Source of the DNA: Prevotellaceae bacterium
GTDB lineage: Bacteria; Bacteroidota; Bacteroidia; Bacteroidales; Bacteroidaceae
Assembly: GCA_030531085.1 (NCBI GenBank)
Contig: JAUNOM010000007.1
Coordinates: forward strand, 25,874 to 89,873
Length of the DNA: 64,000 bases
Direction: 5' to 3'
Of the stretch, positions 1-64,000 are shown in pieces (the first letter of the stretch is position 1; the number at the start of each line of letters is the position of its first letter). A program made the position numbers and the translations under genes. The notes under the pieces are model-generated. The model made no database searches and was not told the origin of the DNA. It saw nothing but the letters and a program-made list of their open reading frames with translations.

Positions 1-55
1 AAAGGCAGGGAAAAGATTTATTTTTTGCAAAATTAATCAATTTATTTTGTTTAGC

Positions 56-87
56 TTCGCTTTTTCAAAAGAATTTTACTATTTTTG
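56..87 (+). promoter_or_regulatory. Candidate Bacteroidota promoter
   Basis: A TATTTTTG box at 80-87 fits the Bacteroidota -7 consensus TAnnTTTG. A weak -33 match, TTCG, lies at 56-59 with a 20-bp gap. It precedes the first gene by about 29 bp. The -33 match is imperfect. Confidence 0.35.
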
Positions 88-115
88 CATCTCAAAAAGC
101 TCGTTTAGTTAGATT

Positions 116-1201
116 ATGACACAAAAAATCAAATACATCATTACCATCATCGCCATGGCACTCTGCTGCGGAGTGAAGGCCCAGACTGTGCGTAACACTG
201 TAAATGTCGGCGTGATGCTGCCACTGCACAATGTGGACGGCGACGGCAGGCGCATGATCGAGTATTACAGGGGGATGCTCCTCGCGATAGAGAAACTGAA
301 GAATGAGGGTACAAACGTGAACGTAAGGGCCTGGAATGTGCCCATAGACGCGGACATACGCACCACACTGCTCAATGATGGCGCTACGGACTGCAACATC
401 ATCTTCGGCCCTCTTTACTCAAAACAGGTTGAGGCTCTCGGCAATTTCTGCAAGGCATACAACATAAAGATGGTGATACCGTTCTCCATATCGGGCAACG
501 ATGTGGACAAGAACCCGAACATATACCAGGTATACCAGTCACCGGACGAGCTGAACAGCGCCGCCATACAGCACGTGGTGGAACAGTTCGGCACGCATAA
601 CATTGTGATAATAGACTGCAATGACACGACATCGCGCAAGGGAACATTCACCTTTGCATTGCGCAAGGTACTGGAACAGAAGAAAGTAGGCTACCACATC
701 ACAAACCTTAACTCCTCCAACGAGATGTTCGCCAAAGCCTTCTCGCTGACCAAAGCCAACCTTGTGATACTGAATACAGGGCGCTCTCCCGAGCTTACAG
801 CGGCGATGAACAAGCTGGACGCGCTTGTGGAGGACAACAAGAACGTCAAGGTGTCGCTCTTCGGATATACGGAATGGCTGATGTATGCTAAGTACAACAA
901 GGCGCGTTTTGCCAAATATGACACCTACGTGCCAAGCAATTTCTATTACAACGAGGCATCGCCACAGACTGTAAAGCTGGAGGAGAGCTACAGGCAGAGC
1001 TTCCATGAGGGCATGACATACGCACTTCCACACTTTGCCATAACGGGATATGACCATGCAATGTATTTCATTGGCAACCGGAGACAGTGGCTGCAAAGCC
1101 CGCTGAACTTCAAGAAAACCAATAACGGCGGATACCGTAACAAGGCGTTCATGCTCATACACTACAAGACAAGCGGTGGAATAGAGGCCCTCAGTTATTA
1201 A
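116..1201 (+). CDS. Periplasmic binding protein-like (type 1 fold) secreted protein
   Basis: A 361-residue protein with an N-terminal signal peptide (basic MTQKIK, then a hydrophobic stretch, cleavage near VKAQ at residue 23). The mature part starts with NVGVMLPL and has alternating strand and helix segments such as CNIIFGPLYS and HNIVIIDCND, as in the type 1 periplasmic binding fold of Leu/Ile/Val-binding proteins. In Bacteroidales similar domains follow LysM repeats in cell-envelope proteins; no LysM repeat is present here. No permease or ATPase gene is adjacent, so an ABC-transport role is doubtful. It probably acts in the periplasm or at the envelope and shares an operon with the next two genes. 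The ligand is unknown. Confidence 0.7.
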   Translation: MTQKIKYIITIIAMALCCGVKAQTVRNTVNVGVMLPLHNVDGDGRRMIEYYRGMLLAIEKLKNEGTNVNVRAWNVPIDADIRTTLLNDGATDCNIIFGPLYSKQVEALGNFCKAYNIKMVIPFSISGNDVDKNPNIYQVYQSPDELNSAAIQHVVEQFGTHNIVIIDCNDTTSRKGTFTFALRKVLEQKKVGYHITNLNSSNEMFAKAFSLTKANLVILNTGRSPELTAAMNKLDALVEDNKNVKVSLFGYTEWLMYAKYNKARFAKYDTYVPSNFYYNEASPQTVKLEESYRQSFHEGMTYALPHFAITGYDHAMYFIGNRRQWLQSPLNFKKTNNGGYRNKAFMLIHYKTSGGIEALSY

Positions 1202-1265
1202 ACAAAGGAGAGGTGGCGCAGATATCTGGCGCCAATGGATTATGTGACATTATTTCATATACGAG

Positions 1266-2027
1266 ATGTATCATCATATTATATATATAGCCCTACTGCT
1301 GGCCGCTCTGCTGCCGGCAAAGACAATGGCGCAGGTGGGCGAATACCGCAACAGGTTCAGCGTGGGTGTCAGTGGCGGTTACGCCCTTAACTCCGTGACA
1401 TTCCAGCCTACCGTAATACAGAACATGCACGGAGGCCTGACAATGGGTGTCACAGGACGCTACACCAGCGAGAAATACTTTTCCACCCTGTGCGCCATAC
1501 AACTGGAACTGAACGTGACACAGTTAGGATGGAAACAGGACATACGCACTATTGACGAGACACCCGTGATAAACCCTGCAACAGGTATGGCGGAGTCATA
1601 CCAGCGTGACATTACATACATACAGGTACCTTTCTTCGCTCACCTGTCATGGGGACGCGAGACACGGGGCGTATGCGCCTTCGTGAACCTCGGACCACAG
1701 CTCGGCTTCATGATTGGAGAAAAGACAAGAAAGAACTATGACAGTCCATATACAAAGGAGAACTTCCCGGAAAACTTCTCAAACACTATAGGCCGCGCCT
1801 CACAGGTGGCTGCACAGGAGACCATGCCGGTGGAGAACAAGCTCGATTTCGGCATTGCGGCAGGAGCCGGCATAGAGTGTCATATAAACAAAGTGGGGCG
1901 GTTTAATTTGGAAGGACGGTTCTATTATGGCCTGGGCAATATATACGGCGACTCCAAGCGTGACTTCTTTGGAACGTCAAGCCACACCACGATAGTGATA
2001 AAGATGGGGTATCTGTACGACCTATAG
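1266..2027 (+). CDS. Outer-membrane beta-barrel protein (porin-family, PorT-like)
   Basis: A 253-residue protein with a signal peptide (hydrophobic IYIALLLAALLPA, cleavage near TMAQ). The mature part has alternating hydrophobic and aromatic strand pattern and glycine-rich segments (SVGVSGGYAL, LNVTQLGWKQ, NLGPQLGFMIGE, GIAAGAGIECHI) typical of the small outer-membrane barrel family of Bacteroidota, which includes PorT-like proteins. It ends with a strand-like IVIKMGYLYDL. It lies 64 bp after the binding-protein-like gene and 38 bp before uvrA, suggesting cotranscription. Exact function is not visible from sequence. Confidence 0.7.
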   Translation: MYHHIIYIALLLAALLPAKTMAQVGEYRNRFSVGVSGGYALNSVTFQPTVIQNMHGGLTMGVTGRYTSEKYFSTLCAIQLELNVTQLGWKQDIRTIDETPVINPATGMAESYQRDITYIQVPFFAHLSWGRETRGVCAFVNLGPQLGFMIGEKTRKNYDSPYTKENFPENFSNTIGRASQVAAQETMPVENKLDFGIAAGAGIECHINKVGRFNLEGRFYYGLGNIYGDSKRDFFGTSSHTTIVIKMGYLYDL

Positions 2028-2065
2028 TAACAAATATTAAATACCACTAACACATTTAGGATATA

Positions 2066-4705
2066 ATGCTTTCTGTTTACGGAGCCAGAGTTCACAATCT
2101 CAAGAACGTAGATGTACAAATACCAAGCAACAGTCTGACGGTGATTACAGGCCTGTCAGGCTCGGGAAAGTCATCACTTGCCTTTGACACCATCTTCGCA
2201 GAAGGACAAAGGAGGTACATAGAGACGTTCTCCGCATACGCACGTAACTTCCTTGGCGGCATGGAGCGCCCGGACGTGGACAAGATAACGGGACTGTCAC
2301 CTGTAATCAGCATAGAACAGAAGACGACGAACAAGAGTCCACGCTCCACAGTGGGCACCACCACAGAGGTATACGACTATCTGCGACTGCTATTCGCACG
2401 CGCCGGCACTGCATACAGCTATGTTACAGGCGAGAAGATGGTGAAATACACGGAGGAACAGGTTGTGGAGATGATTATGCGTGAATATGACGAACGGCGC
2501 ATATTCATTCTGGCACCATTGGTAAGAAACCGCAAGGGACATTACAGGGAGCTGTTCGAGCAGTTGCGTAAGAAAGGCTTCATATCCATACGCATTGACG
2601 AGGAGGTGCAGGAACTTGTTCCCGGCATGAAACTTGACAGATACAGGAACCATAACATCGAGGTTGTAATAGACAAACTGCGAGTAACGTCGCATGACGA
2701 GAACGAGGAGAGGGAGAGGCTTACAAAGAGCATTGCAGTAGCAATGCGTCAGGGGGACGGTCTGATAATGATTCTTGACAAGGACACCAATGAAGCCAAG
2801 TATTATTCCAAGCGTCTGATGTGCCCTACGTCCGGAATGGCCTACAAAGACCCTGCTCCGAACATCTTTTCATTCAACTCGCCGGAGGGAGCCTGCCCCT
2901 ATTGCAAGGGAATAGGTGAGGTGTTGATTGACGATCCGTTGGTACAGGAGGCGTTTCCTGCTCTGTTAGAGATGGCGGAGAGCGCAAACAAGGAGAAGGA
3001 GGAAACGCAAAAAGGCAAGAAAAGGAATAAGGAGACGGAGACAGAGAGCGAGGAGATTACCACCACCTGTCCTGCTTGTAACGGGAAACGCCTCAATCAG
3101 GAAGCGCTGTCCTACCGTATATGGGACAAGAACATAGCCGAACTGGCCGACATGGACATCGACCAGCTGTATGAATGGCTTGATGCGGTGACCGAACACC
3201 TTGACAAAAGGCAGAAGGCCATTGCAACGGAGATAATAAAGGAGATACGCACACGCCTGAAATTCATGCTCGATGTCGGATTGAGCTATCTTGCGCTTGG
3301 ACGACAGTCTAAATCCCTTTCGGGAGGAGAGAGCCAGCGCATCCGACTTGCTACGCAGATAGGCTCACAACTCGTCAATGTACTGTACATTCTCGATGAG
3401 CCTTCAATAGGTCTGCACCAGCGTGACAACGAACGACTGATAAAATCTCTGAAGCAACTGCGTGACATAGGAAACACCGTCATAGTGGTGGAGCACGACA
3501 AGGACATGATGCTGAATGCCGACTATATTGTAGACATTGGCCCGATGGCGGGACGCAAGGGAGGAAATGTGGTATTTCAAGGGACTCCCAAGGATATGCT
3601 GACGCGCGACACTATCACTGCCGACTATCTATGTGGCAAGCGTAACATAAAGATACCAGAACAACGCAGACAGGGAAACGGCAAGGCTATCACCATACAT
3701 GGCGCACACGGCAACAACCTAAAGGACGTTACAGTAAGTTTTCCACTTGGTAAATTCATCGTTGTCACAGGTGTCAGCGGCTCAGGCAAGTCAACATTGA
3801 TAAACGAGACGCTCCAGCAAATACTGTCACAGCATTTCTACCGCTCATTAAAAAAGCCAATGCCGTATGACAGTATAGAGGGAATAGAGCATATAGATAA
3901 GGTTGTCAATGTGGACCAGTCACCCATTGGACGCACGCCACGCAGCAATCCGGCCACATATACAGGGGTATTCTCTGACATACGCACCCTGTTCGTGGAA
4001 CTGCCAGAGGCAAGGATACGCGGATATAAGCCGGGACGCTTCTCCTTTAACGTAAAGGGGGGACGGTGCGAGGTATGCGGCGGCAACGGATACAAGACCA
4101 TAGAGATGAACTTCCTGCCAGATGTAATGGTGCCATGCGAGGCGTGTCTCGGCAAAAGGTATAACCGCGAGACCCTTGAAGTGCGGTACAAAGGCAAGTC
4201 AATAGCCGATGTACTCGACATGACAATAAACCAAGCCGTGGAGTTCTTCGAATCTGTGCCGCACATTCTGAACCGTATCAAGTCATTACAGGATGTCGGA
4301 CTGGGTTATATCAAGCTCGGACAACCATCCACGACACTGTCAGGCGGCGAGAGCCAGCGTGTGAAACTGGCGGCAGAACTGGCAAAGCGTGATACAGGCA
4401 AGACATTATACATTCTGGATGAGCCAACAACAGGACTGCACTTTGAGGATATTCGTATCCTGATGAAAATCCTTCAGCGGCTTGTCGACAAGGGGAATAC
4501 TGTTATTGTCATAGAACACAATCTTGATGTGATAAAACTTGCAGACCATATCATAGACATGGGGCCGGAAGGTGGACGTGCAGGTGGCAGAGTACTCGCT
4601 ACCGGAACACCGGAAGAGGTGGTGAAATGTAAAGAAAGCGCCACTGCAAGATTTTTGGAAAAGGAGTTGCAACAGTCCGGCGACATAAAGACAGGGGCTG
4701 TATAA
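2066..4705 (+). CDS. uvrA: Excinuclease ABC subunit A
   Basis: UvrA recognises helix-distorting DNA damage and loads UvrB in nucleotide excision repair. The 879-residue protein has two ABC ATPase halves: Walker [10 protein letters not shown] (residues 29-37) and GVSGSGKST, signatures [11 protein letters not shown] and [11 protein letters not shown], and Walker [11 protein letters not shown] and [10 protein letters not shown]. The second zinc module ([18 protein letters not shown]) is intact. In the first module C253, C277 and C280 are present but the fourth ligand position is S256 (CPTSG). A Lys/Glu-rich insert lies at about residues 313-332. It is shorter than the roughly 940 residues of E. 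coli UvrA. It ends at a strong bidirectional hairpin. Confidence 0.97.
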
Positions 4706-4709
4706 AATA

Positions 4710-4737
4710 AAAACCAGACTGTAAAAGTCTGGTTTTT
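4710..4737. terminator. Bidirectional terminator between uvrA and mmcQ-like gene
   Basis: Arms AAAACCAGACT and AGTCTGGTTTT enclose GTAAA and are flanked by A and T runs, so the hairpin works in both directions. It separates two convergent genes and overlaps the stop codon of the minus-strand gene. Confidence 0.85.
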
Positions 4738-5095
4738 ATAATTCTGGAATACCCTCCCTATTCTTCTTGGGCATCTTCTTCACCACCTCATTATAACTGT
4801 GACGTATAAGACTTGTAATCAGTTCATCAGGCAGAAGCCCAAGAAGATTCAACTGATTCCAGTGTTTCTTATTCATGTGCCAGGCAGGAGTTATCTCCGA
4901 ATAGCTGTCACGTAACTCCAACGCATAGTCAGGATTACATTTCAATACAAACCACTCGTTATTATCAAGACTAAGCATCGCAAATATCTTCTCCCTCACT
5001 CTGAACACCAATGTGGTCTCATCAAATGGGAAATCCTCGGTCACAAACGGTAATGACAGGCAATAATCCCTAACTGTTTCTATATCCATAGCCAC
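4736..5095 (-). CDS. MmcQ/YjbR family DNA-binding-like protein
   Basis: A 119-residue protein matching the MmcQ/YjbR family: start MDIETVRDYCLSLP, then a conserved DETTLVFRVREKIFAM segment, KCNPDYALEL, and PAWHMNKKHWNQLNL. Members have a double-wing fold and are called DNA-binding by structure only; no specific function is established. The first methionine (MAMDIE) or the third residue could start it. It is the last gene before the shared terminator and converges on uvrA. Confidence 0.85.
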   Translation of the reverse strand: MAMDIETVRDYCLSLPFVTEDFPFDETTLVFRVREKIFAMLSLDNNEWFVLKCNPDYALELRDSYSEITPAWHMNKKHWNQLNLLGLLPDELITSLIRHSYNEVVKKMPKKNREGIPEL

Positions 5096-5145
5096 ACATT
5101 ATAAACATCCTTACACTCAAAAACTACACTCTTAAAAACAATAAA

Positions 5146-5178
5146 GGCTATCAGTTTAATTCTATTAACCTGATAGCC
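5146..5178 (-). terminator. Terminator of the small lipoprotein gene
   Basis: Arms GGCTATCAG (5146-5154) and CTGATAGCC (5170-5178) form a hairpin. Read on the minus strand it is followed by TTTATTG and a T run, as expected for an intrinsic terminator behind the lipoprotein gene. Confidence 0.7.
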
Positions 5179-5206
5179 CCAAAGCGGTTGCTTTTTAAGT
5201 CGCAGC

Positions 5207-5371
5207 TTACTGATTAACTGTGTCGTTTGCAGCAGTATCAACAGCAGCAGTGTCCTGAGCAGCTGTATCAACAGCAGCAGTGTCCTGAGCAGCGCCCTTG
5301 TTTGTAGAATCACCACATGAAACCATTGAAAGAGCAGCCATAGCTACGAACATAAAAACTAATTTCTTCAT
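5207..5371 (-). CDS. Small lipoprotein with DTAA repeats
   Basis: A 54-residue protein starting at MKKLVFMFVAMAAL, with a lipobox ending SMVSC-G, so it should be lipidated and anchored in the envelope. The start chosen is the ATG at 5371; an upstream in-frame ATG gives a basic extension that would spoil the signal. The mature part is only about 35 residues, made largely of DTAAVDTAAQ repeats encoded by two nearly identical 30-bp units. Such tiny low-complexity lipoproteins are common in Prevotella-like genomes and have no known function. It is a single-gene unit with its own promoter and terminator. Confidence 0.8.
   Translation of the reverse strand: MKKLVFMFVAMAALSMVSCGDSTNKGAAQDTAAVDTAAQDTAAVDTAANDTVNQ
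5234..5293 (-). repeat. Two tandem 30-bp units inside the lipoprotein gene
   Basis: Units at 5234-5263 and 5264-5293 differ at one base. Each encodes ten residues (DTAAVDTAAQ type), so unit loss or gain keeps the frame. Confidence 0.9.
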
Positions 5372-5422
5372 TTTTCTAAGCTTTTTAAATCTGTAAAACA
5401 ATCTTCGTTTATTAAAACGATG

Positions 5423-5454
5423 CAAATTTACGCACTTTTTTCATCACCCACAAG
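5423..5454 (-). promoter_or_regulatory. Promoter of the small lipoprotein gene
   Basis: On the minus strand a TAAATTTG box (5423-5430 on plus as CAAATTTA) fits TAnnTTTG. A CTTG -33 box lies 20 bp upstream (5451-5454). The box is about 52 bp before the ATG. Confidence 0.6.
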
Positions 5455-5661
5455 CATTTTTTAATTATTTTTTTATGTATTTTTGTAACTTTTTTACAAC
5501 ATATTGATTTACTATCACTTACACAATGTAAACGAATGTTAATTCATTTACACCGTTTAATCATAAGGAAAATTCATCCTTACAAACAGAAATATAAGCG
5601 CAGCCTATTTATTCTGGCAGTGCAAAGACATATAAAATACGCTTTTTATGTGAGCTTTTTA
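5455..5661. other. AT-rich intergenic stretch with one inverted repeat
   Basis: No convincing gene. An imperfect hairpin is present: arms TGTAAACGAAT (5527-5537) and ATTCATTTACA (5542-5552), one mismatch, loop GTTA. It could be a regulatory site between the divergent promoters; nothing else is recognised. Confidence 0.35.
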
Positions 5662-5692
5662 TTGCACATATCAAGAAAAAAACGTAATTTTG
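5662..5692 (+). promoter_or_regulatory. Promoter of mtaB
   Basis: TAATTTTG at 5685-5692 fits the -7 consensus, with a TTG at 5662-5664 and a 20-bp gap. The leader to mtaB would be about 140 nt. Confidence 0.55.
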
Positions 5693-5837
5693 CATATACG
5701 AATTTGAGGCAGGCGCTATTATATTAATAAGGTGTAACCACAATTATAATGGCAATATGCACAAGAACAAACAGTAAAAAGCATAAAAAAGCGCTGTTTC
5801 ACATACAGCATGACACATTATTATAATCAAGAACTCA

Positions 5838-7175
5838 ATGAGTGACACAGCAATATTCCAAGGAAAGACAGCCACATACCACACATTAGGCTGCAAACTG
5901 AACTTCTCCGAGACATCAACATTCTGTAATCTGCTTGAAAATCTTGGGGTGCGCACAGTGGGAAAAGATGAGAATGCAGACTTGTGCATCGTCAACACCT
6001 GCTCCGTCACCGATGTGGCAGACAGAAAATGCCGGCAGATAATAAGACGAATGAAACACGATAATCCTAACGCCTTCATGGTTATTACAGGCTGCTATGC
6101 ACAGCTGGAGCCAAAGAAGCTAAAGGAAATTGAGGGTGTTGACCTGATACTGGGCAACAATGAGAAGGCAAATCTCGTAGAATACATTCGCAAGGCATGG
6201 AAAGAGAAACTTGATGGAGACCACTCTGTAACGGCACACACTGTCGCCACTAAGGACATAAGAGACTTTCAACCCAGTTGCTCCCGTGGTAACAGGACAC
6301 GGTATTGGCTGAAAGTGCAGGACGGATGCAACTATTACTGCACATACTGCACTATCCCCTTTGCACGAGGCAACAGCCGCAACCCGTCCATAGAGTCACT
6401 TGTAAGGCAAGCAGAGAAAGCCGCGCGAGATGGAGGGAAAGAGATTGTGCTGACAGGTGTGAATATCGGCGACTTTGGCCGCACCACCAATGAGTCTTTC
6501 CTCGATTTGGTTAAAGCATTGGACAACATAGAGGGAATTGAAAGATACAGGATATCAAGCCTTGAACCAGACCTTATATCAAACGAGCTTATCGACTTCT
6601 GCGCTAAAAGCCGGGCATTCATGCCACATTTTCACATTCCTCTGCAAAGCGGCAGTGATACCGTGCTAAAGCTGATGCACAGACGATATGATGCAGCACT
6701 GTTCACTGAAAAGATACTAAAGATAAAGGAACTGATGCCCCAGGCATTCATTGGTGTGGATGTAATGGTCGGAACAAGGGGTGAGACACAGGAATATTTC
6801 GAGGAGACATATAACCTTCTGGAGAGCTTACCCGTAACACAGCTGCACGTATTTCCATACAGTGAACGTCCGGGAACTGCCGCATTAAAAATCCCACACG
6901 TTGTAACAAGTGCAGACAAGGAATTGCGCAGCAAGCGACTGATAGCGCTGTCTGACGCAAAGACTAAGACGTTCTATGAAGAACATATAGGCAAACGGAT
7001 GCCAGTACTCTTTGAGAAGGCACAACAGGGTAAGGCCATGCATGGCTTTACAGACAACTATATCCGTGTCGAGTTGTCTACAGACGTAGCATCAGCAGAC
7101 TATGACAACAAGATTGTTCCTGTACTGCTGCAAGACTTCAACCAAAACATGACTGCACTTACAGCAACCATTTAA
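5838..7175 (+). CDS. mtaB: tRNA (t6A37-C2)-methylthiotransferase MtaB
   Basis: A radical-SAM methylthiotransferase that converts t6A37 to ms2t6A in tRNAs. The 445-residue protein has the N-terminal UPF0004 domain with Cys ligands in TLGCKLNFSE, NTCSVTDVAD and TGCYAQ for one iron-sulfur cluster. The radical-SAM motif CNYYCTYCTIPFARG binds the second cluster and SAM. MiaB normally has a different N-terminal sequence and modifies i6A; the CKLN start and overall length fit MtaB. It opens an apparent operon with a glycosyltransferase 42 bp downstream, although the neighbours have no obvious link to tRNA modification. Confidence 0.93.
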   Translation: MSDTAIFQGKTATYHTLGCKLNFSETSTFCNLLENLGVRTVGKDENADLCIVNTCSVTDVADRKCRQIIRRMKHDNPNAFMVITGCYAQLEPKKLKEIEGVDLILGNNEKANLVEYIRKAWKEKLDGDHSVTAHTVATKDIRDFQPSCSRGNRTRYWLKVQDGCNYYCTYCTIPFARGNSRNPSIESLVRQAEKAARDGGKEIVLTGVNIGDFGRTTNESFLDLVKALDNIEGIERYRISSLEPDLISNELIDFCAKSRAFMPHFHIPLQSGSDTVLKLMHRRYDAALFTEKILKIKELMPQAFIGVDVMVGTRGETQEYFEETYNLLESLPVTQLHVFPYSERPGTAALKIPHVVTSADKELRSKRLIALSDAKTKTFYEEHIGKRMPVLFEKAQQGKAMHGFTDNYIRVELSTDVASADYDNKIVPVLLQDFNQNMTALTATI

Positions 7176-7217
7176 CCTACAGCACGCTCATAGCATCCAT
7201 AACATTTTCAAGAAGAA

Positions 7218-8237
7218 ATGAAAGAACTCGCCATCGTCATACTAAACTGGAACGGTTCCAGCATGATGCGGAAATACCTGCCATCCATATTGAAACATTC
7301 AGGAGAGGCAGAGATTATAGTTGCAGACAATGCCTCAACCGACAACTCTCTAACCATACTAAAAGAGGAATTCCCTACAGTAAGAACCATAGCATTAGAA
7401 AAGAACTGGGGATTTGCAGAGGGCTACAACAAAGCACTGAAACAGATAGAGGCAAAATACTATCTTCTAATGAATAGCGATGTAAGAGTGGAGGAAGGAT
7501 GGCTCGAACCGATGGTGCGGTATATGCGCAACAACCCCGATGTCGCGGCATGCCAGCCCAAACTGCTGTCTGACCTGCATCCGTCAAACTTTGAATATGC
7601 AGGCGGCTGTGGCGGATTTATTGACAAGTTCGGATACCCTTACTGCCGCGGAAGAGTATTTAACAGCATAGAGAAAGACCACGGACAGTACGACACTGTC
7701 ATGGAGACACTATGGGCAACAGGTGCCTGTCTTATGATACGCAGTACAGACTATTGGAACGCAGGAGGACTTGACGGACGTTTCTTTGCTCACAATGAAG
7801 AAATAGACCTTTGCTGGAGACTGAACATAATGGGACGAAGGATAGTATGTGTACCTCAAAGCAGGGCGTATCACCTTGGAGGAGGCACTCTTCCTAAAGG
7901 TAATCCAAGAAAGACCTACTTAAATTTCCGCAACAACCTGACAATGCTATATAAGAACCTGCCAGAAGAGGATTTACATCATATAATGCGATGGCGCAGA
8001 TTCCTTGACTATCTTGCCGCCATACAGATGCTTGCCACTGGTAATATCGGAGACTTCAAAGCTGTAATAAGGGCACGACAGGACTTCAAGAAATGGATAC
8101 ACGAATTTGACAAAGACCGTAACAATATACAGGCCATGAGGCAAACCGAGCATATTGTGGGCAGAACAGGTTTCAGCTTATTGTGGCAATACTATATAAA
8201 AGGAAGGAAAACATTCCGTACTCTACCCAAATATTAG
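7218..8237 (+). CDS. GT2 family glycosyltransferase
   Basis: A 339-residue GT-A fold enzyme. It begins AIVILNWNGSSMMRKYLPS, then VADNASTDNS for nucleotide-sugar binding, the DxD-like NSDVRV (about residue 92-97), TGACLMIR, and the catalytic-loop motif HNEEIDLCWR. This pattern matches rhamnosyl-type GT2 enzymes that build surface polysaccharide or lipopolysaccharide. It is cytoplasmic with no signal peptide. The two acetyltransferases that follow by 6 bp and by overlap could decorate the same glycan, but this is inference. Confidence 0.88.
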   Translation: MKELAIVILNWNGSSMMRKYLPSILKHSGEAEIIVADNASTDNSLTILKEEFPTVRTIALEKNWGFAEGYNKALKQIEAKYYLLMNSDVRVEEGWLEPMVRYMRNNPDVAACQPKLLSDLHPSNFEYAGGCGGFIDKFGYPYCRGRVFNSIEKDHGQYDTVMETLWATGACLMIRSTDYWNAGGLDGRFFAHNEEIDLCWRLNIMGRRIVCVPQSRAYHLGGGTLPKGNPRKTYLNFRNNLTMLYKNLPEEDLHHIMRWRRFLDYLAAIQMLATGNIGDFKAVIRARQDFKKWIHEFDKDRNNIQAMRQTEHIVGRTGFSLLWQYYIKGRKTFRTLPKY

Positions 8238-8243
8238 CAAACC

Positions 8244-8906
8244 ATGTCAGAAAGAATTACCCCTAATCCATATCAGATATACCCAATTACCGGTTGCAAA
8301 ACAGTAACCTACATTAGGCCAACAATCAAGAACCCTAATATTATAGTAGGTGACTTCACCTATTTCAGCGATGTTGACTTTGAGAAGCACGTGCTGCACC
8401 ATTATGATTTCAATGGGGACAAGCTGATTATTGGTAAATTCTCACAAATAGCATCGGGCGTAACATTCATCATGAACGGCGCTAATCACCAAATGAACGC
8501 TGCGTCTACGTACCCTTTCTATATCATAAACGGTTGGACAGCAACTCCACCTAAAATGGAGGAGCTGCCATTAAAGGGTGACACCGTAATAGGAAACGAT
8601 GTATGGATAGGACAGAACGCCACCATTATGCCTGGTGTACATATTGGAGACGGTGCGATAATCGGACTGAACAGCGTTGTCAGCCGTGATGTGAAACCTT
8701 ACACAATAGTTGCCGGCAATCCTGCACGCCCAATAAGAAAACGTTTTGATGACGAACTCATTGATCTGATGTTAAAACTGAAATGGTGGGACAAAAGCAT
8801 TGAAGACATACAGGAATTGATCCCTATACTTACAAACAGTAATCTCAAATATGTAAAAGAGAGAGTCCATGAAATAATAACCAGCACACATGGAAAACGA
8901 ATTTAA
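8244..8906 (+). CDS. Vat/CatB-type (xenobiotic) O-acetyltransferase, copy 1
   Basis: A left-handed beta-helix acetyltransferase of 220 residues. It resembles streptogramin A acetyltransferases (Vat) and CatB proteins: N-terminal NPYQIYPI, LIIGKFSQIASGVTFIMNGANH with the family catalytic histidine, STYPF, GDTVIGNDVWIGQNATIMPGVHIGDGAIIG, VAGNPARPIRKRF, and the Trp-rich tail KWWDKSIEDI. Hexapeptide repeats bind acetyl-CoA and the protein is normally a trimer. True antibiotic substrates cannot be told from sequence; many chromosomal homologues act on sugars. It lies 6 bp after a GT2 gene and overlaps copy 2 by 17 nt. Confidence 0.85.
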   Translation: MSERITPNPYQIYPITGCKTVTYIRPTIKNPNIIVGDFTYFSDVDFEKHVLHHYDFNGDKLIIGKFSQIASGVTFIMNGANHQMNAASTYPFYIINGWTATPPKMEELPLKGDTVIGNDVWIGQNATIMPGVHIGDGAIIGLNSVVSRDVKPYTIVAGNPARPIRKRFDDELIDLMLKLKWWDKSIEDIQELIPILTNSNLKYVKERVHEIITSTHGKRI

Positions 8907-9525
8907 AATTATATATCCACGTACGGGAGACAAGCATACCGTATATCTCAAATCCGCTATAACACGCCCTAACATTGAGGTTGGTGACTTCACCATCTAT
9001 AATGACTTTGTCAATGATCCTTGTGACTTTGAGAAGAACAACGTACTTTATCACTATCCTGTCAATAACGACCGTCTCTCCATCGGCAAGTTCTGTTCAA
9101 TAGCCTGTGGAGCGAAATTCATATTCAACTGTGCAAACCACACGTTGAAGTCACTTTCCACATACACCTTTCCGTTATTCTTCGAGGAATGGAACTTGCA
9201 GAAGTCAGATGTAGCATCAGCATGGGACAACAAGGGGGACATTATTGTTGGTAACGATGTGTGGATAGGCTATGATGCAGTAATCATGGCTGGTGTCACA
9301 ATCGGTGACGGTGCAATAATAGGGGCAAGAGCCGTTGTGACAAAAGATGTAGAACCATACTCTATTGTTGCTGGAGTTCCTGCCAGAGAGATAAGAAAGC
9401 GTTTTCCTTCCAATGTAATAAAGCGGCTACAAGCCATGCAATGGTGGAACTGGCCCATCGAAACAATACGCAAGAACATACCTGCAATACAAGCCGGTGA
9501 CATTGATGCAATGGAGGCAGAGTAA
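8890..9525 (+). CDS. Vat/CatB-type O-acetyltransferase, copy 2
   Basis: A 211-residue paralogue of the preceding gene. Shared features are YPRTGDKHTVYL, the catalytic CANH, STYTF, IIVGNDVWIGYDAVIMAGVTIGDGAIIGA, VAGVPAREIRKRF, and MQWWNWPIETI. The tail WWNWPI is closer to classical Vat proteins than the WWDKSI of copy 1. The ATG sits inside the 3' end of copy 1, which suggests translational coupling. The pair may have different acceptor specificity after duplication. Substrate is unknown. Confidence 0.85.
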   Translation: MENEFKIIYPRTGDKHTVYLKSAITRPNIEVGDFTIYNDFVNDPCDFEKNNVLYHYPVNNDRLSIGKFCSIACGAKFIFNCANHTLKSLSTYTFPLFFEEWNLQKSDVASAWDNKGDIIVGNDVWIGYDAVIMAGVTIGDGAIIGARAVVTKDVEPYSIVAGVPAREIRKRFPSNVIKRLQAMQWWNWPIETIRKNIPAIQAGDIDAMEAE

Positions 9526-9547
9526 CAATCCTGCCGCAAAATAGTGC

Positions 9548-9585
9548 TTTTGCAACCGGATTGCAAAAAACAAGCATTACCTTTG
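9548..9585 (+). promoter_or_regulatory. Operator-like inverted repeat and -7 box before the metal permease
   Basis: Perfect arms TTTTGCAA (9548-9555) and TTGCAAAA (9561-9568) flank CCGGA. A perfect TACCTTTG -7 box follows at 9578-9585, and there is no good -33 box at 19-20 bp. The palindrome covers the -33 zone, as expected for an operator of a metal-responsive regulator. Confidence 0.55.
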
Positions 9586-9616
9586 CACCGGAAAATAAAA
9601 CAAGAAACTAAATAAT

Positions 9617-10894
9617 ATGGAAGAAATTCTTAATCTTATCAATGCCATGTCACCATATCTGATGCTTGGCTTCCTCTTTGCAGGCATCCTTCATGCGTTC
9701 GTTCCAGGAACAGTATACAGCCGTTATCTGTCAGGGCACGGTTTCCGTTCTGTATTTTACGCCACCTTGTTCGGCATACCGCTGCCCTTGTGCTCATGCG
9801 GTGTCATCCCAACAGCGATGTCACTGCGTAGAGAGGGAGCATCCAAAGGCGCGACGGTATCATTCCTCATAGCCACGCCGGAGACTGGCGTAGACTCCAT
9901 CGCAGCCACTTACTCACTCATGGGACTTCCATTCGCCATCATACGTCCAGTGACCGCTTTTCTGACATCGCTCATCGCGGGACAGGTGGTAAACACATTT
10001 GACAAGGAGAATGACACCACAAAGAAGGAGAGGCACGGCGATGGGCAGCACACATCAATAGAATGCGCCTCAAACAACAACGGTTTCATGAGCAAAGTTG
10101 TAGAGGCTCTAAAATACGCATACGTTGAAATGCTTGGAGATATTGGTAAATGGCTGTTGATAGGACTGGTTATAGCCGGACTGATAACAGTATTCGTACC
10201 CAACACCTTCTTTGAGATATTCAAGGACAACACATTCTTAAGTATGCTGCTGGTGCTGTGCATCGCCATCCCCATGTATGTATGCGCGACAGGAAGCATA
10301 CCAATAGCCATCGCCCTTATCATGAAGGGACTCACCCCAGGTGCGGCGCTCGTCCTACTCATGGCCGGTCCGGCGTGTAACATGGCCTCAATCCTTGTCA
10401 TCAACAAGGTTTTGGGACGAAAAACGCTGATACTCTACCTTTGCACTATCATCATTGGCGCCATCACAGCTGGCACAATCATCGACAACCTGCCACGGGA
10501 ATGGTTCATTCCAACACTTATGTACGACAGTGCACATACAGGAAGGCATATATCATGGATAAACTACATCTGTACAGCCACATTGTGCGTATTGTTCCTC
10601 AACGTTCTCTGGCAACGGTACAGGCATCCTCACTCACACTGCCATTGCCATGATCACTCACACGAGCATAACAAATTAAAAGATAACGATATGATACAAC
10701 TACACATCAAGGGCATGAACTGCTCCCACTGCAGCGCCAACGCGACAAAGGCTCTGCTTTCATTAAAAGGCGTGACCGACGCAACAGTGGACCTTGGCAC
10801 CGGAATAGCCCAAGTACACGGCAGCACTACAAAGGAAGAGATAACGGAAGCACTCGAGTCACTCGGCTTCACAGCCCTGTTTGACATGGAATAA
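9617..10894 (+). CDS. SO_0444-type Cu/Zn efflux permease with C-terminal HMA domain
   Basis: A 425-residue inner-membrane permease of the ArsP/DUF318 group. It has several membrane segments and the motif PLCSCGVIPTAM followed by FLIATPETGVDS (about residues 57-100), and a second half with CATGSIPIA and AGPACNMASI. A His-rich linker (HPHSHCHCHDHSHEH) leads to a heavy-metal-associated domain, IKGMNCSHCSANA, whose CxxC binds soft metal ions. This order is that of the SO_0444 family, reported to export Cu and Zn. An in-frame ATG at 10691 could also yield the HMA domain alone. A palindrome over its promoter suggests metal control. Confidence 0.85.
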   Translation: MEEILNLINAMSPYLMLGFLFAGILHAFVPGTVYSRYLSGHGFRSVFYATLFGIPLPLCSCGVIPTAMSLRREGASKGATVSFLIATPETGVDSIAATYSLMGLPFAIIRPVTAFLTSLIAGQVVNTFDKENDTTKKERHGDGQHTSIECASNNNGFMSKVVEALKYAYVEMLGDIGKWLLIGLVIAGLITVFVPNTFFEIFKDNTFLSMLLVLCIAIPMYVCATGSIPIAIALIMKGLTPGAALVLLMAGPACNMASILVINKVLGRKTLILYLCTIIIGAITAGTIIDNLPREWFIPTLMYDSAHTGRHISWINYICTATLCVLFLNVLWQRYRHPHSHCHCHDHSHEHNKLKDNDMIQLHIKGMNCSHCSANATKALLSLKGVTDATVDLGTGIAQVHGSTTKEEITEALESLGFTALFDME

Positions 10895-10899
10895 AAGAT

Positions 10900-10941
10900 A
10901 CAGGGAAGATATGGATGCGCCAACATCCGTATCTTCCCTGT
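10900..10941. terminator. Long hairpin between convergent genes
   Basis: Arms of 18 bp at 10900-10917 and 10924-10941, with one G-T wobble and a 6-nt loop. There is no strong T run on the plus strand. It lies between the permease and the convergent phosphatase gene and probably ends both transcripts. Confidence 0.65.
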
Positions 10942-10986
10942 TCATAACCCTTTCCATACAGTCTCGGAAACGAAAGAGATTTACCG

Positions 10987-11760
10987 CTAAGCCATCTTGG
11001 ACTGCACTATCCCCAGCAGCCTTTCATGGTTCTGACGGGTGTTAGCGGCAATAACACCTTTGGGCTCCGTACACGTCAGCGGTTTTCCTTCAACATCCGT
11101 TATCACTCCTCCAGCCTCGGTGACTATGAGCGATGCTGCGGCAAAGTCCCACGGACACAACTGATATTCAAAGTAAAGTTCACAGCGTCCCATAGCCATA
11201 TAGCACAATTCTGGCGCACAGGCCCCAAAACGTCTGAAGTCATTACACTGCATAAATACCTCACGCACTATCTCCGAGCACACATCCGTGTTCTCCTTAT
11301 GATACACAGAGAAGGCTGTACAGATAATGGCGTCCTCAAACGGACGTTCCGATACGTATATTCTCTTGCCGTTAAGGAAGGCTCCGCAACCCCTTTCAGC
11401 AGAAAACATCTCGCCTGTACGCGGCACATACACCACTCCCATCAACATGGAGTCACGATGCTTCAATCCCACACAGATGGCGCACTGGTCTATGCCACGG
11501 CTGTAATTGGCTGTACCGTCAATGGGGTCTATGACCCATGTATACTCGTGCGACACATCATGCACCTGCTTCTCCTCACACAGGAAGTCGCTACCGGGCA
11601 ACAGCTGCGACAGGCGCTCACACAGAAAGTCCTGCACCGCAAGGTCAGAAGATGTCACAATGTTTGAATAACCGCCTTTCTGTGATATGTCAAAATGGTC
11701 CGTGATCATGAGCGAGGAAGCCTCCTTTACCACAGAAACAAGAGATTGAAGCGTAATCAT
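10987..11760 (-). CDS. Inositol monophosphatase family protein
   Basis: A 257-residue Mg-dependent phosphatase of the IMPase/SuhB/CysQ superfamily. Signature regions are NIVTSSDLAVQ, the acidic loop CEEK, the WVIDPIDGTANYSRG metal-binding motif, and CPWDFAAASLIVTEAGG. Substrates in the family include inositol phosphates, PAP and fructose bisphosphate and cannot be chosen here. It stands alone on the minus strand with a very good promoter upstream and a divergent DMT transporter. Confidence 0.88.
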   Translation of the reverse strand: MITLQSLVSVVKEASSLMITDHFDISQKGGYSNIVTSSDLAVQDFLCERLSQLLPGSDFLCEEKQVHDVSHEYTWVIDPIDGTANYSRGIDQCAICVGLKHRDSMLMGVVYVPRTGEMFSAERGCGAFLNGKRIYVSERPFEDAIICTAFSVYHKENTDVCSEIVREVFMQCNDFRRFGACAPELCYMAMGRCELYFEYQLCPWDFAAASLIVTEAGGVITDVEGKPLTCTEPKGVIAANTRQNHERLLGIVQSKMA

Positions 11761-11815
11761 AAATGTAAATAATTTATTAATAATAGAAAAAACATCCGTG
11801 ATTGATAATCGAGCG

Positions 11816-11847
11816 CAAAATTAACACGATTTACTCTCACGGCCAAA
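11816..11847 (-). promoter_or_regulatory. Promoter of the inositol-phosphatase gene
   Basis: On the minus strand, TTTG (11844-11847) and TAATTTTG (11816-11823) are separated by 20 bp. Both boxes match the Bacteroidota consensus. The leader would be about 50 nt. Confidence 0.7.
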
Positions 11848-11930
11848 CTATTTGAAGTTTATTAGCATACTTTAAGAATTGTAAGCAGAAGACGGCTTAA
11901 CAAAGCAAGAACATTTTTCAGGAATAACAG

Positions 11931-12836
11931 ATGAACACAAGACTCTCCACAAACAACGCATACCTAAGACTGCATCTTGGCATTCTCATAGCCAGCGGCA
12001 CAGGTATCTTCGGCCGCATGATTTCACTGACGGAGCTTCCACTGGTATGGTATCGCCTGCTGATAGCCGGCCTGACACTGGCGGGAATAATGTTTCTCAA
12101 CCACCGGCTGCACCGCATCCCGTTGCGTAACCTCGCAAAGATATGCGGCTGCGGCACATTGCTCACCATTCACTGGATATTCTTCTACGCCAGCATCAAG
12201 GCCTCCAATGTCTCAATCGCAGTGGTGTGCATAGCACTTGACGGCTTCTTCACCGCCATACTCGACCCCATCATCAGCCGGCGGCGCTTCTCCATACGCG
12301 AGATAATGCTCAGCCTTATCACCCTTGCAGGCATTCTTCTGATCTTCGGCTTTGACGCAAGATACCGTCTGGGCATTCTTTTAGGAGTGTCATGCTCATT
12401 CACATACGCACTGTTCTCCATCTACAGCAAGCGCGTACAGCAGACTACAGGCCACAAGAGCAGCACCATGCTGATGTACGAGATAGTTGGAGGGTGGGCG
12501 CTGCTGTCTGTCATCATGCCCGTTTACATAACATACATAAATCCGCAGCTCAACATTGTGCCCACCATCGCCGACACTGTGATGCTGCTGGTATTCGGCT
12601 CCATCTTCACCGTTGGCCCATTTCTGATGCAGCTGCAGGCCCTGCGCTCCATATCCGCCTTCACCGTAAACCTCAGCTACAATCTTGAGCCGCTCTACAG
12701 CATTGTTCTGGCAATGATAATCTTCAACGAGGGCAGCGAGTTGAGCCGCTATTTCTGGCTCGGAGTGATGATGACAATACTCTCCGTTGTGCTACAGACC
12801 ATATATTCACGCAGGCCGCACGACATAAAGCCGTAA
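11931..12836 (+). CDS. EamA/DMT family transporter
   Basis: A 301-residue membrane protein with about ten hydrophobic helices in two EamA repeats. Visible motifs include GRMISLTELPLVWYRLLIAG in the first repeat, the SNVSIAVVC segment, and NLSYNLEPLYSIVLAMIIFNE in the second repeat. Members export metabolites or drugs; the substrate cannot be told. It is a single gene reading away from the phosphatase gene. Confidence 0.88.
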   Translation: MNTRLSTNNAYLRLHLGILIASGTGIFGRMISLTELPLVWYRLLIAGLTLAGIMFLNHRLHRIPLRNLAKICGCGTLLTIHWIFFYASIKASNVSIAVVCIALDGFFTAILDPIISRRRFSIREIMLSLITLAGILLIFGFDARYRLGILLGVSCSFTYALFSIYSKRVQQTTGHKSSTMLMYEIVGGWALLSVIMPVYITYINPQLNIVPTIADTVMLLVFGSIFTVGPFLMQLQALRSISAFTVNLSYNLEPLYSIVLAMIIFNEGSELSRYFWLGVMMTILSVVLQTIYSRRPHDIKP

Positions 12837-12856
12837 GAAATATTTTCCTTGGTTTG

Positions 12857-12888
12857 CTTGTCCCAGTCAAAAAAAAGTAGTACATTTG
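12857..12888 (+). promoter_or_regulatory. Promoter of the GH51 gene
   Basis: CTTG at 12857-12860 and TACATTTG at 12881-12888 with a 20-bp gap. The -7 box is a full match. Leader is about 44 nt. Confidence 0.65.
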
Positions 12889-12938
12889 CAGACATTAACA
12901 CTAAACATATTATAAAACCCTAAACCTAACGATTACTG

Positions 12939-14492
12939 ATGAAACTTAGACAGATTATCGGCACCACCATGCTGGTGGCCGCCTCGCTGCCAATGACGGC
13001 ACAGACAGTAACCCTGCACGGCGACAAGCCGGGCGAAGTCATACCCAAAGAGATATACGGACAATTCGCCGAACACCTCGGCACGTGTATCTACGGAGGC
13101 CTGTGGGTCGGCAAGGACTCCAAGATTCCAAACCAAGACGGCTACAGAACCGATGTGCTCAACGCACTGAAAGAACTGAAAGTACCCGTATTGAGATGGC
13201 CGGGAGGATGCTTTGCCGATGAATACCACTGGATGGACGGCATCGGCCCGAAGGAACAGCGCCCAAAGATGGTGAACAACAACTGGGGAGGCACCGTGGA
13301 GGACAACTCCTTCGGCACACACGAGTTCTTCAACCTATGCGAGCTGTTAGGCTGTGAGCCATATCTGAGCGGCAACGTCGGCAGCGGCACAGTGGAGGAA
13401 CTGGCGAAATGGGTGGAGTACATAACCAGTGACGGAGACTCGCCCATGGCAAACCTGCGCAGGAAGAACGGGCGTGAGAAGTCATGGAACCTGAAATATC
13501 TCGGTGTAGGAAACGAGTCATGGGGATGCGGAGGCACCATGAGACCTGAATACTATGCGGACCTTTTCCGCAGATACAGCACATACTGCCGCAACTACGA
13601 CGGCCACAGCCTGTTCAAAATAGCCAGCGGCGCCAGCGACTACGACTACAACTGGACAAAAGTGCTCATGGAGCGCGGCTCTGGCAATATGGCCGGCCTC
13701 TCACTGCACTACTACACCGTACCGGGATGGAGCGGCTCCAAAGGCTCCGCCACAGACTTCACAAAAGAACAGTACTACTGGACTATAGGAAAATGTCGTG
13801 AGATAGAGGATGTCCTAAAGAAGCATATAGCCATCATGGATGAGAAAGATCCGCGCAACCGCGTGGCCCTGCTGCTCGACGAATGGGGCACATGGTGGGA
13901 TGAGGAGCCCGGAACAATAAAAGGACACCTGTTCCAGCAGAACTCCATGCGCGACGCCATCGTGGCCTCCACCTCACTGGACATATTCCACAAGTACACC
14001 AAGCGCCTGAAGATGGCAAACATAGCACAGATCGTCAATGTTCTACAGTCAATGATACTCACCAAGGAAGACAAGATGGTGCTCACCCCGACATACTACG
14101 TGTTCAAACAGTATGGAGTGCACCAGGACGCTACATATCTGCCAGTAGACATAGAATGCGAGACAATGGACATCAAGGGAGCCAACCGAAAGTTTGACGC
14201 CAAGCTGCCACTGGTCAGTGCAACGGCATCCAAGGACAGCCTTGGCAGGGTACACATATCCCTTACCAATGTTTCCATCGACAAGGAGCAGACAGTAAAG
14301 GTGAATATCGAGGGTATAAAGGCAAAGAAGGCCACCGGTGTGATACTAACCACGCCAAAGATTGACGACCTGAACACATTCGAGGCTCCGAACAAGGTGA
14401 AGGAGGCCGCATTTAAGGAGGTTAAGATTAAGAACGGCATCATGGAGGTGAAGATGCCCAAGAACTCCATCGTCACACTCGAGCTGCAATAG
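12939..14492 (+). CDS. Alpha-L-arabinofuranosidase, GH51
   Basis: A 517-residue secreted or periplasmic enzyme that removes arabinose side chains from arabinoxylan or arabinan. The signal peptide ends near MTAQ (residue 22). GH51 hallmarks are IYGQFAEHLG, LRWPGGCFADEYHW, the acid/base Glu193 in GVGNESWGCGG, HYYT, and the nucleophile Glu315 in LLLDEWGTWW. A C-terminal beta-sandwich ends in KNSIVTLEL. It has its own promoter and terminator with no SusC/D pair nearby, so it is an isolated glycan gene. Confidence 0.95.
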   Translation: MKLRQIIGTTMLVAASLPMTAQTVTLHGDKPGEVIPKEIYGQFAEHLGTCIYGGLWVGKDSKIPNQDGYRTDVLNALKELKVPVLRWPGGCFADEYHWMDGIGPKEQRPKMVNNNWGGTVEDNSFGTHEFFNLCELLGCEPYLSGNVGSGTVEELAKWVEYITSDGDSPMANLRRKNGREKSWNLKYLGVGNESWGCGGTMRPEYYADLFRRYSTYCRNYDGHSLFKIASGASDYDYNWTKVLMERGSGNMAGLSLHYYTVPGWSGSKGSATDFTKEQYYWTIGKCREIEDVLKKHIAIMDEKDPRNRVALLLDEWGTWWDEEPGTIKGHLFQQNSMRDAIVASTSLDIFHKYTKRLKMANIAQIVNVLQSMILTKEDKMVLTPTYYVFKQYGVHQDATYLPVDIECETMDIKGANRKFDAKLPLVSATASKDSLGRVHISLTNVSIDKEQTVKVNIEGIKAKKATGVILTTPKIDDLNTFEAPNKVKEAAFKEVKIKNGIMEVKMPKNSIVTLELQ

Positions 14493-14540
14493 ACAAGCCT
14501 GTCTCCTGTACATTCACACATTATATATAATATATATACC

Positions 14541-14580
14541 CACGTGCACCAGCCTTTGAAGTATGGTGCACGTGTTTCTT
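14541..14580 (+). terminator. Terminator after GH51
   Basis: Perfect 11-bp arms CACGTGCACCA (14541-14551) and TGGTGCACGTG (14564-14574), followed by TTTCTT. It isolates the GH51 gene from the restriction island. Confidence 0.8.
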
Positions 14581-14712
14581 ATACCCATATACAAGTACTG
14601 AATATTTGTTTACTATTTGACAAGTTTCTTAAATAGACTTAACTTGACGCATCTATTACAAGAGCCGCATAAATAATAGTAATCGTTTTACTAAATAAAA
14701 AAATCGCAAACA

Positions 14713-14744
14713 CTTGCTTATATAAAATAAATTCATTACCTTTG
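14713..14744 (+). promoter_or_regulatory. Promoter at the start of the type I restriction island
   Basis: CTTG at 14713-14716 and a full TACCTTTG at 14737-14744, 20 bp apart. The expected start of transcription is about 14751, at or just past the ATG of the half-HsdS gene, so that gene may be leaderless or start elsewhere. Confidence 0.6.
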
Positions 14745-14748
14745 CAAC

Positions 14749-15330
14749 ATGAACATAAAAAGTACTCCAAATACCAGACTCCGAACAAAGCTCCAGAGGA
14801 TTTCCACAATAATCTCTGGTGTATACGCAAGAAGTACCCCTGTTGGAAGCATTGCATATCTACAAATCAAAGATTTAATGACATCTTCAATAGGCACAGC
14901 AGCTACACGTGTGGAGCCTCCCCAAAAAATAACCAGTTATTTGTTACGTAAAGGGGATTTGTTATTTGCGGGTAAAGGAACTACACATTTATGCAAAGTG
15001 TTTGATTCCGATATACAAGCCATCCCGTCTACAACACTATTTGCGATACGACCACATTTAGACATAATAACTCCAGAGTACCTTTGCTGGTACTTGAATC
15101 ACCCGAATGTAATCGCCACAATCAAAACAACTCAAGTTGGAACTGGCACCCCGATGATTCATAAATCTACATTGGAGAATTTAGAGATTATAATCCCAAG
15201 TAAGGAAATCCAGAACCATATTGTAGCATTGGCTAATTTACAGCAACGTGAAGATAAGATAATAAAAGAGATAGCAAAAAAGAAAATGCAGATTACCAAC
15301 CAAATACTTCTCAACATATTAAACAAATAA
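14749..15330 (+). CDS. Type I restriction specificity protein, single-TRD (half-size) HsdS
   Basis: A 193-residue protein with one target-recognition domain and one conserved helical spacer; a full HsdS has two of each. It reads RISTIISGVYARSTPVGSIAYLQIKDL, then LLRKGDLLFAGKGTTHLC, MIHKSTLENLEIIIPSKEIQ and the long helix KIIKEIAKKKMQ. A half-subunit can dimerise or pair with the other HsdS to give a new target. It sits 5 bp before hsdM. The start is uncertain: the predicted promoter is so close that a leaderless message would be needed, and the residues before the TRD look short. Confidence 0.75.
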   Translation: MNIKSTPNTRLRTKLQRISTIISGVYARSTPVGSIAYLQIKDLMTSSIGTAATRVEPPQKITSYLLRKGDLLFAGKGTTHLCKVFDSDIQAIPSTTLFAIRPHLDIITPEYLCWYLNHPNVIATIKTTQVGTGTPMIHKSTLENLEIIIPSKEIQNHIVALANLQQREDKIIKEIAKKKMQITNQILLNILNK

Positions 15331-15335
15331 CGACT

Positions 15336-16865
15336 ATGAAACAAACAAAGATAACACAAGATGATATCAACCGCACCGTTTTCAAAGCCTGTGACACATT
15401 TCGTGGTGTTATAGATCCAAGCCAATACAAGGATTATATCCTTACGATGCTGTTCATCAAGTATGTAAGTGATGTATACAAATCTAAACTCAACGAACAC
15501 CTTATTAAATATAATGGAGACAAAGAACGCGCAGAACGCGCCATGCGTCATGAGCGTTTCGTTGTACCAGAAAGCAGTTCGTTTGACTACCTATATGAGA
15601 ACAGGAGCGCCAATAATATAGGTGAACTCATAGACGAGGCACTTGCTAACCTTGAAGATTCCAACCACGAGAAGATGAACAGCGAAGATGGTAGCAGCAT
15701 TTTCCGCAACATCAGCTTTAACAGTGCTAATTTAGGTGAACCGAAAGAGAAAAATGCCCGTCTCAAGAATCTGTTGCAAGACTTCCATGGCCTTGATTTG
15801 GACAAATCTCATTTGGAAGATAACGACATTATTGGAGATGCATATATGTACCTTGTATCCACCTTTGCAGGTGAAGCAGGTAAGAAAGCTGGAGATTTCT
15901 TCACACCAGCAGAAGTATCCACTTTATTGGCAAAACTAACAAAAAGCAAACCTGGTGCACGTATATGCGATATTACTTGCGGTTCTGGTTCTTTGCTAAT
16001 CAAGGCTGGTCAGGAAGTTGACAACAACAATTTCTCATTGTATGGACAAGAGGTTAACGGCAATACATGGGCACTAGCAATGATGAATATGTTTCTGCAT
16101 GGTTTCGACAATGCCGTTATACGTTGGGGTGATACACTGCGCAACCCGAAACTGAAAACAAACGACAAACTGATGAAGTTCGACACGGTTGTTGCCAATC
16201 CACCGTTCTCTTTGGACAAATGGGGAGCAGAGGAAGCTGCTTGTGACACTTACAACCGTTTCTGGCGAGGCATTCCTCCAAAGAGTAAAGGCGACTGGGC
16301 ATTTATATGCCATATGCTGGAGGTTGCAGATGATAAAGATGGAGTTGTCGGCGTGATTGTTCCTCACGGAGTCCTTTTCCGTGGAGGCAGCGAGGGGAAA
16401 ATACGCAAGTATATTCTTGAAAACGAACATATATTAGAAGCTATCATTGGTTTGCCCTCCAACCTGTTTTATGGCACAGGCATTCCTGCCGCTATTGCAA
16501 TCTTCCGCAAGGGACGCAGTTCCAAAAACATACTGTTCATTGACGCCAGCCGAGAATATGAGAATGGAAAGAACCAAAACAAGCTACGTACAGAAGACAT
16601 CAACCATATTATCACTACTTACCGAAAATTTGTTGATGGAAAATTTAAACCAGGAGTGGCTGAAGACAAATATGCCTTTGTTGCCACACCTGAAGACATA
16701 CAGGAGAATGACTTCAATCTCAATATTCCTCGTTATGTTGATACATACGAGGAGGAAGCTGAAATTGATATTGTTGCCGTACAAAAAGAAATAGACTCAT
16801 TGGAAAAAGAGCTTGCAGAAGTACAAGCAAAGATGAAAGAGTATTTAAAGGAGTTAGGATATTAA
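15336..16865 (+). CDS. hsdM: Type I restriction-modification DNA methyltransferase subunit
   Basis: HsdM methylates adenine in the target site chosen by HsdS. The 509-residue protein has the N-terminal helical domain (TVFKACDTFRGVIDPSQYKD), the GDFFTPAEVSTLL entry, SAM motif I ITCGSGSLLIKAG, and the catalytic NPPF in VVANPPFSLDKWG. The C-terminus is a coiled-coil-like stretch (EKELAEVQAKMKEYLKEL) that docks on HsdS. It lies between the half-HsdS and the Fic gene and is apparently intact. Confidence 0.95.
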   Translation: MKQTKITQDDINRTVFKACDTFRGVIDPSQYKDYILTMLFIKYVSDVYKSKLNEHLIKYNGDKERAERAMRHERFVVPESSSFDYLYENRSANNIGELIDEALANLEDSNHEKMNSEDGSSIFRNISFNSANLGEPKEKNARLKNLLQDFHGLDLDKSHLEDNDIIGDAYMYLVSTFAGEAGKKAGDFFTPAEVSTLLAKLTKSKPGARICDITCGSGSLLIKAGQEVDNNNFSLYGQEVNGNTWALAMMNMFLHGFDNAVIRWGDTLRNPKLKTNDKLMKFDTVVANPPFSLDKWGAEEAACDTYNRFWRGIPPKSKGDWAFICHMLEVADDKDGVVGVIVPHGVLFRGGSEGKIRKYILENEHILEAIIGLPSNLFYGTGIPAAIAIFRKGRSSKNILFIDASREYENGKNQNKLRTEDINHIITTYRKFVDGKFKPGVAEDKYAFVATPEDIQENDFNLNIPRYVDTYEEEAEIDIVAVQKEIDSLEKELAEVQAKMKEYLKELGY

Positions 16866-16876
16866 AATAGAACACT

Positions 16877-18196
16877 ATGGACAATATTACAACATTATAT
16901 AAAGAGTGGCAATCACTTCAGCCACTAAAGGAAAACGATCAGACAAGGCTGGACAAGAAATTTATGCTGGAATTTAATTACAACTCCAACCATATAGAAG
17001 GCAACACCTTAACGTATGGGCAGACAGAAATGCTACTTATGTTCGGTAAGGTTGTGGAAAGTGCCAACATGAAAGATTTGGAGGAAATGAAGGCATCCAA
17101 TGTAGGCCTGAAAATGGTTAAGGATATAGCAAGTGATAAAGAGCAGCCTTTAACAGAATACTTTATACGAACATTACACAGAACACTGCTGCGTGAGGAC
17201 TATACAGTGTATCGTCAACTGCCGGATGGCAATACTACATCATACATTGTTCATGCCGGACAGTACAAGACACGTCCGAATTCCGTCATCACAGCCACAG
17301 GCGAACGCTTTGAATACGCCTCACCAGAGGAGACACCAGCATTGATGACCGATTTACTTCAATGGTATAACGAAGCGGAAACACAAGGAGAATTATCTCC
17401 TATTGAGCTGGCAGCATTGTTTCACTATAGATATATACGCATCCATCCGTTCGAGGACGGCAACGGCAGAGTTTCACGCCTGATAGTAAACTATATTCTT
17501 TATCGCCATGGCTACCCAATGATTGTTGTCAAGAGCGCAGACAAAGACAATTACCTTACTGCACTAAACCGTTGCGATGTAGCTGTTGGTCCCGTACCTT
17601 CTGATGGTGCTCACGCGGAACTTTCGCAAATAACTCCGTTTGTTGAATACCTAAGCAAATGTTTGGTAAGGGCACTAAACATAAGCATCAAGGCAGCAAA
17701 AGGTGAAAGCATAGCAGACGCGGACGATTGGAGAAAGAATCTAAAACTAAAATACCGCGATAAAATTAACAAACCTGAAGTTACGGAAGATATAGCGAGT
17801 AAAATCATAAATGACTTTGCCATTTTGCTGAAACAAATAGACAATGAACTTTCTGAGTTTTATTCTTTGTTCACTTCTGTCAAATGGGAGCCAACAGGCT
17901 CTGTATATTCATCAGGGCTAACAAATAGCCGTTTCTTTGCAAATATCATTTTTTATAATATATTTGATGTAATATCATCAGGATTTACTGTTCATATAAG
18001 TCTTGATATCCAACAATTCAAGTATAAGATAGAGATGTCTATTACAGGGGAAAAAGATGGAAAGCCTTTGTACGATAAAAATATGTCATACAATGATATT
18101 ATCACAGAACAGGACAAGACTGATATTGTCAATGCCATAGGCAGATACATCAATCTGTTTATAGAAACACAAGGTTTTACAAATAAAATGTTTTAG
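16877..18196 (+). CDS. Fic family protein, class II, inside the restriction operon
   Basis: A 439-residue protein with an intact Fic motif HPFEDGNGRVSR (residues 190-201), which transfers AMP or another group from a nucleotide to a protein target. An inhibitory helix motif S37xxxE41-G42 lies before the Fic core, which marks class II. The C-terminal 150 residues are not recognised. It is 11 bp after hsdM, so cotranscribed. Fic genes often sit inside type I operons; a role as a toxin or a regulator is plausible but not shown. The catalytic histidine and inhibitory glutamate are both present. Confidence 0.9.
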   Translation: MDNITTLYKEWQSLQPLKENDQTRLDKKFMLEFNYNSNHIEGNTLTYGQTEMLLMFGKVVESANMKDLEEMKASNVGLKMVKDIASDKEQPLTEYFIRTLHRTLLREDYTVYRQLPDGNTTSYIVHAGQYKTRPNSVITATGERFEYASPEETPALMTDLLQWYNEAETQGELSPIELAALFHYRYIRIHPFEDGNGRVSRLIVNYILYRHGYPMIVVKSADKDNYLTALNRCDVAVGPVPSDGAHAELSQITPFVEYLSKCLVRALNISIKAAKGESIADADDWRKNLKLKYRDKINKPEVTEDIASKIINDFAILLKQIDNELSEFYSLFTSVKWEPTGSVYSSGLTNSRFFANIIFYNIFDVISSGFTVHISLDIQQFKYKIEMSITGEKDGKPLYDKNMSYNDIITEQDKTDIVNAIGRYINLFIETQGFTNKMF

Positions 18197-18202
18197 ATTA
18201 TT

Positions 18203-18430
18203 ATGATAGGAAGATATTTATGCGAAATTATTGCAAATAAAATAGCTAATGAATATAAAAAGTCCTTCATTAGAAGCAATTACCCACCACAAGATGCAAA
18301 ACAAAAGTGTGACGCAATAGACTTCGATGAGAAAAAAGACCTTATCAAAAAGATGAACGAATGGCAAGAAGAACAATACATACAGCAACAAATCATACAA
18401 TCATTTCTTCAACATTATTATAACAGATGA
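18203..18430 (+). CDS. 75-residue protein of unknown function
   Basis: Not recognised. The protein is charged and probably helical: IIANKIANEYKK, then DFDEKKDLIKKMNEW and a Gln-rich QQQIIQSFLQHYY. It starts 6 bp after the Fic stop and overlaps the hsdS start by 4 nt (ATGA type), so it is most likely translated. It is visibly AT-rich compared with core genes. A partner or antitoxin for Fic is only a positional guess. Confidence 0.5.
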   Translation: MIGRYLCEIIANKIANEYKKSFIRSNYPPQDAKQKCDAIDFDEKKDLIKKMNEWQEEQYIQQQIIQSFLQHYYNR

Positions 18431-19661
18431 CAAAAAACGGACATATATATCACGGATACAAAACCACTTCTTTAGGGATTTTCCCACAAGAGTGGGAGGT
18501 AAAACAAATTCGTGATATTGCGAAAGTTGTTACAGGCTCTACTCCGCCTACAAATGACGACACTTATTGGGGTTCGGAATATCTCTTTGTAACACCTACA
18601 GATATTGGAGATGCGAAATATATTACAGATACAGAAAGGAAACTATCACTAAAAGGTTTTTCTGCATCTCGCAAGCTACCTCAAGGCAGTATATTATTTA
18701 CCTGTATAGGTTCTACTATCGGGAAAATGGGCATAGCGCCAATAGATCTAACATCTAATCAACAAATTAACGCTATTATATGCAATGAGATAAATATTGA
18801 ATTTCTTTTTTATAGGTTATTATATCAACGAAATCGGATTAGATTATTGGCTGGAGAGCAAGCAGTCCCTATAATCAACAAATCTGCTTTTGAAAAAATA
18901 CAACTTGTCATTCCGCCAATAGAAGAACAGAAAAAGATAGTAGCGATATTGAGTGAATGGGATAAGGCTATTGAATTACAGACAAAACTCATAGAGAAAC
19001 AGGAATTGCGTAAACGTGCCTTGATGCAACGTTTGCTAACAGGGCGTGTCCGTTTGAATGGACATTGTGGAATATGGAGAAAAGTCAAATTAAATAATTT
19101 CTGCGAGCGAGTTATTCGCAGAAATTCATCTAACAATAAAAATGTAATGACTATTTCCGCACAAAAAGGTTTTGTAAATCAAACTGATTTCTTTAGTAAG
19201 ACCATAGCAAGTGAAAATCTTGACAATTATATATTTGTAAAGAAAGATGAATTCTGTTATAATAAAAGTTACTCCAATGGTTATCCTATGGGAGTCATAA
19301 AGAGATTGCAAGAAGTGAATGAAGCGGTTGTAACAACATTATACATCTGCTTTAAGCTTAAAAAGATGCAGACATAAACATTGACTTTTTTGAACAATAT
19401 TGTGATTTTGGAGGTTTTAATAAAGAATTGACAAAAGTAGCAAATAAAGGTGGCAGGGCGCATGGATTGTTAAATGTAACACCTACTGATTTTTTCAATA
19501 TCAAATTGAAAGTTCCGTCTTTAACAGAACAAATTGACATTGTAAATATCTTAATAACAGCAGATAGAGAAATTGAATCAGCAAGAACAAAACTCTCAGC
19601 ACTGCGAAACCAAAAACAAGGTTTAATGCAGCAGTTATTAACAGGGAAACAAAAAAGTTAG
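18427..19661 (+). pseudogene. hsdS: Type I specificity subunit HsdS, split by a one-base frameshift
   Basis: The first frame (316 codons) gives TRD1 (FPQEWEVKQIRDIAKVVTGSTPP), the central conserved helix (IPPIEEQKKIVAILSEWDKAIELQ) and part of TRD2. It then runs into TAA at 19375. The rest of TRD2 and the last helix (DINIDFFEQYCDFGG, VPSLTEQIDIVNIL, GLMQQLLTGK) continue in the -1 frame from about 19362. The break is at an A5 run (19360-19364); one extra A would restore the full reading frame of about 412 residues. It may be phase variation by slippage, a decayed gene or a sequencing error. The truncated product retains one complete TRD. Confidence 0.85.
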
Positions 19662-19668
19662 ATCTATT

Positions 19669-20307
19669 ATGAAATATACTCAAACCTACACAGATATTTT
19701 TCTGAAAGAGAATATAATGCAACGTCTTAATGAGTTGACGTTTGATTTTGACAATAGTATTGCTAATATGGAATTGTGCATGGAACAATTCCATATTGGA
19801 TTAAAAGAATGCAAGACAAAAAAACTGAATAATACTATTGTAGTATGGAATTTTGCGGGATTTATAAATATGTGTGCTATGGAGTTGAAGATATACATAA
19901 AATCAATAGTTTCTTCCACAAATGAATGGGAAATGCGTACACATATTAAAACTTCATATTTGCTGATTCACAGTTTTTTTGAAACTTATAATACAATTCA
20001 AAAAGACTATTATGGATTAAGTTATCATGAAGAAATCGGAAATAACTTTACCAACGATCTAAAAGATATTATAGTTTCAATTAGACATTTTCGGAAATTA
20101 TATTTAAATAACATAAAGATAATTAGAAATAAAATTATTGCCCATTTGAATTCAGACATATCATACCACATTTCTACAATGGAAACATTCCAATTATCAC
20201 AGACTATTGAAACATTATTTGAATTTGATGGCATTTTAAACAAAATAGGAGCAGTATTAAATAAGGAAATGAAATATGTAATGTCAAACATTGACAAAAT
20301 AAAATAA
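19669..20307 (+). CDS. HEPN-like protein embedded in the restriction operon
   Basis: A 212-residue, strongly AT-rich, mostly alpha-helical protein. Near the end of a long helix it has R153-N-K-I-I-A-H159, matching the R-N-x4-H catalytic signature of HEPN ribonucleases, followed by LNSDI. A preceding helical segment with HSFFETYNTIQKDYYG also fits a HEPN four-helix bundle. I do not recognise the exact family. It lies 7 bp after hsdS and 32 bp before hsdR, within one transcription unit. HEPN nucleases (PrrC, RloC, AbiU2-like) are known abortive-infection effectors, so an accessory toxin is the likeliest idea. The RNase assignment rests on a short motif. Confidence 0.55.
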   Translation: MKYTQTYTDIFLKENIMQRLNELTFDFDNSIANMELCMEQFHIGLKECKTKKLNNTIVVWNFAGFINMCAMELKIYIKSIVSSTNEWEMRTHIKTSYLLIHSFFETYNTIQKDYYGLSYHEEIGNNFTNDLKDIIVSIRHFRKLYLNNIKIIRNKIIAHLNSDISYHISTMETFQLSQTIETLFEFDGILNKIGAVLNKEMKYVMSNIDKIK

Positions 20308-20339
20308 ATATATAGAGAGACGAAAAAACATTTGTGTAC

Positions 20340-23300
20340 ATGAACAGAATATCATTCAAGGAAGAACATATCAGCAAAGCACCTGCTTTGGAATTGCTAC
20401 AAAAGTTGGGATATACCTATATCTCTCCTGATGAAGCATTAGCGATGCGTGGAGGCAAGACTTCCAATGTTTTGCTGGAAGATGTGCTGCGGAAGCAGTT
20501 ACGGGAATTGAACTCCATCAAGGCAGACGGTTATAAAATTGTACGGTTTTCAGAGCAGAACATCGAGAATGGCGTGACAGCAATGCGTAATGTCCCTATG
20601 GAAGGAGGGTATCTCAACGGCAATGAAGCCGTATATAATATGCTGACATTGGGCAATACGTTTGAGGAAAGCATTGACGGAAACATAAAAAGCATGACTA
20701 TGCAATACATTGATTGGAAGGAGCCAAAGAACAATGTATACCACGTTACCGAGGAGTTTGTTGTCACCCGCACCGGCACGGTCAATACCTATCGCCCCGA
20801 TATTGTGCTATTCGTGAATGGCATCCCATTGGTTATCATCGAATGCAAACGTCCCGATGTGAAAGGAGCGGAGGAGCAGGCCATCTCACAGCACCTACGC
20901 AACCAACAAGATGACGGCATAAGGGGACTGTATGTATACAGCTCCCTTCTGTTGGCTATCGGCAACAGTTTTGGCAGCTATGCCACAACTGGTTCCGCCG
21001 CCAACTTTTGGGGCAAATGGCATGAGATGTTCAACAGCAACGAGGAAGAGTTAAACTACAGGAAGACACTGCTGGAGATAGTAAATAAGGACAACGAAGA
21101 GATACGCACTCCTACTCCACAGGACGAATATATTTATAATCTCTGTCGCCCAAAACGTCTTTTAGAACTGACCTATCATTTTACTCTGTTCGATGCCGGC
21201 ACGAAGAAGCTGGCCCGTTACCAACAGTATTTCACTGTAAAAAAGGTTGTAGAACATGTAAGCGCCATAGAGGCAAACAAACGAAACGGCGGTGTGGTAT
21301 GGCATACTCAGGGTAGCGGCAAGTCACTGACAATGGTGATGCTGGCACAGATGATAGCAACAGAGATAAAAAATCCACGCATAGTACTGGTAACAGACCG
21401 TACCGACCTGGATGAACAAATCACAAAGAAATTCATGAAATGCGGTAAGGACGTTAGAAATGCAACAACTGGTAAACAACTCGTCGAACTGTTAGAGAGC
21501 GGAACGGATGCAATAATAACCACCGTCATCAACAAGTTCGCAACTGCTGTCAAGAGAATAAAGCATCCATTGACCGATCCAAATATCTTTGTACTGATAG
21601 ATGAGGCGCACCGTAGCCAGTACAAGGAATTGGCCGCACAGATGGAGCGTGTGCTGCCTAATGCCTGTAAGATAGCCTTCACAGGTACGCCACTGACAAA
21701 AGGTGATAAAACCGCCCGTACGTTCGGAGGTATCATAAAGCCTGTATATACTATCAATCAGGCTGTGAAGGACCAGGCTGTCAGACCTCTGCTATACGAA
21801 GGACGCATCGCACCGCTATCAGTTACAGAAGGTCCTATCGACAATTTCTTCGGTTATGTATGTGAGGACATGAGCGAAGAGCAAACTGTGGATTTGAAGA
21901 AAAAGTTCTCACGAACCGACATCCTGAACCAGACAGAACAGCGTATTTACGCCATTGCAACCGACATTTCAAATCATTACGCAAAGAACTGGAAAGGCAC
22001 AGGGTTCAAGGCTATGCTTGTAACACCCAAGAAACGTGTGGCTATCCTTTACAAGAAGTATTTAGACGAAATAGGCAAGGTAACTTCCGAGGTGCTCATC
22101 ACTGCTCCCGATGACAGAGAAGGTGAGGAGACGGCATACGGGGATACCCAAGAGAATGTCAAGACATTTTGGAAACGAATGATGGATGAGCACGGGACGC
22201 CTAAAAAATATCAAAACAATCTGATAGACAGGTTCCAGAACCATGAGGATCCAGAAATAATAATCGTCGTGGATAAACTGCTGACAGGTTTTGACGAGCC
22301 AAAAGTAGCCGTAATGTATATTGACCGCCATCTGTGCGGACATACATTACTACAGGCTGTTGCCCGCGCCAACCGTGTTTGCGAAGGGAAGGAATATGGA
22401 TACATCATCGACTATTATGGCGTACTTAAAGAATTGGACGAGGCCCTCGGAGTCTATGCGGACTATGACGAGGAAGGGAAAAGCGTGTTCCATGATACCC
22501 TTACGCCAATAGACAACAAGATTGCCGACCTGCCGCAAAAAAGCTCGGACCTTTGGGATATGTTCAAGACCATTCCAAACAAACGTGACATTGAGGCATA
22601 CGCCCAGTCTTTGAGACAGGAAGACAGGAGGCACGAGTTTTATGACAGACTATCCGCTTTCTCGTCTGTACTGCGGCTTGCACTTTCAACAAAGAAATTT
22701 TATGAGACAACAGAAGAAAAGACTATCCAAAGATATAAGGAAGACATGAGAATGTTTGCCGAACTGCGCACAGCAGTACAGCTAAGATATTCCGACACCA
22801 TAAACTACAAAAAATATGAGGCAAGGATAGAGAAACTTATCAACCGGCACGTGGAAAGCGACGAGGTGAGAATTATCACAAAATTGGTAAATATCTTTGA
22901 CAAAGACAACTTTCAAAAGGAAATTGACAAAGTAGTAGGCACGGCAGCCAAGGCAGACACGATAGCATCACGTACCTCAAAATACATAACGGAGAATATG
23001 GATTCCGACCCTACCTTCTATAAAAAGCTCTCACAACTAATAAAGGAGACGATAGAGGCATACGAACAAGGCAGGCTGAATGACAATGAGTATCTTGAGA
23101 AAATGCAACTATACAAAGAAAATGTATTGAACCATACAGACAGCGAAATGCCCGCAGAATTGGAGCATAACAATGCGGCCAAAGCCTATTACGGCATCAC
23201 TCTGGAGAACTTCAAACGACTGTTTCCAGAACTTCCGGTCAAGGAAATGGCACTTGCCACGACAAAGGTATTCGACAATATTATTCGTAACGCTGTAATT

Positions 23301-23483
23301 ACCGATGATACAGTAATTGTGGATTGGCAGGCAAACTTCGATATAATCGGTAGAATAAAAATATGTTTAGAAGACGAACTTTTTGATAATGTAAAGAGCA
23401 AATACGGGGTTGATTTTCCTTTCAATGATATGGATATGATAATTGACGGCTGTGTGGATGTAGCAAAGATATGGATAAGATAA
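20340..23483 (+). CDS. hsdR: Type I restriction endonuclease, HsdR
   Basis: The motor and nuclease subunit of about 1047 residues. Near residues 145-170 the PD-(D/E)xK nuclease motif is seen as TYRPDIVLFVNGIPLVIIECK. The SF2 helicase has Walker A VVWHTQGSGKSLTM, VTDRTDLDEQI, DEAH in LIDEAHRSQ, FTGTPL, and VVDKLLTGFDEP and AVARANR in the second lobe. The ATG at 20340 is taken as start; a GTG two codons upstream is possible. The 3' end overlaps the metalloprotease gene by 13 nt. It appears intact. Confidence 0.95.
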   Translation: MNRISFKEEHISKAPALELLQKLGYTYISPDEALAMRGGKTSNVLLEDVLRKQLRELNSIKADGYKIVRFSEQNIENGVTAMRNVPMEGGYLNGNEAVYNMLTLGNTFEESIDGNIKSMTMQYIDWKEPKNNVYHVTEEFVVTRTGTVNTYRPDIVLFVNGIPLVIIECKRPDVKGAEEQAISQHLRNQQDDGIRGLYVYSSLLLAIGNSFGSYATTGSAANFWGKWHEMFNSNEEELNYRKTLLEIVNKDNEEIRTPTPQDEYIYNLCRPKRLLELTYHFTLFDAGTKKLARYQQYFTVKKVVEHVSAIEANKRNGGVVWHTQGSGKSLTMVMLAQMIATEIKNPRIVLVTDRTDLDEQITKKFMKCGKDVRNATTGKQLVELLESGTDAIITTVINKFATAVKRIKHPLTDPNIFVLIDEAHRSQYKELAAQMERVLPNACKIAFTGTPLTKGDKTARTFGGIIKPVYTINQAVKDQAVRPLLYEGRIAPLSVTEGPIDNFFGYVCEDMSEEQTVDLKKKFSRTDILNQTEQRIYAIATDISNHYAKNWKGTGFKAMLVTPKKRVAILYKKYLDEIGKVTSEVLITAPDDREGEETAYGDTQENVKTFWKRMMDEHGTPKKYQNNLIDRFQNHEDPEIIIVVDKLLTGFDEPKVAVMYIDRHLCGHTLLQAVARANRVCEGKEYGYIIDYYGVLKELDEALGVYADYDEEGKSVFHDTLTPIDNKIADLPQKSSDLWDMFKTIPNKRDIEAYAQSLRQEDRRHEFYDRLSAFSSVLRLALSTKKFYETTEEKTIQRYKEDMRMFAELRTAVQLRYSDTINYKKYEARIEKLINRHVESDEVRIITKLVNIFDKDNFQKEIDKVVGTAAKADTIASRTSKYITENMDSDPTFYKKLSQLIKETIEAYEQGRLNDNEYLEKMQLYKENVLNHTDSEMPAELEHNNAAKAYYGITLENFKRLFPELPVKEMALATTKVFDNIIRNAVITDDTVIVDWQANFDIIGRIKICLEDELFDNVKSKYGVDFPFNDMDMIIDGCVDVAKIWIR

Positions 23484-24181
23484 AAGACAGAATAGAATAC
23501 GGCTCCACTGTCATAGAATATGATATGGAGTTTGTCAATAGAAAGTCTCTTGGCATCTGGGTTCATCCTGACGGCTCCATATCTGTAAAGGTCCCAACAA
23601 GCGCCACATTGGAACAAGTACGGCAAAAGATACACAAAAAGGCAGGATGGATTATTCAGCAAAAGCATTTTTTTGAATCGTTCGACATACAGATGAAAGA
23701 ACGCAGGTATATCAGTGGAGAATCGCACTTGTATCTCGGACGACAATATATGCTTAGAGTTATTGAAAGTGACAGAAACGCCGTACACTACCAAAACAAC
23801 ATTCTGGAAATTGAATGCAGACATAAAAGAGACGCAGGCATCATCCTGCAAACATGGTACAGACAACGGGCAAGCACAAAATTCTTGGAATACGCTGCAC
23901 CTATAATAGAGCGCTTCTCCATATATAACGTAAAACCGCAAAACATCCATATCCGTAATATGGAAAAACGCTGGGGATACTGCACCATTAACTGTGATAT
24001 ATACTTAAATCCAGGGCTGATACGTGCCCCAAGAGGATGTATAGAGTATGTGATAACACATGAGATGTGTCATCTTGTACACAGAAACCACACAAAGGAG
24101 TTTTACGCTTTACTGACAAAGGAAATGCCGCATTGGGAGAAATGGAAGAACAAACTCGAAAGGATAATGTGTGCATTTTGA
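23471..24181 (+). CDS. YgjP/DUF45-type metallopeptidase
   Basis: A 236-residue protein with the zinc-protease motif H197-E-M-C-H201, followed by LVHRNHTKEFYAL, and the family landmark KRWGYCT. This is the YgjP (DUF45, M48-like) family. Members are often encoded directly after hsdR in type I loci; their role is unknown and might be in controlling restriction. The ATG lies inside hsdR with a 13-nt overlap, indicating coupling. It ends just before a copy of the dispersed hairpin element. Confidence 0.88.
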   Translation: MDKIKDRIEYGSTVIEYDMEFVNRKSLGIWVHPDGSISVKVPTSATLEQVRQKIHKKAGWIIQQKHFFESFDIQMKERRYISGESHLYLGRQYMLRVIESDRNAVHYQNNILEIECRHKRDAGIILQTWYRQRASTKFLEYAAPIIERFSIYNVKPQNIHIRNMEKRWGYCTINCDIYLNPGLIRAPRGCIEYVITHEMCHLVHRNHTKEFYALLTKEMPHWEKWKNKLERIMCAF

Positions 24182-24207
24182 TTTTTATCCCGACACCCCC
24201 ATTTTGA

Positions 24208-24647
24208 CAAAATGTTACTTTTTCGGGCTTTTTGGTGACGTTTTGCTTTTTTGAGAATGTCGGCTTCACTTTGCATTCTAGAGGAGAAAAATTCGTTTTC
24301 ATGGTCTTTGGAGAGCGAAAGCATGGAGTTTCGGGGGATTTGAAGGCTATATTTCTGCGAAAAGACGTTGATTTTATTTCTAAATGCCGTCTTTTACAGC
24401 GCTAAAGACGGCATTTGGCTATGAAAAAGCCGTCGTTTGGAAGTCTAAAGGCCGTCTATAGGAATTATTTCGCGGTCTTTTCAAATGACAGGAAACCGCA
24501 ACAACAAGAATATCAACAAATTAATAAAAACGCCCGTAATTGCGCTGTACACGCCCGATGCAAGATAATTTTGAAACGATGGCATTCTCTGCGATTTGGA
24601 AAAATCAAAGTGTCAGAAAAAGAGGCCTTTTCCTGACACTTTGATTT
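24208..24647 (-). repeat. Dispersed hairpin-bounded element, copy 1 (inverted)
   Basis: Read on the minus strand: a left hairpin with 15-bp perfect arms (24633-24647 and 24602-24616, AAATCAAAGTGTCAG), then a conserved block with TTTCAAAATTAT and GTACAGCGCA, then a module with GCCGTC motifs 22 bp apart (24429 and 24451 on plus) and inverted copies AAATGCCGTC, then GCCGACATTC followed by GCAAAACGTCAC and a right hairpin (24235-24245 with 24208-24218, partly wobble-paired). No ORF here is convincing. The other three copies are at 37711, 51896 and 60107. Confidence 0.8.
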
Positions 24648-24720
24648 CGCTGCATTCACCGGAGCGGTGTGTCTGTGTTATTATTCCCAAGGGCTACGCG
24701 CAGGAGCGTCCCCCCTACCC

Positions 24721-25425
24721 TCACACGGCCTCATCCTGCATTGTCTGCTGCATCGCCTGCAACATTGTGTTGAGGTTTTTCTCATTGCCACACACTGCGA
24801 GGAAGGCCTGCGTCAGGTCTATGTCGTCATCCATCGGTACGGGTCCGGAATGTAGCAGGCACTGCATATTGTCTATTAGCAGGCGGAACAGATATACCTG
24901 GTTTGTGCCTGTGGCGCCTTCAGCCTTTGCGGCCTTGCGCCCAGCGAAGAAAGCCTTCACCACCACCTGTGTCATGGCGCGCACCTCACGCTCACAATCA
25001 CCGCCGGCCTCCTCAAGATATCCCTCGGGAAAACCCTCAAAGAAGTCCTCAAGCGACATCACTCTGCCCGACAGCAGCGAGGTGAAGTTGCGACGGTATT
25101 CTGTAACCATGTCCTCGTGCGCCTCCTCTGTGCGGCACACGTGGCGGAACAGGTCCATCGGCGTTTTCAGCGTTGGGGCCACCTCCGGCGAGCGTAAAAT
25201 GGCTATCAGTTCCTCGGCCGTGTCGTAATGTATGATGGCAAGAGGGTTAAAGAGTATGTCGAAATAATATTTTGAGATGTCCTCATAGTGCTCAAGCATT
25301 ATCTGCTTGACACGCTGCGGTGTCATCTCCACCGCCTCCGTCTGCTGTTCCGCATTGCGTGACAGCACGCCTTCGGCAAAAGCGGCGAAGAAGGCACGGA
25401 TAAGTGCTGGTTGCGAGTTTGTCAT
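24721..25425 (-). CDS. Unknown 234-residue protein
   Basis: Not recognised. A soluble, acidic, probably all-helical protein: FFAAFAEGVLSRNAEQQ, then VKQIMLEHYEDISKYYFDILF, EAHEDMVTEYRRNF, VVVKAFFAGRKAAKAEG and a Met/Gln-rich end. No signal peptide or membrane segment. Start is the ATG at 25425, 17 bp after the queG stop, so it is the last gene of an operon with queG. Codon use resembles its neighbours. It could be a lineage-specific regulator or adaptor; no claim is made. Confidence 0.65.
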   Translation of the reverse strand: MTNSQPALIRAFFAAFAEGVLSRNAEQQTEAVEMTPQRVKQIMLEHYEDISKYYFDILFNPLAIIHYDTAEELIAILRSPEVAPTLKTPMDLFRHVCRTEEAHEDMVTEYRRNFTSLLSGRVMSLEDFFEGFPEGYLEEAGGDCEREVRAMTQVVVKAFFAGRKAAKAEGATGTNQVYLFRLLIDNMQCLLHSGPVPMDDDIDLTQAFLAVCGNEKNLNTMLQAMQQTMQDEAV

Positions 25426-25442
25426 TGTTATACTGTTTGTTA

Positions 25443-26351
25443 TTACTTTATCTTACTGATGTTCCGCATCAGGCCGTCATACTTGGCGCGCTTCACCGCC
25501 GAGCCTTTAAATAGGGCGCGGTACTGCTCAACGGTAAGGGCACGCCAGTCATCGCGCGTCATGGCGCGCAGAGCTGCCGACGGCAGAAATTCATTCACCG
25601 TGGTCGGTGGCACATTATGATTGTGCGGACAGGCCTTTGTGCAGCGGTCGCATCCGTATATGCAGTTGCCCATCATGGCGGCGAGGCGCGGCGGAATGTC
25701 ACCGCGGTTCTCTATGGTCTGGTATGACAGGCATAGCCGCGCATCGAGCCCGTCCTCGCCAAGTGCCTTTGTGGGACAGCTGTCCATGCAGCGGTGACAG
25801 GAGCCGCACCGCGACTGCATCGGGGAGTCATAGCTGTCAAACTCGGCATCGGTGAATATCTCTCCAAGAAAGAACATACTGCCTGCGCCGGGGATTATCA
25901 GCTGCCGGTTGCGCCCTATCCATCCTAAACCGGCCTGCTGCGCCCAATAGCGCTCAAGTACTGGTGCGGTGTCGCAGAATACGCGGTAAACATCGAGCTC
26001 TAGACGTCGGGCCAGTGCGTTAAGACGCTGCTTCATGATGTCGTGATAGTCCTTTCCGAGAGCATACGCCGCGATGTCATGTCCGTCCGGAGACAGAAGC
26101 AGGGAAGAATCCGGTGCGTATGACATTGCAAGGCATATCATGCTCTTGGCCTCGGGCATCAGAAGTCTTGGGTCAAGGCGCTTGTCCTCGTGGTTGGCAA
26201 GGTATGCCATGTCCGCATTGCATCCCTGTTCCAGCCATCGGCGGTAGCGGTCAGCCGTGGCATCATCTACAGGCCGCAGCCTTACAACACCGCAGGCCGA
26301 GAAGCCAAGGTCTGTATATGTCTCCGCATTAATCGAAGGTCTTGAACTCAT
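25443..26351 (-). CDS. queG: Epoxyqueuosine reductase
   Basis: QueG performs the last step of queuosine synthesis, reducing epoxyqueuosine in tRNA, using cobalamin and two 4Fe-4S clusters. The 302-residue protein has the N-terminal cobalamin domain (FSACGVVRL, CLAMSYA, KDYHDIMK), GWIGRNRQLIIPGAGS, and the ferredoxin part with CGSCHRCMDSCP, LCLSYQTIENRG, and CIYGCDRCTKACPHN. The start overlaps the end of the deacetylase gene by 23 nt, so the two are coupled. Confidence 0.95.
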   Translation of the reverse strand: MSSRPSINAETYTDLGFSACGVVRLRPVDDATADRYRRWLEQGCNADMAYLANHEDKRLDPRLLMPEAKSMICLAMSYAPDSSLLLSPDGHDIAAYALGKDYHDIMKQRLNALARRLELDVYRVFCDTAPVLERYWAQQAGLGWIGRNRQLIIPGAGSMFFLGEIFTDAEFDSYDSPMQSRCGSCHRCMDSCPTKALGEDGLDARLCLSYQTIENRGDIPPRLAAMMGNCIYGCDRCTKACPHNHNVPPTTVNEFLPSAALRAMTRDDWRALTVEQYRALFKGSAVKRAKYDGLMRNISKIK

Positions 26352-26940
26352 AGCCCTGTTCCTTTAGGTACCTCAATGTCGCGGGAAGCGCATACCTCAG
26401 CTTGTCTATGCTTTTCAGCGAGTCATGAAACGTGATGATGGAACCGTTACGGGCGTAGAGCACCACATTGCGCAGGACATCAAAGGCATTGAGCATATGA
26501 GAATAGTCGCGCGTGACAAGGTCCCACATCACAATGGTGTAACGGCGGCGCAGCATACGGTACGCTCCCAGCCACATCCATCCGTGCGGCGGACGGAAGA
26601 GGTGCGAGTGTATAAGTTTATTGGCCTTCTCCGTGTTCTGACAATAATAATGTATGGTATGCCTCAGGCTGCCCAGATGATTGTACGTGTGGTTGCCCAC
26701 CTGATGCCCCTCCGCCACAATGCGGTCGTAGAGTTCGGGATGGCGCTTCACGTTCTCGCCAACCATGAAGAACGTTGCCTTCACCCCGTACTCCTTCAAT
26801 GTGTCAAGAATGAAGGGGGTTGCCTCCGGAATAGGCCCGTCATCAAAGGTCAGGTAGACGGCGTGCTCTGTAGGGTCCATGCGCCAGAGTGCTTTGGGAT
26901 ATATCCAGCGAAGCCATTTTGACGGCTGTTCTATAAACAT
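26329..26940 (-). CDS. Polysaccharide deacetylase (CE4/NodB domain)
   Basis: A protein of about 203 residues. The ATG at 26940 is preferred because it starts the conserved core; a longer in-frame version to 27024 lacks conserved sequence. NodB motifs are LTFDDGP (motif 1), HQVGNHTYNHLG (metal-binding HxxxH, motif 2), LFRPPHGW (motif 3), and ITFHDS (motif 5). Such enzymes remove N-acetyl groups from peptidoglycan or other polysaccharides. No signal peptide is obvious in the short form, but a membrane-proximal start is possible. It overlaps queG. Confidence 0.88.
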   Translation of the reverse strand: MFIEQPSKWLRWIYPKALWRMDPTEHAVYLTFDDGPIPEATPFILDTLKEYGVKATFFMVGENVKRHPELYDRIVAEGHQVGNHTYNHLGSLRHTIHYYCQNTEKANKLIHSHLFRPPHGWMWLGAYRMLRRRYTIVMWDLVTRDYSHMLNAFDVLRNVVLYARNGSIITFHDSLKSIDKLRYALPATLRYLKEQGYEFKTFD

Positions 26941-27045
26941 AGTATTTGTATATTTACAGAAATGTTGCAAGTCATAACAGCCGGCAGACAACCGTCCGCG
27001 CAAGCCGTATATAACCTGCAACAAATCCTATCGGTTCATATTCCT

Positions 27046-30000
27046 CTACTGGAGACTGCCGCCACGCTGTAGGTAGTGGTCCATTATGGCATTGAACTCC
27101 TTAACCCTGTTGGGGGTCTTGGCGCTGCCATGAGTTTTGGAAAGCTCCACAAGCGACTGCAAAGTGTATATATTCAACAGGCATTCATGCTTTGCGGAGA
27201 GGAAACGGTTCTGGTTCAGGGACAGATACCAGTTCATGTACTGCACCGCATCTTTCCACATACTGTTCACAATCTGCTCCGCCTTCGCGTCCTTGCCAAG
27301 GATATAGTACGCCTCTGCAAAGTACAGTCCTCCATTGGGGTACTTCATAGGGACATTATATGTAGGGATAACCTTCTCAGCATACTCTATAACCTTCTGC
27401 GCCTTGTCATTCTTTCCCTCCATGAGCAGACGTGAGATGAGCATACCGAACAGGCGGCGGTGCGTGTAGCACATACGCATGACGGTCTCGTCAAGATAGA
27501 GTCCCTTCCTCTCCAGGCCTCCGTACTTGTAGCGTGTCATCATGTTCTTGTACACCTTCTCGGTATCGAAGTTATTGGCCTCTGTCGTATTAAACGGTGT
27601 TATACGGTTAACCAGTCCCTCCTGAATGAAGTTCTCACCCAGATTCATGTAATGCTCCGGGCCTACAGTGTACGCCACGTACAGAGGACGTGTCCAGTTA
27701 CTGTTTGCAAGCATCTCGAGCAGCATGAGATCCCCCTTGTACAGGGCGCGCTTGCCTGCCAGGCTTATCGCCATACGGTCAGGGATGTTGACATTGCCCG
27801 TGGAATCCTTAGGCAGCATCATGCCGCTCTTCAACACAGCCTCCTTGTCAATGTTCAAGTACAGGGTATCTGTCGGTATGACGTGATAGTCCGCATCGTC
27901 TTTCATGTCGCGTACCCAGCGGGTCAGCACATTCTTTATCTCAAACGGATCAGCTCCATACAGTTTTGCCGCCTTCACGGAATCCTTCTTGAACGCCTCC
28001 AGTATCTGCGACTTAAACTCCGGTACAACCTCCACAAACTCATTTGTTCCAGAGCAGTAGTCCAGACGAGGCCATGTGATAGGCAGTGAAGGTGACTTCC
28101 ATGCCGGACGCACCATCTGGTCTATATACCAGTCTGTCTGCAGATAAGAAAGGTTGCACACCCTTGCGTCTGTACGCACCTGCTCCACATCCTGATTGTA
28201 CCACAATGGGAAGGTGTCATTGTCTCCATTGGTGAAGATTATAGGATAACCCTCATCCTGTAGCGACATCAGGTAGTTCTGGCCGAAGTCACGGCAGGTA
28301 TATCTGCCTGAACGGTCATGGTCGTCCCATGTCTGTGACGCCATCTGCAACGGTACAAGGAGAGCGGCGACTGAAACGACAGCGGCAACCGCCATGTTTT
28401 CCTTCTTGGTCTTGCGCGCTATCAGGTCAATGATAGCGGCAATACCCATGCCACACCATATAGCGAAAGCGTAGAAAGAGCCTGCATAGGCATAGTCACG
28501 CTCACGCGGCTGCATCGGTGTCTGGTTAAGATAGAGAACAATGGCGAGACCTGTCATGAAGAACAGGAAGAAGACTACCCAGAACTGCTGGACGCCTTTC
28601 TTGCCGCGATAAGCCTGCCAGAAGAGGCCGATAAGGCCAAGCAGGAGCGGCAGACAGTAGAACACATTATGTCCCTTGTTGTTCTTCAGCTCGTCCGGGA
28701 GACGACTTTGGTCGCCCAGCATCATGTTATCGATGAAAGGTATGCCTGTAATCCAATTGCCATGCTCCAGCTCTCCGTTGCCCTGAATGTCGTTCTGACG
28801 TCCGGCAAAGTTCCAAAGGAAATATCGCCAGTACATAAAGTTGCACTGATAAGAGAGGAAGAAGCGTATGTTCTCCAGCATTGTCGGTGTCTTCACATCA
28901 ACAATATTACCGCAGAGATCATACTGCTTGACATTACCCTCAACACCGCCCATCCATGACTCGTAAGCTCCTGCATGGTCTGAGCTGTGCATTCTTGGGA
29001 ATATCACATTCTGCGCATACTCGTATGTGTCCTTGGTGCGGACAACGAAATAACGGTCCGGCTCCTCCTGTGTCCTCTTCTCCACACGCTGATATACCGG
29101 TCTGCCCTTCTTCATGCGCGGCAGGCACATATTACCTTCCACGTCACGCGCTACCTGTGAGGTGTACTGCGGACCATAGAACAGCGGTCTGTCACCGTAC
29201 TGGTCGCGGCTCAGATAATTGCCGAGGGTGAAAATGTCCTCTGGAGAGTTCTGGTCCATAGGCGGATTGGCAGATGAGCGTATAACCGTAAGCGCGTATG
29301 TGGAATAGCCTATCATCAACATCAGCATACAGCACAGCGTGGTGTTCTTCATGCGGTTGGTGACAATAACCTTCCCCTTACGCTTATAAATAAGGCAGGC
29401 ATAAAGTACAGCCAGAACTATAACGCCGATGATAAGGGCGGAAATGCCATAGCCATAGAATGGAATGCCAAGCATTGCTATCGCCATCAGGAATGACACG
29501 TTGCCACGCTTCACGCTCTTGTCCGCGTATGTCTCGTAAATAGCCCACAGAACAATGGCGACAAGCAGGACGATATAAATGATAGTGCCCGTATTGAAAG
29601 GCATACTGAGGACGTTCACGAAGAACAATTCAAACGCTCCGCCTACAGTTATGATGCCCGGCACCATGCCATAAAGCACCGCTGTTATCAACAGTGCACT
29701 GATGACAAGGGCTATAAGCGAGCCTTTAAGGTCGGCATCGGGGAACTTGCGATAATAATACACCAACACGATGGCAGGGATGCAAAGCAGATTGAGCAGA
29801 TGCACGCCAATGGACAGACCCGTCATGTATGTTATGAGAATGAGCCAGCGGTCTGAATGCGGCTCATCGGCATGGTCTTCCCACTTCAGTATCATCCAGA
29901 ACACAACGGCGGTGAAGCAGGAGGAGTATGCGTATACCTCACCCTCAACGGCAGAGAACCAGAAAGTGTCACTGAAGGTATATATGAGCGCGCCCACAAG

Positions 30001-30372
30001 GCCAGAGGCCTCAATGGCTATCATCTTCACCGGTGTAAGCTCTTTCCAGTCATCAATAAGAAGCCTGCGTACAAGGTGTGTTATCGACCAGAAGAGGAAG
30101 AGTATACAACCAGCCGAGAGTAGGGCAGACATGATGTTAACCATCTTGGCTACCTGCGTCGGATCGCTTGCAAACTGCGAGAACAGATTGGCCGTAAGCA
30201 TGAAGAAAGGCGCGCCTGGCGGATGTCCGACCTCAAGCAGATAGCCTGTTGTTATAAACTCCGGACAATCCCAGAAGGATGCCGTAGGCTCAATGGTGGA
30301 ACAATACACGAATGCGGCAACAAAGAATGTCACCCATCCAAGGATATTGTCCACAAGTTTGAATTGTTTCAT
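27046..30372 (-). CDS. DUF2723 (GT117) membrane glycosyltransferase-like protein
   Basis: An 1108-residue protein. The N-terminal half has about a dozen membrane helices and the DUF2723 signature: TASFWDCPEFI, VGHPPGAPFF with an acidic Asp/Glu pair, as in GT-C enzymes such as O-mannosyltransferases. The C-terminal half is soluble and ends in TPR-like helices (KAQKVIEYAEKVIP, YYILGKDAKAEQIV). In Bacteroidota this family is assigned to GT117 and thought to glycosylate proteins or lipids at the membrane; the donor is unknown. It ends 105 bp before the deacetylase gene and probably heads that operon. Confidence 0.93.
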   Translation of the reverse strand: MKQFKLVDNILGWVTFFVAAFVYCSTIEPTASFWDCPEFITTGYLLEVGHPPGAPFFMLTANLFSQFASDPTQVAKMVNIMSALLSAGCILFLFWSITHLVRRLLIDDWKELTPVKMIAIEASGLVGALIYTFSDTFWFSAVEGEVYAYSSCFTAVVFWMILKWEDHADEPHSDRWLILITYMTGLSIGVHLLNLLCIPAIVLVYYYRKFPDADLKGSLIALVISALLITAVLYGMVPGIITVGGAFELFFVNVLSMPFNTGTIIYIVLLVAIVLWAIYETYADKSVKRGNVSFLMAIAMLGIPFYGYGISALIIGVIVLAVLYACLIYKRKGKVIVTNRMKNTTLCCMLMLMIGYSTYALTVIRSSANPPMDQNSPEDIFTLGNYLSRDQYGDRPLFYGPQYTSQVARDVEGNMCLPRMKKGRPVYQRVEKRTQEEPDRYFVVRTKDTYEYAQNVIFPRMHSSDHAGAYESWMGGVEGNVKQYDLCGNIVDVKTPTMLENIRFFLSYQCNFMYWRYFLWNFAGRQNDIQGNGELEHGNWITGIPFIDNMMLGDQSRLPDELKNNKGHNVFYCLPLLLGLIGLFWQAYRGKKGVQQFWVVFFLFFMTGLAIVLYLNQTPMQPRERDYAYAGSFYAFAIWCGMGIAAIIDLIARKTKKENMAVAAVVSVAALLVPLQMASQTWDDHDRSGRYTCRDFGQNYLMSLQDEGYPIIFTNGDNDTFPLWYNQDVEQVRTDARVCNLSYLQTDWYIDQMVRPAWKSPSLPITWPRLDYCSGTNEFVEVVPEFKSQILEAFKKDSVKAAKLYGADPFEIKNVLTRWVRDMKDDADYHVIPTDTLYLNIDKEAVLKSGMMLPKDSTGNVNIPDRMAISLAGKRALYKGDLMLLEMLANSNWTRPLYVAYTVGPEHYMNLGENFIQEGLVNRITPFNTTEANNFDTEKVYKNMMTRYKYGGLERKGLYLDETVMRMCYTHRRLFGMLISRLLMEGKNDKAQKVIEYAEKVIPTYNVPMKYPNGGLYFAEAYYILGKDAKAEQIVNSMWKDAVQYMNWYLSLNQNRFLSAKHECLLNIYTLQSLVELSKTHGSAKTPNRVKEFNAIMDHYLQRGGSLQ

Positions 30373-30426
30373 TACGTTTAAGTTATTATTTAAGGTTTTA
30401 TTTTTGTCTTTTCGTGGAACCCATAT

Positions 30427-30891
30427 TTATGTTATCAGCCCGACAAGCCAGTTGACCAGATACGCGCCATAGATTAGCACTATATATCTTATAACCTTAC
30501 CTACAGTGATACTGACAAATGTTATGATAAAGTTTGCCCGCATCAGTCCAAGGAGGATTGTTATGGCAGAGCCAAGGATAGGGATGAAGGCAAAGAAACC
30601 CATATAGGCTCCCCTTCCTCTCATGAACCTTCGTGCCCTGTCCATCTGCTGCGGCTTCACGTGCAGATACTTCTCAAACCACTCTTCCTTTCCAAGCCTG
30701 CCAACACCGTAGTTGAACAGCGAGCCAAGCACATTGCCTGCAGTACCATATATAATAAGTTCCCACGGATTAACACCCAAGGCCATAAGCGCAAGCATTA
30801 CGGCCTCACTTGAGAAAGGGAAGAAACTGCCTGCAAGAAATGCCGCTATGAACATTCCCAAGGCACCAAACTGTACAAGTATGTCAATCAT
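30427..30891 (-). CDS. YqaA/DedA-like small membrane protein
   Basis: A 154-residue integral membrane protein of the VTT/SNARE-associated group. Features are FLAGSFFPFSSEAVMLALMALG, the GTAGNVLGSLFNYGVGRLG helix, and a positively charged loop MDRARRFMRGRGAY followed by FFAFIPILGSAITILLGLMR. This pattern is YqaA rather than full-length DedA. DedA relatives help move lipid carriers across the membrane, but the YqaA role is not established. It lies 41 bp after the upstream membrane gene. Confidence 0.85.
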   Translation of the reverse strand: MIDILVQFGALGMFIAAFLAGSFFPFSSEAVMLALMALGVNPWELIIYGTAGNVLGSLFNYGVGRLGKEEWFEKYLHVKPQQMDRARRFMRGRGAYMGFFAFIPILGSAITILLGLMRANFIITFVSITVGKVIRYIVLIYGAYLVNWLVGLIT

Positions 30892-30932
30892 TGTCTTTCT
30901 GAAAATATATCCGCATCATCATACATACGCCG

Positions 30933-31631
30933 CTACCTGCCATCACCCATAGCCTTTTGGGCTACTACTGGTCCTATACACGATGCCATAAATGGCAACA
31001 GATAGACAGCATACTGTGGCACGAACGGCAATCCTATAGCCAAGAGCCATGTGAGAACCATATAGACCGCACGCTGCGTACGCACAAACACCTTTCCCTT
31101 ATAGCTGTATGGTGTTCTGTACAATATCAGTCCGAAGAATGAGAGTATCAGCACTCCATACAGTATGACGTCCAGACTCTTCACATTACTGTAGTCAAAA
31201 AATGACACTGCATAACAGTTTTCCGCATATCTCTCTGCAGTCTGTAACCAGTCCATGGATGCTGTATGCACATAAAGGAAATACGGCAGGTACATCCATG
31301 CAGGTGTAAGCACTCCAAGGAGCATCGCCATAACATTCTTCCACGACAGGGCGCTTAACGGCTTCAGCAGCAACAGCAGATGAAGTGGGAGAAACACCAG
31401 AGCCAATGGCCACACCATCGAGACAAGCCCTATAAACAATCCGGACGTGTATGTATGACTCATGCCGGCCTTATTCTGGAATGCGCTTACCAATGCAACC
31501 ACTGATAATGACATTATGAGAGTGAAACAGGCAGACATATAGCCTGCTGTCATCACCCCATAAGCCATCGCCCCAATCAGGAACAGCAAAGACACCTTAT
31601 TAAATAATAGTATGTTCTTCACTATTATCAC
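30933..31631 (-). CDS. Membrane protein of unknown function
   Basis: A 232-residue protein with six to eight hydrophobic helices and short loops. It has no motif I can name; a Bacteroidota-specific family resembling DUF6427 proteins is a possibility from size and topology only. The ATG overlaps the purD stop by 4 nt (31628-31631), so translation is coupled with purD. Confidence 0.7.
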
Positions 31632-32905
31632 AGGTCCTTTCCTATGTCCCTACGGTTATACTTGCCCTCAAACTGTATCTTCTCCGCTTCCTTGAATGAC
31701 TTCTGCAGCGCCTCTTCCTTATCCTTGCCGTATGAGCTGACACAGATAACCCTGCCACCGTCCGTCACAACCTGACCGTCACTCATCTTTGTTCCGCAAT
31801 GGAACACAATGGAGCCCTCCACATTCTCAATGCCAGAGATAGGGAAGCCCTTCTTGTACGCCTGCGGATAACCGCCGCTTACCATCATGACACATACCGC
31901 ACTGCGTGGGTCAAACTCTATGTCACGTGTGTCAAGGTTACCTTGTGCAACGCCCTCAAACAGGTCTACAATGTCTGACTTCAGACGCAGCATCACGCTC
32001 TCTGTCTCCGGATCACCCATACGGCAGTTGTACTCTATCACCATAGGCTCACCGTTCACTTTTATAAGTCCGAAGAAGATAAAGCCTTTATAACAGATAC
32101 CCTCTTCTGCCAGTCCCTCAACAGTAGGGCGTATAATGCGGTCCTCCACCTTCTTCATCCACTCCTCTGTAGCAAAAGGAACAGGCGTAACGCTGCCCAT
32201 GCCACCTGTGTTAAGGCCTGTATCGCTCTCTCCTATGCGCTTGTAGTCCTTTGCTTCCGGCAGAATCTTATAGTTCTTACCGTCAGTAAGCACAAAGACG
32301 GAGCACTCTATACCACTAAGAAACTCCTCTATCACCACGCGTGATGAGGCATTGCCGAACATACCGCCCAGCATATCCCCAAGTTCTTTCTTTGCCTCCT
32401 CTAATGTATCCAGTATCAATACGCCCTTTCCTGCGCACAGTCCGTCAGCCTTCAGCACATAAGGAGCCTTTAATGTCTCAAGGAACTTCTGTCCTTCCTC
32501 AAGATGCTCACCGTCAAATGTCTCGTATGCGGCAGTCGGTATATTATGCCTCTTCATGAAAGCCTTCGCAAAATCCTTTGAGCCCTCAAGCACCGCACCG
32601 GCCTTGGACGGCCCTATTACAGGAACATTGGATGTACGCGGATCAGCAAGAAGGTTGTCATATATACCCTTAACCAGAGGATCCTCGGGGCCAACCACAA
32701 CCATATCCACACCATTGTCAACGATAAAAGCCTTGATAGCCTCAAAGTCATCCGCCTTGATAGCAACATTCTCTCCCTTACCGCCTACGCCGTCAGTACC
32801 AGCATTGCCTGGTGCAATAAACAGTCTATCACACTTCTCACTCTGTGTAATCTTCCATGCCAAGGCGTGTTCACGTCCGCCAGAGCCTAAAAGTAAAATC
32901 TTCAT
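31628..32905 (-). CDS. purD: Phosphoribosylamine--glycine ligase
   Basis: GAR synthetase, second step of purine synthesis. From the ATG at 32905 it has about 425 residues. An upstream in-frame ATG gives a low-complexity Asn-rich extension and is rejected. Motifs are the N-terminal [36 protein letters not shown], the ATP-grasp lobe [23 protein letters not shown] and RMGDPETE. It lies 61 bp after the DPP IV-like gene in a minus operon, and overlaps the membrane protein gene downstream. Confidence 0.96.
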
Positions 32906-32966
32906 TGTTGGATTATTGTTTATTATTATGTTATTATCATTCATATCATATTCAGACACACGCCCC

Positions 32967-35129
32967 TCACTTCAGCCAGTCATTGAAATAGCGCGTTATC
33001 CTTTCGTGCAGATGCACTGACAGATGTCCCATCATATTATGCTCCTCACCAGGGTACACATAAAAGTCAGGCTGTGTGCCAGCCTCATTGCAGGCATTCA
33101 GGAACTGCAAGGCGTGCTGCGGCACCACAACAGGGTCATTCATACCTATTATTATCTGTAGTCTGCCCTTCAGTGCCGACGCTTTTGACATTAAGGAAGT
33201 CATGGCATATCCCGCCTCGTTCTCCTCCGGTGTATCCATATAGCGCTCACCATACATCACCTCATACCACTTCCAGTCTATCACCGGGCCTCCTGCCACG
33301 GCCACTTTAAACACATCCGGATAGTTCGTCATCAGGCTTATGGTCATAAAGCCGCCATAACTCCATCCATGCAGGCCGAGCCTTTCCGCATCCACGTATG
33401 GCAAAGAGCGCAGATACTCCACTCCACACATCTGGTCACGCATCTCCTCCTGTCCGAGTTTACGGAACGTTACCTGTTCAAAGGCCTTGCCTCTATTCTC
33501 CGATCCGCGGTTATCAAGGGCGAAGACGATAAAGCCATTCTGCGCCATATACGTCTCCCAACTGCGCGAGCCCCAATGCCATGAAGCCTCAACGAGGTGC
33601 GCATGAGGTCCACCATAAACATAAACCACCGTGGGATACTTCTTCTCCGGCGAGAAATCTGGTGGAAGCACCATGCGCCAATGCAGTGTCGTGGTGTCAT
33701 CCGCCGCCTTTATGGTGCCCGTTGTATAATGCGGAACAGCATAATCCTGCCATGGGTTACCACTTTCAAACAGCTCTCTTGACTTGTATCCGCCACTTTT
33801 CACTGTCCCTGCAATGTCTGTCAGGGCGTAAGCCCGTGGCCTGTCCGGCTCCGACCATTTATCCACAGCATACTCACCGCTTTCTGACAGTACAGCCTCA
33901 TGCACTCCGCAACCATTATCAAGCGGTGTGACAACTTTAGTATCAAGATTCACCGCGTACAGGTTATGCTGCAGATGCGTCTTCCTGTTAGCAAGGATTA
34001 TAACGCTATTGGTCCTTTTACAGAAACCTACCAGATCAAGCACCACCCACTCTCCATCTGTCAACTGGTCCAGACAACGGCCTGTCACGGCATTATACAG
34101 ATACAGATGCCAGTACCCATTCTTCTGACTCCATGCCAAGAAGCGGCCCTCATCCCATGGAACGAACGTCACGGGATGCTGTGGCTCAACATATTTCGCG
34201 TCCTCTTCCGTATCTATACAGCGCAGCTTATGTCCACTCAAGGCATCATATTCATCAAGCGTGGCCCTATTCTGCGCCCTGTTTACCTCATAAAGATAAA
34301 TTCTCCTGCCATCAGGACTCCATGTCACATTGGTAAAATACCTGTCTTTCGGATTGCCGAAGTCAAGCCACACCGTACTGTCCGCCTTTATGTCATACAC
34401 CCCAACAGTGACCTCATGGCTGGTCATGCCTGCCATCGGATACTTATCAGGCTCGCATACGGCCATACGCTCAAAGGTATTCACCTGAGGATAGTCCGCT
34501 ACCATCGACTGATCCATTCTGTAAAATGCCAGTCTGCCACCATCCGGAGAGAAGAAAGTTCCTTTATTTATTCCAAATTCATTGCGATGCACAGAGCGGC
34601 CATATACAATATCCCTCGAACCGTCTTCCGTTATCTGCCTTTCGGCTCCATCCGCAAGTCTAACCCATAGATTACAATCTCTGGAAAAAGCATCAACCCT
34701 TCCCTGGGCATTCCACTCAAGAGAGCCTTCCCTGTTCTGCTGCCACGCTATACGGTGCTTCTGGAAGTCGTACAGGATATGCCCTTTCGGAGACTCAAGC
34801 AGTGCCAGTGGTTGTTTTTTGTATGGAAAGGAGGCCTTTAGCAGGTTCACGCCAACGAACTCCTCTCCCACTCCGTCCATGTCAAGCATCTCGTCAAGTG
34901 AGAACAGCTGGCGTCTCCCTCCTTTTGCCTTATCCACACGGTACACGCCATCCACCTCCAACTGCAGCAGCTCATCGCCCCACCATGCGAAATAACGCCT
35001 CTCTGGCGTCATCTCATGATAACGCTCACCACCAGAGTTCAGGTCTTCCAGTGTAAAAGTCTTGTGCTGCGCCATCGTTGACATTGCAGTAAACACACTC
35101 ATCAGCAATATGCAGATACTATTTCTCAC
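32967..35129 (-). CDS. Dipeptidyl peptidase IV-like S9 serine peptidase
   Basis: A secreted peptidase of about 720 residues. I choose the GTG at 35129 as start: it gives [21 protein letters not shown]-type signal sequence and overlaps the methyltransferase stop by 11 nt, with GGAAA just upstream. The region is open for 71 further codons upstream, but that part is a shadow of the methyltransferase gene. The N-terminal beta-propeller (DPPIV_N) precedes an alpha/beta hydrolase with YVYGGPHAH, the nucleophile in [13 protein letters not shown] (Asp) and GEEHNMMG (His). Enzymes of this type release Xaa-Pro dipeptides and are used by Bacteroidales for peptide nutrition. Confidence 0.92.
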
Positions 35130-36591
35130 GCTTTCCAAAGAACTTCTTTCTGTCTTTCTGCCTGTCCTCGCGTGACTGCTTCTTGGCAAAGGGCTTTGAC
35201 TCCTTCCTCTTGAACTGTCTTTCTCCAGCATCATCAAATGTTCTGCGGTCACGTCCGGCAGGCTTGCGCTCACGTGCCTTTCTCTCATTTCTCTGCTTCT
35301 CAAGAGATCTGAACTTGAAAGACAGTATATCCGCCTCCTCATTATCTATTCTCTCCTCCTGTTGCTTCTCATAATCACGCTTCTGCCATGACTTTCGCTT
35401 CTCCGCCATCTGGCGTTTCTCCGCCTCGGTCTTCACTACTCCGCCCTCTTCGCGAAACACCTTCAGCTTTCCATCAAAGATACTGTACTTCCTGAACTCA
35501 CACTCCAGAGAGCCATTGTATAGCGGCACCTTCAGACTTGGCTTCAAGCCAATCTGCTGGAAGCACTCCTCCTTATATGAAAGGATCCATGCATCTCCTT
35601 CCTTAAAGGCGTGTTTCAGCCTCTCTCCAATCATTCTGTACGTCTCGAGCAGGTTTGGCGTGGAGATACGCTCTCCATACGGAGGGTTGGTAACTATTAT
35701 CGCCTTACCATCATGACCCTTAAAGTCCTTGAAATCCTGTTGTTCTATGGTGATATCAGCCGCCAGTCCCGCTGCCTTCACATTCACCAGTGACATATTG
35801 ACGGCCTTGAAATCCACGTCATATCCATACACATGGTGCTCAAAGTCACGCTCACGGCTGTCATCATTATATATCCGGTCAAATAAGTCCGCATCAAAAT
35901 CCTCCCATTTCTCAAAGGCATACTGCTTGCGGAACACACCAGGCGCTATGTTCCTCGCTATCAGTGCCGCCTCTATAGGCAGCGTACCACTGCCACACAT
36001 CGGGTCTATGAAGTCCGTCTCACCCTTCCATCCTGTCATCATTATCATTCCTGCAGCCAGCACTTCGTTCAAAGGCGCCTCGACAGTCTCCTGCCTGTAA
36101 CCGCGGCGATGCAGTGACTCACCGCTTGAATCCAATGACACTGTGGCCCTATCCTCTGCGATATGTATGTTCAGACGCACGTCCGGATCCACCACAGATA
36201 TGTTCGGCCGCTTGCCAATACGCTCGCGGAACTGGTCCACTATAGCGTCCTTCACCTTATATGTCACAAAGCGCGAGTTGCTGAACTCATCACTATACAC
36301 GACAGAGTCAACAGTAAAAGTCTTTCCCTCACCTATATACTCGCTCCAATCAATTTTCTTTATCTCATCATACACCTGATCTGCCGACTTGGCGCGGAAA
36401 TGCTTTATAGGCTTCAATATGCGAATCGCCGTCCTCAATGAGAAGTTGGCACGGTACATCATCTCCTTGTCTCCCGTAAAGGCAACCATACGGCGGCCCT
36501 TCTCCACATTGTTGGCACCGAGTTCTGACAGTTCCTGTGCCAGTATATTCTCAAGACCCATAAAGGTCTTGGCAATCATTTCAAATTCCAT
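35119..36591 (-). CDS. rlmL: THUMP-domain RNA methyltransferase, RlmL-like
   Basis: A 490-residue SAM-dependent methyltransferase related to the N-terminal half of RlmL, which makes m2G2445 in 23S rRNA. It opens with MIAKTFMGLENILAQEL, a THUMP domain at about residues 45-155, then LHRRGYRQETVEAPLNEVLAAGM, DPMCGSGTLPIEAAL and the catalytic VTNPPYGER. The last 90 residues are a highly basic, low-complexity tail (EKRQMAEKRKSW, RKARERKPAGR, KKFFGK), probably RNA-binding. It lacks the second methyltransferase half of E. coli RlmL. The exact target is inferred. Confidence 0.85.
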   Translation of the reverse strand: MEFEMIAKTFMGLENILAQELSELGANNVEKGRRMVAFTGDKEMMYRANFSLRTAIRILKPIKHFRAKSADQVYDEIKKIDWSEYIGEGKTFTVDSVVYSDEFSNSRFVTYKVKDAIVDQFRERIGKRPNISVVDPDVRLNIHIAEDRATVSLDSSGESLHRRGYRQETVEAPLNEVLAAGMIMMTGWKGETDFIDPMCGSGTLPIEAALIARNIAPGVFRKQYAFEKWEDFDADLFDRIYNDDSRERDFEHHVYGYDVDFKAVNMSLVNVKAAGLAADITIEQQDFKDFKGHDGKAIIVTNPPYGERISTPNLLETYRMIGERLKHAFKEGDAWILSYKEECFQQIGLKPSLKVPLYNGSLECEFRKYSIFDGKLKVFREEGGVVKTEAEKRQMAEKRKSWQKRDYEKQQEERIDNEEADILSFKFRSLEKQRNERKARERKPAGRDRRTFDDAGERQFKRKESKPFAKKQSREDRQKDRKKFFGKREK

Positions 36592-36630
36592 GAGTTGTTA
36601 TGTCGTATTATTATTCTGTTTTTAATAAAG

Positions 36631-37551
36631 TCAGATGCCGTAGCCGTTCTCAAACCCTTTATGCATCTTCACATTCTTATAAATCTTAGTGTCTGGCGCT
36701 ATATTGTCGGTAACCCACCTGTTGGCGCCTATCACCGAACGGTCACCTATGGTGATGCGTCCCAAGATGGTTGCATTACTGTACACTATCACATCGTTGC
36801 CAAGAATAGGATGGCGTGGAATACCCTTAATAGGATTGCCGTTCTCATCAAGCGGGAACGACAGCGCCCCGAGAGTAACACCTTGGTACAGCTTGACATT
36901 GTTGCCAATGATACACGTAGCGCCTATAACCACGCCGGTACCATGATCTATCGTAAAATGATGTCCTATCTGCGCCGCCGGATGAATATCAATTCCGGTC
37001 TCCGAATGTGCCAGCTCGCTAATCATACGCGGTATTATCGGCACTCCAAGCAAATGCAGCTCATGCGCCAGACGGTAATTCGTAAGGGTACGGATAACGG
37101 GATAGCAGCTTATTATCTCGCCAAAGCACGTAGCGGCAGGGTCTCCATTGTATGCTGCCTCTACGTCCGTAGCCAGTATTCTGCGTATCTCCGGCAGGCG
37201 GCGCACCAGTTCCTCCGTTATGCCGAGGGCCTTGCCGCGCACATCCTCTATGCAAAGCGGGTCATCCTTATCAAGACCGAAGCACAGACCGGCCATAACC
37301 TGCTTCTTCAACAATCGGCAAAAGCGCTCAAGGGATACTCCTATATGGTATTTTATCGTATCCTGAGTAACCTTTGTCTGTCCAAAATATCCCGGAAAGA
37401 GTATTCCTCTTGCCAATTCCACAATCTCAATGAGCGAGGCATTAGAAGGCAGCGGCACATTGTCATGAACATGATGAAAGAGCCCTTCAAGACTCTCTGG
37501 AGACGACAAGGCATCAACCGCCGTATCAATAGTGTCTGATATGCTATTCAT
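36631..37551 (-). CDS. cysE: Serine O-acetyltransferase
   Basis: A hexapeptide acetyltransferase of 306 residues that makes O-acetylserine for cysteine synthesis. The N-terminal helical part (VTQDTIKYHIGVSLERFC, DVEAAYNGDPAA) is that of serine acetyltransferases of the EpsC type, longer than E. coli CysE. The beta-helix has IDIHPAAQIG, FTIDHGTGVVIGATCIIG, LYQGVTLGA, and RHPILGNDVIVYSNATILG with the catalytic His-Asp region. It has the best promoter of the window and probably starts the minus operon leading through rlmL, the peptidase and purD. Confidence 0.9.
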   Translation of the reverse strand: MNSISDTIDTAVDALSSPESLEGLFHHVHDNVPLPSNASLIEIVELARGILFPGYFGQTKVTQDTIKYHIGVSLERFCRLLKKQVMAGLCFGLDKDDPLCIEDVRGKALGITEELVRRLPEIRRILATDVEAAYNGDPAATCFGEIISCYPVIRTLTNYRLAHELHLLGVPIIPRMISELAHSETGIDIHPAAQIGHHFTIDHGTGVVIGATCIIGNNVKLYQGVTLGALSFPLDENGNPIKGIPRHPILGNDVIVYSNATILGRITIGDRSVIGANRWVTDNIAPDTKIYKNVKMHKGFENGYGI

Positions 37552-37573
37552 AATGATATTTGCAAATTTGGGA

Positions 37574-37604
37574 CAAAGTTAACAAAATATGTTGGAATAG
37601 CAAA
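37574..37604 (-). promoter_or_regulatory. Promoter of the cysE-rlmL operon
   Basis: On the minus strand, TTTG (37601-37604), a 19-bp gap and TAACTTTG (37574-37581). Both are full consensus matches. It gives a leader of about 15 nt. Confidence 0.75.
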
Positions 37605-37710
37605 TTTTTTTTACATTATTTATTAATATCCCACCCAATACGACCTATACAAACTGGCTATTTCAACATGATAAAAGTACAGGAAAATGTGTTCCTGCGC
37701 AATTTGGTAC

Positions 37711-38135
37711 AACTTACAATCTGTAAGTAAAAAGCCTGTTTTACTTACAATCCGCTTTTTACACCCCCTCTCAGATTCGCGTAATCTGAAATTCAAATCA
37801 TTCCGGCGCGTACAGCGCAGCCACGAGAAAACACGTAACATACTAATGCTCTGATATTTATCATTTTTACCACTTTCAGTGCATATTAAAAAGGGGCTAA
37901 AAGGGGCGCTTTGGGTCTGTAATCAGATAGAGATTACGACACAAACAGATAGAGATTACAACGTAATATGTATCAAATAGCACTGCAATCTCTATCTAAT
38001 CAGGCTCCACAACACACAGAAACGCCGCGGAAAGGACATGAAAGCGGTATGTGTCTCTCTAAAACGCGACCTCAGAACGACTCTTCTGAAAATGCAGACT
38101 GTAAGTAAAACGGACTATTTACTTACAATCTGTAA
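37711..38135 (+). repeat. Dispersed hairpin-bounded element, copy 2 (most diverged)
   Basis: The left hairpin is GTAAGTAAAA (37723-37732) with TTTTACTTAC (37739-37748). Then follow ATTCGCGTAA, ATTCAAATCATTCCGG and CGTACAGCGCA. The central module has CAGATAGAGATTAC at 37924 and 37946 (22 bp apart) and inverted AATCTCTATCT at 37987. The right end has CTCTCTAAAACGC, CGACTCTTCTG and hairpin GTAAGTAAA (38101-38109) with TTTACTTAC (38118-38126). Both end hairpins carry the same sequence, different from the other copies. It occupies a 940-bp gene-free stretch. Confidence 0.8.
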
Positions 38136-38430
38136 AAGCGCCTCAATCGCACTCCCTCATAAAAAGCGTCTTTTAGAGCACCTGTTAACATACTCTAAAA
38201 ACGTTTCAAGAGCGCTCGTAAACTTTTAACATTTGCAAGTCTGGCACTGCCTCCATACCCACTACATTCTGCATGGTGACACACATACTGCAATATCTAT
38301 AGAATTAAAGGATTAGAGCACAAACTCCGCAGTCGCTTTGAAAGGTATCGCCCACTATGTCATAAGAGTAGGATGGAGACGCATATATTAACGTTTTTAA
38401 CCTTATTAAACGCTATTTCCTACAACTTTC
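38136..38430. other. Gene-free stretch between element copy 2 and purM promoter
   Basis: No supported gene. A hairpin with arms TTTTAGAG (38171-38178) and CTCTAAAA (38193-38200) is present, and nothing else is recognised. Confidence 0.4.
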
Positions 38431-38461
38431 TTTGCTGTTTGAAATATTTTTATTAATTTTG
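38431..38461 (+). promoter_or_regulatory. Promoter of the purM operon
   Basis: TTTG at 38431-38434 and TAATTTTG at 38454-38461, 19 bp apart; both are full matches. Leader is about 25 nt. Confidence 0.75.
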
Positions 38462-38492
38462 CAACAAATATACTTAAATTATAAACGACAAT

Positions 38493-39656
38493 ATGGACAA
38501 CAGATATATGTTGCGCGGAGTCAGCGCAGCGAAAGAGGATGTGCACAACGCCATTAAAAATATAGACAAAGGCATATTTCCTCAAGCTTTCTGCAAAATA
38601 ATACCGGATATCCTTGGCAACGATCCCGAATACTGCAACATCATGCACGCCGACGGCGCGGGAACGAAGTCAAGTCTGGCGTATATGTACTGGAAAGAGA
38701 CCGGTGATTTGTCTGTCTGGAAAGGCATTGCGCAGGATGCGCTCATCATGAACACAGACGATCTGCTGTGCGTTGGAGCTGTTGACAACATTCTCGTTTC
38801 AAGCACTATCGGCAGGAACAAGATGCTTGTACCCGGCGATGTAATTTCTGCCATCATCAATGGCACCGACGAGCTGCTGGCGGAAATGCGCGATATGGGC
38901 ATAGGCATATACGCCACAGGCGGTGAGACGGCTGATGTGGGTGACTTGACGCGCACCATTATCGTTGATTCCACCGTGACCTGCCGCATGAAGCGCAGCG
39001 ATGTCATAGACAATGCCAACATACGGCCGGGGGATGTCATCGTCGGTCTGGCAAGCTACGGACAGGCTACATACGAGAAGGAATACAATGGCGGCATGGG
39101 CAGCAACGGTCTGACTTCAGCACGTCATGACGTGTTCGCGAAATATTACGCGGAGAAATACCCGGAAAGCTATGACCATGCGGTACCGGAGGAGCTGGTT
39201 TACTCTGGAGGTTACCGCTTTGAGGACGCTGTGGACGGTTCTCCTGTGAACGCTGGAAAGCTGGTGCTGTCGCCAACCCGCACTTACGCTCCTGTCATAA
39301 AGAAGATACTTGACGAGATGCGCAAGGAAATCCATGGCATGGTGCACTGCACCGGTGGAGCGCAGACAAAGGTATTGCACTTCGTAGGCGACAACTGTCA
39401 CGTGGTAAAGGACAATATGTTCCCTGTACCTCCGCTGTTCCGTATAATACATGAGCAGAGCGGAACAGACTGGAAAGAGATGTATAAGGTCTTCAATATG
39501 GGACACCGTATGGAGATATACGTATCGCCTGAACAGGCAGACAGGATCATATCCATCAGCAAGAGCTTCAATATCGACGCACAGATAATAGGACATATAG
39601 AGGAGGGCAGCAAGTCTCTCACCATCAAGAGCGAGTTTGGAGTATTTGAATATTAA
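38493..39656 (+). CDS. purM: Phosphoribosylformylglycinamidine cyclo-ligase (AIR synthase)
   Basis: PurM closes the imidazole ring in purine synthesis. The 387-residue protein is the longer form seen in Bacteroidota. Motifs are MHADGAGTKSSLAY (the usual DGVGTK), MNTDDLLCVGA, GIGIYATGGETADVGDL, PGDVIVGLASYG, GLTSARHDVF, and MVHCTGGAQTKVL. The start is ATG 38493, 31 bp past the -7 box. The 97-bp gap to prfA suggests cotranscription. Confidence 0.93.
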   Translation: MDNRYMLRGVSAAKEDVHNAIKNIDKGIFPQAFCKIIPDILGNDPEYCNIMHADGAGTKSSLAYMYWKETGDLSVWKGIAQDALIMNTDDLLCVGAVDNILVSSTIGRNKMLVPGDVISAIINGTDELLAEMRDMGIGIYATGGETADVGDLTRTIIVDSTVTCRMKRSDVIDNANIRPGDVIVGLASYGQATYEKEYNGGMGSNGLTSARHDVFAKYYAEKYPESYDHAVPEELVYSGGYRFEDAVDGSPVNAGKLVLSPTRTYAPVIKKILDEMRKEIHGMVHCTGGAQTKVLHFVGDNCHVVKDNMFPVPPLFRIIHEQSGTDWKEMYKVFNMGHRMEIYVSPEQADRIISISKSFNIDAQIIGHIEEGSKSLTIKSEFGVFEY

Positions 39657-39753
39657 ACGGACTAACATCCGCACAGGAACGGACTGTCCAACAGTCCGGA
39701 AGCAAATTCAACGCCCATAACATTCACCCAAAAGCCCAAGCACCCTTATTTAA

Positions 39754-40863
39754 ATGGACAAGAACAACATTTTACAGAAACTTGACGGACTGGAAGCGCG
39801 CTATGAAGAGGTAACTACGCTCATCACTGACCCTTCGGTAATATCCGACCAGCAGAGGTTCGTCAAGCTGACAAGAGAATATAAGGACCTCGGAGACATC
39901 ATGAAGCTGCGCAAAAGGTATATGGACTGCATAGAGTCCATAGCCGAGGCGAAGGATATATTGGCGAACGAGAGTGACCCGGAGATGAAAGAAATGGCGC
40001 GCGAGCAACTTGCCGAGAGCGAGGAGGATATGCCCGGACTGGAAGAGGAGATAAAGATTGCCCTGGTGCCAAAGGATCCGGAAGACGCGAAGAACGTGCA
40101 AATGGAGATACGCGCAGGCACAGGAGGAGACGAAGCCTGCCTGTTTGCCGGTGACCTCTTTGCCATGTACAAGCGGTTTTGCGAGTCTAAAGGCTGGAGC
40201 CTTAGCGTGACAGACGCAAGCGAGGGAGCCGTTGGAGGCTTCAAGGAGATAGATTTTGCTGTAAGCGGAGACGGCGTTTACGGCATTCTGAAATACGAGT
40301 CAGGGGTGCACCGCGTACAGCGCGTGCCCGTAACAGAGAGCAACGGACGTATGCAGACATCGGCCGCGACCGTGGCTGTGCTGCCTGAGGCGGAGCCTTT
40401 TGATGTGCAGATAAACGAGGGTGAGATAAAATGGGACACGTTCCGTTCGAGCGGCGCCGGAGGTCAGAATGTGAACAAGGTGGAGTCTGGTGTGCGCGCG
40501 CGCTATATGTGGAAGAATCCCAATACAGGCGAGACGGAAGAGATTCTGATTGAATGCACGGAGACGCGTGACCAGCCTAAGAACAAGGAGCGGGCACTGT
40601 CGCGCCTGCGTACATATATATATGATAAGGAGCACCAGAAGTATCTCGATGACATAGCCAACAGGCGAAAGACGCTGGTATCTACTGGTGACAGGTCTGC
40701 AAAGATACGTACATACAACTTCCCACAGGGACGTGTGACGGACCACCGCATAGGATATACCACGCATGACCTGTCCGGTTTCCTCGGCGGAGACATACAG
40801 GCTATGATTGACGCACTGACCGTTGCCGAGAACGCAGAGAGGATGAAGGAGGCTGAACTATAA
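39754..40863 (+). CDS. prfA: Peptide chain release factor 1
   Basis: RF1 ends translation at UAA and UAG. The 369-residue protein has the helical N-terminal domain (RYEEVTTLITDPSVISD), the stop-codon-reading PVT tripeptide in RVQRVPVTESNGRMQT, and the peptidyl-hydrolysis GGQ in SSGAGGQNVNKVES (about residues 234-247). Length is standard. The stop codon overlaps the ATG of the next small gene by one base (TAATG), indicating coupling. Confidence 0.96.
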   Translation: MDKNNILQKLDGLEARYEEVTTLITDPSVISDQQRFVKLTREYKDLGDIMKLRKRYMDCIESIAEAKDILANESDPEMKEMAREQLAESEEDMPGLEEEIKIALVPKDPEDAKNVQMEIRAGTGGDEACLFAGDLFAMYKRFCESKGWSLSVTDASEGAVGGFKEIDFAVSGDGVYGILKYESGVHRVQRVPVTESNGRMQTSAATVAVLPEAEPFDVQINEGEIKWDTFRSSGAGGQNVNKVESGVRARYMWKNPNTGETEEILIECTETRDQPKNKERALSRLRTYIYDKEHQKYLDDIANRRKTLVSTGDRSAKIRTYNFPQGRVTDHRIGYTTHDLSGFLGGDIQAMIDALTVAENAERMKEAEL

Positions 40864-41009
40864 TGGCTATACAGACAACTATAAAGAAAAAAGAGGAGGA
40901 AGAGGACGAGCGCACTGTCAATGCCACTGAATTCATAAACAGACTGACAGAAAGCCAGCGCACCACAAGGCAGTACAAGGACATTCCCAAGACGGAGATG
41001 CCGAAATAA
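40863..41009 (+). CDS. 48-residue charged protein between prfA and pyrF
   Basis: A short gene: MAIQTTIKKKEEEEDERTV-type N-terminus, then NATEFINRLTES, QRTTRQYKDIP and the end KTEMPK. Its ATG overlaps the prfA stop by one base, and it ends 27 bp before pyrF, so it looks like a real translated operon member. The N-terminus is a Lys/Glu cluster likely to be helical or disordered. No family is recognised. A conserved small protein in Bacteroidales is my guess from the tight spacing. Confidence 0.6.
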   Translation: MAIQTTIKKKEEEEDERTVNATEFINRLTESQRTTRQYKDIPKTEMPK

Positions 41010-41036
41010 AGAATTAACAAGCAGAGCAATAAAACC

Positions 41037-41867
41037 ATGACACGAGAAGAACTTGTAGGACAGATATTCAAAAAGAAGAGTTTCCTGTGTGTAGGACTGG
41101 ACGTGGACCTGAACAAGGTTCCGGCACATATACTCAACGAAGAGGACCCTATATTCGCTTTTAACAAGCAGATTATCGACGCCACAGCACCATACTGTGT
41201 CGCATATAAGCCTAACCTTGCGTTTTATGAGGCCTACGGTGTCAAGGGACTTGTGTCTTTTGAGAAGACCGTAAAATATATACAGGAGAACTATCCGGAA
41301 CAGTTCATCATCGCGGATGCCAAGCGCGGTGACATAGGCAACACCTCCAAGATGTACGCACAGACATTCTTCGGCGAGTATAAGGTGGACGCGCTGACCG
41401 TTGCACCATATATGGGAGAGGACAGTGTCGTGCCGTTCATCAATTATGAGAGTGAGAAGAAGCCGTGGGTGATACTGCTTGCGCTGACAAGTAACAAGGG
41501 TTCCTACGACTTCCAGCAGACAATGGACATAAATGGATGCAGACTCTTTGAGAAGGTCATAAAGAAGAGCCAGGAATGGGGTACGCCTGAAAACATGATG
41601 TACGTGGTTGGAGCCACACGTGGAGAGCTATTCAAGGACATACGCAGAGTGGCACCGGAGCATTTTCTGCTCGTTCCCGGCGTGGGCGCACAAGGTGGCT
41701 CACTAAAGGACGTGTGCCAGTATGGTATAACAAAAGACTGCGGACTGCTGGTGAACTCAAGCCGTGGCATAATCTTTGCGGACAGCACGGAGAACTTTGC
41801 CAATGTGGCTGCGGAGAAAGCCAAGGAACTGCAAATGCAGATGGAGGAAGAACTCAAGAAACTATAA
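41037..41867 (+). CDS. pyrF: Orotidine 5'-phosphate decarboxylase
   Basis: OMP decarboxylase, last step of UMP synthesis. The 276-residue protein is of the longer type. Motifs: [26 protein letters not shown], the catalytic [11 protein letters not shown] (Asp-Lys-Asp array), [11 protein letters not shown] and LVNSSRGI. It lies in an operon after prfA and 18 bp before lpxD. The intervening 48-residue gene is described separately. Confidence 0.95.
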
Positions 41868-41885
41868 AACCACAGAAAGACACGC

Positions 41886-42941
41886 ATGGAATTTACAGCC
41901 CAACAGATAGCAGAACTGATAAATGGTCGTATAGAAGGCGATGCCAATGCCACTATCACCACTTTTGCAAAGATAGAGGAAGGGAAACAGGGGGCAATAT
42001 CTTTCCTTTCAAATAAGAAGTATATCAGCTATATTTATGACACGAAGTCAAGCGTGGTGCTTGTTGATGAGGATCTGATATTGGAGAAACCGGTAAGCGC
42101 CACACTGATAAGAGTGAAGAGTGCATACGAGGCTGTGGCGAAACTGCTACAGATGTATGCGTCAATGAAACCAAAGAAGAAAGGTATAGACCCTCTTGCA
42201 TTCATTGCACCGACTGCGACAGTGGGCAAGGACTGCTATATTGGACCGTTTGTGGCAATAGGTCCGAACGCAGTGATAGGTGATGGCTGCGTATTGCATC
42301 CCCATGTCACTGTCGGTGAGTGTGCAACCATTGGCGACAACACAGAGATTTACAGCAATGCTGTGGTTTATCACCATTGTAAGGTGGGCAACAACTGCAT
42401 ACTGCACGCAGGAAGTGTGGTTGGAGCAGACGGCTTTGGCTTCGCGCCATCAGCCAACGGCTATGACAAGATACCGCAGATTGGCAACGTGGTGATTGAG
42501 GATAATGTGGAGATAGGCGCCAACACCTGTGTGGACAGAGCCACCATGGGGAGCACATATATAAGAAAAGGTGTGAAACTGGACAACCTTGTACAGATAG
42601 CACACAATACAGATATCGGCGCTAACACTGTGATGTCAGCCCAAGTTGGCATTGCCGGCAGCGCAAAGGTTGGAGAATGGTGTATGTTCGGCGGTCAGGT
42701 AGGCATTGCGGGCCACATCACCATAGGCAATAAGGTTAGTCTTGGAGCGCAGTCAGGAGTGCCGGGCAGCCTGAAGGACAATCAGGAATTGATAGGAACA
42801 CCTCCCATGTCCATGACAAACTATTTCCGTTCGCAGGCTATAGTGAAGCGTCTGCCGGATATGTACCGTCAGATGAATGAGATGAGTAAGACTATAAAAG
42901 AACTTGAACAACAAATAAAGGAACTGACTTCTAAGTCCTAA
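41886..42941 (+). CDS. lpxD: UDP-3-O-acylglucosamine N-acyltransferase
   Basis: LpxD adds the second acyl chain in lipid A synthesis. The 351-residue protein has the N-terminal uridine-binding domain ([33 protein letters not shown]), then a left-handed beta-helix ([38 protein letters not shown] with the catalytic His region just before, VDRATMGST) and a C-terminal helix ([18 protein letters not shown]). It is the first of three lipid A genes. Confidence 0.96.
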
Positions 42942-42953
42942 TCAGTTAAATTT

Positions 42954-44339
42954 ATGACGAAACAGAACACATTAAAGGGAAGTTTTTCCCTTTGTGGCAA
43001 AGGTCTGCACACAGGATTAAGCCTTACTGTGACATTCAATCCTGCGGCAGAGAATACCGGTTACAAGATACAGCGCATAGATCTTGAAGGCATGCCGATA
43101 ATAGATGCAGTGGCTGAGCACGTGGTTGACACGCAGCGCGGCACTGTTCTGGGCAAGGGTGACGTAAAAGTTAGCACCGTTGAGCACGCGCTTGCAGCTT
43201 TATACGCCCTTGGAATAGACAACTGTCTGATACAGGTAAACGGCCCTGAGATTCCTATACTTGACGGTAGCGCCATCAAGTATGTTGAAAAGATAAGGGA
43301 AATAGGCATACAGGAACAGAACGCACCGAAGGATTTCTATATAATACGCAAGAAGATTGAGGTTAGAGACGAGAATACGGGCTCTGTCATAACCATCCTG
43401 CCAGATGACGATTTCTCTATCACTGCAATGTGTTCTTTCGAGTCTAAATTCATAAACTCACAGTTTGCCACAATAGATAATGTGGAAAAGTTCCCGACAG
43501 AGATAGCTTCAGCACGCACATTTGTATTCGTTCGCGATCTGGTGCCTTTACTTAATGCCGGACTTATCAAGGGAGGAGACCTCGACAACGCTATCGTAAT
43601 ATATGAGTACGAGCAGAAACAGGAAGACATAGACAAGCTGTGTGACTATCTTCAGGTACCGCGCATGGACGCAACGAAGCTGGGATACATCCAGCACAAG
43701 CCGCTTACATGGGAGAATGAGTGCACACGCCACAAGCTTCTTGACATCATTGGAGACATGGCTCTGATAGGAAAGCCGCTTAAAGGACGCATCATCGCGA
43801 CCCGCCCGGGGCATACTATCAACAATAAGTTTGCAAGAATGATGCGTCATGAGATACGGAAGCATGAGATACAGGCACCTATCTATGATCCAAACATGAC
43901 ACCTGTACTTGATGTTAACCGCATCCGTGAGGTGCTTCCACACCGCTATCCCATGCAGTTGGTGGATAAAGTCATTAGTATTAGCGGCACTACAATTGTC
44001 GGAATAAAGAATGTAACATCCAACGAGCCATTCTTTCAGGGCCATTTCCCACAGGAACCAGTCATGCCGGGCGTGCTGATGATAGAGGCAATGTCACAAT
44101 GTGGCGCGCTGCTTGTACTGAACACACTGGAAGATCCGGAACGCTGGACAAGCTATTTCCTTAAAATAGACAATGTAAAGTACCGTAAGAAGGTTGTACC
44201 GGGAGACACCTTGATCTTCAAGGTGGAACTGATAGCGCCAGTACGTCATGGAATATCAACCATGCAGGGATACATCTTCGTAGGGGATCAGCTTGTGGCA
44301 GAGGCCACTTTCACCGGACAGATGGTGAAAAACAAGTGA
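42954..44339 (+). CDS. lpxC/fabZ: Fused LpxC deacetylase / FabZ dehydratase
   Basis: A 461-residue bifunctional protein, a fusion typical of Bacteroidota. Residues 1-305 are LpxC, the Zn-dependent deacetylase of lipid A synthesis: KGSFSLCGKGLHTGL, the metal ligand in TVEHALAALYALGIDN, and HKLLDIIGD. Residues 320-461 are FabZ: LPHRYPMQLVDKV, the catalytic His in FFQGHFPQEPVMPGVLMIEAM, and FLKIDNVKYRKKVVPGD. The FabZ part makes unsaturated acyl-ACP for fatty-acid elongation. It starts 12 bp after lpxD and abuts lpxA. Confidence 0.97.
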   Translation: MTKQNTLKGSFSLCGKGLHTGLSLTVTFNPAAENTGYKIQRIDLEGMPIIDAVAEHVVDTQRGTVLGKGDVKVSTVEHALAALYALGIDNCLIQVNGPEIPILDGSAIKYVEKIREIGIQEQNAPKDFYIIRKKIEVRDENTGSVITILPDDDFSITAMCSFESKFINSQFATIDNVEKFPTEIASARTFVFVRDLVPLLNAGLIKGGDLDNAIVIYEYEQKQEDIDKLCDYLQVPRMDATKLGYIQHKPLTWENECTRHKLLDIIGDMALIGKPLKGRIIATRPGHTINNKFARMMRHEIRKHEIQAPIYDPNMTPVLDVNRIREVLPHRYPMQLVDKVISISGTTIVGIKNVTSNEPFFQGHFPQEPVMPGVLMIEAMSQCGALLVLNTLEDPERWTSYFLKIDNVKYRKKVVPGDTLIFKVELIAPVRHGISTMQGYIFVGDQLVAEATFTGQMVKNK

Positions 44340-44403
44340 GATGACAACCTCCGTTCATAACATACGGGGGATACAATATAACAAAAACAACAACAAAGAA
44401 CAA

Positions 44404-45177
44404 ATGGCAAACAGTATAAGCCCTTTAGCATACGTCCATCCTGATGCAAAGATGGGTGACGGTAACGTGATAGGCCCTTTCTGCTATATTGACGCTGACG
44501 TGGTAATAGGCAACAATAACGTTATGCAGAACAGCGTAACGTTGAACAAAGGCACACGCATGGGGTCTGGTAACGAGATTTTCCCAGGAGCAAGCATAAG
44601 CACTAAGCCACAGGATTTGAAATTCAGAGGCGAGGAAACGACCTGCCAGATTGGTGACAACAACTCAATACGCGAGAACGTTACCATCAGTCGCGGAACA
44701 GCATCAAAGGGAACTACCATCGTCGGATCAAACAACCTCCTTATGGAGAATATGCACGTGGCACACGACTGCGTTGTAGGCAACAACTGCATCATAGGCA
44801 ATTCCACCAAGTTTGCAGGTGAAGTGGTGGTTGATGACTGCGCCATAATATCCGGTGGAGTACTTGTTCACCAGTTTGTGCACATTGGCGGTTACGTTAT
44901 GGTACAGGGCGGCAGCAGGACTTCACAGGACATTCCACCGTACGTGATAGCAGGAAAGGAGCCAATACGTTTCGCTGGACTGAACCTTATCGGCCTGAGA
45001 AGAAGAGGATTCAGCAATGAAAGCATCCTTGCCATACGTGAAGCATACAACACTATATACTCCAAAGGAATACTAAAGGAGGGCATTGACGAAGTGAAAG
45101 AGACCATGGAGATTACTCCGGAGATAAAATATGTCATAGACTTCATCGAAAGTGCCCAACGTGGTATTATAAGATGA
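44404..45177 (+). CDS. lpxA: UDP-N-acetylglucosamine O-acyltransferase
   Basis: LpxA carries out the first acylation in lipid A synthesis. The ATG at 44404 starts the conserved MANSISPLAYVHPDAKMGDG; an upstream in-frame start at 44341 would add an Asn/Lys-rich tail with no match. The protein of 257 residues has beta-helix repeats, GPFCYIDADVVIGN, the catalytic His in LMENMHVAHDCVVG, GGVLVHQFVHIG and the helical C-terminus (LNLIGLRRRGFSNESI). It follows lpxC/fabZ by 64 bp. Confidence 0.96.
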   Translation: MANSISPLAYVHPDAKMGDGNVIGPFCYIDADVVIGNNNVMQNSVTLNKGTRMGSGNEIFPGASISTKPQDLKFRGEETTCQIGDNNSIRENVTISRGTASKGTTIVGSNNLLMENMHVAHDCVVGNNCIIGNSTKFAGEVVVDDCAIISGGVLVHQFVHIGGYVMVQGGSRTSQDIPPYVIAGKEPIRFAGLNLIGLRRRGFSNESILAIREAYNTIYSKGILKEGIDEVKETMEITPEIKYVIDFIESAQRGIIR

Positions 45178-45183
45178 CACACA

Positions 45184-46107
45184 TTGAACACGCTCATTGT
45201 TATCACAGGGCCTACGGGTGTAGGCAAAACTGAGTTATGTCTATATCTTGCAGAACATTACTCCGTTGACATTATCAACGCAGATTCAAGACAGATATTC
45301 GCAGAACTACCAATAGGGACTGCCGCACCCACCGCTGAACAGCAGCGGAGGGTGCGGCATCATTTTGTTGCCACACACCATATCGGTGACTACTACTCCG
45401 CATCCATGTACGAACAGGATGTAGTGAACTTGCTCCACTCGCCTGATATAACTCCAAACAATGGAATTGCAGCCATCCTAACCGGTGGTTCCATGATGTA
45501 CATAGACGCTGTATGCAATGGCATAGATGACATTCCTACAGTAGATGAAAAGACAAGGGCATGGATGAAGCAACGCCTTCAAGAAGAAGGACTGCCCCCA
45601 CTTCTTGAAGAACTGAAAAGACTTGACCCAGAGCATTGGAAGACCGTAGACAGAAACAATCCGCGTCGCGTAGTACACGCACTGGAAATCTGTCATGTAT
45701 CCGGCAAGACATACACGTCATTCCGGACAGGAGCAAAGAAACCGCGTCCGTTTCACATCATAAAGATTGGCATAACACGCGACAGGGAGGAGCTGTATGA
45801 CAGGATTAACAGGCGTGTTTTACACATGATGCAGAACGGGTTGGAAGAGGAAGCGAGAGGAATGCTACATCGCAGAAACGAGAATGCGCTAAACACAGTG
45901 GGCTATAAGGAGCTGTTCAAATACTTTGACGGTGAGATACCTCTCGAGGAGGCTGTAAGACAGATTCAAAGCAATACAAGACAGTATGCCCGCAAGCAAC
46001 TGACGTGGTACAAGAAAGACCCGGATATAATCTGGTTCAATCCAGATGACACAGAGAAGATAATACAGCATATAGACCAACATATAGGCAACTTCTCCTT
46101 AACATAA
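45184..46107 (+). CDS. miaA: tRNA dimethylallyltransferase
   Basis: MiaA adds the dimethylallyl group to A37 of tRNAs reading U-starting codons. The 307-residue protein has the P-loop ITGPTGVGKTE, INADSRQIF, and ILTGGSMMYIDAVCNG. The start is a TTG at 45184: the in-frame codon four back from it is a stop, and only ACA and CAC lie between. It lies 6 bp after the lpxA stop, so translation is probably coupled. The length is typical. Confidence 0.93.
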   Translation: MNTLIVITGPTGVGKTELCLYLAEHYSVDIINADSRQIFAELPIGTAAPTAEQQRRVRHHFVATHHIGDYYSASMYEQDVVNLLHSPDITPNNGIAAILTGGSMMYIDAVCNGIDDIPTVDEKTRAWMKQRLQEEGLPPLLEELKRLDPEHWKTVDRNNPRRVVHALEICHVSGKTYTSFRTGAKKPRPFHIIKIGITRDREELYDRINRRVLHMMQNGLEEEARGMLHRRNENALNTVGYKELFKYFDGEIPLEEAVRQIQSNTRQYARKQLTWYKKDPDIIWFNPDDTEKIIQHIDQHIGNFSLT

Positions 46108-46141
46108 ACGACCTTATCTCTAAACACAAAAAGAATAGACT

Positions 46142-48652
46142 ATGAACAAAATCAAGCAGCTGACAATCTGGTCCGCCGACAAATGCAAATCCCTATGGCA
46201 ATGGTACAAGGGATGCTTCAAAGGCAAACCCTGGTACATAAAGACCGTCAACGGCCTCATATCACTCATCGTCATGTTCCTTCTCTATCTTGGAGCAGTG
46301 GACATCAACCTGTTCTGGCTTTTTGGCAAATCACCAGGATGGGCAGAAATAAGCGAGCACAAAACCAGCCAGGCCTCCGAGCTATATTCAGCAGATGGAG
46401 TGCTATTGGGAAAATACTTCAACGAGAACCGCACCCCGGTAAAGTTTGATGAAGTAAACCCTGTATTCTGGCGCGCACTCATAGACACGGAGGATGAGCG
46501 TTTCTACTCCCACTGGGGCATAGACCCGTTAGGACTATTAGGAGCTGTCAAGGACGCGGCAACAGGACGCGGAGGACGCGGAGCCTCAACGATAACGCAG
46601 CAGCTGGCAAAGAATATGTTCAGAGTGCGCACACAATACAGCACAGGTCTAATAGGTAAAATTCCTGGAGTGAAGATTCTCGTGATGAAAACGAAGGAAT
46701 GGATAACGGCATTAAAGCTTGAACTGTACTTCTCCTATACCAAAGGACGCCGCGAAGCCAAGAACGAAATACTGGCACAGTATGCCAATACCGTGGATTT
46801 CGGCAACAACGCCTTTGGAATAAAGACCGCATCCAAGACATACTTCAACACCACTCCAAAAGAACTTACAGCAGAACAGGCTGCGGTTCTTGTAGGAATG
46901 CTAAAGGCCACGACCTTCTACAACCCCATATCACATCCGGAAAACTCACTGAAGCGCCGCAATGTAGTACTGGACAATATGCGTCTGCACGGCGATCTTA
47001 CAACAGCGCAATTCGACTCCTTAAAGAACATCGGCATCGATGTATCCGAATTTAACGTGGAGGACAACTACGACGGCCAGGCAAAATACTTCCGCGAGGC
47101 CGTAGCGAAATACATTAAGAAGCTATGTGCAGACAACGAGGCTCTTGAGAACATAGACCTCTACAACGACGGTCTGAAGATATACACCACTCTCGACACC
47201 AGAATGCAGAAGTATGCGGAACAGGCAGCAAAGAAACAGATGCAGCAGGTGCAGCGCAACTTCAACTCCCACTGGCGCGGACAGCAGCCATGGCAAGACG
47301 AGAAGCATCAGGTCATCGCCAACTTCATAGAAGACATCGCTAAACAGCAGCCGGTGTACAAACATCTCACCGCACGCTTTCCGGACAATCCTGACTCTGT
47401 GGAATACTATCTCAACAAGCCTCATACGGTGAAGGTATTCGACTATGAGAAGGGAGAGGTGGAGAAGGAGATGTCAACCATGGACTCCATACGCTATATG
47501 GTCAGCTTCATGCACTGCTCATTCGTGGCAATGGAGCCGCAGACAGGCCATGTCAAGGCATGGGTCGGCGACATTGACTTCAACCACTGGAAATATGACA
47601 AGGTAACAGCGCAGCGACAGCCCGGCTCCACATTCAAACTGTTCGTATATACCGAAGCCATGGAGCAGGGACTGACACCATGCGACAAGCGCAGGGACGA
47701 GTACTTCTCCATGAAAGTATGGGATTCCAAGAAGAAGGAAGAGGTCACTTGGGCCCCAACCAACGCCAACGGCTACTTCACTGGCGACTCCATGCCGCTG
47801 AAGATTGCCTTTGCGCAGAGCATAAACTCTGTGGCTGTGCGTCTCGGTCAGGAGATGGGAATAAAGAATATCATAGAGACTGCCCACAATATGGGTATCA
47901 GTAGCCCACTTGATGACGCCCCTGCACTGGCATTAGGCTCAAGCGATGTCAACCTCCTTGAACTGGCAAATGCGTACTGCACCGTAGCCAACGGAGGCAA
48001 GGCGCACAAGGAAGCCATCATGGTGACGAAGATTGTAGACCGCAATGGAAAGGAGATATACGTGGCACCAACAGAGGATGAGCAGGCCATCAGTGTGAGG
48101 TCAGCATACCTCATGCAGCAGATGCTGCTTGGCGGACTGCGCGAGCGCGGCGGCACCTCCATGAGCCTGTGGGGATATATCGGCAAATACAGCGACACAG
48201 AATTTGGAGGCAAGACGGGAACATCAAACAATCACTCCGACGCCTGGTTCATGGGAGTATCGCCAAACCTTGTTGTCGGCGCATGGGTAGGCGGTGAATA
48301 CCGCTGCATTCACTTCCGTACCGGAGCGCTTGGACAAGGTTCCAGAACAGCATTGCCTATATGCGGCTACTTCCTTGAGTCCGTCTTCGGCGACCCCGCA
48401 TTCCAACACTATCACGGAAAGTTCAAGAAACCGGACGATGCAGACATAGACCGTTCCATGTATGAGTGTGTCTATACCGGTGGAGAAAAGAGAGACACGC
48501 TTGATGCAGACTCTATCAATCTGGATACGATGACTCCGGTAGACGAGAACGGAAACCCCATCGGTGGGGAGACACCGCCAACAGACCACAACAACGCCAC
48601 TGAACCAAGTCAGAACAGTGGCACAAAAGAGATAAACTTTGATGAACTATAG
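46142..48652 (+). CDS. mrcA: Bifunctional penicillin-binding protein 1A
   Basis: A class A PBP of 836 residues that polymerises and cross-links peptidoglycan at the periplasmic face. It has a single N-terminal membrane helix (about residues 37-57), a GT51 glycosyltransferase domain with TEDERFYSHWGID and GASTITQQLAKNMF, and a transpeptidase with STFK in RQPGSTFKLF, SINSV (SxN), and KTGTSNNHSDAWF. The C-terminus is a Pro/Thr/Asp-rich tail. The next gene's ATG lies within its last codons. Confidence 0.95.
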   Translation: MNKIKQLTIWSADKCKSLWQWYKGCFKGKPWYIKTVNGLISLIVMFLLYLGAVDINLFWLFGKSPGWAEISEHKTSQASELYSADGVLLGKYFNENRTPVKFDEVNPVFWRALIDTEDERFYSHWGIDPLGLLGAVKDAATGRGGRGASTITQQLAKNMFRVRTQYSTGLIGKIPGVKILVMKTKEWITALKLELYFSYTKGRREAKNEILAQYANTVDFGNNAFGIKTASKTYFNTTPKELTAEQAAVLVGMLKATTFYNPISHPENSLKRRNVVLDNMRLHGDLTTAQFDSLKNIGIDVSEFNVEDNYDGQAKYFREAVAKYIKKLCADNEALENIDLYNDGLKIYTTLDTRMQKYAEQAAKKQMQQVQRNFNSHWRGQQPWQDEKHQVIANFIEDIAKQQPVYKHLTARFPDNPDSVEYYLNKPHTVKVFDYEKGEVEKEMSTMDSIRYMVSFMHCSFVAMEPQTGHVKAWVGDIDFNHWKYDKVTAQRQPGSTFKLFVYTEAMEQGLTPCDKRRDEYFSMKVWDSKKKEEVTWAPTNANGYFTGDSMPLKIAFAQSINSVAVRLGQEMGIKNIIETAHNMGISSPLDDAPALALGSSDVNLLELANAYCTVANGGKAHKEAIMVTKIVDRNGKEIYVAPTEDEQAISVRSAYLMQQMLLGGLRERGGTSMSLWGYIGKYSDTEFGGKTGTSNNHSDAWFMGVSPNLVVGAWVGGEYRCIHFRTGALGQGSRTALPICGYFLESVFGDPAFQHYHGKFKKPDDADIDRSMYECVYTGGEKRDTLDADSINLDTMTPVDENGNPIGGETPPTDHNNATEPSQNSGTKEINFDEL

Positions 48653-50162
48653 AGCAACAGCAATCACAGTCCTTCTCTCATGCCTCCTATTCGGATGCGT
48701 GAGTGAAGGACTTGCCTTTTCCAACTATACCCCTGCAAAGCGCGAATTCCGTGGAGCATGGATACAATGTGTCAACGGCCAGTTCTTGGGCATGGGTACA
48801 GAGCGGATGCAACAGACCCTGACATACCAGCTTGACGAACTGCAGAAAGACGGTGTCAATGCCATAATATTCCAGGTAAGACCAGAATGTGACGCACTGT
48901 ACCAAAGCGATCTGGAGCCGTGGAGCCGCTTTCTGACCGGCACACAGGGCACTCCACCATCACCATACTGGGATCCTCTGCAATGGATGATAACCGAATG
49001 CCATAAACGCGGCATGGAACTGCACGCATGGATAAACCCTTTCCGCGCAAAGACAAAAGTCACAAATGAACTCGCCACAACCCACATAGGCATCAGGCGG
49101 CCCGACCTTGTATTCCCATACGACGGACTGTACATCCTGAATCCGGCCAAGGAAGCCAGCAGAGAGTGGATATGCCGTGTGGCAGCAGACATTGTACGGC
49201 GCTATGACATTGACGGTTTCCACATTGATGACTATTTCTATCCATACCCGGCAGCCGGTGTCACCATCCCGGACACTGATGATTACAACGCGACAGGAAA
49301 GGGGTTCGCGAGCATAGGCGACTGGAGAAGAAACAATGTCAACCTGTTCATAGAACAACTGCATGACACCATCAGCAGCATCAAGCCATGGGTGAAGTTC
49401 GGTGTGTCCCCTTTCGGCATATACCGCAACAAGAAGAGCGACCCGGCAAGGGGCTCTGCCACCAACGGCCTGCAAAACTATGATGACCTTTACGCCGACA
49501 TCCTGCTGTGGATTGACAAAGGATGGATAGACTACTGTGTGCCTCAGATATACTGGGAGATAGGCAACAGAGCCGCGGACTATGCGACTCTGATAAAATG
49601 GTGGGACAAACACGCCAGCGGCAGACCGCTGTATATAGGTGAGGACATAGAGAGGACGGCGAAATACGCCGACCCTGACAATCCGCAGCAGAACCAAATG
49701 ACAGCGAAATACGACCTGCACCAGCAGATGTCCAACGTCAACGGCACCGTATTATGGTATGCCAAGGCGGCTGTAGACAATATTGGAGGTTACGGAACAC
49801 AGCTACGCAACCACTATTGGCGCACACCTGCCCTTCAGCCACTGATGCCATTCATAGACGATAAGGCACCGGGCAAGCCACAAAAGCTGAAGCCTATATG
49901 GACAAGTGACGGTTACATACTGTTCTGGAAGGCGCCAAAGGCAAAGAAGTGGAGCGATGAGGCACACAAATATGTGGTATACCGCTTTGCGAAAAGCGAG
50001 AAGGTGGACATTGACAACCCTGCAAATATAGTGGGGACGACATACAACACATGGTTCCCCCTACCCTACACCGACGGTAAGACTAAGTACACATACGTTG
50101 TCACCGCCCTTGACAGAATGTCTAATGAGAGTGATATTACAAAGAAGAAAATAAAACTATAA
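48642..50162 (+). CDS. GHL10-type glycosyl hydrolase-like lipoprotein
   Basis: About 506 residues. The ATG at 48642 gives a signal ending in LLFGC (lipobox), so a lipoprotein is expected; it overlaps the PBP1A stop by 11 nt. The family (GHL10/DUF187, YngK-like) shows FRGAWIQCVNGQFLG, ELQKDGVNAIIFQVRPECDALY, GMELHAWINPFRAK, DGFHIDDYFYPYP and WVKFGVSPFG. The C-terminal part looks like a fibronectin-type or Ig-like module (YVVYRFAKSEKVDI). Some members act on peptidoglycan-derived sugars, which would suit the PBP1A neighbour, but the substrate is not proven. Confidence 0.88.
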   Translation: MNYRATAITVLLSCLLFGCVSEGLAFSNYTPAKREFRGAWIQCVNGQFLGMGTERMQQTLTYQLDELQKDGVNAIIFQVRPECDALYQSDLEPWSRFLTGTQGTPPSPYWDPLQWMITECHKRGMELHAWINPFRAKTKVTNELATTHIGIRRPDLVFPYDGLYILNPAKEASREWICRVAADIVRRYDIDGFHIDDYFYPYPAAGVTIPDTDDYNATGKGFASIGDWRRNNVNLFIEQLHDTISSIKPWVKFGVSPFGIYRNKKSDPARGSATNGLQNYDDLYADILLWIDKGWIDYCVPQIYWEIGNRAADYATLIKWWDKHASGRPLYIGEDIERTAKYADPDNPQQNQMTAKYDLHQQMSNVNGTVLWYAKAAVDNIGGYGTQLRNHYWRTPALQPLMPFIDDKAPGKPQKLKPIWTSDGYILFWKAPKAKKWSDEAHKYVVYRFAKSEKVDIDNPANIVGTTYNTWFPLPYTDGKTKYTYVVTALDRMSNESDITKKKIKL

Positions 50163-50168
50163 AATGAC

Positions 50169-50732
50169 ATGAAGGACTTTGGAAGCAAGCCATGGCTGTT
50201 ACCGCAGCCAGTACTGATTATCGGCACATACGATGAGAACGGAACACCCAACGCAATGAATGCCGCATGGGCCGGACAGTGGGACATGAAGGAGATAATG
50301 ATATCAATGGGCAGCCACGCCACCACAAAGAACCTCGACCGCTGCAACGACTTCACAGTGGCATTTGCCACAGAGAAGACGCTGACAGCCTCTGATTACG
50401 TGGGAATAGTCTCCGCCAACAATGAGCCAAACAAGATAGAGAAGACGGGATGGACCGTAGAGAAGGCCAAAAACGTTGACGCCCCAGTGTTCACAGACTT
50501 CCCCATGACTCTTGAATGCCGCATCAAGCAGAAGATAGACGAATCGGAAAGCGGCTATTATATAGTTGCGGAGATAGTGAACATACTCGTTGACGAGAAC
50601 TGTCTGGCCGAAGACGGCAAGCCTGATGTGGAGAAAATGCAGCTCATAACGTATGACCCCGTGCATCATGGATACATAACACTGGGCAAACGTGTGGGCA
50701 ATGCCTTTGCGGACGGCAAGCTGCTGAAATAA
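50169..50732 (+). CDS. Flavin reductase family protein
   Basis: A 187-residue FMN-binding split-barrel protein. The family core is seen as PQPVLIIGTYDENGTPNAMNAAWAG, ISMGSHATTKNLDRCNDFTVAFAT, and SANNEPNKIEKTGW. It lies 6 bp after the GHL10 gene and 3 bp before the prolyl-tRNA editing-like gene. Members reduce flavin or use it for other redox work; the substrate here is not known. Confidence 0.88.
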   Translation: MKDFGSKPWLLPQPVLIIGTYDENGTPNAMNAAWAGQWDMKEIMISMGSHATTKNLDRCNDFTVAFATEKTLTASDYVGIVSANNEPNKIEKTGWTVEKAKNVDAPVFTDFPMTLECRIKQKIDESESGYYIVAEIVNILVDENCLAEDGKPDVEKMQLITYDPVHHGYITLGKRVGNAFADGKLLK

Positions 50733-50735
50733 AAC

Positions 50736-51287
50736 ATGAAGGCAACAGAGTATAAGGGACATCCGCCATACAAGGCGGATATGAGCATCTTCGAGAGAAA
50801 CACATATACATTCCTCGACAAACTCGGTGTCAACTACACCACGCTGTATCACAGTCCTGTATTCACCATGGAGGAATGTGCGGAGGTGGAGAATAAACTT
50901 GGAACGGCAATCCCTAAAAACCTATTCCTATGCAACAGACAGAAGACACAATTCTATCTGCTGATGATGCCTGGCAGCAAAGTGTTCAAGACGAGATGCC
51001 TGTCCGCAGAGCTGGGGTGTGCACGTCTGTCGTTTGCAGATGAACGGAATATGTCAGACATTCTCGGCATACATCCCGGTGCAGTATCTCCGATGGGTCT
51101 GATTAACGACGCTGCCCAAAGAGTGCTACTTGTAATAGACAAGGAATTGCTTCAATGCAAGACCATAGGATGTCATCCCTGCGTGAACACAGCCACAGTA
51201 CGATTGAGCATGGAAGACTTGTTACAGAAAGTGGTTCCACAATCAGGCCATGAATTTAGAACCATCAATTTGAAAACAGAGTCTTAA
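50736..51287 (+). CDS. YbaK/ProX-type aminoacyl-tRNA deacylase
   Basis: A 183-residue protein of the YbaK/prolyl-tRNA editing superfamily, most like the stand-alone ProX (ProXp-ala) group that removes alanine wrongly charged to tRNA-Pro. Features are FLDKLGVNYTTLYHSPVFTMEEC, PKNLFLCNRQKTQFYLLMMPG, LSFADERNMSDILGIHPGAVSPMGLIND, and the final IGCHPCVNTATVRLS. The Lys in NRQK probably corresponds to the catalytic Lys. Spacing of 3 bp to the flavin reductase means cotranscription. Confidence 0.88.
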   Translation: MKATEYKGHPPYKADMSIFERNTYTFLDKLGVNYTTLYHSPVFTMEECAEVENKLGTAIPKNLFLCNRQKTQFYLLMMPGSKVFKTRCLSAELGCARLSFADERNMSDILGIHPGAVSPMGLINDAAQRVLLVIDKELLQCKTIGCHPCVNTATVRLSMEDLLQKVVPQSGHEFRTINLKTES

Positions 51288-51343
51288 GGGTTTAGTGTCA
51301 TTATCAGTGAGCAAGCAGAGCATAACCATAGCATAACCAAGAA

Positions 51344-51859
51344 ATGAGAAAGAAAAGCAGAGAGATGGACAGCGCATGGGCACTGGAGGTGATGCACAAT
51401 GCGCCATACATAACAGTAAGTTTCATCCGCCCAGACGGCACGGCATACGGCGTGCCGCTCTCACTGGCCTCAACGGACGATAACACATGGTACTTCCATT
51501 GCGCATTGAAGGGCGACAAACTGGACGCCATAGCGGCGCATCCAGAGGTTTGCCTGTCCGCAGTGTCATACTGCCAGCCTACAGTAGGGCCCAAGGACGG
51601 CAGTTTCACGCTGCAATACAAATCGGCCATAGCATTTGGCAAGGCTACAGAAGTGACCGATGACAAGGAGAAAATCACTGCACTGCGAGCTATATGCGAG
51701 CGTTTCCTACCACAGCATATAGATGCTTTTGACGAAAGCGTGGCACGCAGCCTGCAGCGCACAGCCATAGTGAAAATACAGCTGAGTGAACCACCGACAG
51801 GAAAAAGGAAGGAATATGACAGCAATGGAGACGAAATGAAGCGGTATAGAAAGGATTAG
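51344..51859 (+). CDS. Nim-like pyridoxamine 5'-phosphate oxidase-family protein
   Basis: A 171-residue flavin or pyridoxamine-phosphate-binding split barrel. It follows the layout of nitroimidazole-resistance (Nim) proteins: MRKKSREMD, PYITVSFIRPDGTAYGVPLSLAS, YFHCALKGDKLDAIAAHPEVCLSAV and YKSAIAFGKATEV. Nim proteins have been linked to reduction of 5-nitroimidazoles, but most chromosomal homologues have no known role. It lies 56 bp after the ProX gene. A copy of the dispersed element starts 37 bp after its stop. Confidence 0.82.
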   Translation: MRKKSREMDSAWALEVMHNAPYITVSFIRPDGTAYGVPLSLASTDDNTWYFHCALKGDKLDAIAAHPEVCLSAVSYCQPTVGPKDGSFTLQYKSAIAFGKATEVTDDKEKITALRAICERFLPQHIDAFDESVARSLQRTAIVKIQLSEPPTGKRKEYDSNGDEMKRYRKD

Positions 51860-51895
51860 CAATACCACCTTTATAGCCGCCCAATGGGAATTACC

Positions 51896-52348
51896 AAAAA
51901 TCAAAGTGTCAAAAAAACGGCACTTTTTCTGACACTTTGATTTTTCACACCCTTAAAATACGGCCATCGGATTCACGAAACTATCTCCCGGCTTCGTACA
52001 GACGATTCTCCGCGCATTTCCCTAACACACATTCAGTCAAGACTATACGCTGAGAGCCTGTCCAAAACGGCATTCAATATGGCGCAATATCTATGCTTTT
52101 ACATCGTAATCTGATAGCTTTTACACAGTAATCTCTATCTTTTTACAAGGCAATATGATACTAATTACAGTGCAAAAGCTATCTGTTTGCCGCCCAAAGA
52201 GCTGTTTGCACTCCTGAATGACGCATTCTGTCCCCCAGAAAACGTATCTTTTCAGTATTCCATCTCTCTAAAATGAAAAGTCTGACGACATATCCCAAAA
52301 TATCAAAACGTCACAAAATCTGGCATTTTTCTTACGATTTGATATTTT
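51896..52348 (+). repeat. Dispersed hairpin-bounded element, copy 3
   Basis: The left hairpin has 16-bp perfect arms (51896-51911 with 51930-51945, core AAATCAAAGTGTCA). Inside is a conserved TATCTCCCGG, CGTACAGACGATTCTCCGCG block. The central module has GTAATCTGATAGC (52106) and GTAATCTCTATC (52128), 22 bp apart, and inverted GCAAAAGCTATCTG (52172 region). The right end has TCTCTCTAAAATG, GACGACATATCCC and a degenerate hairpin (52297-52318 with 52326-52348, AAAATATCAAAACGTCAC). No gene is supported in the 664-bp gap. Confidence 0.8.
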
Positions 52349-52523
52349 AGATATTTTCGAGTCACAGCGTAATTTGCAAAAAACAATTTTGAAAATTAGC
52401 ATGAATACAGGATATAACAAACAAATTGCAAATCTCTCACAAATTGTGACAGAACTGCAATGCCTTCCATCAAAAAGATAGGAACCAAATAATACAGTCA
52501 AGCCACCACTAAAATTCCAACCT

Positions 52524-53099
52524 ATGAAGGAACAAATACAACAGTACAAGATTGATGAACAGAGCATGGAGAAAGCCAAGGCCTTGTTTGAAACTGGTGA
52601 CATCAGCACTATAGAAGTCGGTACAGCCAAAGGGTTATGCCAGATACACAAGTATCTGTTTGATGGACTGTATAGCTTTGCAGGACAGGTTCGTACTCTA
52701 AACATTGCCAAAGGTGGTTTCCGTTTTGCAAACTCGCTGTTCTTGGACGCTATTCTTCCTGTGATAGAGAAGATGCCTGAAAACACTTTTGAGGAGATTA
52801 TCGCCAAATATGTGGAGATGAATATAGCCCATCCTTTTATGGAAGGCAACGGACGCTCTACAAGAATATGGCTGGACATGATACTAAAGAAAAGGTTAGG
52901 AAAGGTTATTGACTGGCGTATGGTGGATAAAGACCTTTATCTGCAAGCCATGGAACGCAGTCCAATCAATGATTTGGAACTACGTTTCCTGTTAAAACCG
53001 GCCTTAACAGCGAACATAGATGACAGGGAAGTGATATTCAAAGGAATAGAGCAGTCATATTATTATGAAGGCTATAGCAAGGCGCCCACCAACACTTAA
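52524..53099 (+). CDS. Fic protein, class III
   Basis: A 191-residue single-domain Fic enzyme. It has the flap region [21 protein letters not shown], and the Fic motif [12 protein letters not shown] (residues 103-114). A C-terminal S178-YYY-E182-G183 fits the inhibitory helix of class III Fic proteins, where it blocks ATP binding until oligomeric state changes. It would AMPylate a bacterial target such as gyrase or topoisomerase, by analogy. It stands alone, just after element copy 3, with no antitoxin-like partner gene. It ends 13 bp before the permease gene. Confidence 0.9.
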
Positions 53100-53112
53100 T
53101 ACACAATAATAT

Positions 53113-54945
53113 ATGGTAACTACTATAATAATACTACTCTTAACCGTTATAATGTTCGTAGCCGGAAGACTACGCTCCGACATAGTGGCCCTATGCGCCC
53201 TCACATCATTGGTGCTGTTCGGCATACTGACACCTGAAGAGGCGTTATCAGGTTTCTCCTCCACCGTGGTGATAATGATGGTGGGACTGTTTGTAATCGG
53301 TGGAGCAATACTACAGACGGGACTCGCCAAGGTGATGAGCCAGAGAATAATAAAGCTGGCAGGCGGTAATGACACGGCATTATTCCTGCTTGTGATATTC
53401 GTCACAGCCTTTATCGGCGCATTTGTCAGCAATACGGGCACCGTGGCACTGATGATGCCCATCGTAGTCAGCATGGCAGCACAGTCCGGAGTCAGGCCGT
53501 CACGCCTGCTCATGCCACTTGCCTTTGCAAGCAGTATGGGCGGAATGCTCACCCTGATAGGCACTCCTCCAAACCTCGTCATACAGGAATCCCTGATAGA
53601 GAACGGTTACAGGCCTTTGGGCTTCTTCTCCTTCACGCCAGTAGGCATGATATGTATCGTCATAGGCATACTTATTATGCTGCCATTGAGCAAAATGTTC
53701 CTGTTCAAGAAAAAGGAGGCGGCAGACCAGAACGGCGGACGGGGGAAGACACTCGATGAGCTTGTGGAGGAATACAACCTCAACAATGGTGTGAAGAGGT
53801 ACCTCATCACCTCGGGATCAGACATAAAGGGAAAGACAGTGGCGGAGCTGAACCTTAGGAACACCTACGGCCTGTCCATCCTCGAGATAAGAAACGAGAG
53901 CAGCTCGCGTAGCGGAATAATACGCAATGTCACACAAAGCCTCGCCACACCGGGAACCATACTCGGCGAGGGAGATATCATATACCTCATGGGAGACATG
54001 AAGAAGATGGCGGAGTTTGCAAGGAAGGCGCGCATACAGAAGCTGGACCGCAACAATATCGGCTTCTACGACCTGGGCATTTCAGAGATAGTACTGATGC
54101 CGGAATCAAGGCTTATAGGCTCAAAGCTTATCAACTCCGGCTTCCGCGAGAGATACAGCATAAACGTACTGGGCATAAAGCGCAGCAAGAATTACATCCT
54201 CGACAACCTTGCCAATGTGAAGCTGTGCCAGGGAGACGTGCTGCTGGTACAGGGCAAGTGGAGCAACATATCCAAACTTGACAATGAGGAGACCGACTGG
54301 GTTGTGCTTGGACAGCCGGAACAGCAGGCCATGCAGGTGACACTGGACTATAAGGCCCCGACAGCGGCGGTGATAATGGTTGCAATGATCCTCGCCATGG
54401 TGTTTGACTTCATACCCATAGCCCCCGTAACCGCTATAATGACAGCGGGACTGCTTATGGTCCTAACGGGCTGTTTCCGCAATGTGGAGGCGGCATACAA
54501 GACCATAAACTGGGAGAGCATAGTGCTGATAGCGGCCATGATGCCCATGTCTGTCGCCTTAGAGAAGACTGGCACATCGGCACTGATATCACACTCGCTG
54601 GTGGAGGTGCTCGGAGCCATGGGTCCCACACTGCTGCTCTGTGGGATATACTTTACGACATCGCTGCTGACAATGTTCATCAGCAACACGGCAACGGCCG
54701 TCCTGATGGCACCGATAGCCATGACATCCGCAGTGGAGATAGGCGCAAGCCCCTACCCGTTCCTGTTCGCCGTCACCTTAGGGGCAAGTATGTGCTTCGC
54801 CTCACCATTCTCCACACCACCCAACGCACTGGTTATGCACGCAGGAGGCTACAAGTTCAGCGACTATATCAAGGTAGGCCTGCCCTTGCAGCTTATCATT
54901 GGCATAGTAATGACATTCGTGCTGCCGTTGATATTTCCATTCTAA
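53113..54945 (+). CDS. SLC13-family permease with TrkA-C domains
   Basis: A 610-residue transporter. The first 200 residues have the DASS/Na-sulfate symporter segments (LFVIGGAILQTGLA, VSNTGTVALMMPIV, GGMLTLIGTPPNLV), then two soluble TrkA-C-like domains (about 225-400, with VAELNLRNTYGLSILEIR and RYSINVLGIKR), then a second set of membrane helices (MFISNTATAVLMAPIA, ASMCFASPFSTPPNALV). Members take up sulfate, di-carboxylates or organic acids; substrate unknown. The TrkA-C pair suggests regulation by a small ligand. Confidence 0.9.
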   Translation: MVTTIIILLLTVIMFVAGRLRSDIVALCALTSLVLFGILTPEEALSGFSSTVVIMMVGLFVIGGAILQTGLAKVMSQRIIKLAGGNDTALFLLVIFVTAFIGAFVSNTGTVALMMPIVVSMAAQSGVRPSRLLMPLAFASSMGGMLTLIGTPPNLVIQESLIENGYRPLGFFSFTPVGMICIVIGILIMLPLSKMFLFKKKEAADQNGGRGKTLDELVEEYNLNNGVKRYLITSGSDIKGKTVAELNLRNTYGLSILEIRNESSSRSGIIRNVTQSLATPGTILGEGDIIYLMGDMKKMAEFARKARIQKLDRNNIGFYDLGISEIVLMPESRLIGSKLINSGFRERYSINVLGIKRSKNYILDNLANVKLCQGDVLLVQGKWSNISKLDNEETDWVVLGQPEQQAMQVTLDYKAPTAAVIMVAMILAMVFDFIPIAPVTAIMTAGLLMVLTGCFRNVEAAYKTINWESIVLIAAMMPMSVALEKTGTSALISHSLVEVLGAMGPTLLLCGIYFTTSLLTMFISNTATAVLMAPIAMTSAVEIGASPYPFLFAVTLGASMCFASPFSTPPNALVMHAGGYKFSDYIKVGLPLQLIIGIVMTFVLPLIFPF

Positions 54946-54972
54946 TGCGCCGGTTACACGCGCAATCAAGTA

Positions 54973-55037
54973 TGACACATTATGTCAGTTGTCAGTGCCA
55001 ATGATGTGACATTCGCGCCACAACGTTGGCATTGACA
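54973..55037. promoter_or_regulatory. Cluster of TGACA/TGTCA inverted repeats
   Basis: TGACA-CATTA-TGTCA (54973-54987) and a 12-bp inverted pair TGTCAGTGCCAA (54990-55001) with TTGGCATTGACA (55026-55037), one mismatch. More TGTCA words lie at about 55102 and 55960. They lie between the permease and the tandem-region-2 gene and could be a terminator, an operator, or both. Confidence 0.4.
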
Positions 55038-55116
55038 TAAATTAATAAATCATACGATATTCATCTATATATAGGAGAATACGCAAAATTTTACAGACAT
55101 TATGTCATATTTAAAC

Positions 55117-55140
55117 AATTTGGCATAAAATTCGTAATAT
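55117..55140 (+). repeat. Shared leader block, copy before the tandem sigma-region-2 gene
   Basis: The block AATTTGGCATAAAATTCGT plus AATAT recurs at 55974-55997 with one change. It lies about 55 bp before the ATG and carries TTTG and an AT-rich region, so it may be a duplicated promoter. Confidence 0.65.
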
Positions 55141-55193
55141 ATTTCGCCCCACAGACATGGAAATAATTTTGTTAACATAAATAATTTAAGCGA

Positions 55194-55865
55194 ATGAGAC
55201 TGAAAAGTACCACAGAGGAACTTGTACAGACAATTCAAAAAGGTGGAAAGGAAGGTGAACGCGCCAAAGAGAAACTCGTCAAGGCTAACCTAAGACTGAT
55301 TGTGCGGATTGCCAAGCGGTATCATCACCAGAGACTGTTGCTGACAGGACTTATTGATGCCGGCACCGACGGACTGATTAAGGCGGCACTGGAGTTTGAC
55401 GTGACTACGGGCTGCAAGTTCATCCCCTTTGCCGAATGGTGGATTAGGCAAAGCATTCTACAGGCCGTCGCGGAGCCAAGAAGCAAGGGGCAGCTGAAGG
55501 TTCTGGAAGGCATTGCAGGCCCAAAAGAGAAGTCACTTGACTATTATCTCGAGAAGATCAGCCGCACTCCACTGATTTCGCTTGAGGAGGAGATTTCGCT
55601 TGCACGTGCTATCCAACAGGGAGGGGCGGCAGGCAAATGCGCCAAGGCCAGGCTCATCACGGCAAACCTCAGATTTGTGGTGTCAGTAGCTAAGCAGTAC
55701 CAGTACCATGAGCTGTCGTTGGCTACCCTTATCGACAGGGGGAACGAAGGATTGGTCAAGGCGGCGCAGCTGTATGACGATACAAGAGGCTTCAAGTTCA
55801 TATCGTATGCTGTATGTTGGATTAGACAAAGCATTATAGAGGCCCTCGATGCACAGTGCGGATAG
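55194..55865 (+). CDS. Tandem sigma-70 region 2 protein lacking regions 3 and 4
   Basis: A 223-residue protein made of two sigma region 2 domains. Residues 8-92 have ERAKEKLVKANLRLIVRIAKRY and FAEWWIRQSILQAVAE. Residues 113-220 have the region 1.2 strand LDYYLEKISRTPLISLEEEI, then TANLRFVVSVAKQYQ, GFKFISYAVCWIRQSIIEAL. There is no region 3, no region 4 and no helix-turn-helix. Both copies have the GG-x-G-x-x-AK insertion also seen in the next gene, so they share an origin. It could bind core polymerase without recruiting -33 sequences: a decoy, a co-sigma or a remnant. The frame is fully open and the start is the ATG at 55194. Two domains with different drift argue against simple decay. Confidence 0.8.
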   Translation: MRLKSTTEELVQTIQKGGKEGERAKEKLVKANLRLIVRIAKRYHHQRLLLTGLIDAGTDGLIKAALEFDVTTGCKFIPFAEWWIRQSILQAVAEPRSKGQLKVLEGIAGPKEKSLDYYLEKISRTPLISLEEEISLARAIQQGGAAGKCAKARLITANLRFVVSVAKQYQYHELSLATLIDRGNEGLVKAAQLYDDTRGFKFISYAVCWIRQSIIEALDAQCG

Positions 55866-55973
55866 CAAAGACGAGAGGGGACTTAGGCATTGGAACAAGA
55901 ACTAAAGGACTATACATTATTATATATGGAGAAATAGATACAAATTCACATCGAATTTATGTCACATTATAAT

Positions 55974-55997
55974 AATTTGGCATAAAATTCGTTATAT
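55974..55997 (+). repeat. Shared leader block, copy before the RpoD-type gene
   Basis: The partner of 55117-55140 (AATTTGGCATAAAATTCGT, then TATAT). The block starts 76 nt before the ATG here and 77 nt before it in the other copy, so the leaders are duplicated at the same spacing. Confidence 0.65.
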
Positions 55998-56049
55998 AAC
56001 TTAGGAGTGAAAGGAAAATAAGATTGTTAGCATAAAGTAAATTAAGAGA

Positions 56050-56922
56050 ATGAGACAGCTTAAGATTCAGAAAAGTATCACAAACCGTAGCAGTGAGGCA
56101 CTTGACAAATATCTTGTGGAGATAGGCCGTGCCCCACTTATTACCATTGATGAGGAGATTGAACTTGCACAGGCCATAAAGAAAGGCGGACCTGCAGGCG
56201 AGCGCGCTAAGGACAAACTGGTCACGGCAAACCTCAGATTTGTGGTGTCAGTAGCTAAGCAGTACCAGCATCAGGGACTCTCACTGACTGACCTTATTGA
56301 CGAGGGCAACATCGGACTGATTAAGGCTGCACAGAAGTTTGACGAGACACGTGGCTTCAAGTTTATCTCGTATGCCGTATGGTGGATTAGGCAAAGCATT
56401 CTTCAGGCCATTGCTGAACAAAGCCGAATAGTACGCCTGCCTCTGAACCAGGTTGGCTCACTGAACAAAATCAACCATGAGATAAACCGCTTTGAGCAGG
56501 AGAACCAGAGACATCCAAGCGTCGGCGAGTTGTCGGAGGCCACCAATCTGGATGAGGAGAAGATTGGACAAAGCCTCATGGCTGACGGGCATCACGTATC
56601 CATCGACGCCCCATTCCAGGACGGTGAGGAGAACTGTATGCTTGACGTTATGGCAAGCGGTGATGACTCACGCACAGACCGCAGCGTGGACCACGAATCC
56701 ATGGCACAGGAGCTGAACGCCGTCTTGAGCAGAGTACTGAAGGAAAGAGAGATAACGATAATCAGGGAGTGCTTCGGCATAGGATGTCACGAGAAGGGAC
56801 TGGAGGAGATTGGCGATGAACTCGGTCTGACACGCGAACGTGTAAGGCAGATAAGGGAGAAGTCTATCACCAAGCTGCGTGACAGTGGCAATGCGAAGAT
56901 TCTGATTAAATATCTGGGATAA
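56050..56922 (+). CDS. RpoD/SigA-type sigma factor (divergent paralogue)
   Basis: A 290-residue sigma-70 without region 1.1, as in Bacteroidota. Parts visible: SEALDKYLVEIGRAPLITIDEE (1.2), TANLRFVVSVAKQYQHQGLSLTDLIDEGN and YAVWWIRQSILQAIAEQSRIVRLP (region 2), region 3 with NQVGSLNKINHEINRFE, and region 4 with LGLTRERVRQIREKSI. An insertion GGPAGERAKDK in region 2.1 and a shift in the region 4 linker (GIGCHEKGLEEIG) depart from the usual housekeeping sequence, so this may be an alternative RpoD copy. It follows the tandem region-2 gene by 184 bp. Confidence 0.9.
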   Translation: MRQLKIQKSITNRSSEALDKYLVEIGRAPLITIDEEIELAQAIKKGGPAGERAKDKLVTANLRFVVSVAKQYQHQGLSLTDLIDEGNIGLIKAAQKFDETRGFKFISYAVWWIRQSILQAIAEQSRIVRLPLNQVGSLNKINHEINRFEQENQRHPSVGELSEATNLDEEKIGQSLMADGHHVSIDAPFQDGEENCMLDVMASGDDSRTDRSVDHESMAQELNAVLSRVLKEREITIIRECFGIGCHEKGLEEIGDELGLTRERVRQIREKSITKLRDSGNAKILIKYLG

Positions 56923-56934
56923 ATAGATACAAAC

Positions 56935-56999
56935 AAAAAGGTTGTAGATGGACATAACAGACTGTAAGGGTCTGTCATCATGCTGTCTGCAACCTTTTT
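56935..56999 (+). terminator. Terminator after the sigma gene
   Basis: Outer arms AAAAAGGTTG and CAACCTTTTT, with inner pairing AACAGAC and GTCTG. It is followed by a T run and ends the sigma transcript before manC. Confidence 0.75.
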
Positions 57000-57036
57000 C
57001 ATTTTCATATATATAAAAAACAACAATAAAAGATTT

Positions 57037-58089
57037 ATGAATCATCTGGTAATAATGGCAGGCGGAGTGGGAAGCCGTTTCTGGCCTATGAGCACAGTGG
57101 ACAATCCCAAACAGTTTATTGACGTATTAGGTGTGGGGCGCTCACTGATGCAGTTGACATTCGACCGTTTCAAGGGTGTGTGCGACCCTGACAATGTATG
57201 GGTGGTGACAAGCGCCGACTACGTGGAGAAGGTACAAGAACAGCTGCCGGAAATTCCATCATGCAACATCCTCAGCGAACCGTGCCGCCGCAACACCGCT
57301 CCATGTATAGCCTACGTAAGCTACCGCATCAAGGCCAAGGACGCCAAGGCCAACATCGTGGTGACACCAAGCGACCACGTGGTGATGAACGTGCCGGAGT
57401 TTCAGCGTGTGATAAACGGCGCGCTGCAGTTTGCAGGAGAAACAGACGCCATCGTCACACTCGGAATGAAGCCTACACGTCCCGAGACGGGATATGGCTA
57501 CATACAGGCCAACCTCGCGGAGCAGAGTATGCGCAACAAGGAGATATACCAGGTGGAATCATTCCGCGAGAAGCCAAATCTGGAGACTGCGCAGGAGTAT
57601 GTGAAGCATAACAACTACTTCTGGAACGCAGGCATCTTTGTATGGAACGTGAACACCATCGTCAACGCCTTCCGTATGTACCAGCCGGTGCTGAGCCGCA
57701 TCTTCGAGTCCATGATGGATGTTTATGGCACAGACAAGGAACAGGCCATGATAGACGAGCATTACGCAGAATGCGAGAACATATCCGTGGACTACGCCAT
57801 AATGGAGAAGGCGGAGGAGATATTCGTGTTCCCCGCCGACTTCGGATGGAGCGACCTCGGCACATGGGGCTCACTACAGACGCTGACAAAGAAGGACGCT
57901 AATGGAAACGGACTGATAAGCCAGAACATCAAGACATTTGAGACCTCCAACTGCATAATAAACGTGGAGGGAAACAAGCAGGTCGTGGTGCAGGGACTTG
58001 ACGGATACATCATAGCGCAGCGTGACGGCAGACTGCTGATATGCAAACTGTCTGAAGAGCAGCGCATAAAGGAGTTCTCTGTGGAATAA
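57037..58089 (+). CDS. manC: Mannose-1-phosphate guanylyltransferase
   Basis: Makes GDP-mannose from mannose-1-phosphate and GTP for capsule and glycoprotein synthesis. The start is ATG 57037, giving MNHLVIMAGGVGSRFWPMS; an earlier in-frame ATG runs through the preceding terminator and is rejected. Other motifs are NPKQFIDVLG, ILSEPCRRNTAPCIAY, TPSDHVV, RPETGYGYI, VESFREKPN, NAGIFVWN and DFGWSDLGTWG. It lacks the phosphomannose isomerase domain of long ManC forms. The length (350 residues) is standard for the single-domain type. Confidence 0.95.
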   Translation: MNHLVIMAGGVGSRFWPMSTVDNPKQFIDVLGVGRSLMQLTFDRFKGVCDPDNVWVVTSADYVEKVQEQLPEIPSCNILSEPCRRNTAPCIAYVSYRIKAKDAKANIVVTPSDHVVMNVPEFQRVINGALQFAGETDAIVTLGMKPTRPETGYGYIQANLAEQSMRNKEIYQVESFREKPNLETAQEYVKHNNYFWNAGIFVWNVNTIVNAFRMYQPVLSRIFESMMDVYGTDKEQAMIDEHYAECENISVDYAIMEKAEEIFVFPADFGWSDLGTWGSLQTLTKKDANGNGLISQNIKTFETSNCIINVEGNKQVVVQGLDGYIIAQRDGRLLICKLSEEQRIKEFSVE

Positions 58090-58098
58090 TCACATAGA

Positions 58099-58145
58099 CA
58101 AAGTCACAGGCCGGTGGTTATAAGCCAAACCGGCCCGTGACTTTG
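58099..58145 (+). terminator. Terminator after manC
   Basis: Arms CAAAGTCACAGGCCGG (58099-58114) and CCGGCCCGTGACTTTG (58130-58145) with one mismatch, then CTTTTTA. Confidence 0.85.
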
Positions 58146-58178
58146 CTTTTTATATTAATCACTTATCCCAACCTTACA

Positions 58179-60068
58179 ATGACTAAAACCTTAATCTTAA
58201 TCCTAACATCATTCTCAATGTGCATGGCAGCCTGCGGAAAGCCAAAGGCCGCTGTAAACCAGAGCGACAGCTCCATCAGCCAACGCGACAATATCATCAA
58301 TCAGCGCGACAGTATCATTACAAATCCAGAGGCCATCATCAGCCAGAGCGACAACTCCATTACATTTACAGTAGATGGAGAGCTACCGGCACCGCAAAAG
58401 GAGATATTGAGCGGAAGCGGAGCGGATATGGAGAAGTATATTGTCTACAGCAGCAAGACATCCAACAAGAAGTCACCCACCTTAGCCTCCAGTTTCCGCA
58501 AAGACAAATTTAGTCCAATGGGGACAGCGGTGTTCTTCAAAGCATTAGTCACAGCCTACGCGGACCACCGCCCTATAGTGCTGTCGCCGGACATGATATG
58601 GCTGCTGATAAGCCAGGGAGTAAGCCATTACATCAATGAGAATCCGGAGGCCATGCGCGACAAGCTCGTATCGCACACGGGCAAGCAGCTCCTCACCGTG
58701 CTGTCACCGTGCGATGTATATTCACACAAGGTACGCTGGGACGAGATTGTAAAAGACTTTCATGCACAGATTGCCGCCAACACGAAGGGAGACTTCGCCA
58801 AGACAATGGTGGCCGACTTCAGCACCACGGGCATAGTGGAGCGGACGGTATCCGAGATGACACTGATGAGCGCCGTCAAGTCCTATTTTGACTTCCTTGT
58901 GTTATATATTTACTGCGGCATACCCTACATAACACTGGAGGGGACCTCTGCCGACTGGGAGAGCATACTGAACCGCACCAGGGCACTGGAACAATACGGG
59001 ATGGGCTGGTGGACGGCGGATCTCATTCCAATACTCAATGAGTTTGTCAACGCCTCAAAGGGAAGCATCAACCAGGCATTCTGGAAGAGCATAGTAAAGA
59101 AACAGCGAGTAGATGAATTCGACGGCGGAGGCTGTTCCATGGAGGAGCCCACCATGTTGGACGGATGGTTCCTCACGCTCATGCCCTTCTCTGAGTCAGG
59201 ACGCACTCCCAAAGAGGTCATTTACAGTTACGATAAGATCATTCCGCAGATGGTCACTGCCGATTTTGTCTATCAGATGCAGGACAGACAAGGCAATGTC
59301 ATCAAGAGCGTGCCCATGGAGATGTGGGCAGGCTTCGTTGGCGTGGACGTTAACCCAAAAGACGGGGCCATACGTCCAAAGATGGGATGGCTGGTAAGGG
59401 AAAGAGAGAATGAGAAAGATAAGCTCGAGATGCTGATATCAAGAGCTGGAGAGGAAGATCTGATTGTAAGGGAAATACCTGACGTATTGCAGAAAGTGGA
59501 TTATCTGCCCGCGCTGAACTTTGAATTTCAAGACAAAGTAATCCTGCCGAAATGGATAGGCAACGTGAAAATAGACAAGATGATATTCAAGGGCAAGTTC
59601 ACAAACGCATACTTTGACAGCGTGAAAGCGCTGTTCCCCGGCCGCACAGTAAAGAATTACGACAACATCAGGATAGCAGTAACCTCTGTCAAATCCTTTG
59701 CCCCTTCTGATTACATATACAACAACATTACAGAAGGAATCAATGAATGCAAGTTCCCGAACGGAAACTGGGGAATGATGAAATTCATCACAGAAAACAG
59801 CCGCCTCAAGGGCAGAAAGTTTAAGAGGAAAAACCCTGACGACGATTTTGACAGAAGCACAGACGTGAAGTTCGTTGTAGAGAAAGACGGCTCCATAAGC
59901 AATCTTAAAATCAAGTCAAGAAAAGGGAACAAGGCGGTCGAAGCGGAACTATACCGTATTTTCAAAATCATGCCTAAATGGAAACCGGCCACCAGAAACG
60001 GCAAACCCGTGCGTATGCGCCAGTGGGAGAGCATTGAAGACATCTACCTGTATGCTAAAGAAGGGTAA
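58179..60068 (+). CDS. DUF4419 lipoprotein with TonB-C-like end and heptad repeats
   Basis: About 629 residues. The ATG at 58179 gives a signal with lipobox MAAC, so it is a lipoprotein; the in-frame start at 58137 adds extra residues lacking match. Residues 28-62 are five 7-residue units (QSDSSIS, QRDNIIN, QRDSIIT, NPEAIIS, QSDNSIT). The main part matches DUF4419: FFKALVTAYADHRPIVLSPD, IWLLISQGVSHYIN, YITLEGTSADWESI, DFVYQMQ and WAGFVGVD. The end (KFVVEKDGSISNLKIKSR, MPKWKPATRNGKPV) resembles a TonB C-terminal domain. The function of DUF4419 is unknown. Confidence 0.88.
   Translation: MTKTLILILTSFSMCMAACGKPKAAVNQSDSSISQRDNIINQRDSIITNPEAIISQSDNSITFTVDGELPAPQKEILSGSGADMEKYIVYSSKTSNKKSPTLASSFRKDKFSPMGTAVFFKALVTAYADHRPIVLSPDMIWLLISQGVSHYINENPEAMRDKLVSHTGKQLLTVLSPCDVYSHKVRWDEIVKDFHAQIAANTKGDFAKTMVADFSTTGIVERTVSEMTLMSAVKSYFDFLVLYIYCGIPYITLEGTSADWESILNRTRALEQYGMGWWTADLIPILNEFVNASKGSINQAFWKSIVKKQRVDEFDGGGCSMEEPTMLDGWFLTLMPFSESGRTPKEVIYSYDKIIPQMVTADFVYQMQDRQGNVIKSVPMEMWAGFVGVDVNPKDGAIRPKMGWLVRERENEKDKLEMLISRAGEEDLIVREIPDVLQKVDYLPALNFEFQDKVILPKWIGNVKIDKMIFKGKFTNAYFDSVKALFPGRTVKNYDNIRIAVTSVKSFAPSDYIYNNITEGINECKFPNGNWGMMKFITENSRLKGRKFKRKNPDDDFDRSTDVKFVVEKDGSISNLKIKSRKGNKAVEAELYRIFKIMPKWKPATRNGKPVRMRQWESIEDIYLYAKEG
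58260..58364 (+). repeat. Five 21-bp units encoding heptads
   Basis: Units of seven residues just after the lipid anchor. Units 2 and 3 are the closest (QRDNIIN, QRDSIIT). They probably form a flexible or coiled linker at the membrane. Confidence 0.75.
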
Positions 60069-60106
60069 ATAAACCGCAGGAAACACGCACTAAAGCACAA
60101 CAACCG

Positions 60107-60691
60107 AAAATCAAAGTGTCACAAAAACGCCCCTTTTTGTGACACTTTGATTTTTCCAACCCTCTGACATTCGCGTATTTCAAAATTATTTCCCGACGGT
60201 CCTGTACAGCGCATTCTCCGCAGCCATGCACAAAGCACAATCTCCCACGGAACATCCCCAGACAATTTTCCACGATAGAAAAATCTCTAAAGACCATCCC
60301 CACGAAAAAATCTAACGTCCGCAGAAAAAAATCTAACGTCCGCAGGAAAAAATCCACGATAGATTTTCTCCCAAATAACACAGATTTTGAAGAAAACACC
60401 GCACACAGGGAACGGAAAGGCCGCCTTTACCCCATTCTTTTACGCTGGAAAAATCAACAAAAGAGACGTTTCTCATCGTTTTCTGACACATCTTTTAGCC
60501 ACAAACAGGCATAAATGGAAACATTTCCCGCACCCTATCATCATAAAATAAGCACAAAACTACAGGATACAGCATCTTCTCACACATTCAGAATGTCATA
60601 AAACAGCCTTTCTCACTCTAAAACGCATACTTGAGCCGACATTCCCGAAAAAGCAAAACGTCACAAAAATAGCCATTTTTGTGACGTTTTG
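60107..60691 (+). repeat. Dispersed hairpin-bounded element, copy 4 (longest)
   Basis: The left hairpin has 21-bp perfect arms (60107-60127 with 60134-60154) around CGCCCC. Then come CTCTGACATTCGCG, TTTCAAAATTATTTCCCG and GTACAGCGCATTCTCCGC. The central module has TCTAACGTCCGCAG at 60311 and 60332 (21 bp apart) between two CCACGATAG words. The right end has CTCACTCTAAAACGC, GCCGACATTCCCG and a hairpin with 17-bp perfect arms (60654-60670 with 60675-60691, loop AGCC). It fills a 667-bp gap with no supported gene. Confidence 0.85.
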
Positions 60692-60735
60692 TCAAATTTA
60701 CCTTTGCGGAGATACGGCCAGACAGTGCCTCATCC

Positions 60736-61791
60736 TCACATTCCGTATCTATTCACGCTCCTGCTTGTTCCATCAGTGTACAGCACCTTCTCTATGTAGA
60801 TGCCCTGCCCCGGTTTCGACACCTCGCATCCGCCTGGTGTAAAGAAACTACGGCGTGAGGGTGTCTTATCATCAGTGTCCCTGTCAAGAGCGCTGTATAT
60901 TCCCGTCTCGGACTCCTTGTCTATGACAACATCCAGTTCCGCGAGTGACGCATACGCGCCCTCCACGCTGACCAGCTTCACATACCGACACCTGCGCTTC
61001 GGGAATAATACCTACGTACAATAGGGCAGCCAGTCGCCACCGCTGACCTTGGTCCAAGTACTGCCATCAATGCTTGTATGGAACTCATACTTTCGTATAA
61101 GTCCATTTGCGGAGCCGTCCATGCGCGGTGTTGCCAAGAAGCCATAGACGGCGCGCTCACGCCCCATGTCAATGACTATATCAAAACAGGCACCGTCACG
61201 GACTGGAGTTTCACGCCTCTCATGTTTTACCAGGTGCACTTCCGTAACATCAGACTTCGACAGCGCGAAGTCATCCACATCAATAATGGCACCAGCCTTT
61301 CCGGAAAAGCTGAGTCCCAGCCGCAAGCGGCCGTCTACAACTGTTGGGCTAACGGTATAACGTCCATCAGACGTGATAGGTGTCTCGCCGTCACCTGCAA
61401 ACAGGGTAATGCTTACATCGCCTGCGCTGCATACTGTGACACCAATGTCATACTTACCATCAGGCAGGCTCTCAATGCTCTGAGCTATATACCCCGTGGC
61501 GTCAATCCCCCATACCTGCAGATGAGGCTGCCCTCCGGCAATAAGCGGCGATGATGAGTCTTGCGGCTTGACAACAGTGCTGATTTTCGGATTTGCTGTA
61601 CCCTCGTAACTGACAGTCCACCCCGTATAGTCGTTATCGAACGAAGGATTGACAAGATGTCCCACCGGCGCCCCTTCCAGAAGCAGACGCACACACGAGG
61701 TGGCAGGCATCGTGAGACGGTTGTCTGTCACAGTGACCTCACCTTCGCTTACCCACTCGTTATACTCGTCCATGTATCCGTATTCAGGCAC
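60736..61791 (-). pseudogene. Fragment of a discoidin-domain (F5/8C) glycan enzyme with an internal TAG
   Basis: Read from 61791 it gives the tail of an enzyme domain (RLTMPATSCVRLLLEG), a CBM-like sandwich (HLVNPSFDNDYTGWTVSYEG, PKISTVVK) and then an F5/8C domain (DIVIDMGRERAVYGFLATPR, EFHTSIDGSTWTKVSGGDW). A TAG at 61012-61014 interrupts the domain, and the same frame continues for 91 codons (VKLVSVEGAYASLAELDVVID) to a TGA at 60736. The N-terminal catalytic part is missing; the 5' end is fused to the truncated GH28 gene out of frame. Both the amber codon and the fusion mark it as a remnant. Confidence 0.8.
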
Positions 61792-62573
61792 AAGGCATCG
61801 TCATGTGACTCTATATGGCAGTTGCGGATAATAACATTTTTACAACCGTCAGGATCCAATCCATCACAATTATAATTAGAATTGGTGTTTATCACCTTTA
61901 TACCATCAATGATTACATTACTACAGGCAAGATAGTTTTGCATCCATGCAGCAGAATTGCGTAGCGTAATATCTTTAATAACAATATTACTGCACTGGAT
62001 AAGACGAATGCCAAATGGACGTCCCTCTATACCTCCTATAGTCTCCGGTCCTGGAAAATGCTCCCGTTCTCCACGAAAATATATCTCTCCCTCGCCGCAA
62101 ATACCAATATTCTCTGTACCTTCAGCATAGATTAGTGACAACCTATAACGATGCATATTGCGCATCACACTCTGCAATCGTTCCACCTTTTCTGGATAAT
62201 CCTTCAAGTCTGTACTACCAAGCAGCCTTGCCCCACGCTCCACTTTCAGCATAACATTCCGCCGAAGCTCTATTGTTCCAGTTACATAGTCGCCAGAAGA
62301 AAGCACCACATAACCGCCACCATCCTTTGAGCAGGCGTCTATTGCACGTTGTATATAAATTGTATTCACAGTGATGCCATCAGCTTTTGCACCAAAATCC
62401 TCTACCTGATATACGCGACATTTGGAAACATCCCAAGGTTGAAGGTTGCGAGTAAGAGAGTCCGCCATCACCTCCAACGTTCTTTCCAAATCTCCGCCAT
62501 TAAAATTCTGAGCTACTGCCATCTGTGCCATAAGCAACACAGACATCCATGTATAAAACATTCTTTTCATCAT
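61749..62573 (-). pseudogene. Glycoside hydrolase family 28 (polygalacturonase-like), 3' truncated
   Basis: A 274-residue N-terminal part of a GH28 enzyme, which in full is usually 430 residues or more. It has a signal peptide ending near VAQN, VEDFGAKADGITVNT, GGGYVVLSSGDYVTG, the parallel beta-helix and the catalytic region with DGLDPDGCKNV and SHDDALC. After about 61797 the reading continues in the wrong frame into the neighbouring fragment and stops. The expected rest of the catalytic site and the final coils are missing. Deletion joining two enzymes is the simplest explanation. Pectin degradation was the original role. Confidence 0.85.
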
Positions 62574-62735
62574 AATTATATGTTTTGATTTATTTCCTTA
62601 CAAAATTGCAGACAATCCCACTTATCGAAGTACAGAATTATTTACAAGAGGTGCAGAATCCATAAAACAGAACGATTCTTATCCATTTTGTACAAATATC
62701 TACCACTATCAGCCTCGTTTCTAACTATTTTTTTG

Positions 62736-62743
62736 TAATTTTG
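62736..62743 (+). promoter_or_regulatory. -7 box of the hybrid sensor gene
   Basis: TAATTTTG at 62736-62743 is a full match to TAnnTTTG. No TTTG-like -33 box is seen at the usual distance. The ATG is 34 bp downstream. Confidence 0.45.
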
Positions 62744-62776
62744 TAACAATATTTATACTCTACTTCCCAAAACATA

Positions 62777-64000
62777 ATGACACAAATAATAAAAATACTG
62801 AGAACAATAATAGTAGCTATATATCTACCGGCAAGTCTGTATGCAGAGGTGCCATATAGCACAAGCAACAATGGGAAAACAGTGACAAGAATAAATGTTT
62901 CCCCGTCTGAAGAGTTATATTGTATGCACTTTGATCGGCAAGGGTTGTTATGGCTGGGGACATCATCTGGTATTCGATTGTATGACGGTTATGCTACGCA
63001 CGAACTATTTGGGAACGAGGAACGCAGATTTCCACAATTGGGATGTGATGTACGTAGCATTACTTCTGATGATGATGGTAACTTATGGGTGGGAACCAAC
63101 GATGGATTGATAAGATTGCAAATGGGTACCGGACTCCACCGACTATATCGTTTTCCAAAACAAAGTCAGAAAATAATCTATAAGCTGTTCACCGCTAATG
63201 ATGGGACAGTATATGTAGGTACTGATGATGGTTTTTCCGTCTATGACAAGAAAAATGATACGTTTGAACATTTCAATACCGATAATACACAAGCCCTATT
63301 TCCCAACGGCAGAAATCGGGTGGGGTGTAAAGGATTTTGTAGAGACCTATGGTGGCGATATTCTCATCGGTACGTGGAATCAAGGACTGTGGCGTTTCTC
63401 CCCAAAGACAAAGAAGATACGCGCTTATAAAAAATTGAACTGGATGAACTCGGCATTCACACTATGTATAGACAACAATGAACGACTATGGATAGGCACA
63501 CAAGGCTGCGGAATAGAACGAATAGATCATCTTGACGACTACCTTTTAAAGACGCGCGAAAATATTGTAAATAATACAGAGATGGTGAATTTTCATCATC
63601 AAAAGGTTATATATGATCTGACCAAGATGTCAGACGGGCACATACACATCAGCGCTGGCGACACCACTTGTGCACAATACGGGCCCGATGGAGCTTTGTG
63701 GATTGCTACAAGGGAAAATGGCATTCTGCGTATTCAAGAAAATAAGAGCCTATTCCATCGCTTGGCATCAGGAGTCATACGGAGTCTTTATACCGACAAT
63801 GGACGTCAATTCTACATTGGTCTCGGAATGGAGGGAGTGGCTTGGTTCGATACTGTGACAGGCCAAATGCGTAAAGGCAACCTCGTACCAGGCTACGATG
63901 CACTACCCAAAGAGGGGTTCTCTACTCGTGTAACATCCATAGTCAGACGTCACAACGGCGAACTATGGATGGCTGCTGGCGACAATGGGATTTTAATTAG
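62777..64000 (+). pseudogene. Hybrid two-component system sensor, propeller part, frameshifted and cut by the window edge
   Basis: The N-terminus has a signal peptide (IIVAIYLPASLYA) and beta-propeller repeats of the Reg_prop type (LWLGTSSGIRLYD, LWVGTNDGLIRL, VYVGTDDGFSVYD), as in periplasmic sensors of hybrid two-component systems that control glycan loci. The first frame ends at a stop at 63430. From about 63300 the propeller continues in the next frame (VKDFVETYGGDILIGTW, LWIGTQGCGIERID, LWIATRENGILRI, FYIGLGMEGVAWF) without a stop to 64000. The shift lies between about 63285 and 63326. The rest of the gene, presumably kinase and AraC regions, is outside the window. Confidence 0.8.

Follow-up and report, generated by a model that had tools for sequence, protein, structure and literature searches.

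A dispersed, hairpin-bounded non-coding repeat of rumen Prevotella carries a palindromic array in 22-bp register with a largely species-specific core

The window, the whole 64,000-nucleotide stretch of DNA analysed here, belongs to a rumen Prevotella draft genome of 2.37 Mb in 61 contigs that is 81% complete (the source genome). On its plus strand, alignment and repeat finding delimit a non-coding element at positions 60107 to 60697 (copy 4), a long form with a 21-bp central module. Just upstream, at 58137-60068, lies a gene whose product combines DUF4419 and TonB C-terminal domains. Repeat finding resolves copy 4 into a left hairpin (60107-60154), a conserved leader core running from TTTCAAAATTAT to GTACAGCGCA (60178-60213), a central tandem module (60297-60338) made of 21-bp units at 60297-60317 and 60318-60338, a tail with CTCTAAAACGC and GCCGACATTC that extends into the inner arm of the right hairpin (60616-60669), and the right hairpin itself (60648-60691), all on the plus strand. 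The same 21-bp module is also present in L002, another copy in the source genome.

The first-pass annotation of this DNA had described four copies of one element sharing a common order of blocks. End-to-end alignment recovers all four where it had placed them, and the block order, including that of the inverted copy, is confirmed by alignment and by repeat cross-matches, which link the window copies in both direct and inverted orientation. Copy 1, delimited by reading and alignment, occupies 24201-24648 on the minus strand; repeat finding assigns to it a left hairpin at 24602-24647 (arms 24602-24622 and 24627-24647), a central module of another type with AAATGCCGTCTTT words in inverted orientation at 24355-24443, and a tail (CTCTAGAATGC, GCCGACATTC) with the inner arm of the right hairpin at 24230-24283, all likewise on the minus strand. 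Copy 2, aligned at 37711-38135 on the plus strand upstream of a purM-like gene at 38493, has divergent hairpin letters, with a left hairpin of the GTAAGTAA type at 37721-37752 and a right hairpin at 38099-38130 (repeat finding). A unit pattern scan places its plus-strand array of four units in 22-bp register at 37919-38003, the units starting at 37919 (+), 37941 (+), 37963 (-), and 37985 (-) with 0, 1, 2, and 2 mismatches, and the tail word CTCTCTAAAACGC is read at 38055-38067. Copy 3 (51896-52348, plus strand; reading and alignment) has a left hairpin at 51896-51945 and a right hairpin at 52304-52347 by repeat finding, a tail word CTCTCTAAAATG read at 52264-52275, and, from the unit scan, an array of five units in exact 22-bp register at 52084-52190. 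These units start at 52084 (-), 52106 (+), 52128 (-), 52150 (+), and 52172 (-), with 1, 0, 0, 1, and 0 mismatches.

Not every block named as common is shared throughout. An ATTCGCG word is found in two of the four copies (60107 and 37711) and not in the other two. Palindromic ends occur in all four, but the 37711 copy has the GTAAGTAA type at both ends rather than GTGTCA/TGACAC. Similarly, the central repeat module is a 22-bp tandem array in the copies at 37711 and 51896, whereas those at 60107 (21-bp) and 24208 (a third type) carry different modules, so that the 22-bp array is not obligatory. Elsewhere in the window, 51344-51859 encodes a pyridoxamine-oxidase-like protein whose similarity to Nim nitroimidazole reductases is weak and falls far under the curated cut-offs. 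At 55059-56423 there are three copies of a tandem repeat of ~263 to 300 nt, 65 to 75% alike, with an 83-nt repeat pair (71%) nearby, and these repeats overlap the open reading frames (ORFs) at 55194 and 56050.

As the annotation had envisaged, a covariance model extends the family well beyond the window and into related genomes, and the absence of outside copies that it had named as a refutation was not borne out. The leader model R2, built on 28 copies from three genomes, finds at least 50 full-length leader places at 47.8 bits or more in the source genome, and the four window copies are part of a dispersed non-coding repeat family with at least 50 copies in this draft; counts of source copies given below use 49 of 50, C37:36, at a contig end, being left out. 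In a BLAST search of the source genome, the left 114 bp gave 79 matches at ~40 separate places, many of which match on both strands because the end of the element is palindromic. The plan of the element, ~430 bp long, is a left hairpin, a conserved leader containing TTTCAAAATTAT and GTACAGCGCA, a variable central tandem array, a conserved tail with a CTCTAAAACGC-type word and GCCGACATTC, and a right hairpin. The palindromic ends are near-perfect, as in the 21-bp arms of copy 4 (60107-60127 and 60134-60154, 100%) and the 22-bp arms at the left end of copy 3 (51896-51917 and 51924-51945, 95%). The inner hairpin arms, TGACACTTTGATTTTTC on the left and TGACGTTTTGCTTTTTC on the right when read inward, are alike in 14 of 17 bases and constitute terminal inverted repeats; right ends differ from copy to copy, and outer arms are decayed in some copies.

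The tail word lies mostly at element position 341-345 or 363-365, with single cases at 300 and 354, so that its position shifts mostly in steps of 21 to 22 bp; it lies at 445 and 507 in copies with the other central module. The annotation had seen no transposase or ORF in any copy. ORFs overlapping the window copies are only mechanical, and the longest ORF inside 48 source copies has a median of 52 aa, with 60 aa or more in 12 of 48 and a maximum of 141, against a median of 48, 60 aa or more in 11 of 48, and a maximum of 87 in base-shuffled copies. Small, present in many copies, intergenic, and without an internal transposase gene, the element shares these traits with a miniature inverted-repeat transposable element (MITE) in the wide sense. 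A subfamily found in the genomes G001 (for example, L060, L062, and L066) and G100 (L071) has an extra hairpin with a T-rich tail (AAGTGCCGTCAGA..TCCGACGGCACTTTT) between the array and the right end, which was not seen among the source-genome copies examined.

The 22-bp array forms the centre of most copies, and its unit is GYAA-N11-TTRC, a 19-bp imperfect palindrome that, with three further bases, gives the 22-bp register. Within array regions the pattern was counted 81 times in 49 source copies (six copies have none), 133 times in 41 copies of G001 (Prevotella sp. RGIG1502), and 74 times in 21 copies of its sister species G100 (Prevotella sp. Tb.RUG.131); the flanks contain 2, 2, and 3 occurrences in 48, 38, and 21 kb, respectively. 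Successive units are spaced by 22 bp in 28 of 38 cases in the source genome, 63 of 92 in G001, and 38 of 53 in G100, and 181 of 183 spacings are multiples of 11. A measure of self-similarity of the central region that uses no pattern peaks at a lag of 22 in all four sets (z of 9.4, 14.8, 12.9, and 14.0). At 29 loci from 24 further genomes, found by the leader, 33 lags were compared, of which 22 came out best in 19 loci, 21 or 23 in six, and some other lag in four; L113 and L128 appear to be counterparts in two species, so the two are not fully independent. This period test left out five shorter loci in which the element was missed (L102, L107, L109, L123, and L129), two that are the same places as earlier loci (L104 and L112), and L117, a hairpin without a leader.

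The letters at the centre of the unit are largely specific to the species. With strands merged, the central five bases read CTATC in 66 of 81 source units. Among the 74 units of G100, CTATC accounts for 28, CATAC for 10, and GGCAC for 9, and among the 133 of G001 the commonest readings include GGCCC (22), GCACC (17), AGGCC (10), and AGTGC (10), with CTATC in 5. We compared nine copy pairs that occupy matching sites in G100 and G001, the match resting mostly on one flank. Similarity is lower in the array than in the leader for seven of the nine pairs and equal or higher for the other two (L080/L051 and L153/L147); summed over all nine, 229 of 280 arm bases are identical and 112 of 252 core bases. 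In the clearest pair (L089/L060), the upstream flank is 99.2% identical over 400 bp and 96.5% over 1,500 bp, the leader is 93.6% and the tail 82.7% identical, and 22 of 30 arm bases and 11 of 27 core bases agree. The comparison of arms with cores indicates that in these pairs register and arms largely stay in place, with core letters exchanged faster than the leader and the coding flank. Sister species thus show replacement of the array core at corresponding loci, in 7 of 9 pairs.

The array is also found outside the family. The source genome contains 165 instances of the source-type unit including its core, and none of a backward control. The first 100 of these 165 units form 58 clusters, 23 in listed family copies and 35 outside them; 6 of the 35, being within 300 bp of a contig start, may represent truncated elements, and C8 and C24 begin with the same units. 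By alignment, ten loci, nine in the source genome and one in G100 (L228), make up a second element family with AAATGTTAAAGTTTCCTTA before the array and mostly ATTTTAACACGTTAGAATGAGTTTTCT after it; L277, L280, L285, and L275 are examples from the source genome. Other loci, when viewed, show the array on its own, about three to six units long and in some cases preceded by a TAACTTGTTGAAA-type word (in the source genome, L254, L264, L267, L269, L279, L281, L283, L286 to L290, L294, and L295), and some bare arrays adjoin low-complexity strings such as GTTGTTTAGTTGTTTGG or AACTAATAACTCATCACTC. With the generic pattern, CTATC is the core in 12 of 17 second-family units (10 source loci) and in 44 of 69 at the remaining 21 loci, mostly at 22 bp; these loci were found with the core, so that the sharing is the result and not its percentage. 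In non-randomly chosen stretches of the sister species, with overlaps counted, 108 kb of G100 contained 4 arrays outside the family, with CTATC in 11 of 13 cores, and 186 kb of G001 contained none. These observations suggest that the array may move between element families as a cassette.

Across genomes, the element plan recurs in other Prevotella species and at one locus of another genus. An earlier model (R1) matched 4 of 100 Prevotella genomes, source included. Model R2 matched 36 of 398 at an E value of 0.001 or less, source included (17 of 175 among those of good quality), and 10 of 301 in a sample of the family, three of them in the genus Prevotella, again including the source; these large surveys are lower bounds, because filters were strict and few candidates were scored per genome, and weak single R2 matches may be due to chance. 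Of six other-genus loci viewed (L218 to L222 and L224), only L218 has the full plan. A loose leader pattern found three stretches from two carriers among genome contigs, a first stricter pattern found none, and the leader pattern had no match in viral contigs. Further, copy 4 had no match in phage or plasmid collections, and for 51344-53096 the plasmid matches fall at the Fic gene end of the query, among the 20 of 778 records listed.

Closely similar copies lie in dissimilar surroundings. In the source genome, L006 and L008 are 94.3% identical and L024 and L026 are 94.0% identical, and in G001 L049 and L052 are 90.5% identical, and the flanks of each pair are no more alike than unrelated DNA. 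The closest G001 copies, L040, L047, and L050 (up to 95.8%, for L050/L047), have ~40 bp of upstream flank in common and differ further out, so that part of that cluster may be segmental duplication; their flank pattern suggests recombination or segmental duplication around the element. In a tree of 111 leaders, which rests on few columns and whose bootstrap is not settled, the 49 source copies form nearly one group (2 label changes needed), and G001 and G100 copies interleave as ortholog pairs alongside a G001-only cluster. At three G001 insertions examined, G100 is without the element beside the matching gene (flanks 76%, 93%, and 72% alike); the two genomes differ beyond that gene, so that none of the three is a clean empty site from which a target duplication might be read. 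Of the occupied and empty sites that had been anticipated, absence beside a matching gene of another species was thus found and a clean empty site was not. The elements L030 (source) and L077 (G100) follow the same gene in opposite orientation, and no target-site duplication was seen by eye between the closest copy pairs. Since no target-site duplication or two-flank empty site was found, nor any transposase in genome searches that covered the Y1 and Y2 families, movement is deduced from the copies, among which identity of up to 94% in unrelated flanks and occupancy that differs between species point to non-autonomous mobility. Together with the lineage clusters, they lend good support to the proposal of the first-pass annotation that the element is a non-autonomous mobile one, and it appears to behave as such a repeat.

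The genes beside the copies are of mixed kinds. The orientations of the two neighbours of 40 source copies are about evenly distributed (++, 10; +-, 10; --, 10; -+, 9; one copy has no right neighbour). Gene ends facing a copy lie at a median distance of 53 bp (n = 39) and gene starts at 186 bp (n = 26), as judged from crude calls of ORFs of at least 100 aa, a few of which are spurious. The 95 flanking ORFs match 131 families; among the best 25 of these 131, none matches more than two ORFs and none is a transposase. We also considered a conserved role upstream of purM, where the element lies in the source genome, G001, and G100, and rejected it: 28 of 30 purM loci, taken from 111 genomes with a match among 120 searched, have no leader match.

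By plan, the element appears closest to the BrickBuilt elements of Porphyromonas and the BOX elements of streptococci. Porphyromonas gingivalis belongs to the Bacteroidales. Its BrickBuilt MITE has a leader, an array of 23-nt tandem repeats of variable length, and a tail, and its 19 copies are always intergenic and without a transposase (PMC4596501). The Prevotella element is likewise intergenic and non-coding, with a leader, a tandem repeat, and a tail. BrickBuilt repeats, as that text presents them, are direct and have no spacer, whereas the Prevotella units are palindromic, in both orientations, and in 22-bp register; BrickBuilt has IS5-type ends (GAGACC..), and GAGACC or GGTCTC lies near the end in 1 of 49 source copies; and the Prevotella array, unlike the one described there, is also found within elements of different kinds. 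The BOX elements of Streptococcus pneumoniae and S. suis are composed of boxA, a variable boxB, and boxC, and two BOX families of S. suis with different ends enclose the same boxB modules (PMC3049150). They resemble the Prevotella element in this A-Bn-C plan with a variable number of central modules and in arrays common to families with different ends. They differ in belonging to another phylum and in having ends of ~50 nt that resemble ISSpn2, and a genome-wide replacement of the core of the central module is not reported for BOX in the part of the source available (PMC3049150).

REP palindromes, also small, extragenic, and present in many copies, are described as 20 to 40 bp long with a GTAG or CGTC tag (PMC3733652). 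Within 8 bp of the 81 source units, by contrast, GTAG occurs 0 times, CGTC 0 times, CTAC once, and GACG 0 times; the 19-bp units lie within an element of 430 bp, and the source draft (81% complete) yielded no RAYT. REP units alternate in orientation in BIMEs, a further point of likeness. In eukaryotes, the non-autonomous Helentrons/DINE-1 elements have conserved blocks around a central minisatellite and a terminal hairpin; with a Y2 search that gave nothing in genomes or in controls, their likeness to the Prevotella element would be one of analogy only. In the openly licensed literature, including the available parts of PMC8040213, PMC10969869, PMC12306157, PMC5771137, and PMC3733652, we found no description of the Prevotella element, although one may exist elsewhere. 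What is new is the palindromic array in 22-bp register, the plan of leader, array, and tail being already known from BrickBuilt and BOX.

We consider it probable that the element is a non-autonomous, non-coding mobile repeat of Prevotella whose array would be a platform with several sites for a DNA-binding protein and a cassette shared among repeat families. A plain decaying MITE with an unconstrained minisatellite, in which core differences reflect drift and slippage, would be a rival account. PMC4596501 presents BrickBuilt, which is similar in plan, as a minisatellite-bearing MITE, the decay of the outer hairpin arms is as this account would have it, and two of the nine pairs show no faster change in the array. 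Against it, the strict 22-bp register and the arms are kept while cores are replaced genome-wide, the same core is found in contexts with different ends, and the period is kept in 19 of 29 other-genome loci; we regard this account as unlikely. The first-pass annotation had also raised a large structured RNA, which in the form of a transcribed regulatory family with hairpins as terminators we judge very improbable. The ends of copy 4 can be read as minus-strand terminators, though 2 against 1.0 (SD, 1.1) in shuffles is no excess, and the array region has a mean fold z of -3.15 (30 copies). Further, PMC8040213 describes palindromic candidate RNAs restricted to Bacteroidetes (HMP2_1032 and HMP2_1065), those near tonB and ruvA being predicted as terminators, a likeness by description only. 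However, comparison with Rfam yields no named RNA in the window, nor any match at the gathering score there or at 7 further loci, and RNAalifold on 22 aligned copies keeps only the two terminal hairpins (24 pairs). Leader (z, -0.96) and tail (z, 0.15) are no more foldable than the flank (z, -1.02), the neighbour genes are mixed with their four orientations about equally common, and fold scores for the interior of 30 copies are similar for the two strands (z of -3.04 and -2.69), which argues against an RNA-specific role.

The remaining rival is an element of the IS200/IS605 or REP type, whose terminal hairpins a Y1 (HUH) transposase or RAYT, acting in trans, would cut out in single-stranded form. 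Consistent with this, there are hairpins at both ends, the size is small, and no target duplication is obvious; RAYT-like proteins, a label that reads a weak Pfam Y1_Tnp match, are present in G001, G096, G176 (326 aa, MPDHLHMIV), and G100 (336 aa, MPDHWHGVI), and one element copy of G176 adjoins a RAYT-like gene. Yet the source draft has at least 50 copies and no Y1 domain at an E value of 0.001 or less, and only 7 of 12 other carriers have a Y1 domain, leaving 5 without, an absence that is not proof, as drafts are incomplete (the source, 81%). The RAYT-like genes of G001 and G176, moreover, have different downstream repeats of their own. We hold this reading, which the annotation had raised as one kind of mobile element, to be distinctly unlikely. 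An IS91-type Y2 transposase was found in 0 of 13 genomes, but the controls likewise gave 0 of 14. In G001 and G176 the repeat that follows the RAYT-like gene is built around GGCGAAACCACTTGGAACAGT (among L181, L182, and L179).

For the reading we prefer, that of a mobile repeat with a shared platform array, palindromic units, fixed helical phase, and freer spacer letters suggest that the array is best read as a set of sites in double-stranded DNA. The element would be moved in trans by an enzyme that probably recognises the hairpin ends, with insertion between genes. The array would be a row of putative sites for a dimeric DNA-binding protein, lying on the same face of the helix and bound cooperatively, and such a protein may be used by the mobilising machinery or by the host. 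Cores that are largely uniform within a genome call for a homogenising force; recombination between arrays, or selection via the binding protein, may keep the unit centre largely uniform in each genome. More speculatively, a rule like that of tyrosine recombinases, in which arms are bound and a matching overlap is required, could also give cores that are free but uniform. A bolder version, which we offer tentatively and think unlikely, is that the 22-bp array is itself a recognition platform, selfish or used by the host, that several unrelated Prevotella repeat families have captured. Its cores would be rewritten genome-wide, in step and at fixed loci, by a protein that acts in trans and evolves fast or by a recombinase that requires matching cores. 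If true, the array as cassette and platform would be a bacterial counterpart of fast-evolving pairs of satellites and binding proteins.

Dispersed bacterial repeats are usually taken for passive debris. Kept spacing and arms with replaced cores, together with the presence of one array in more than one kind of element, make the Prevotella element a concrete and testable bacterial example of concerted evolution in trans, and its array offers a bait for the protein that mobilises or uses Prevotella repeats. The element would also give an annotation to some of the intergenic sequence that is unexplained in rumen Prevotella.
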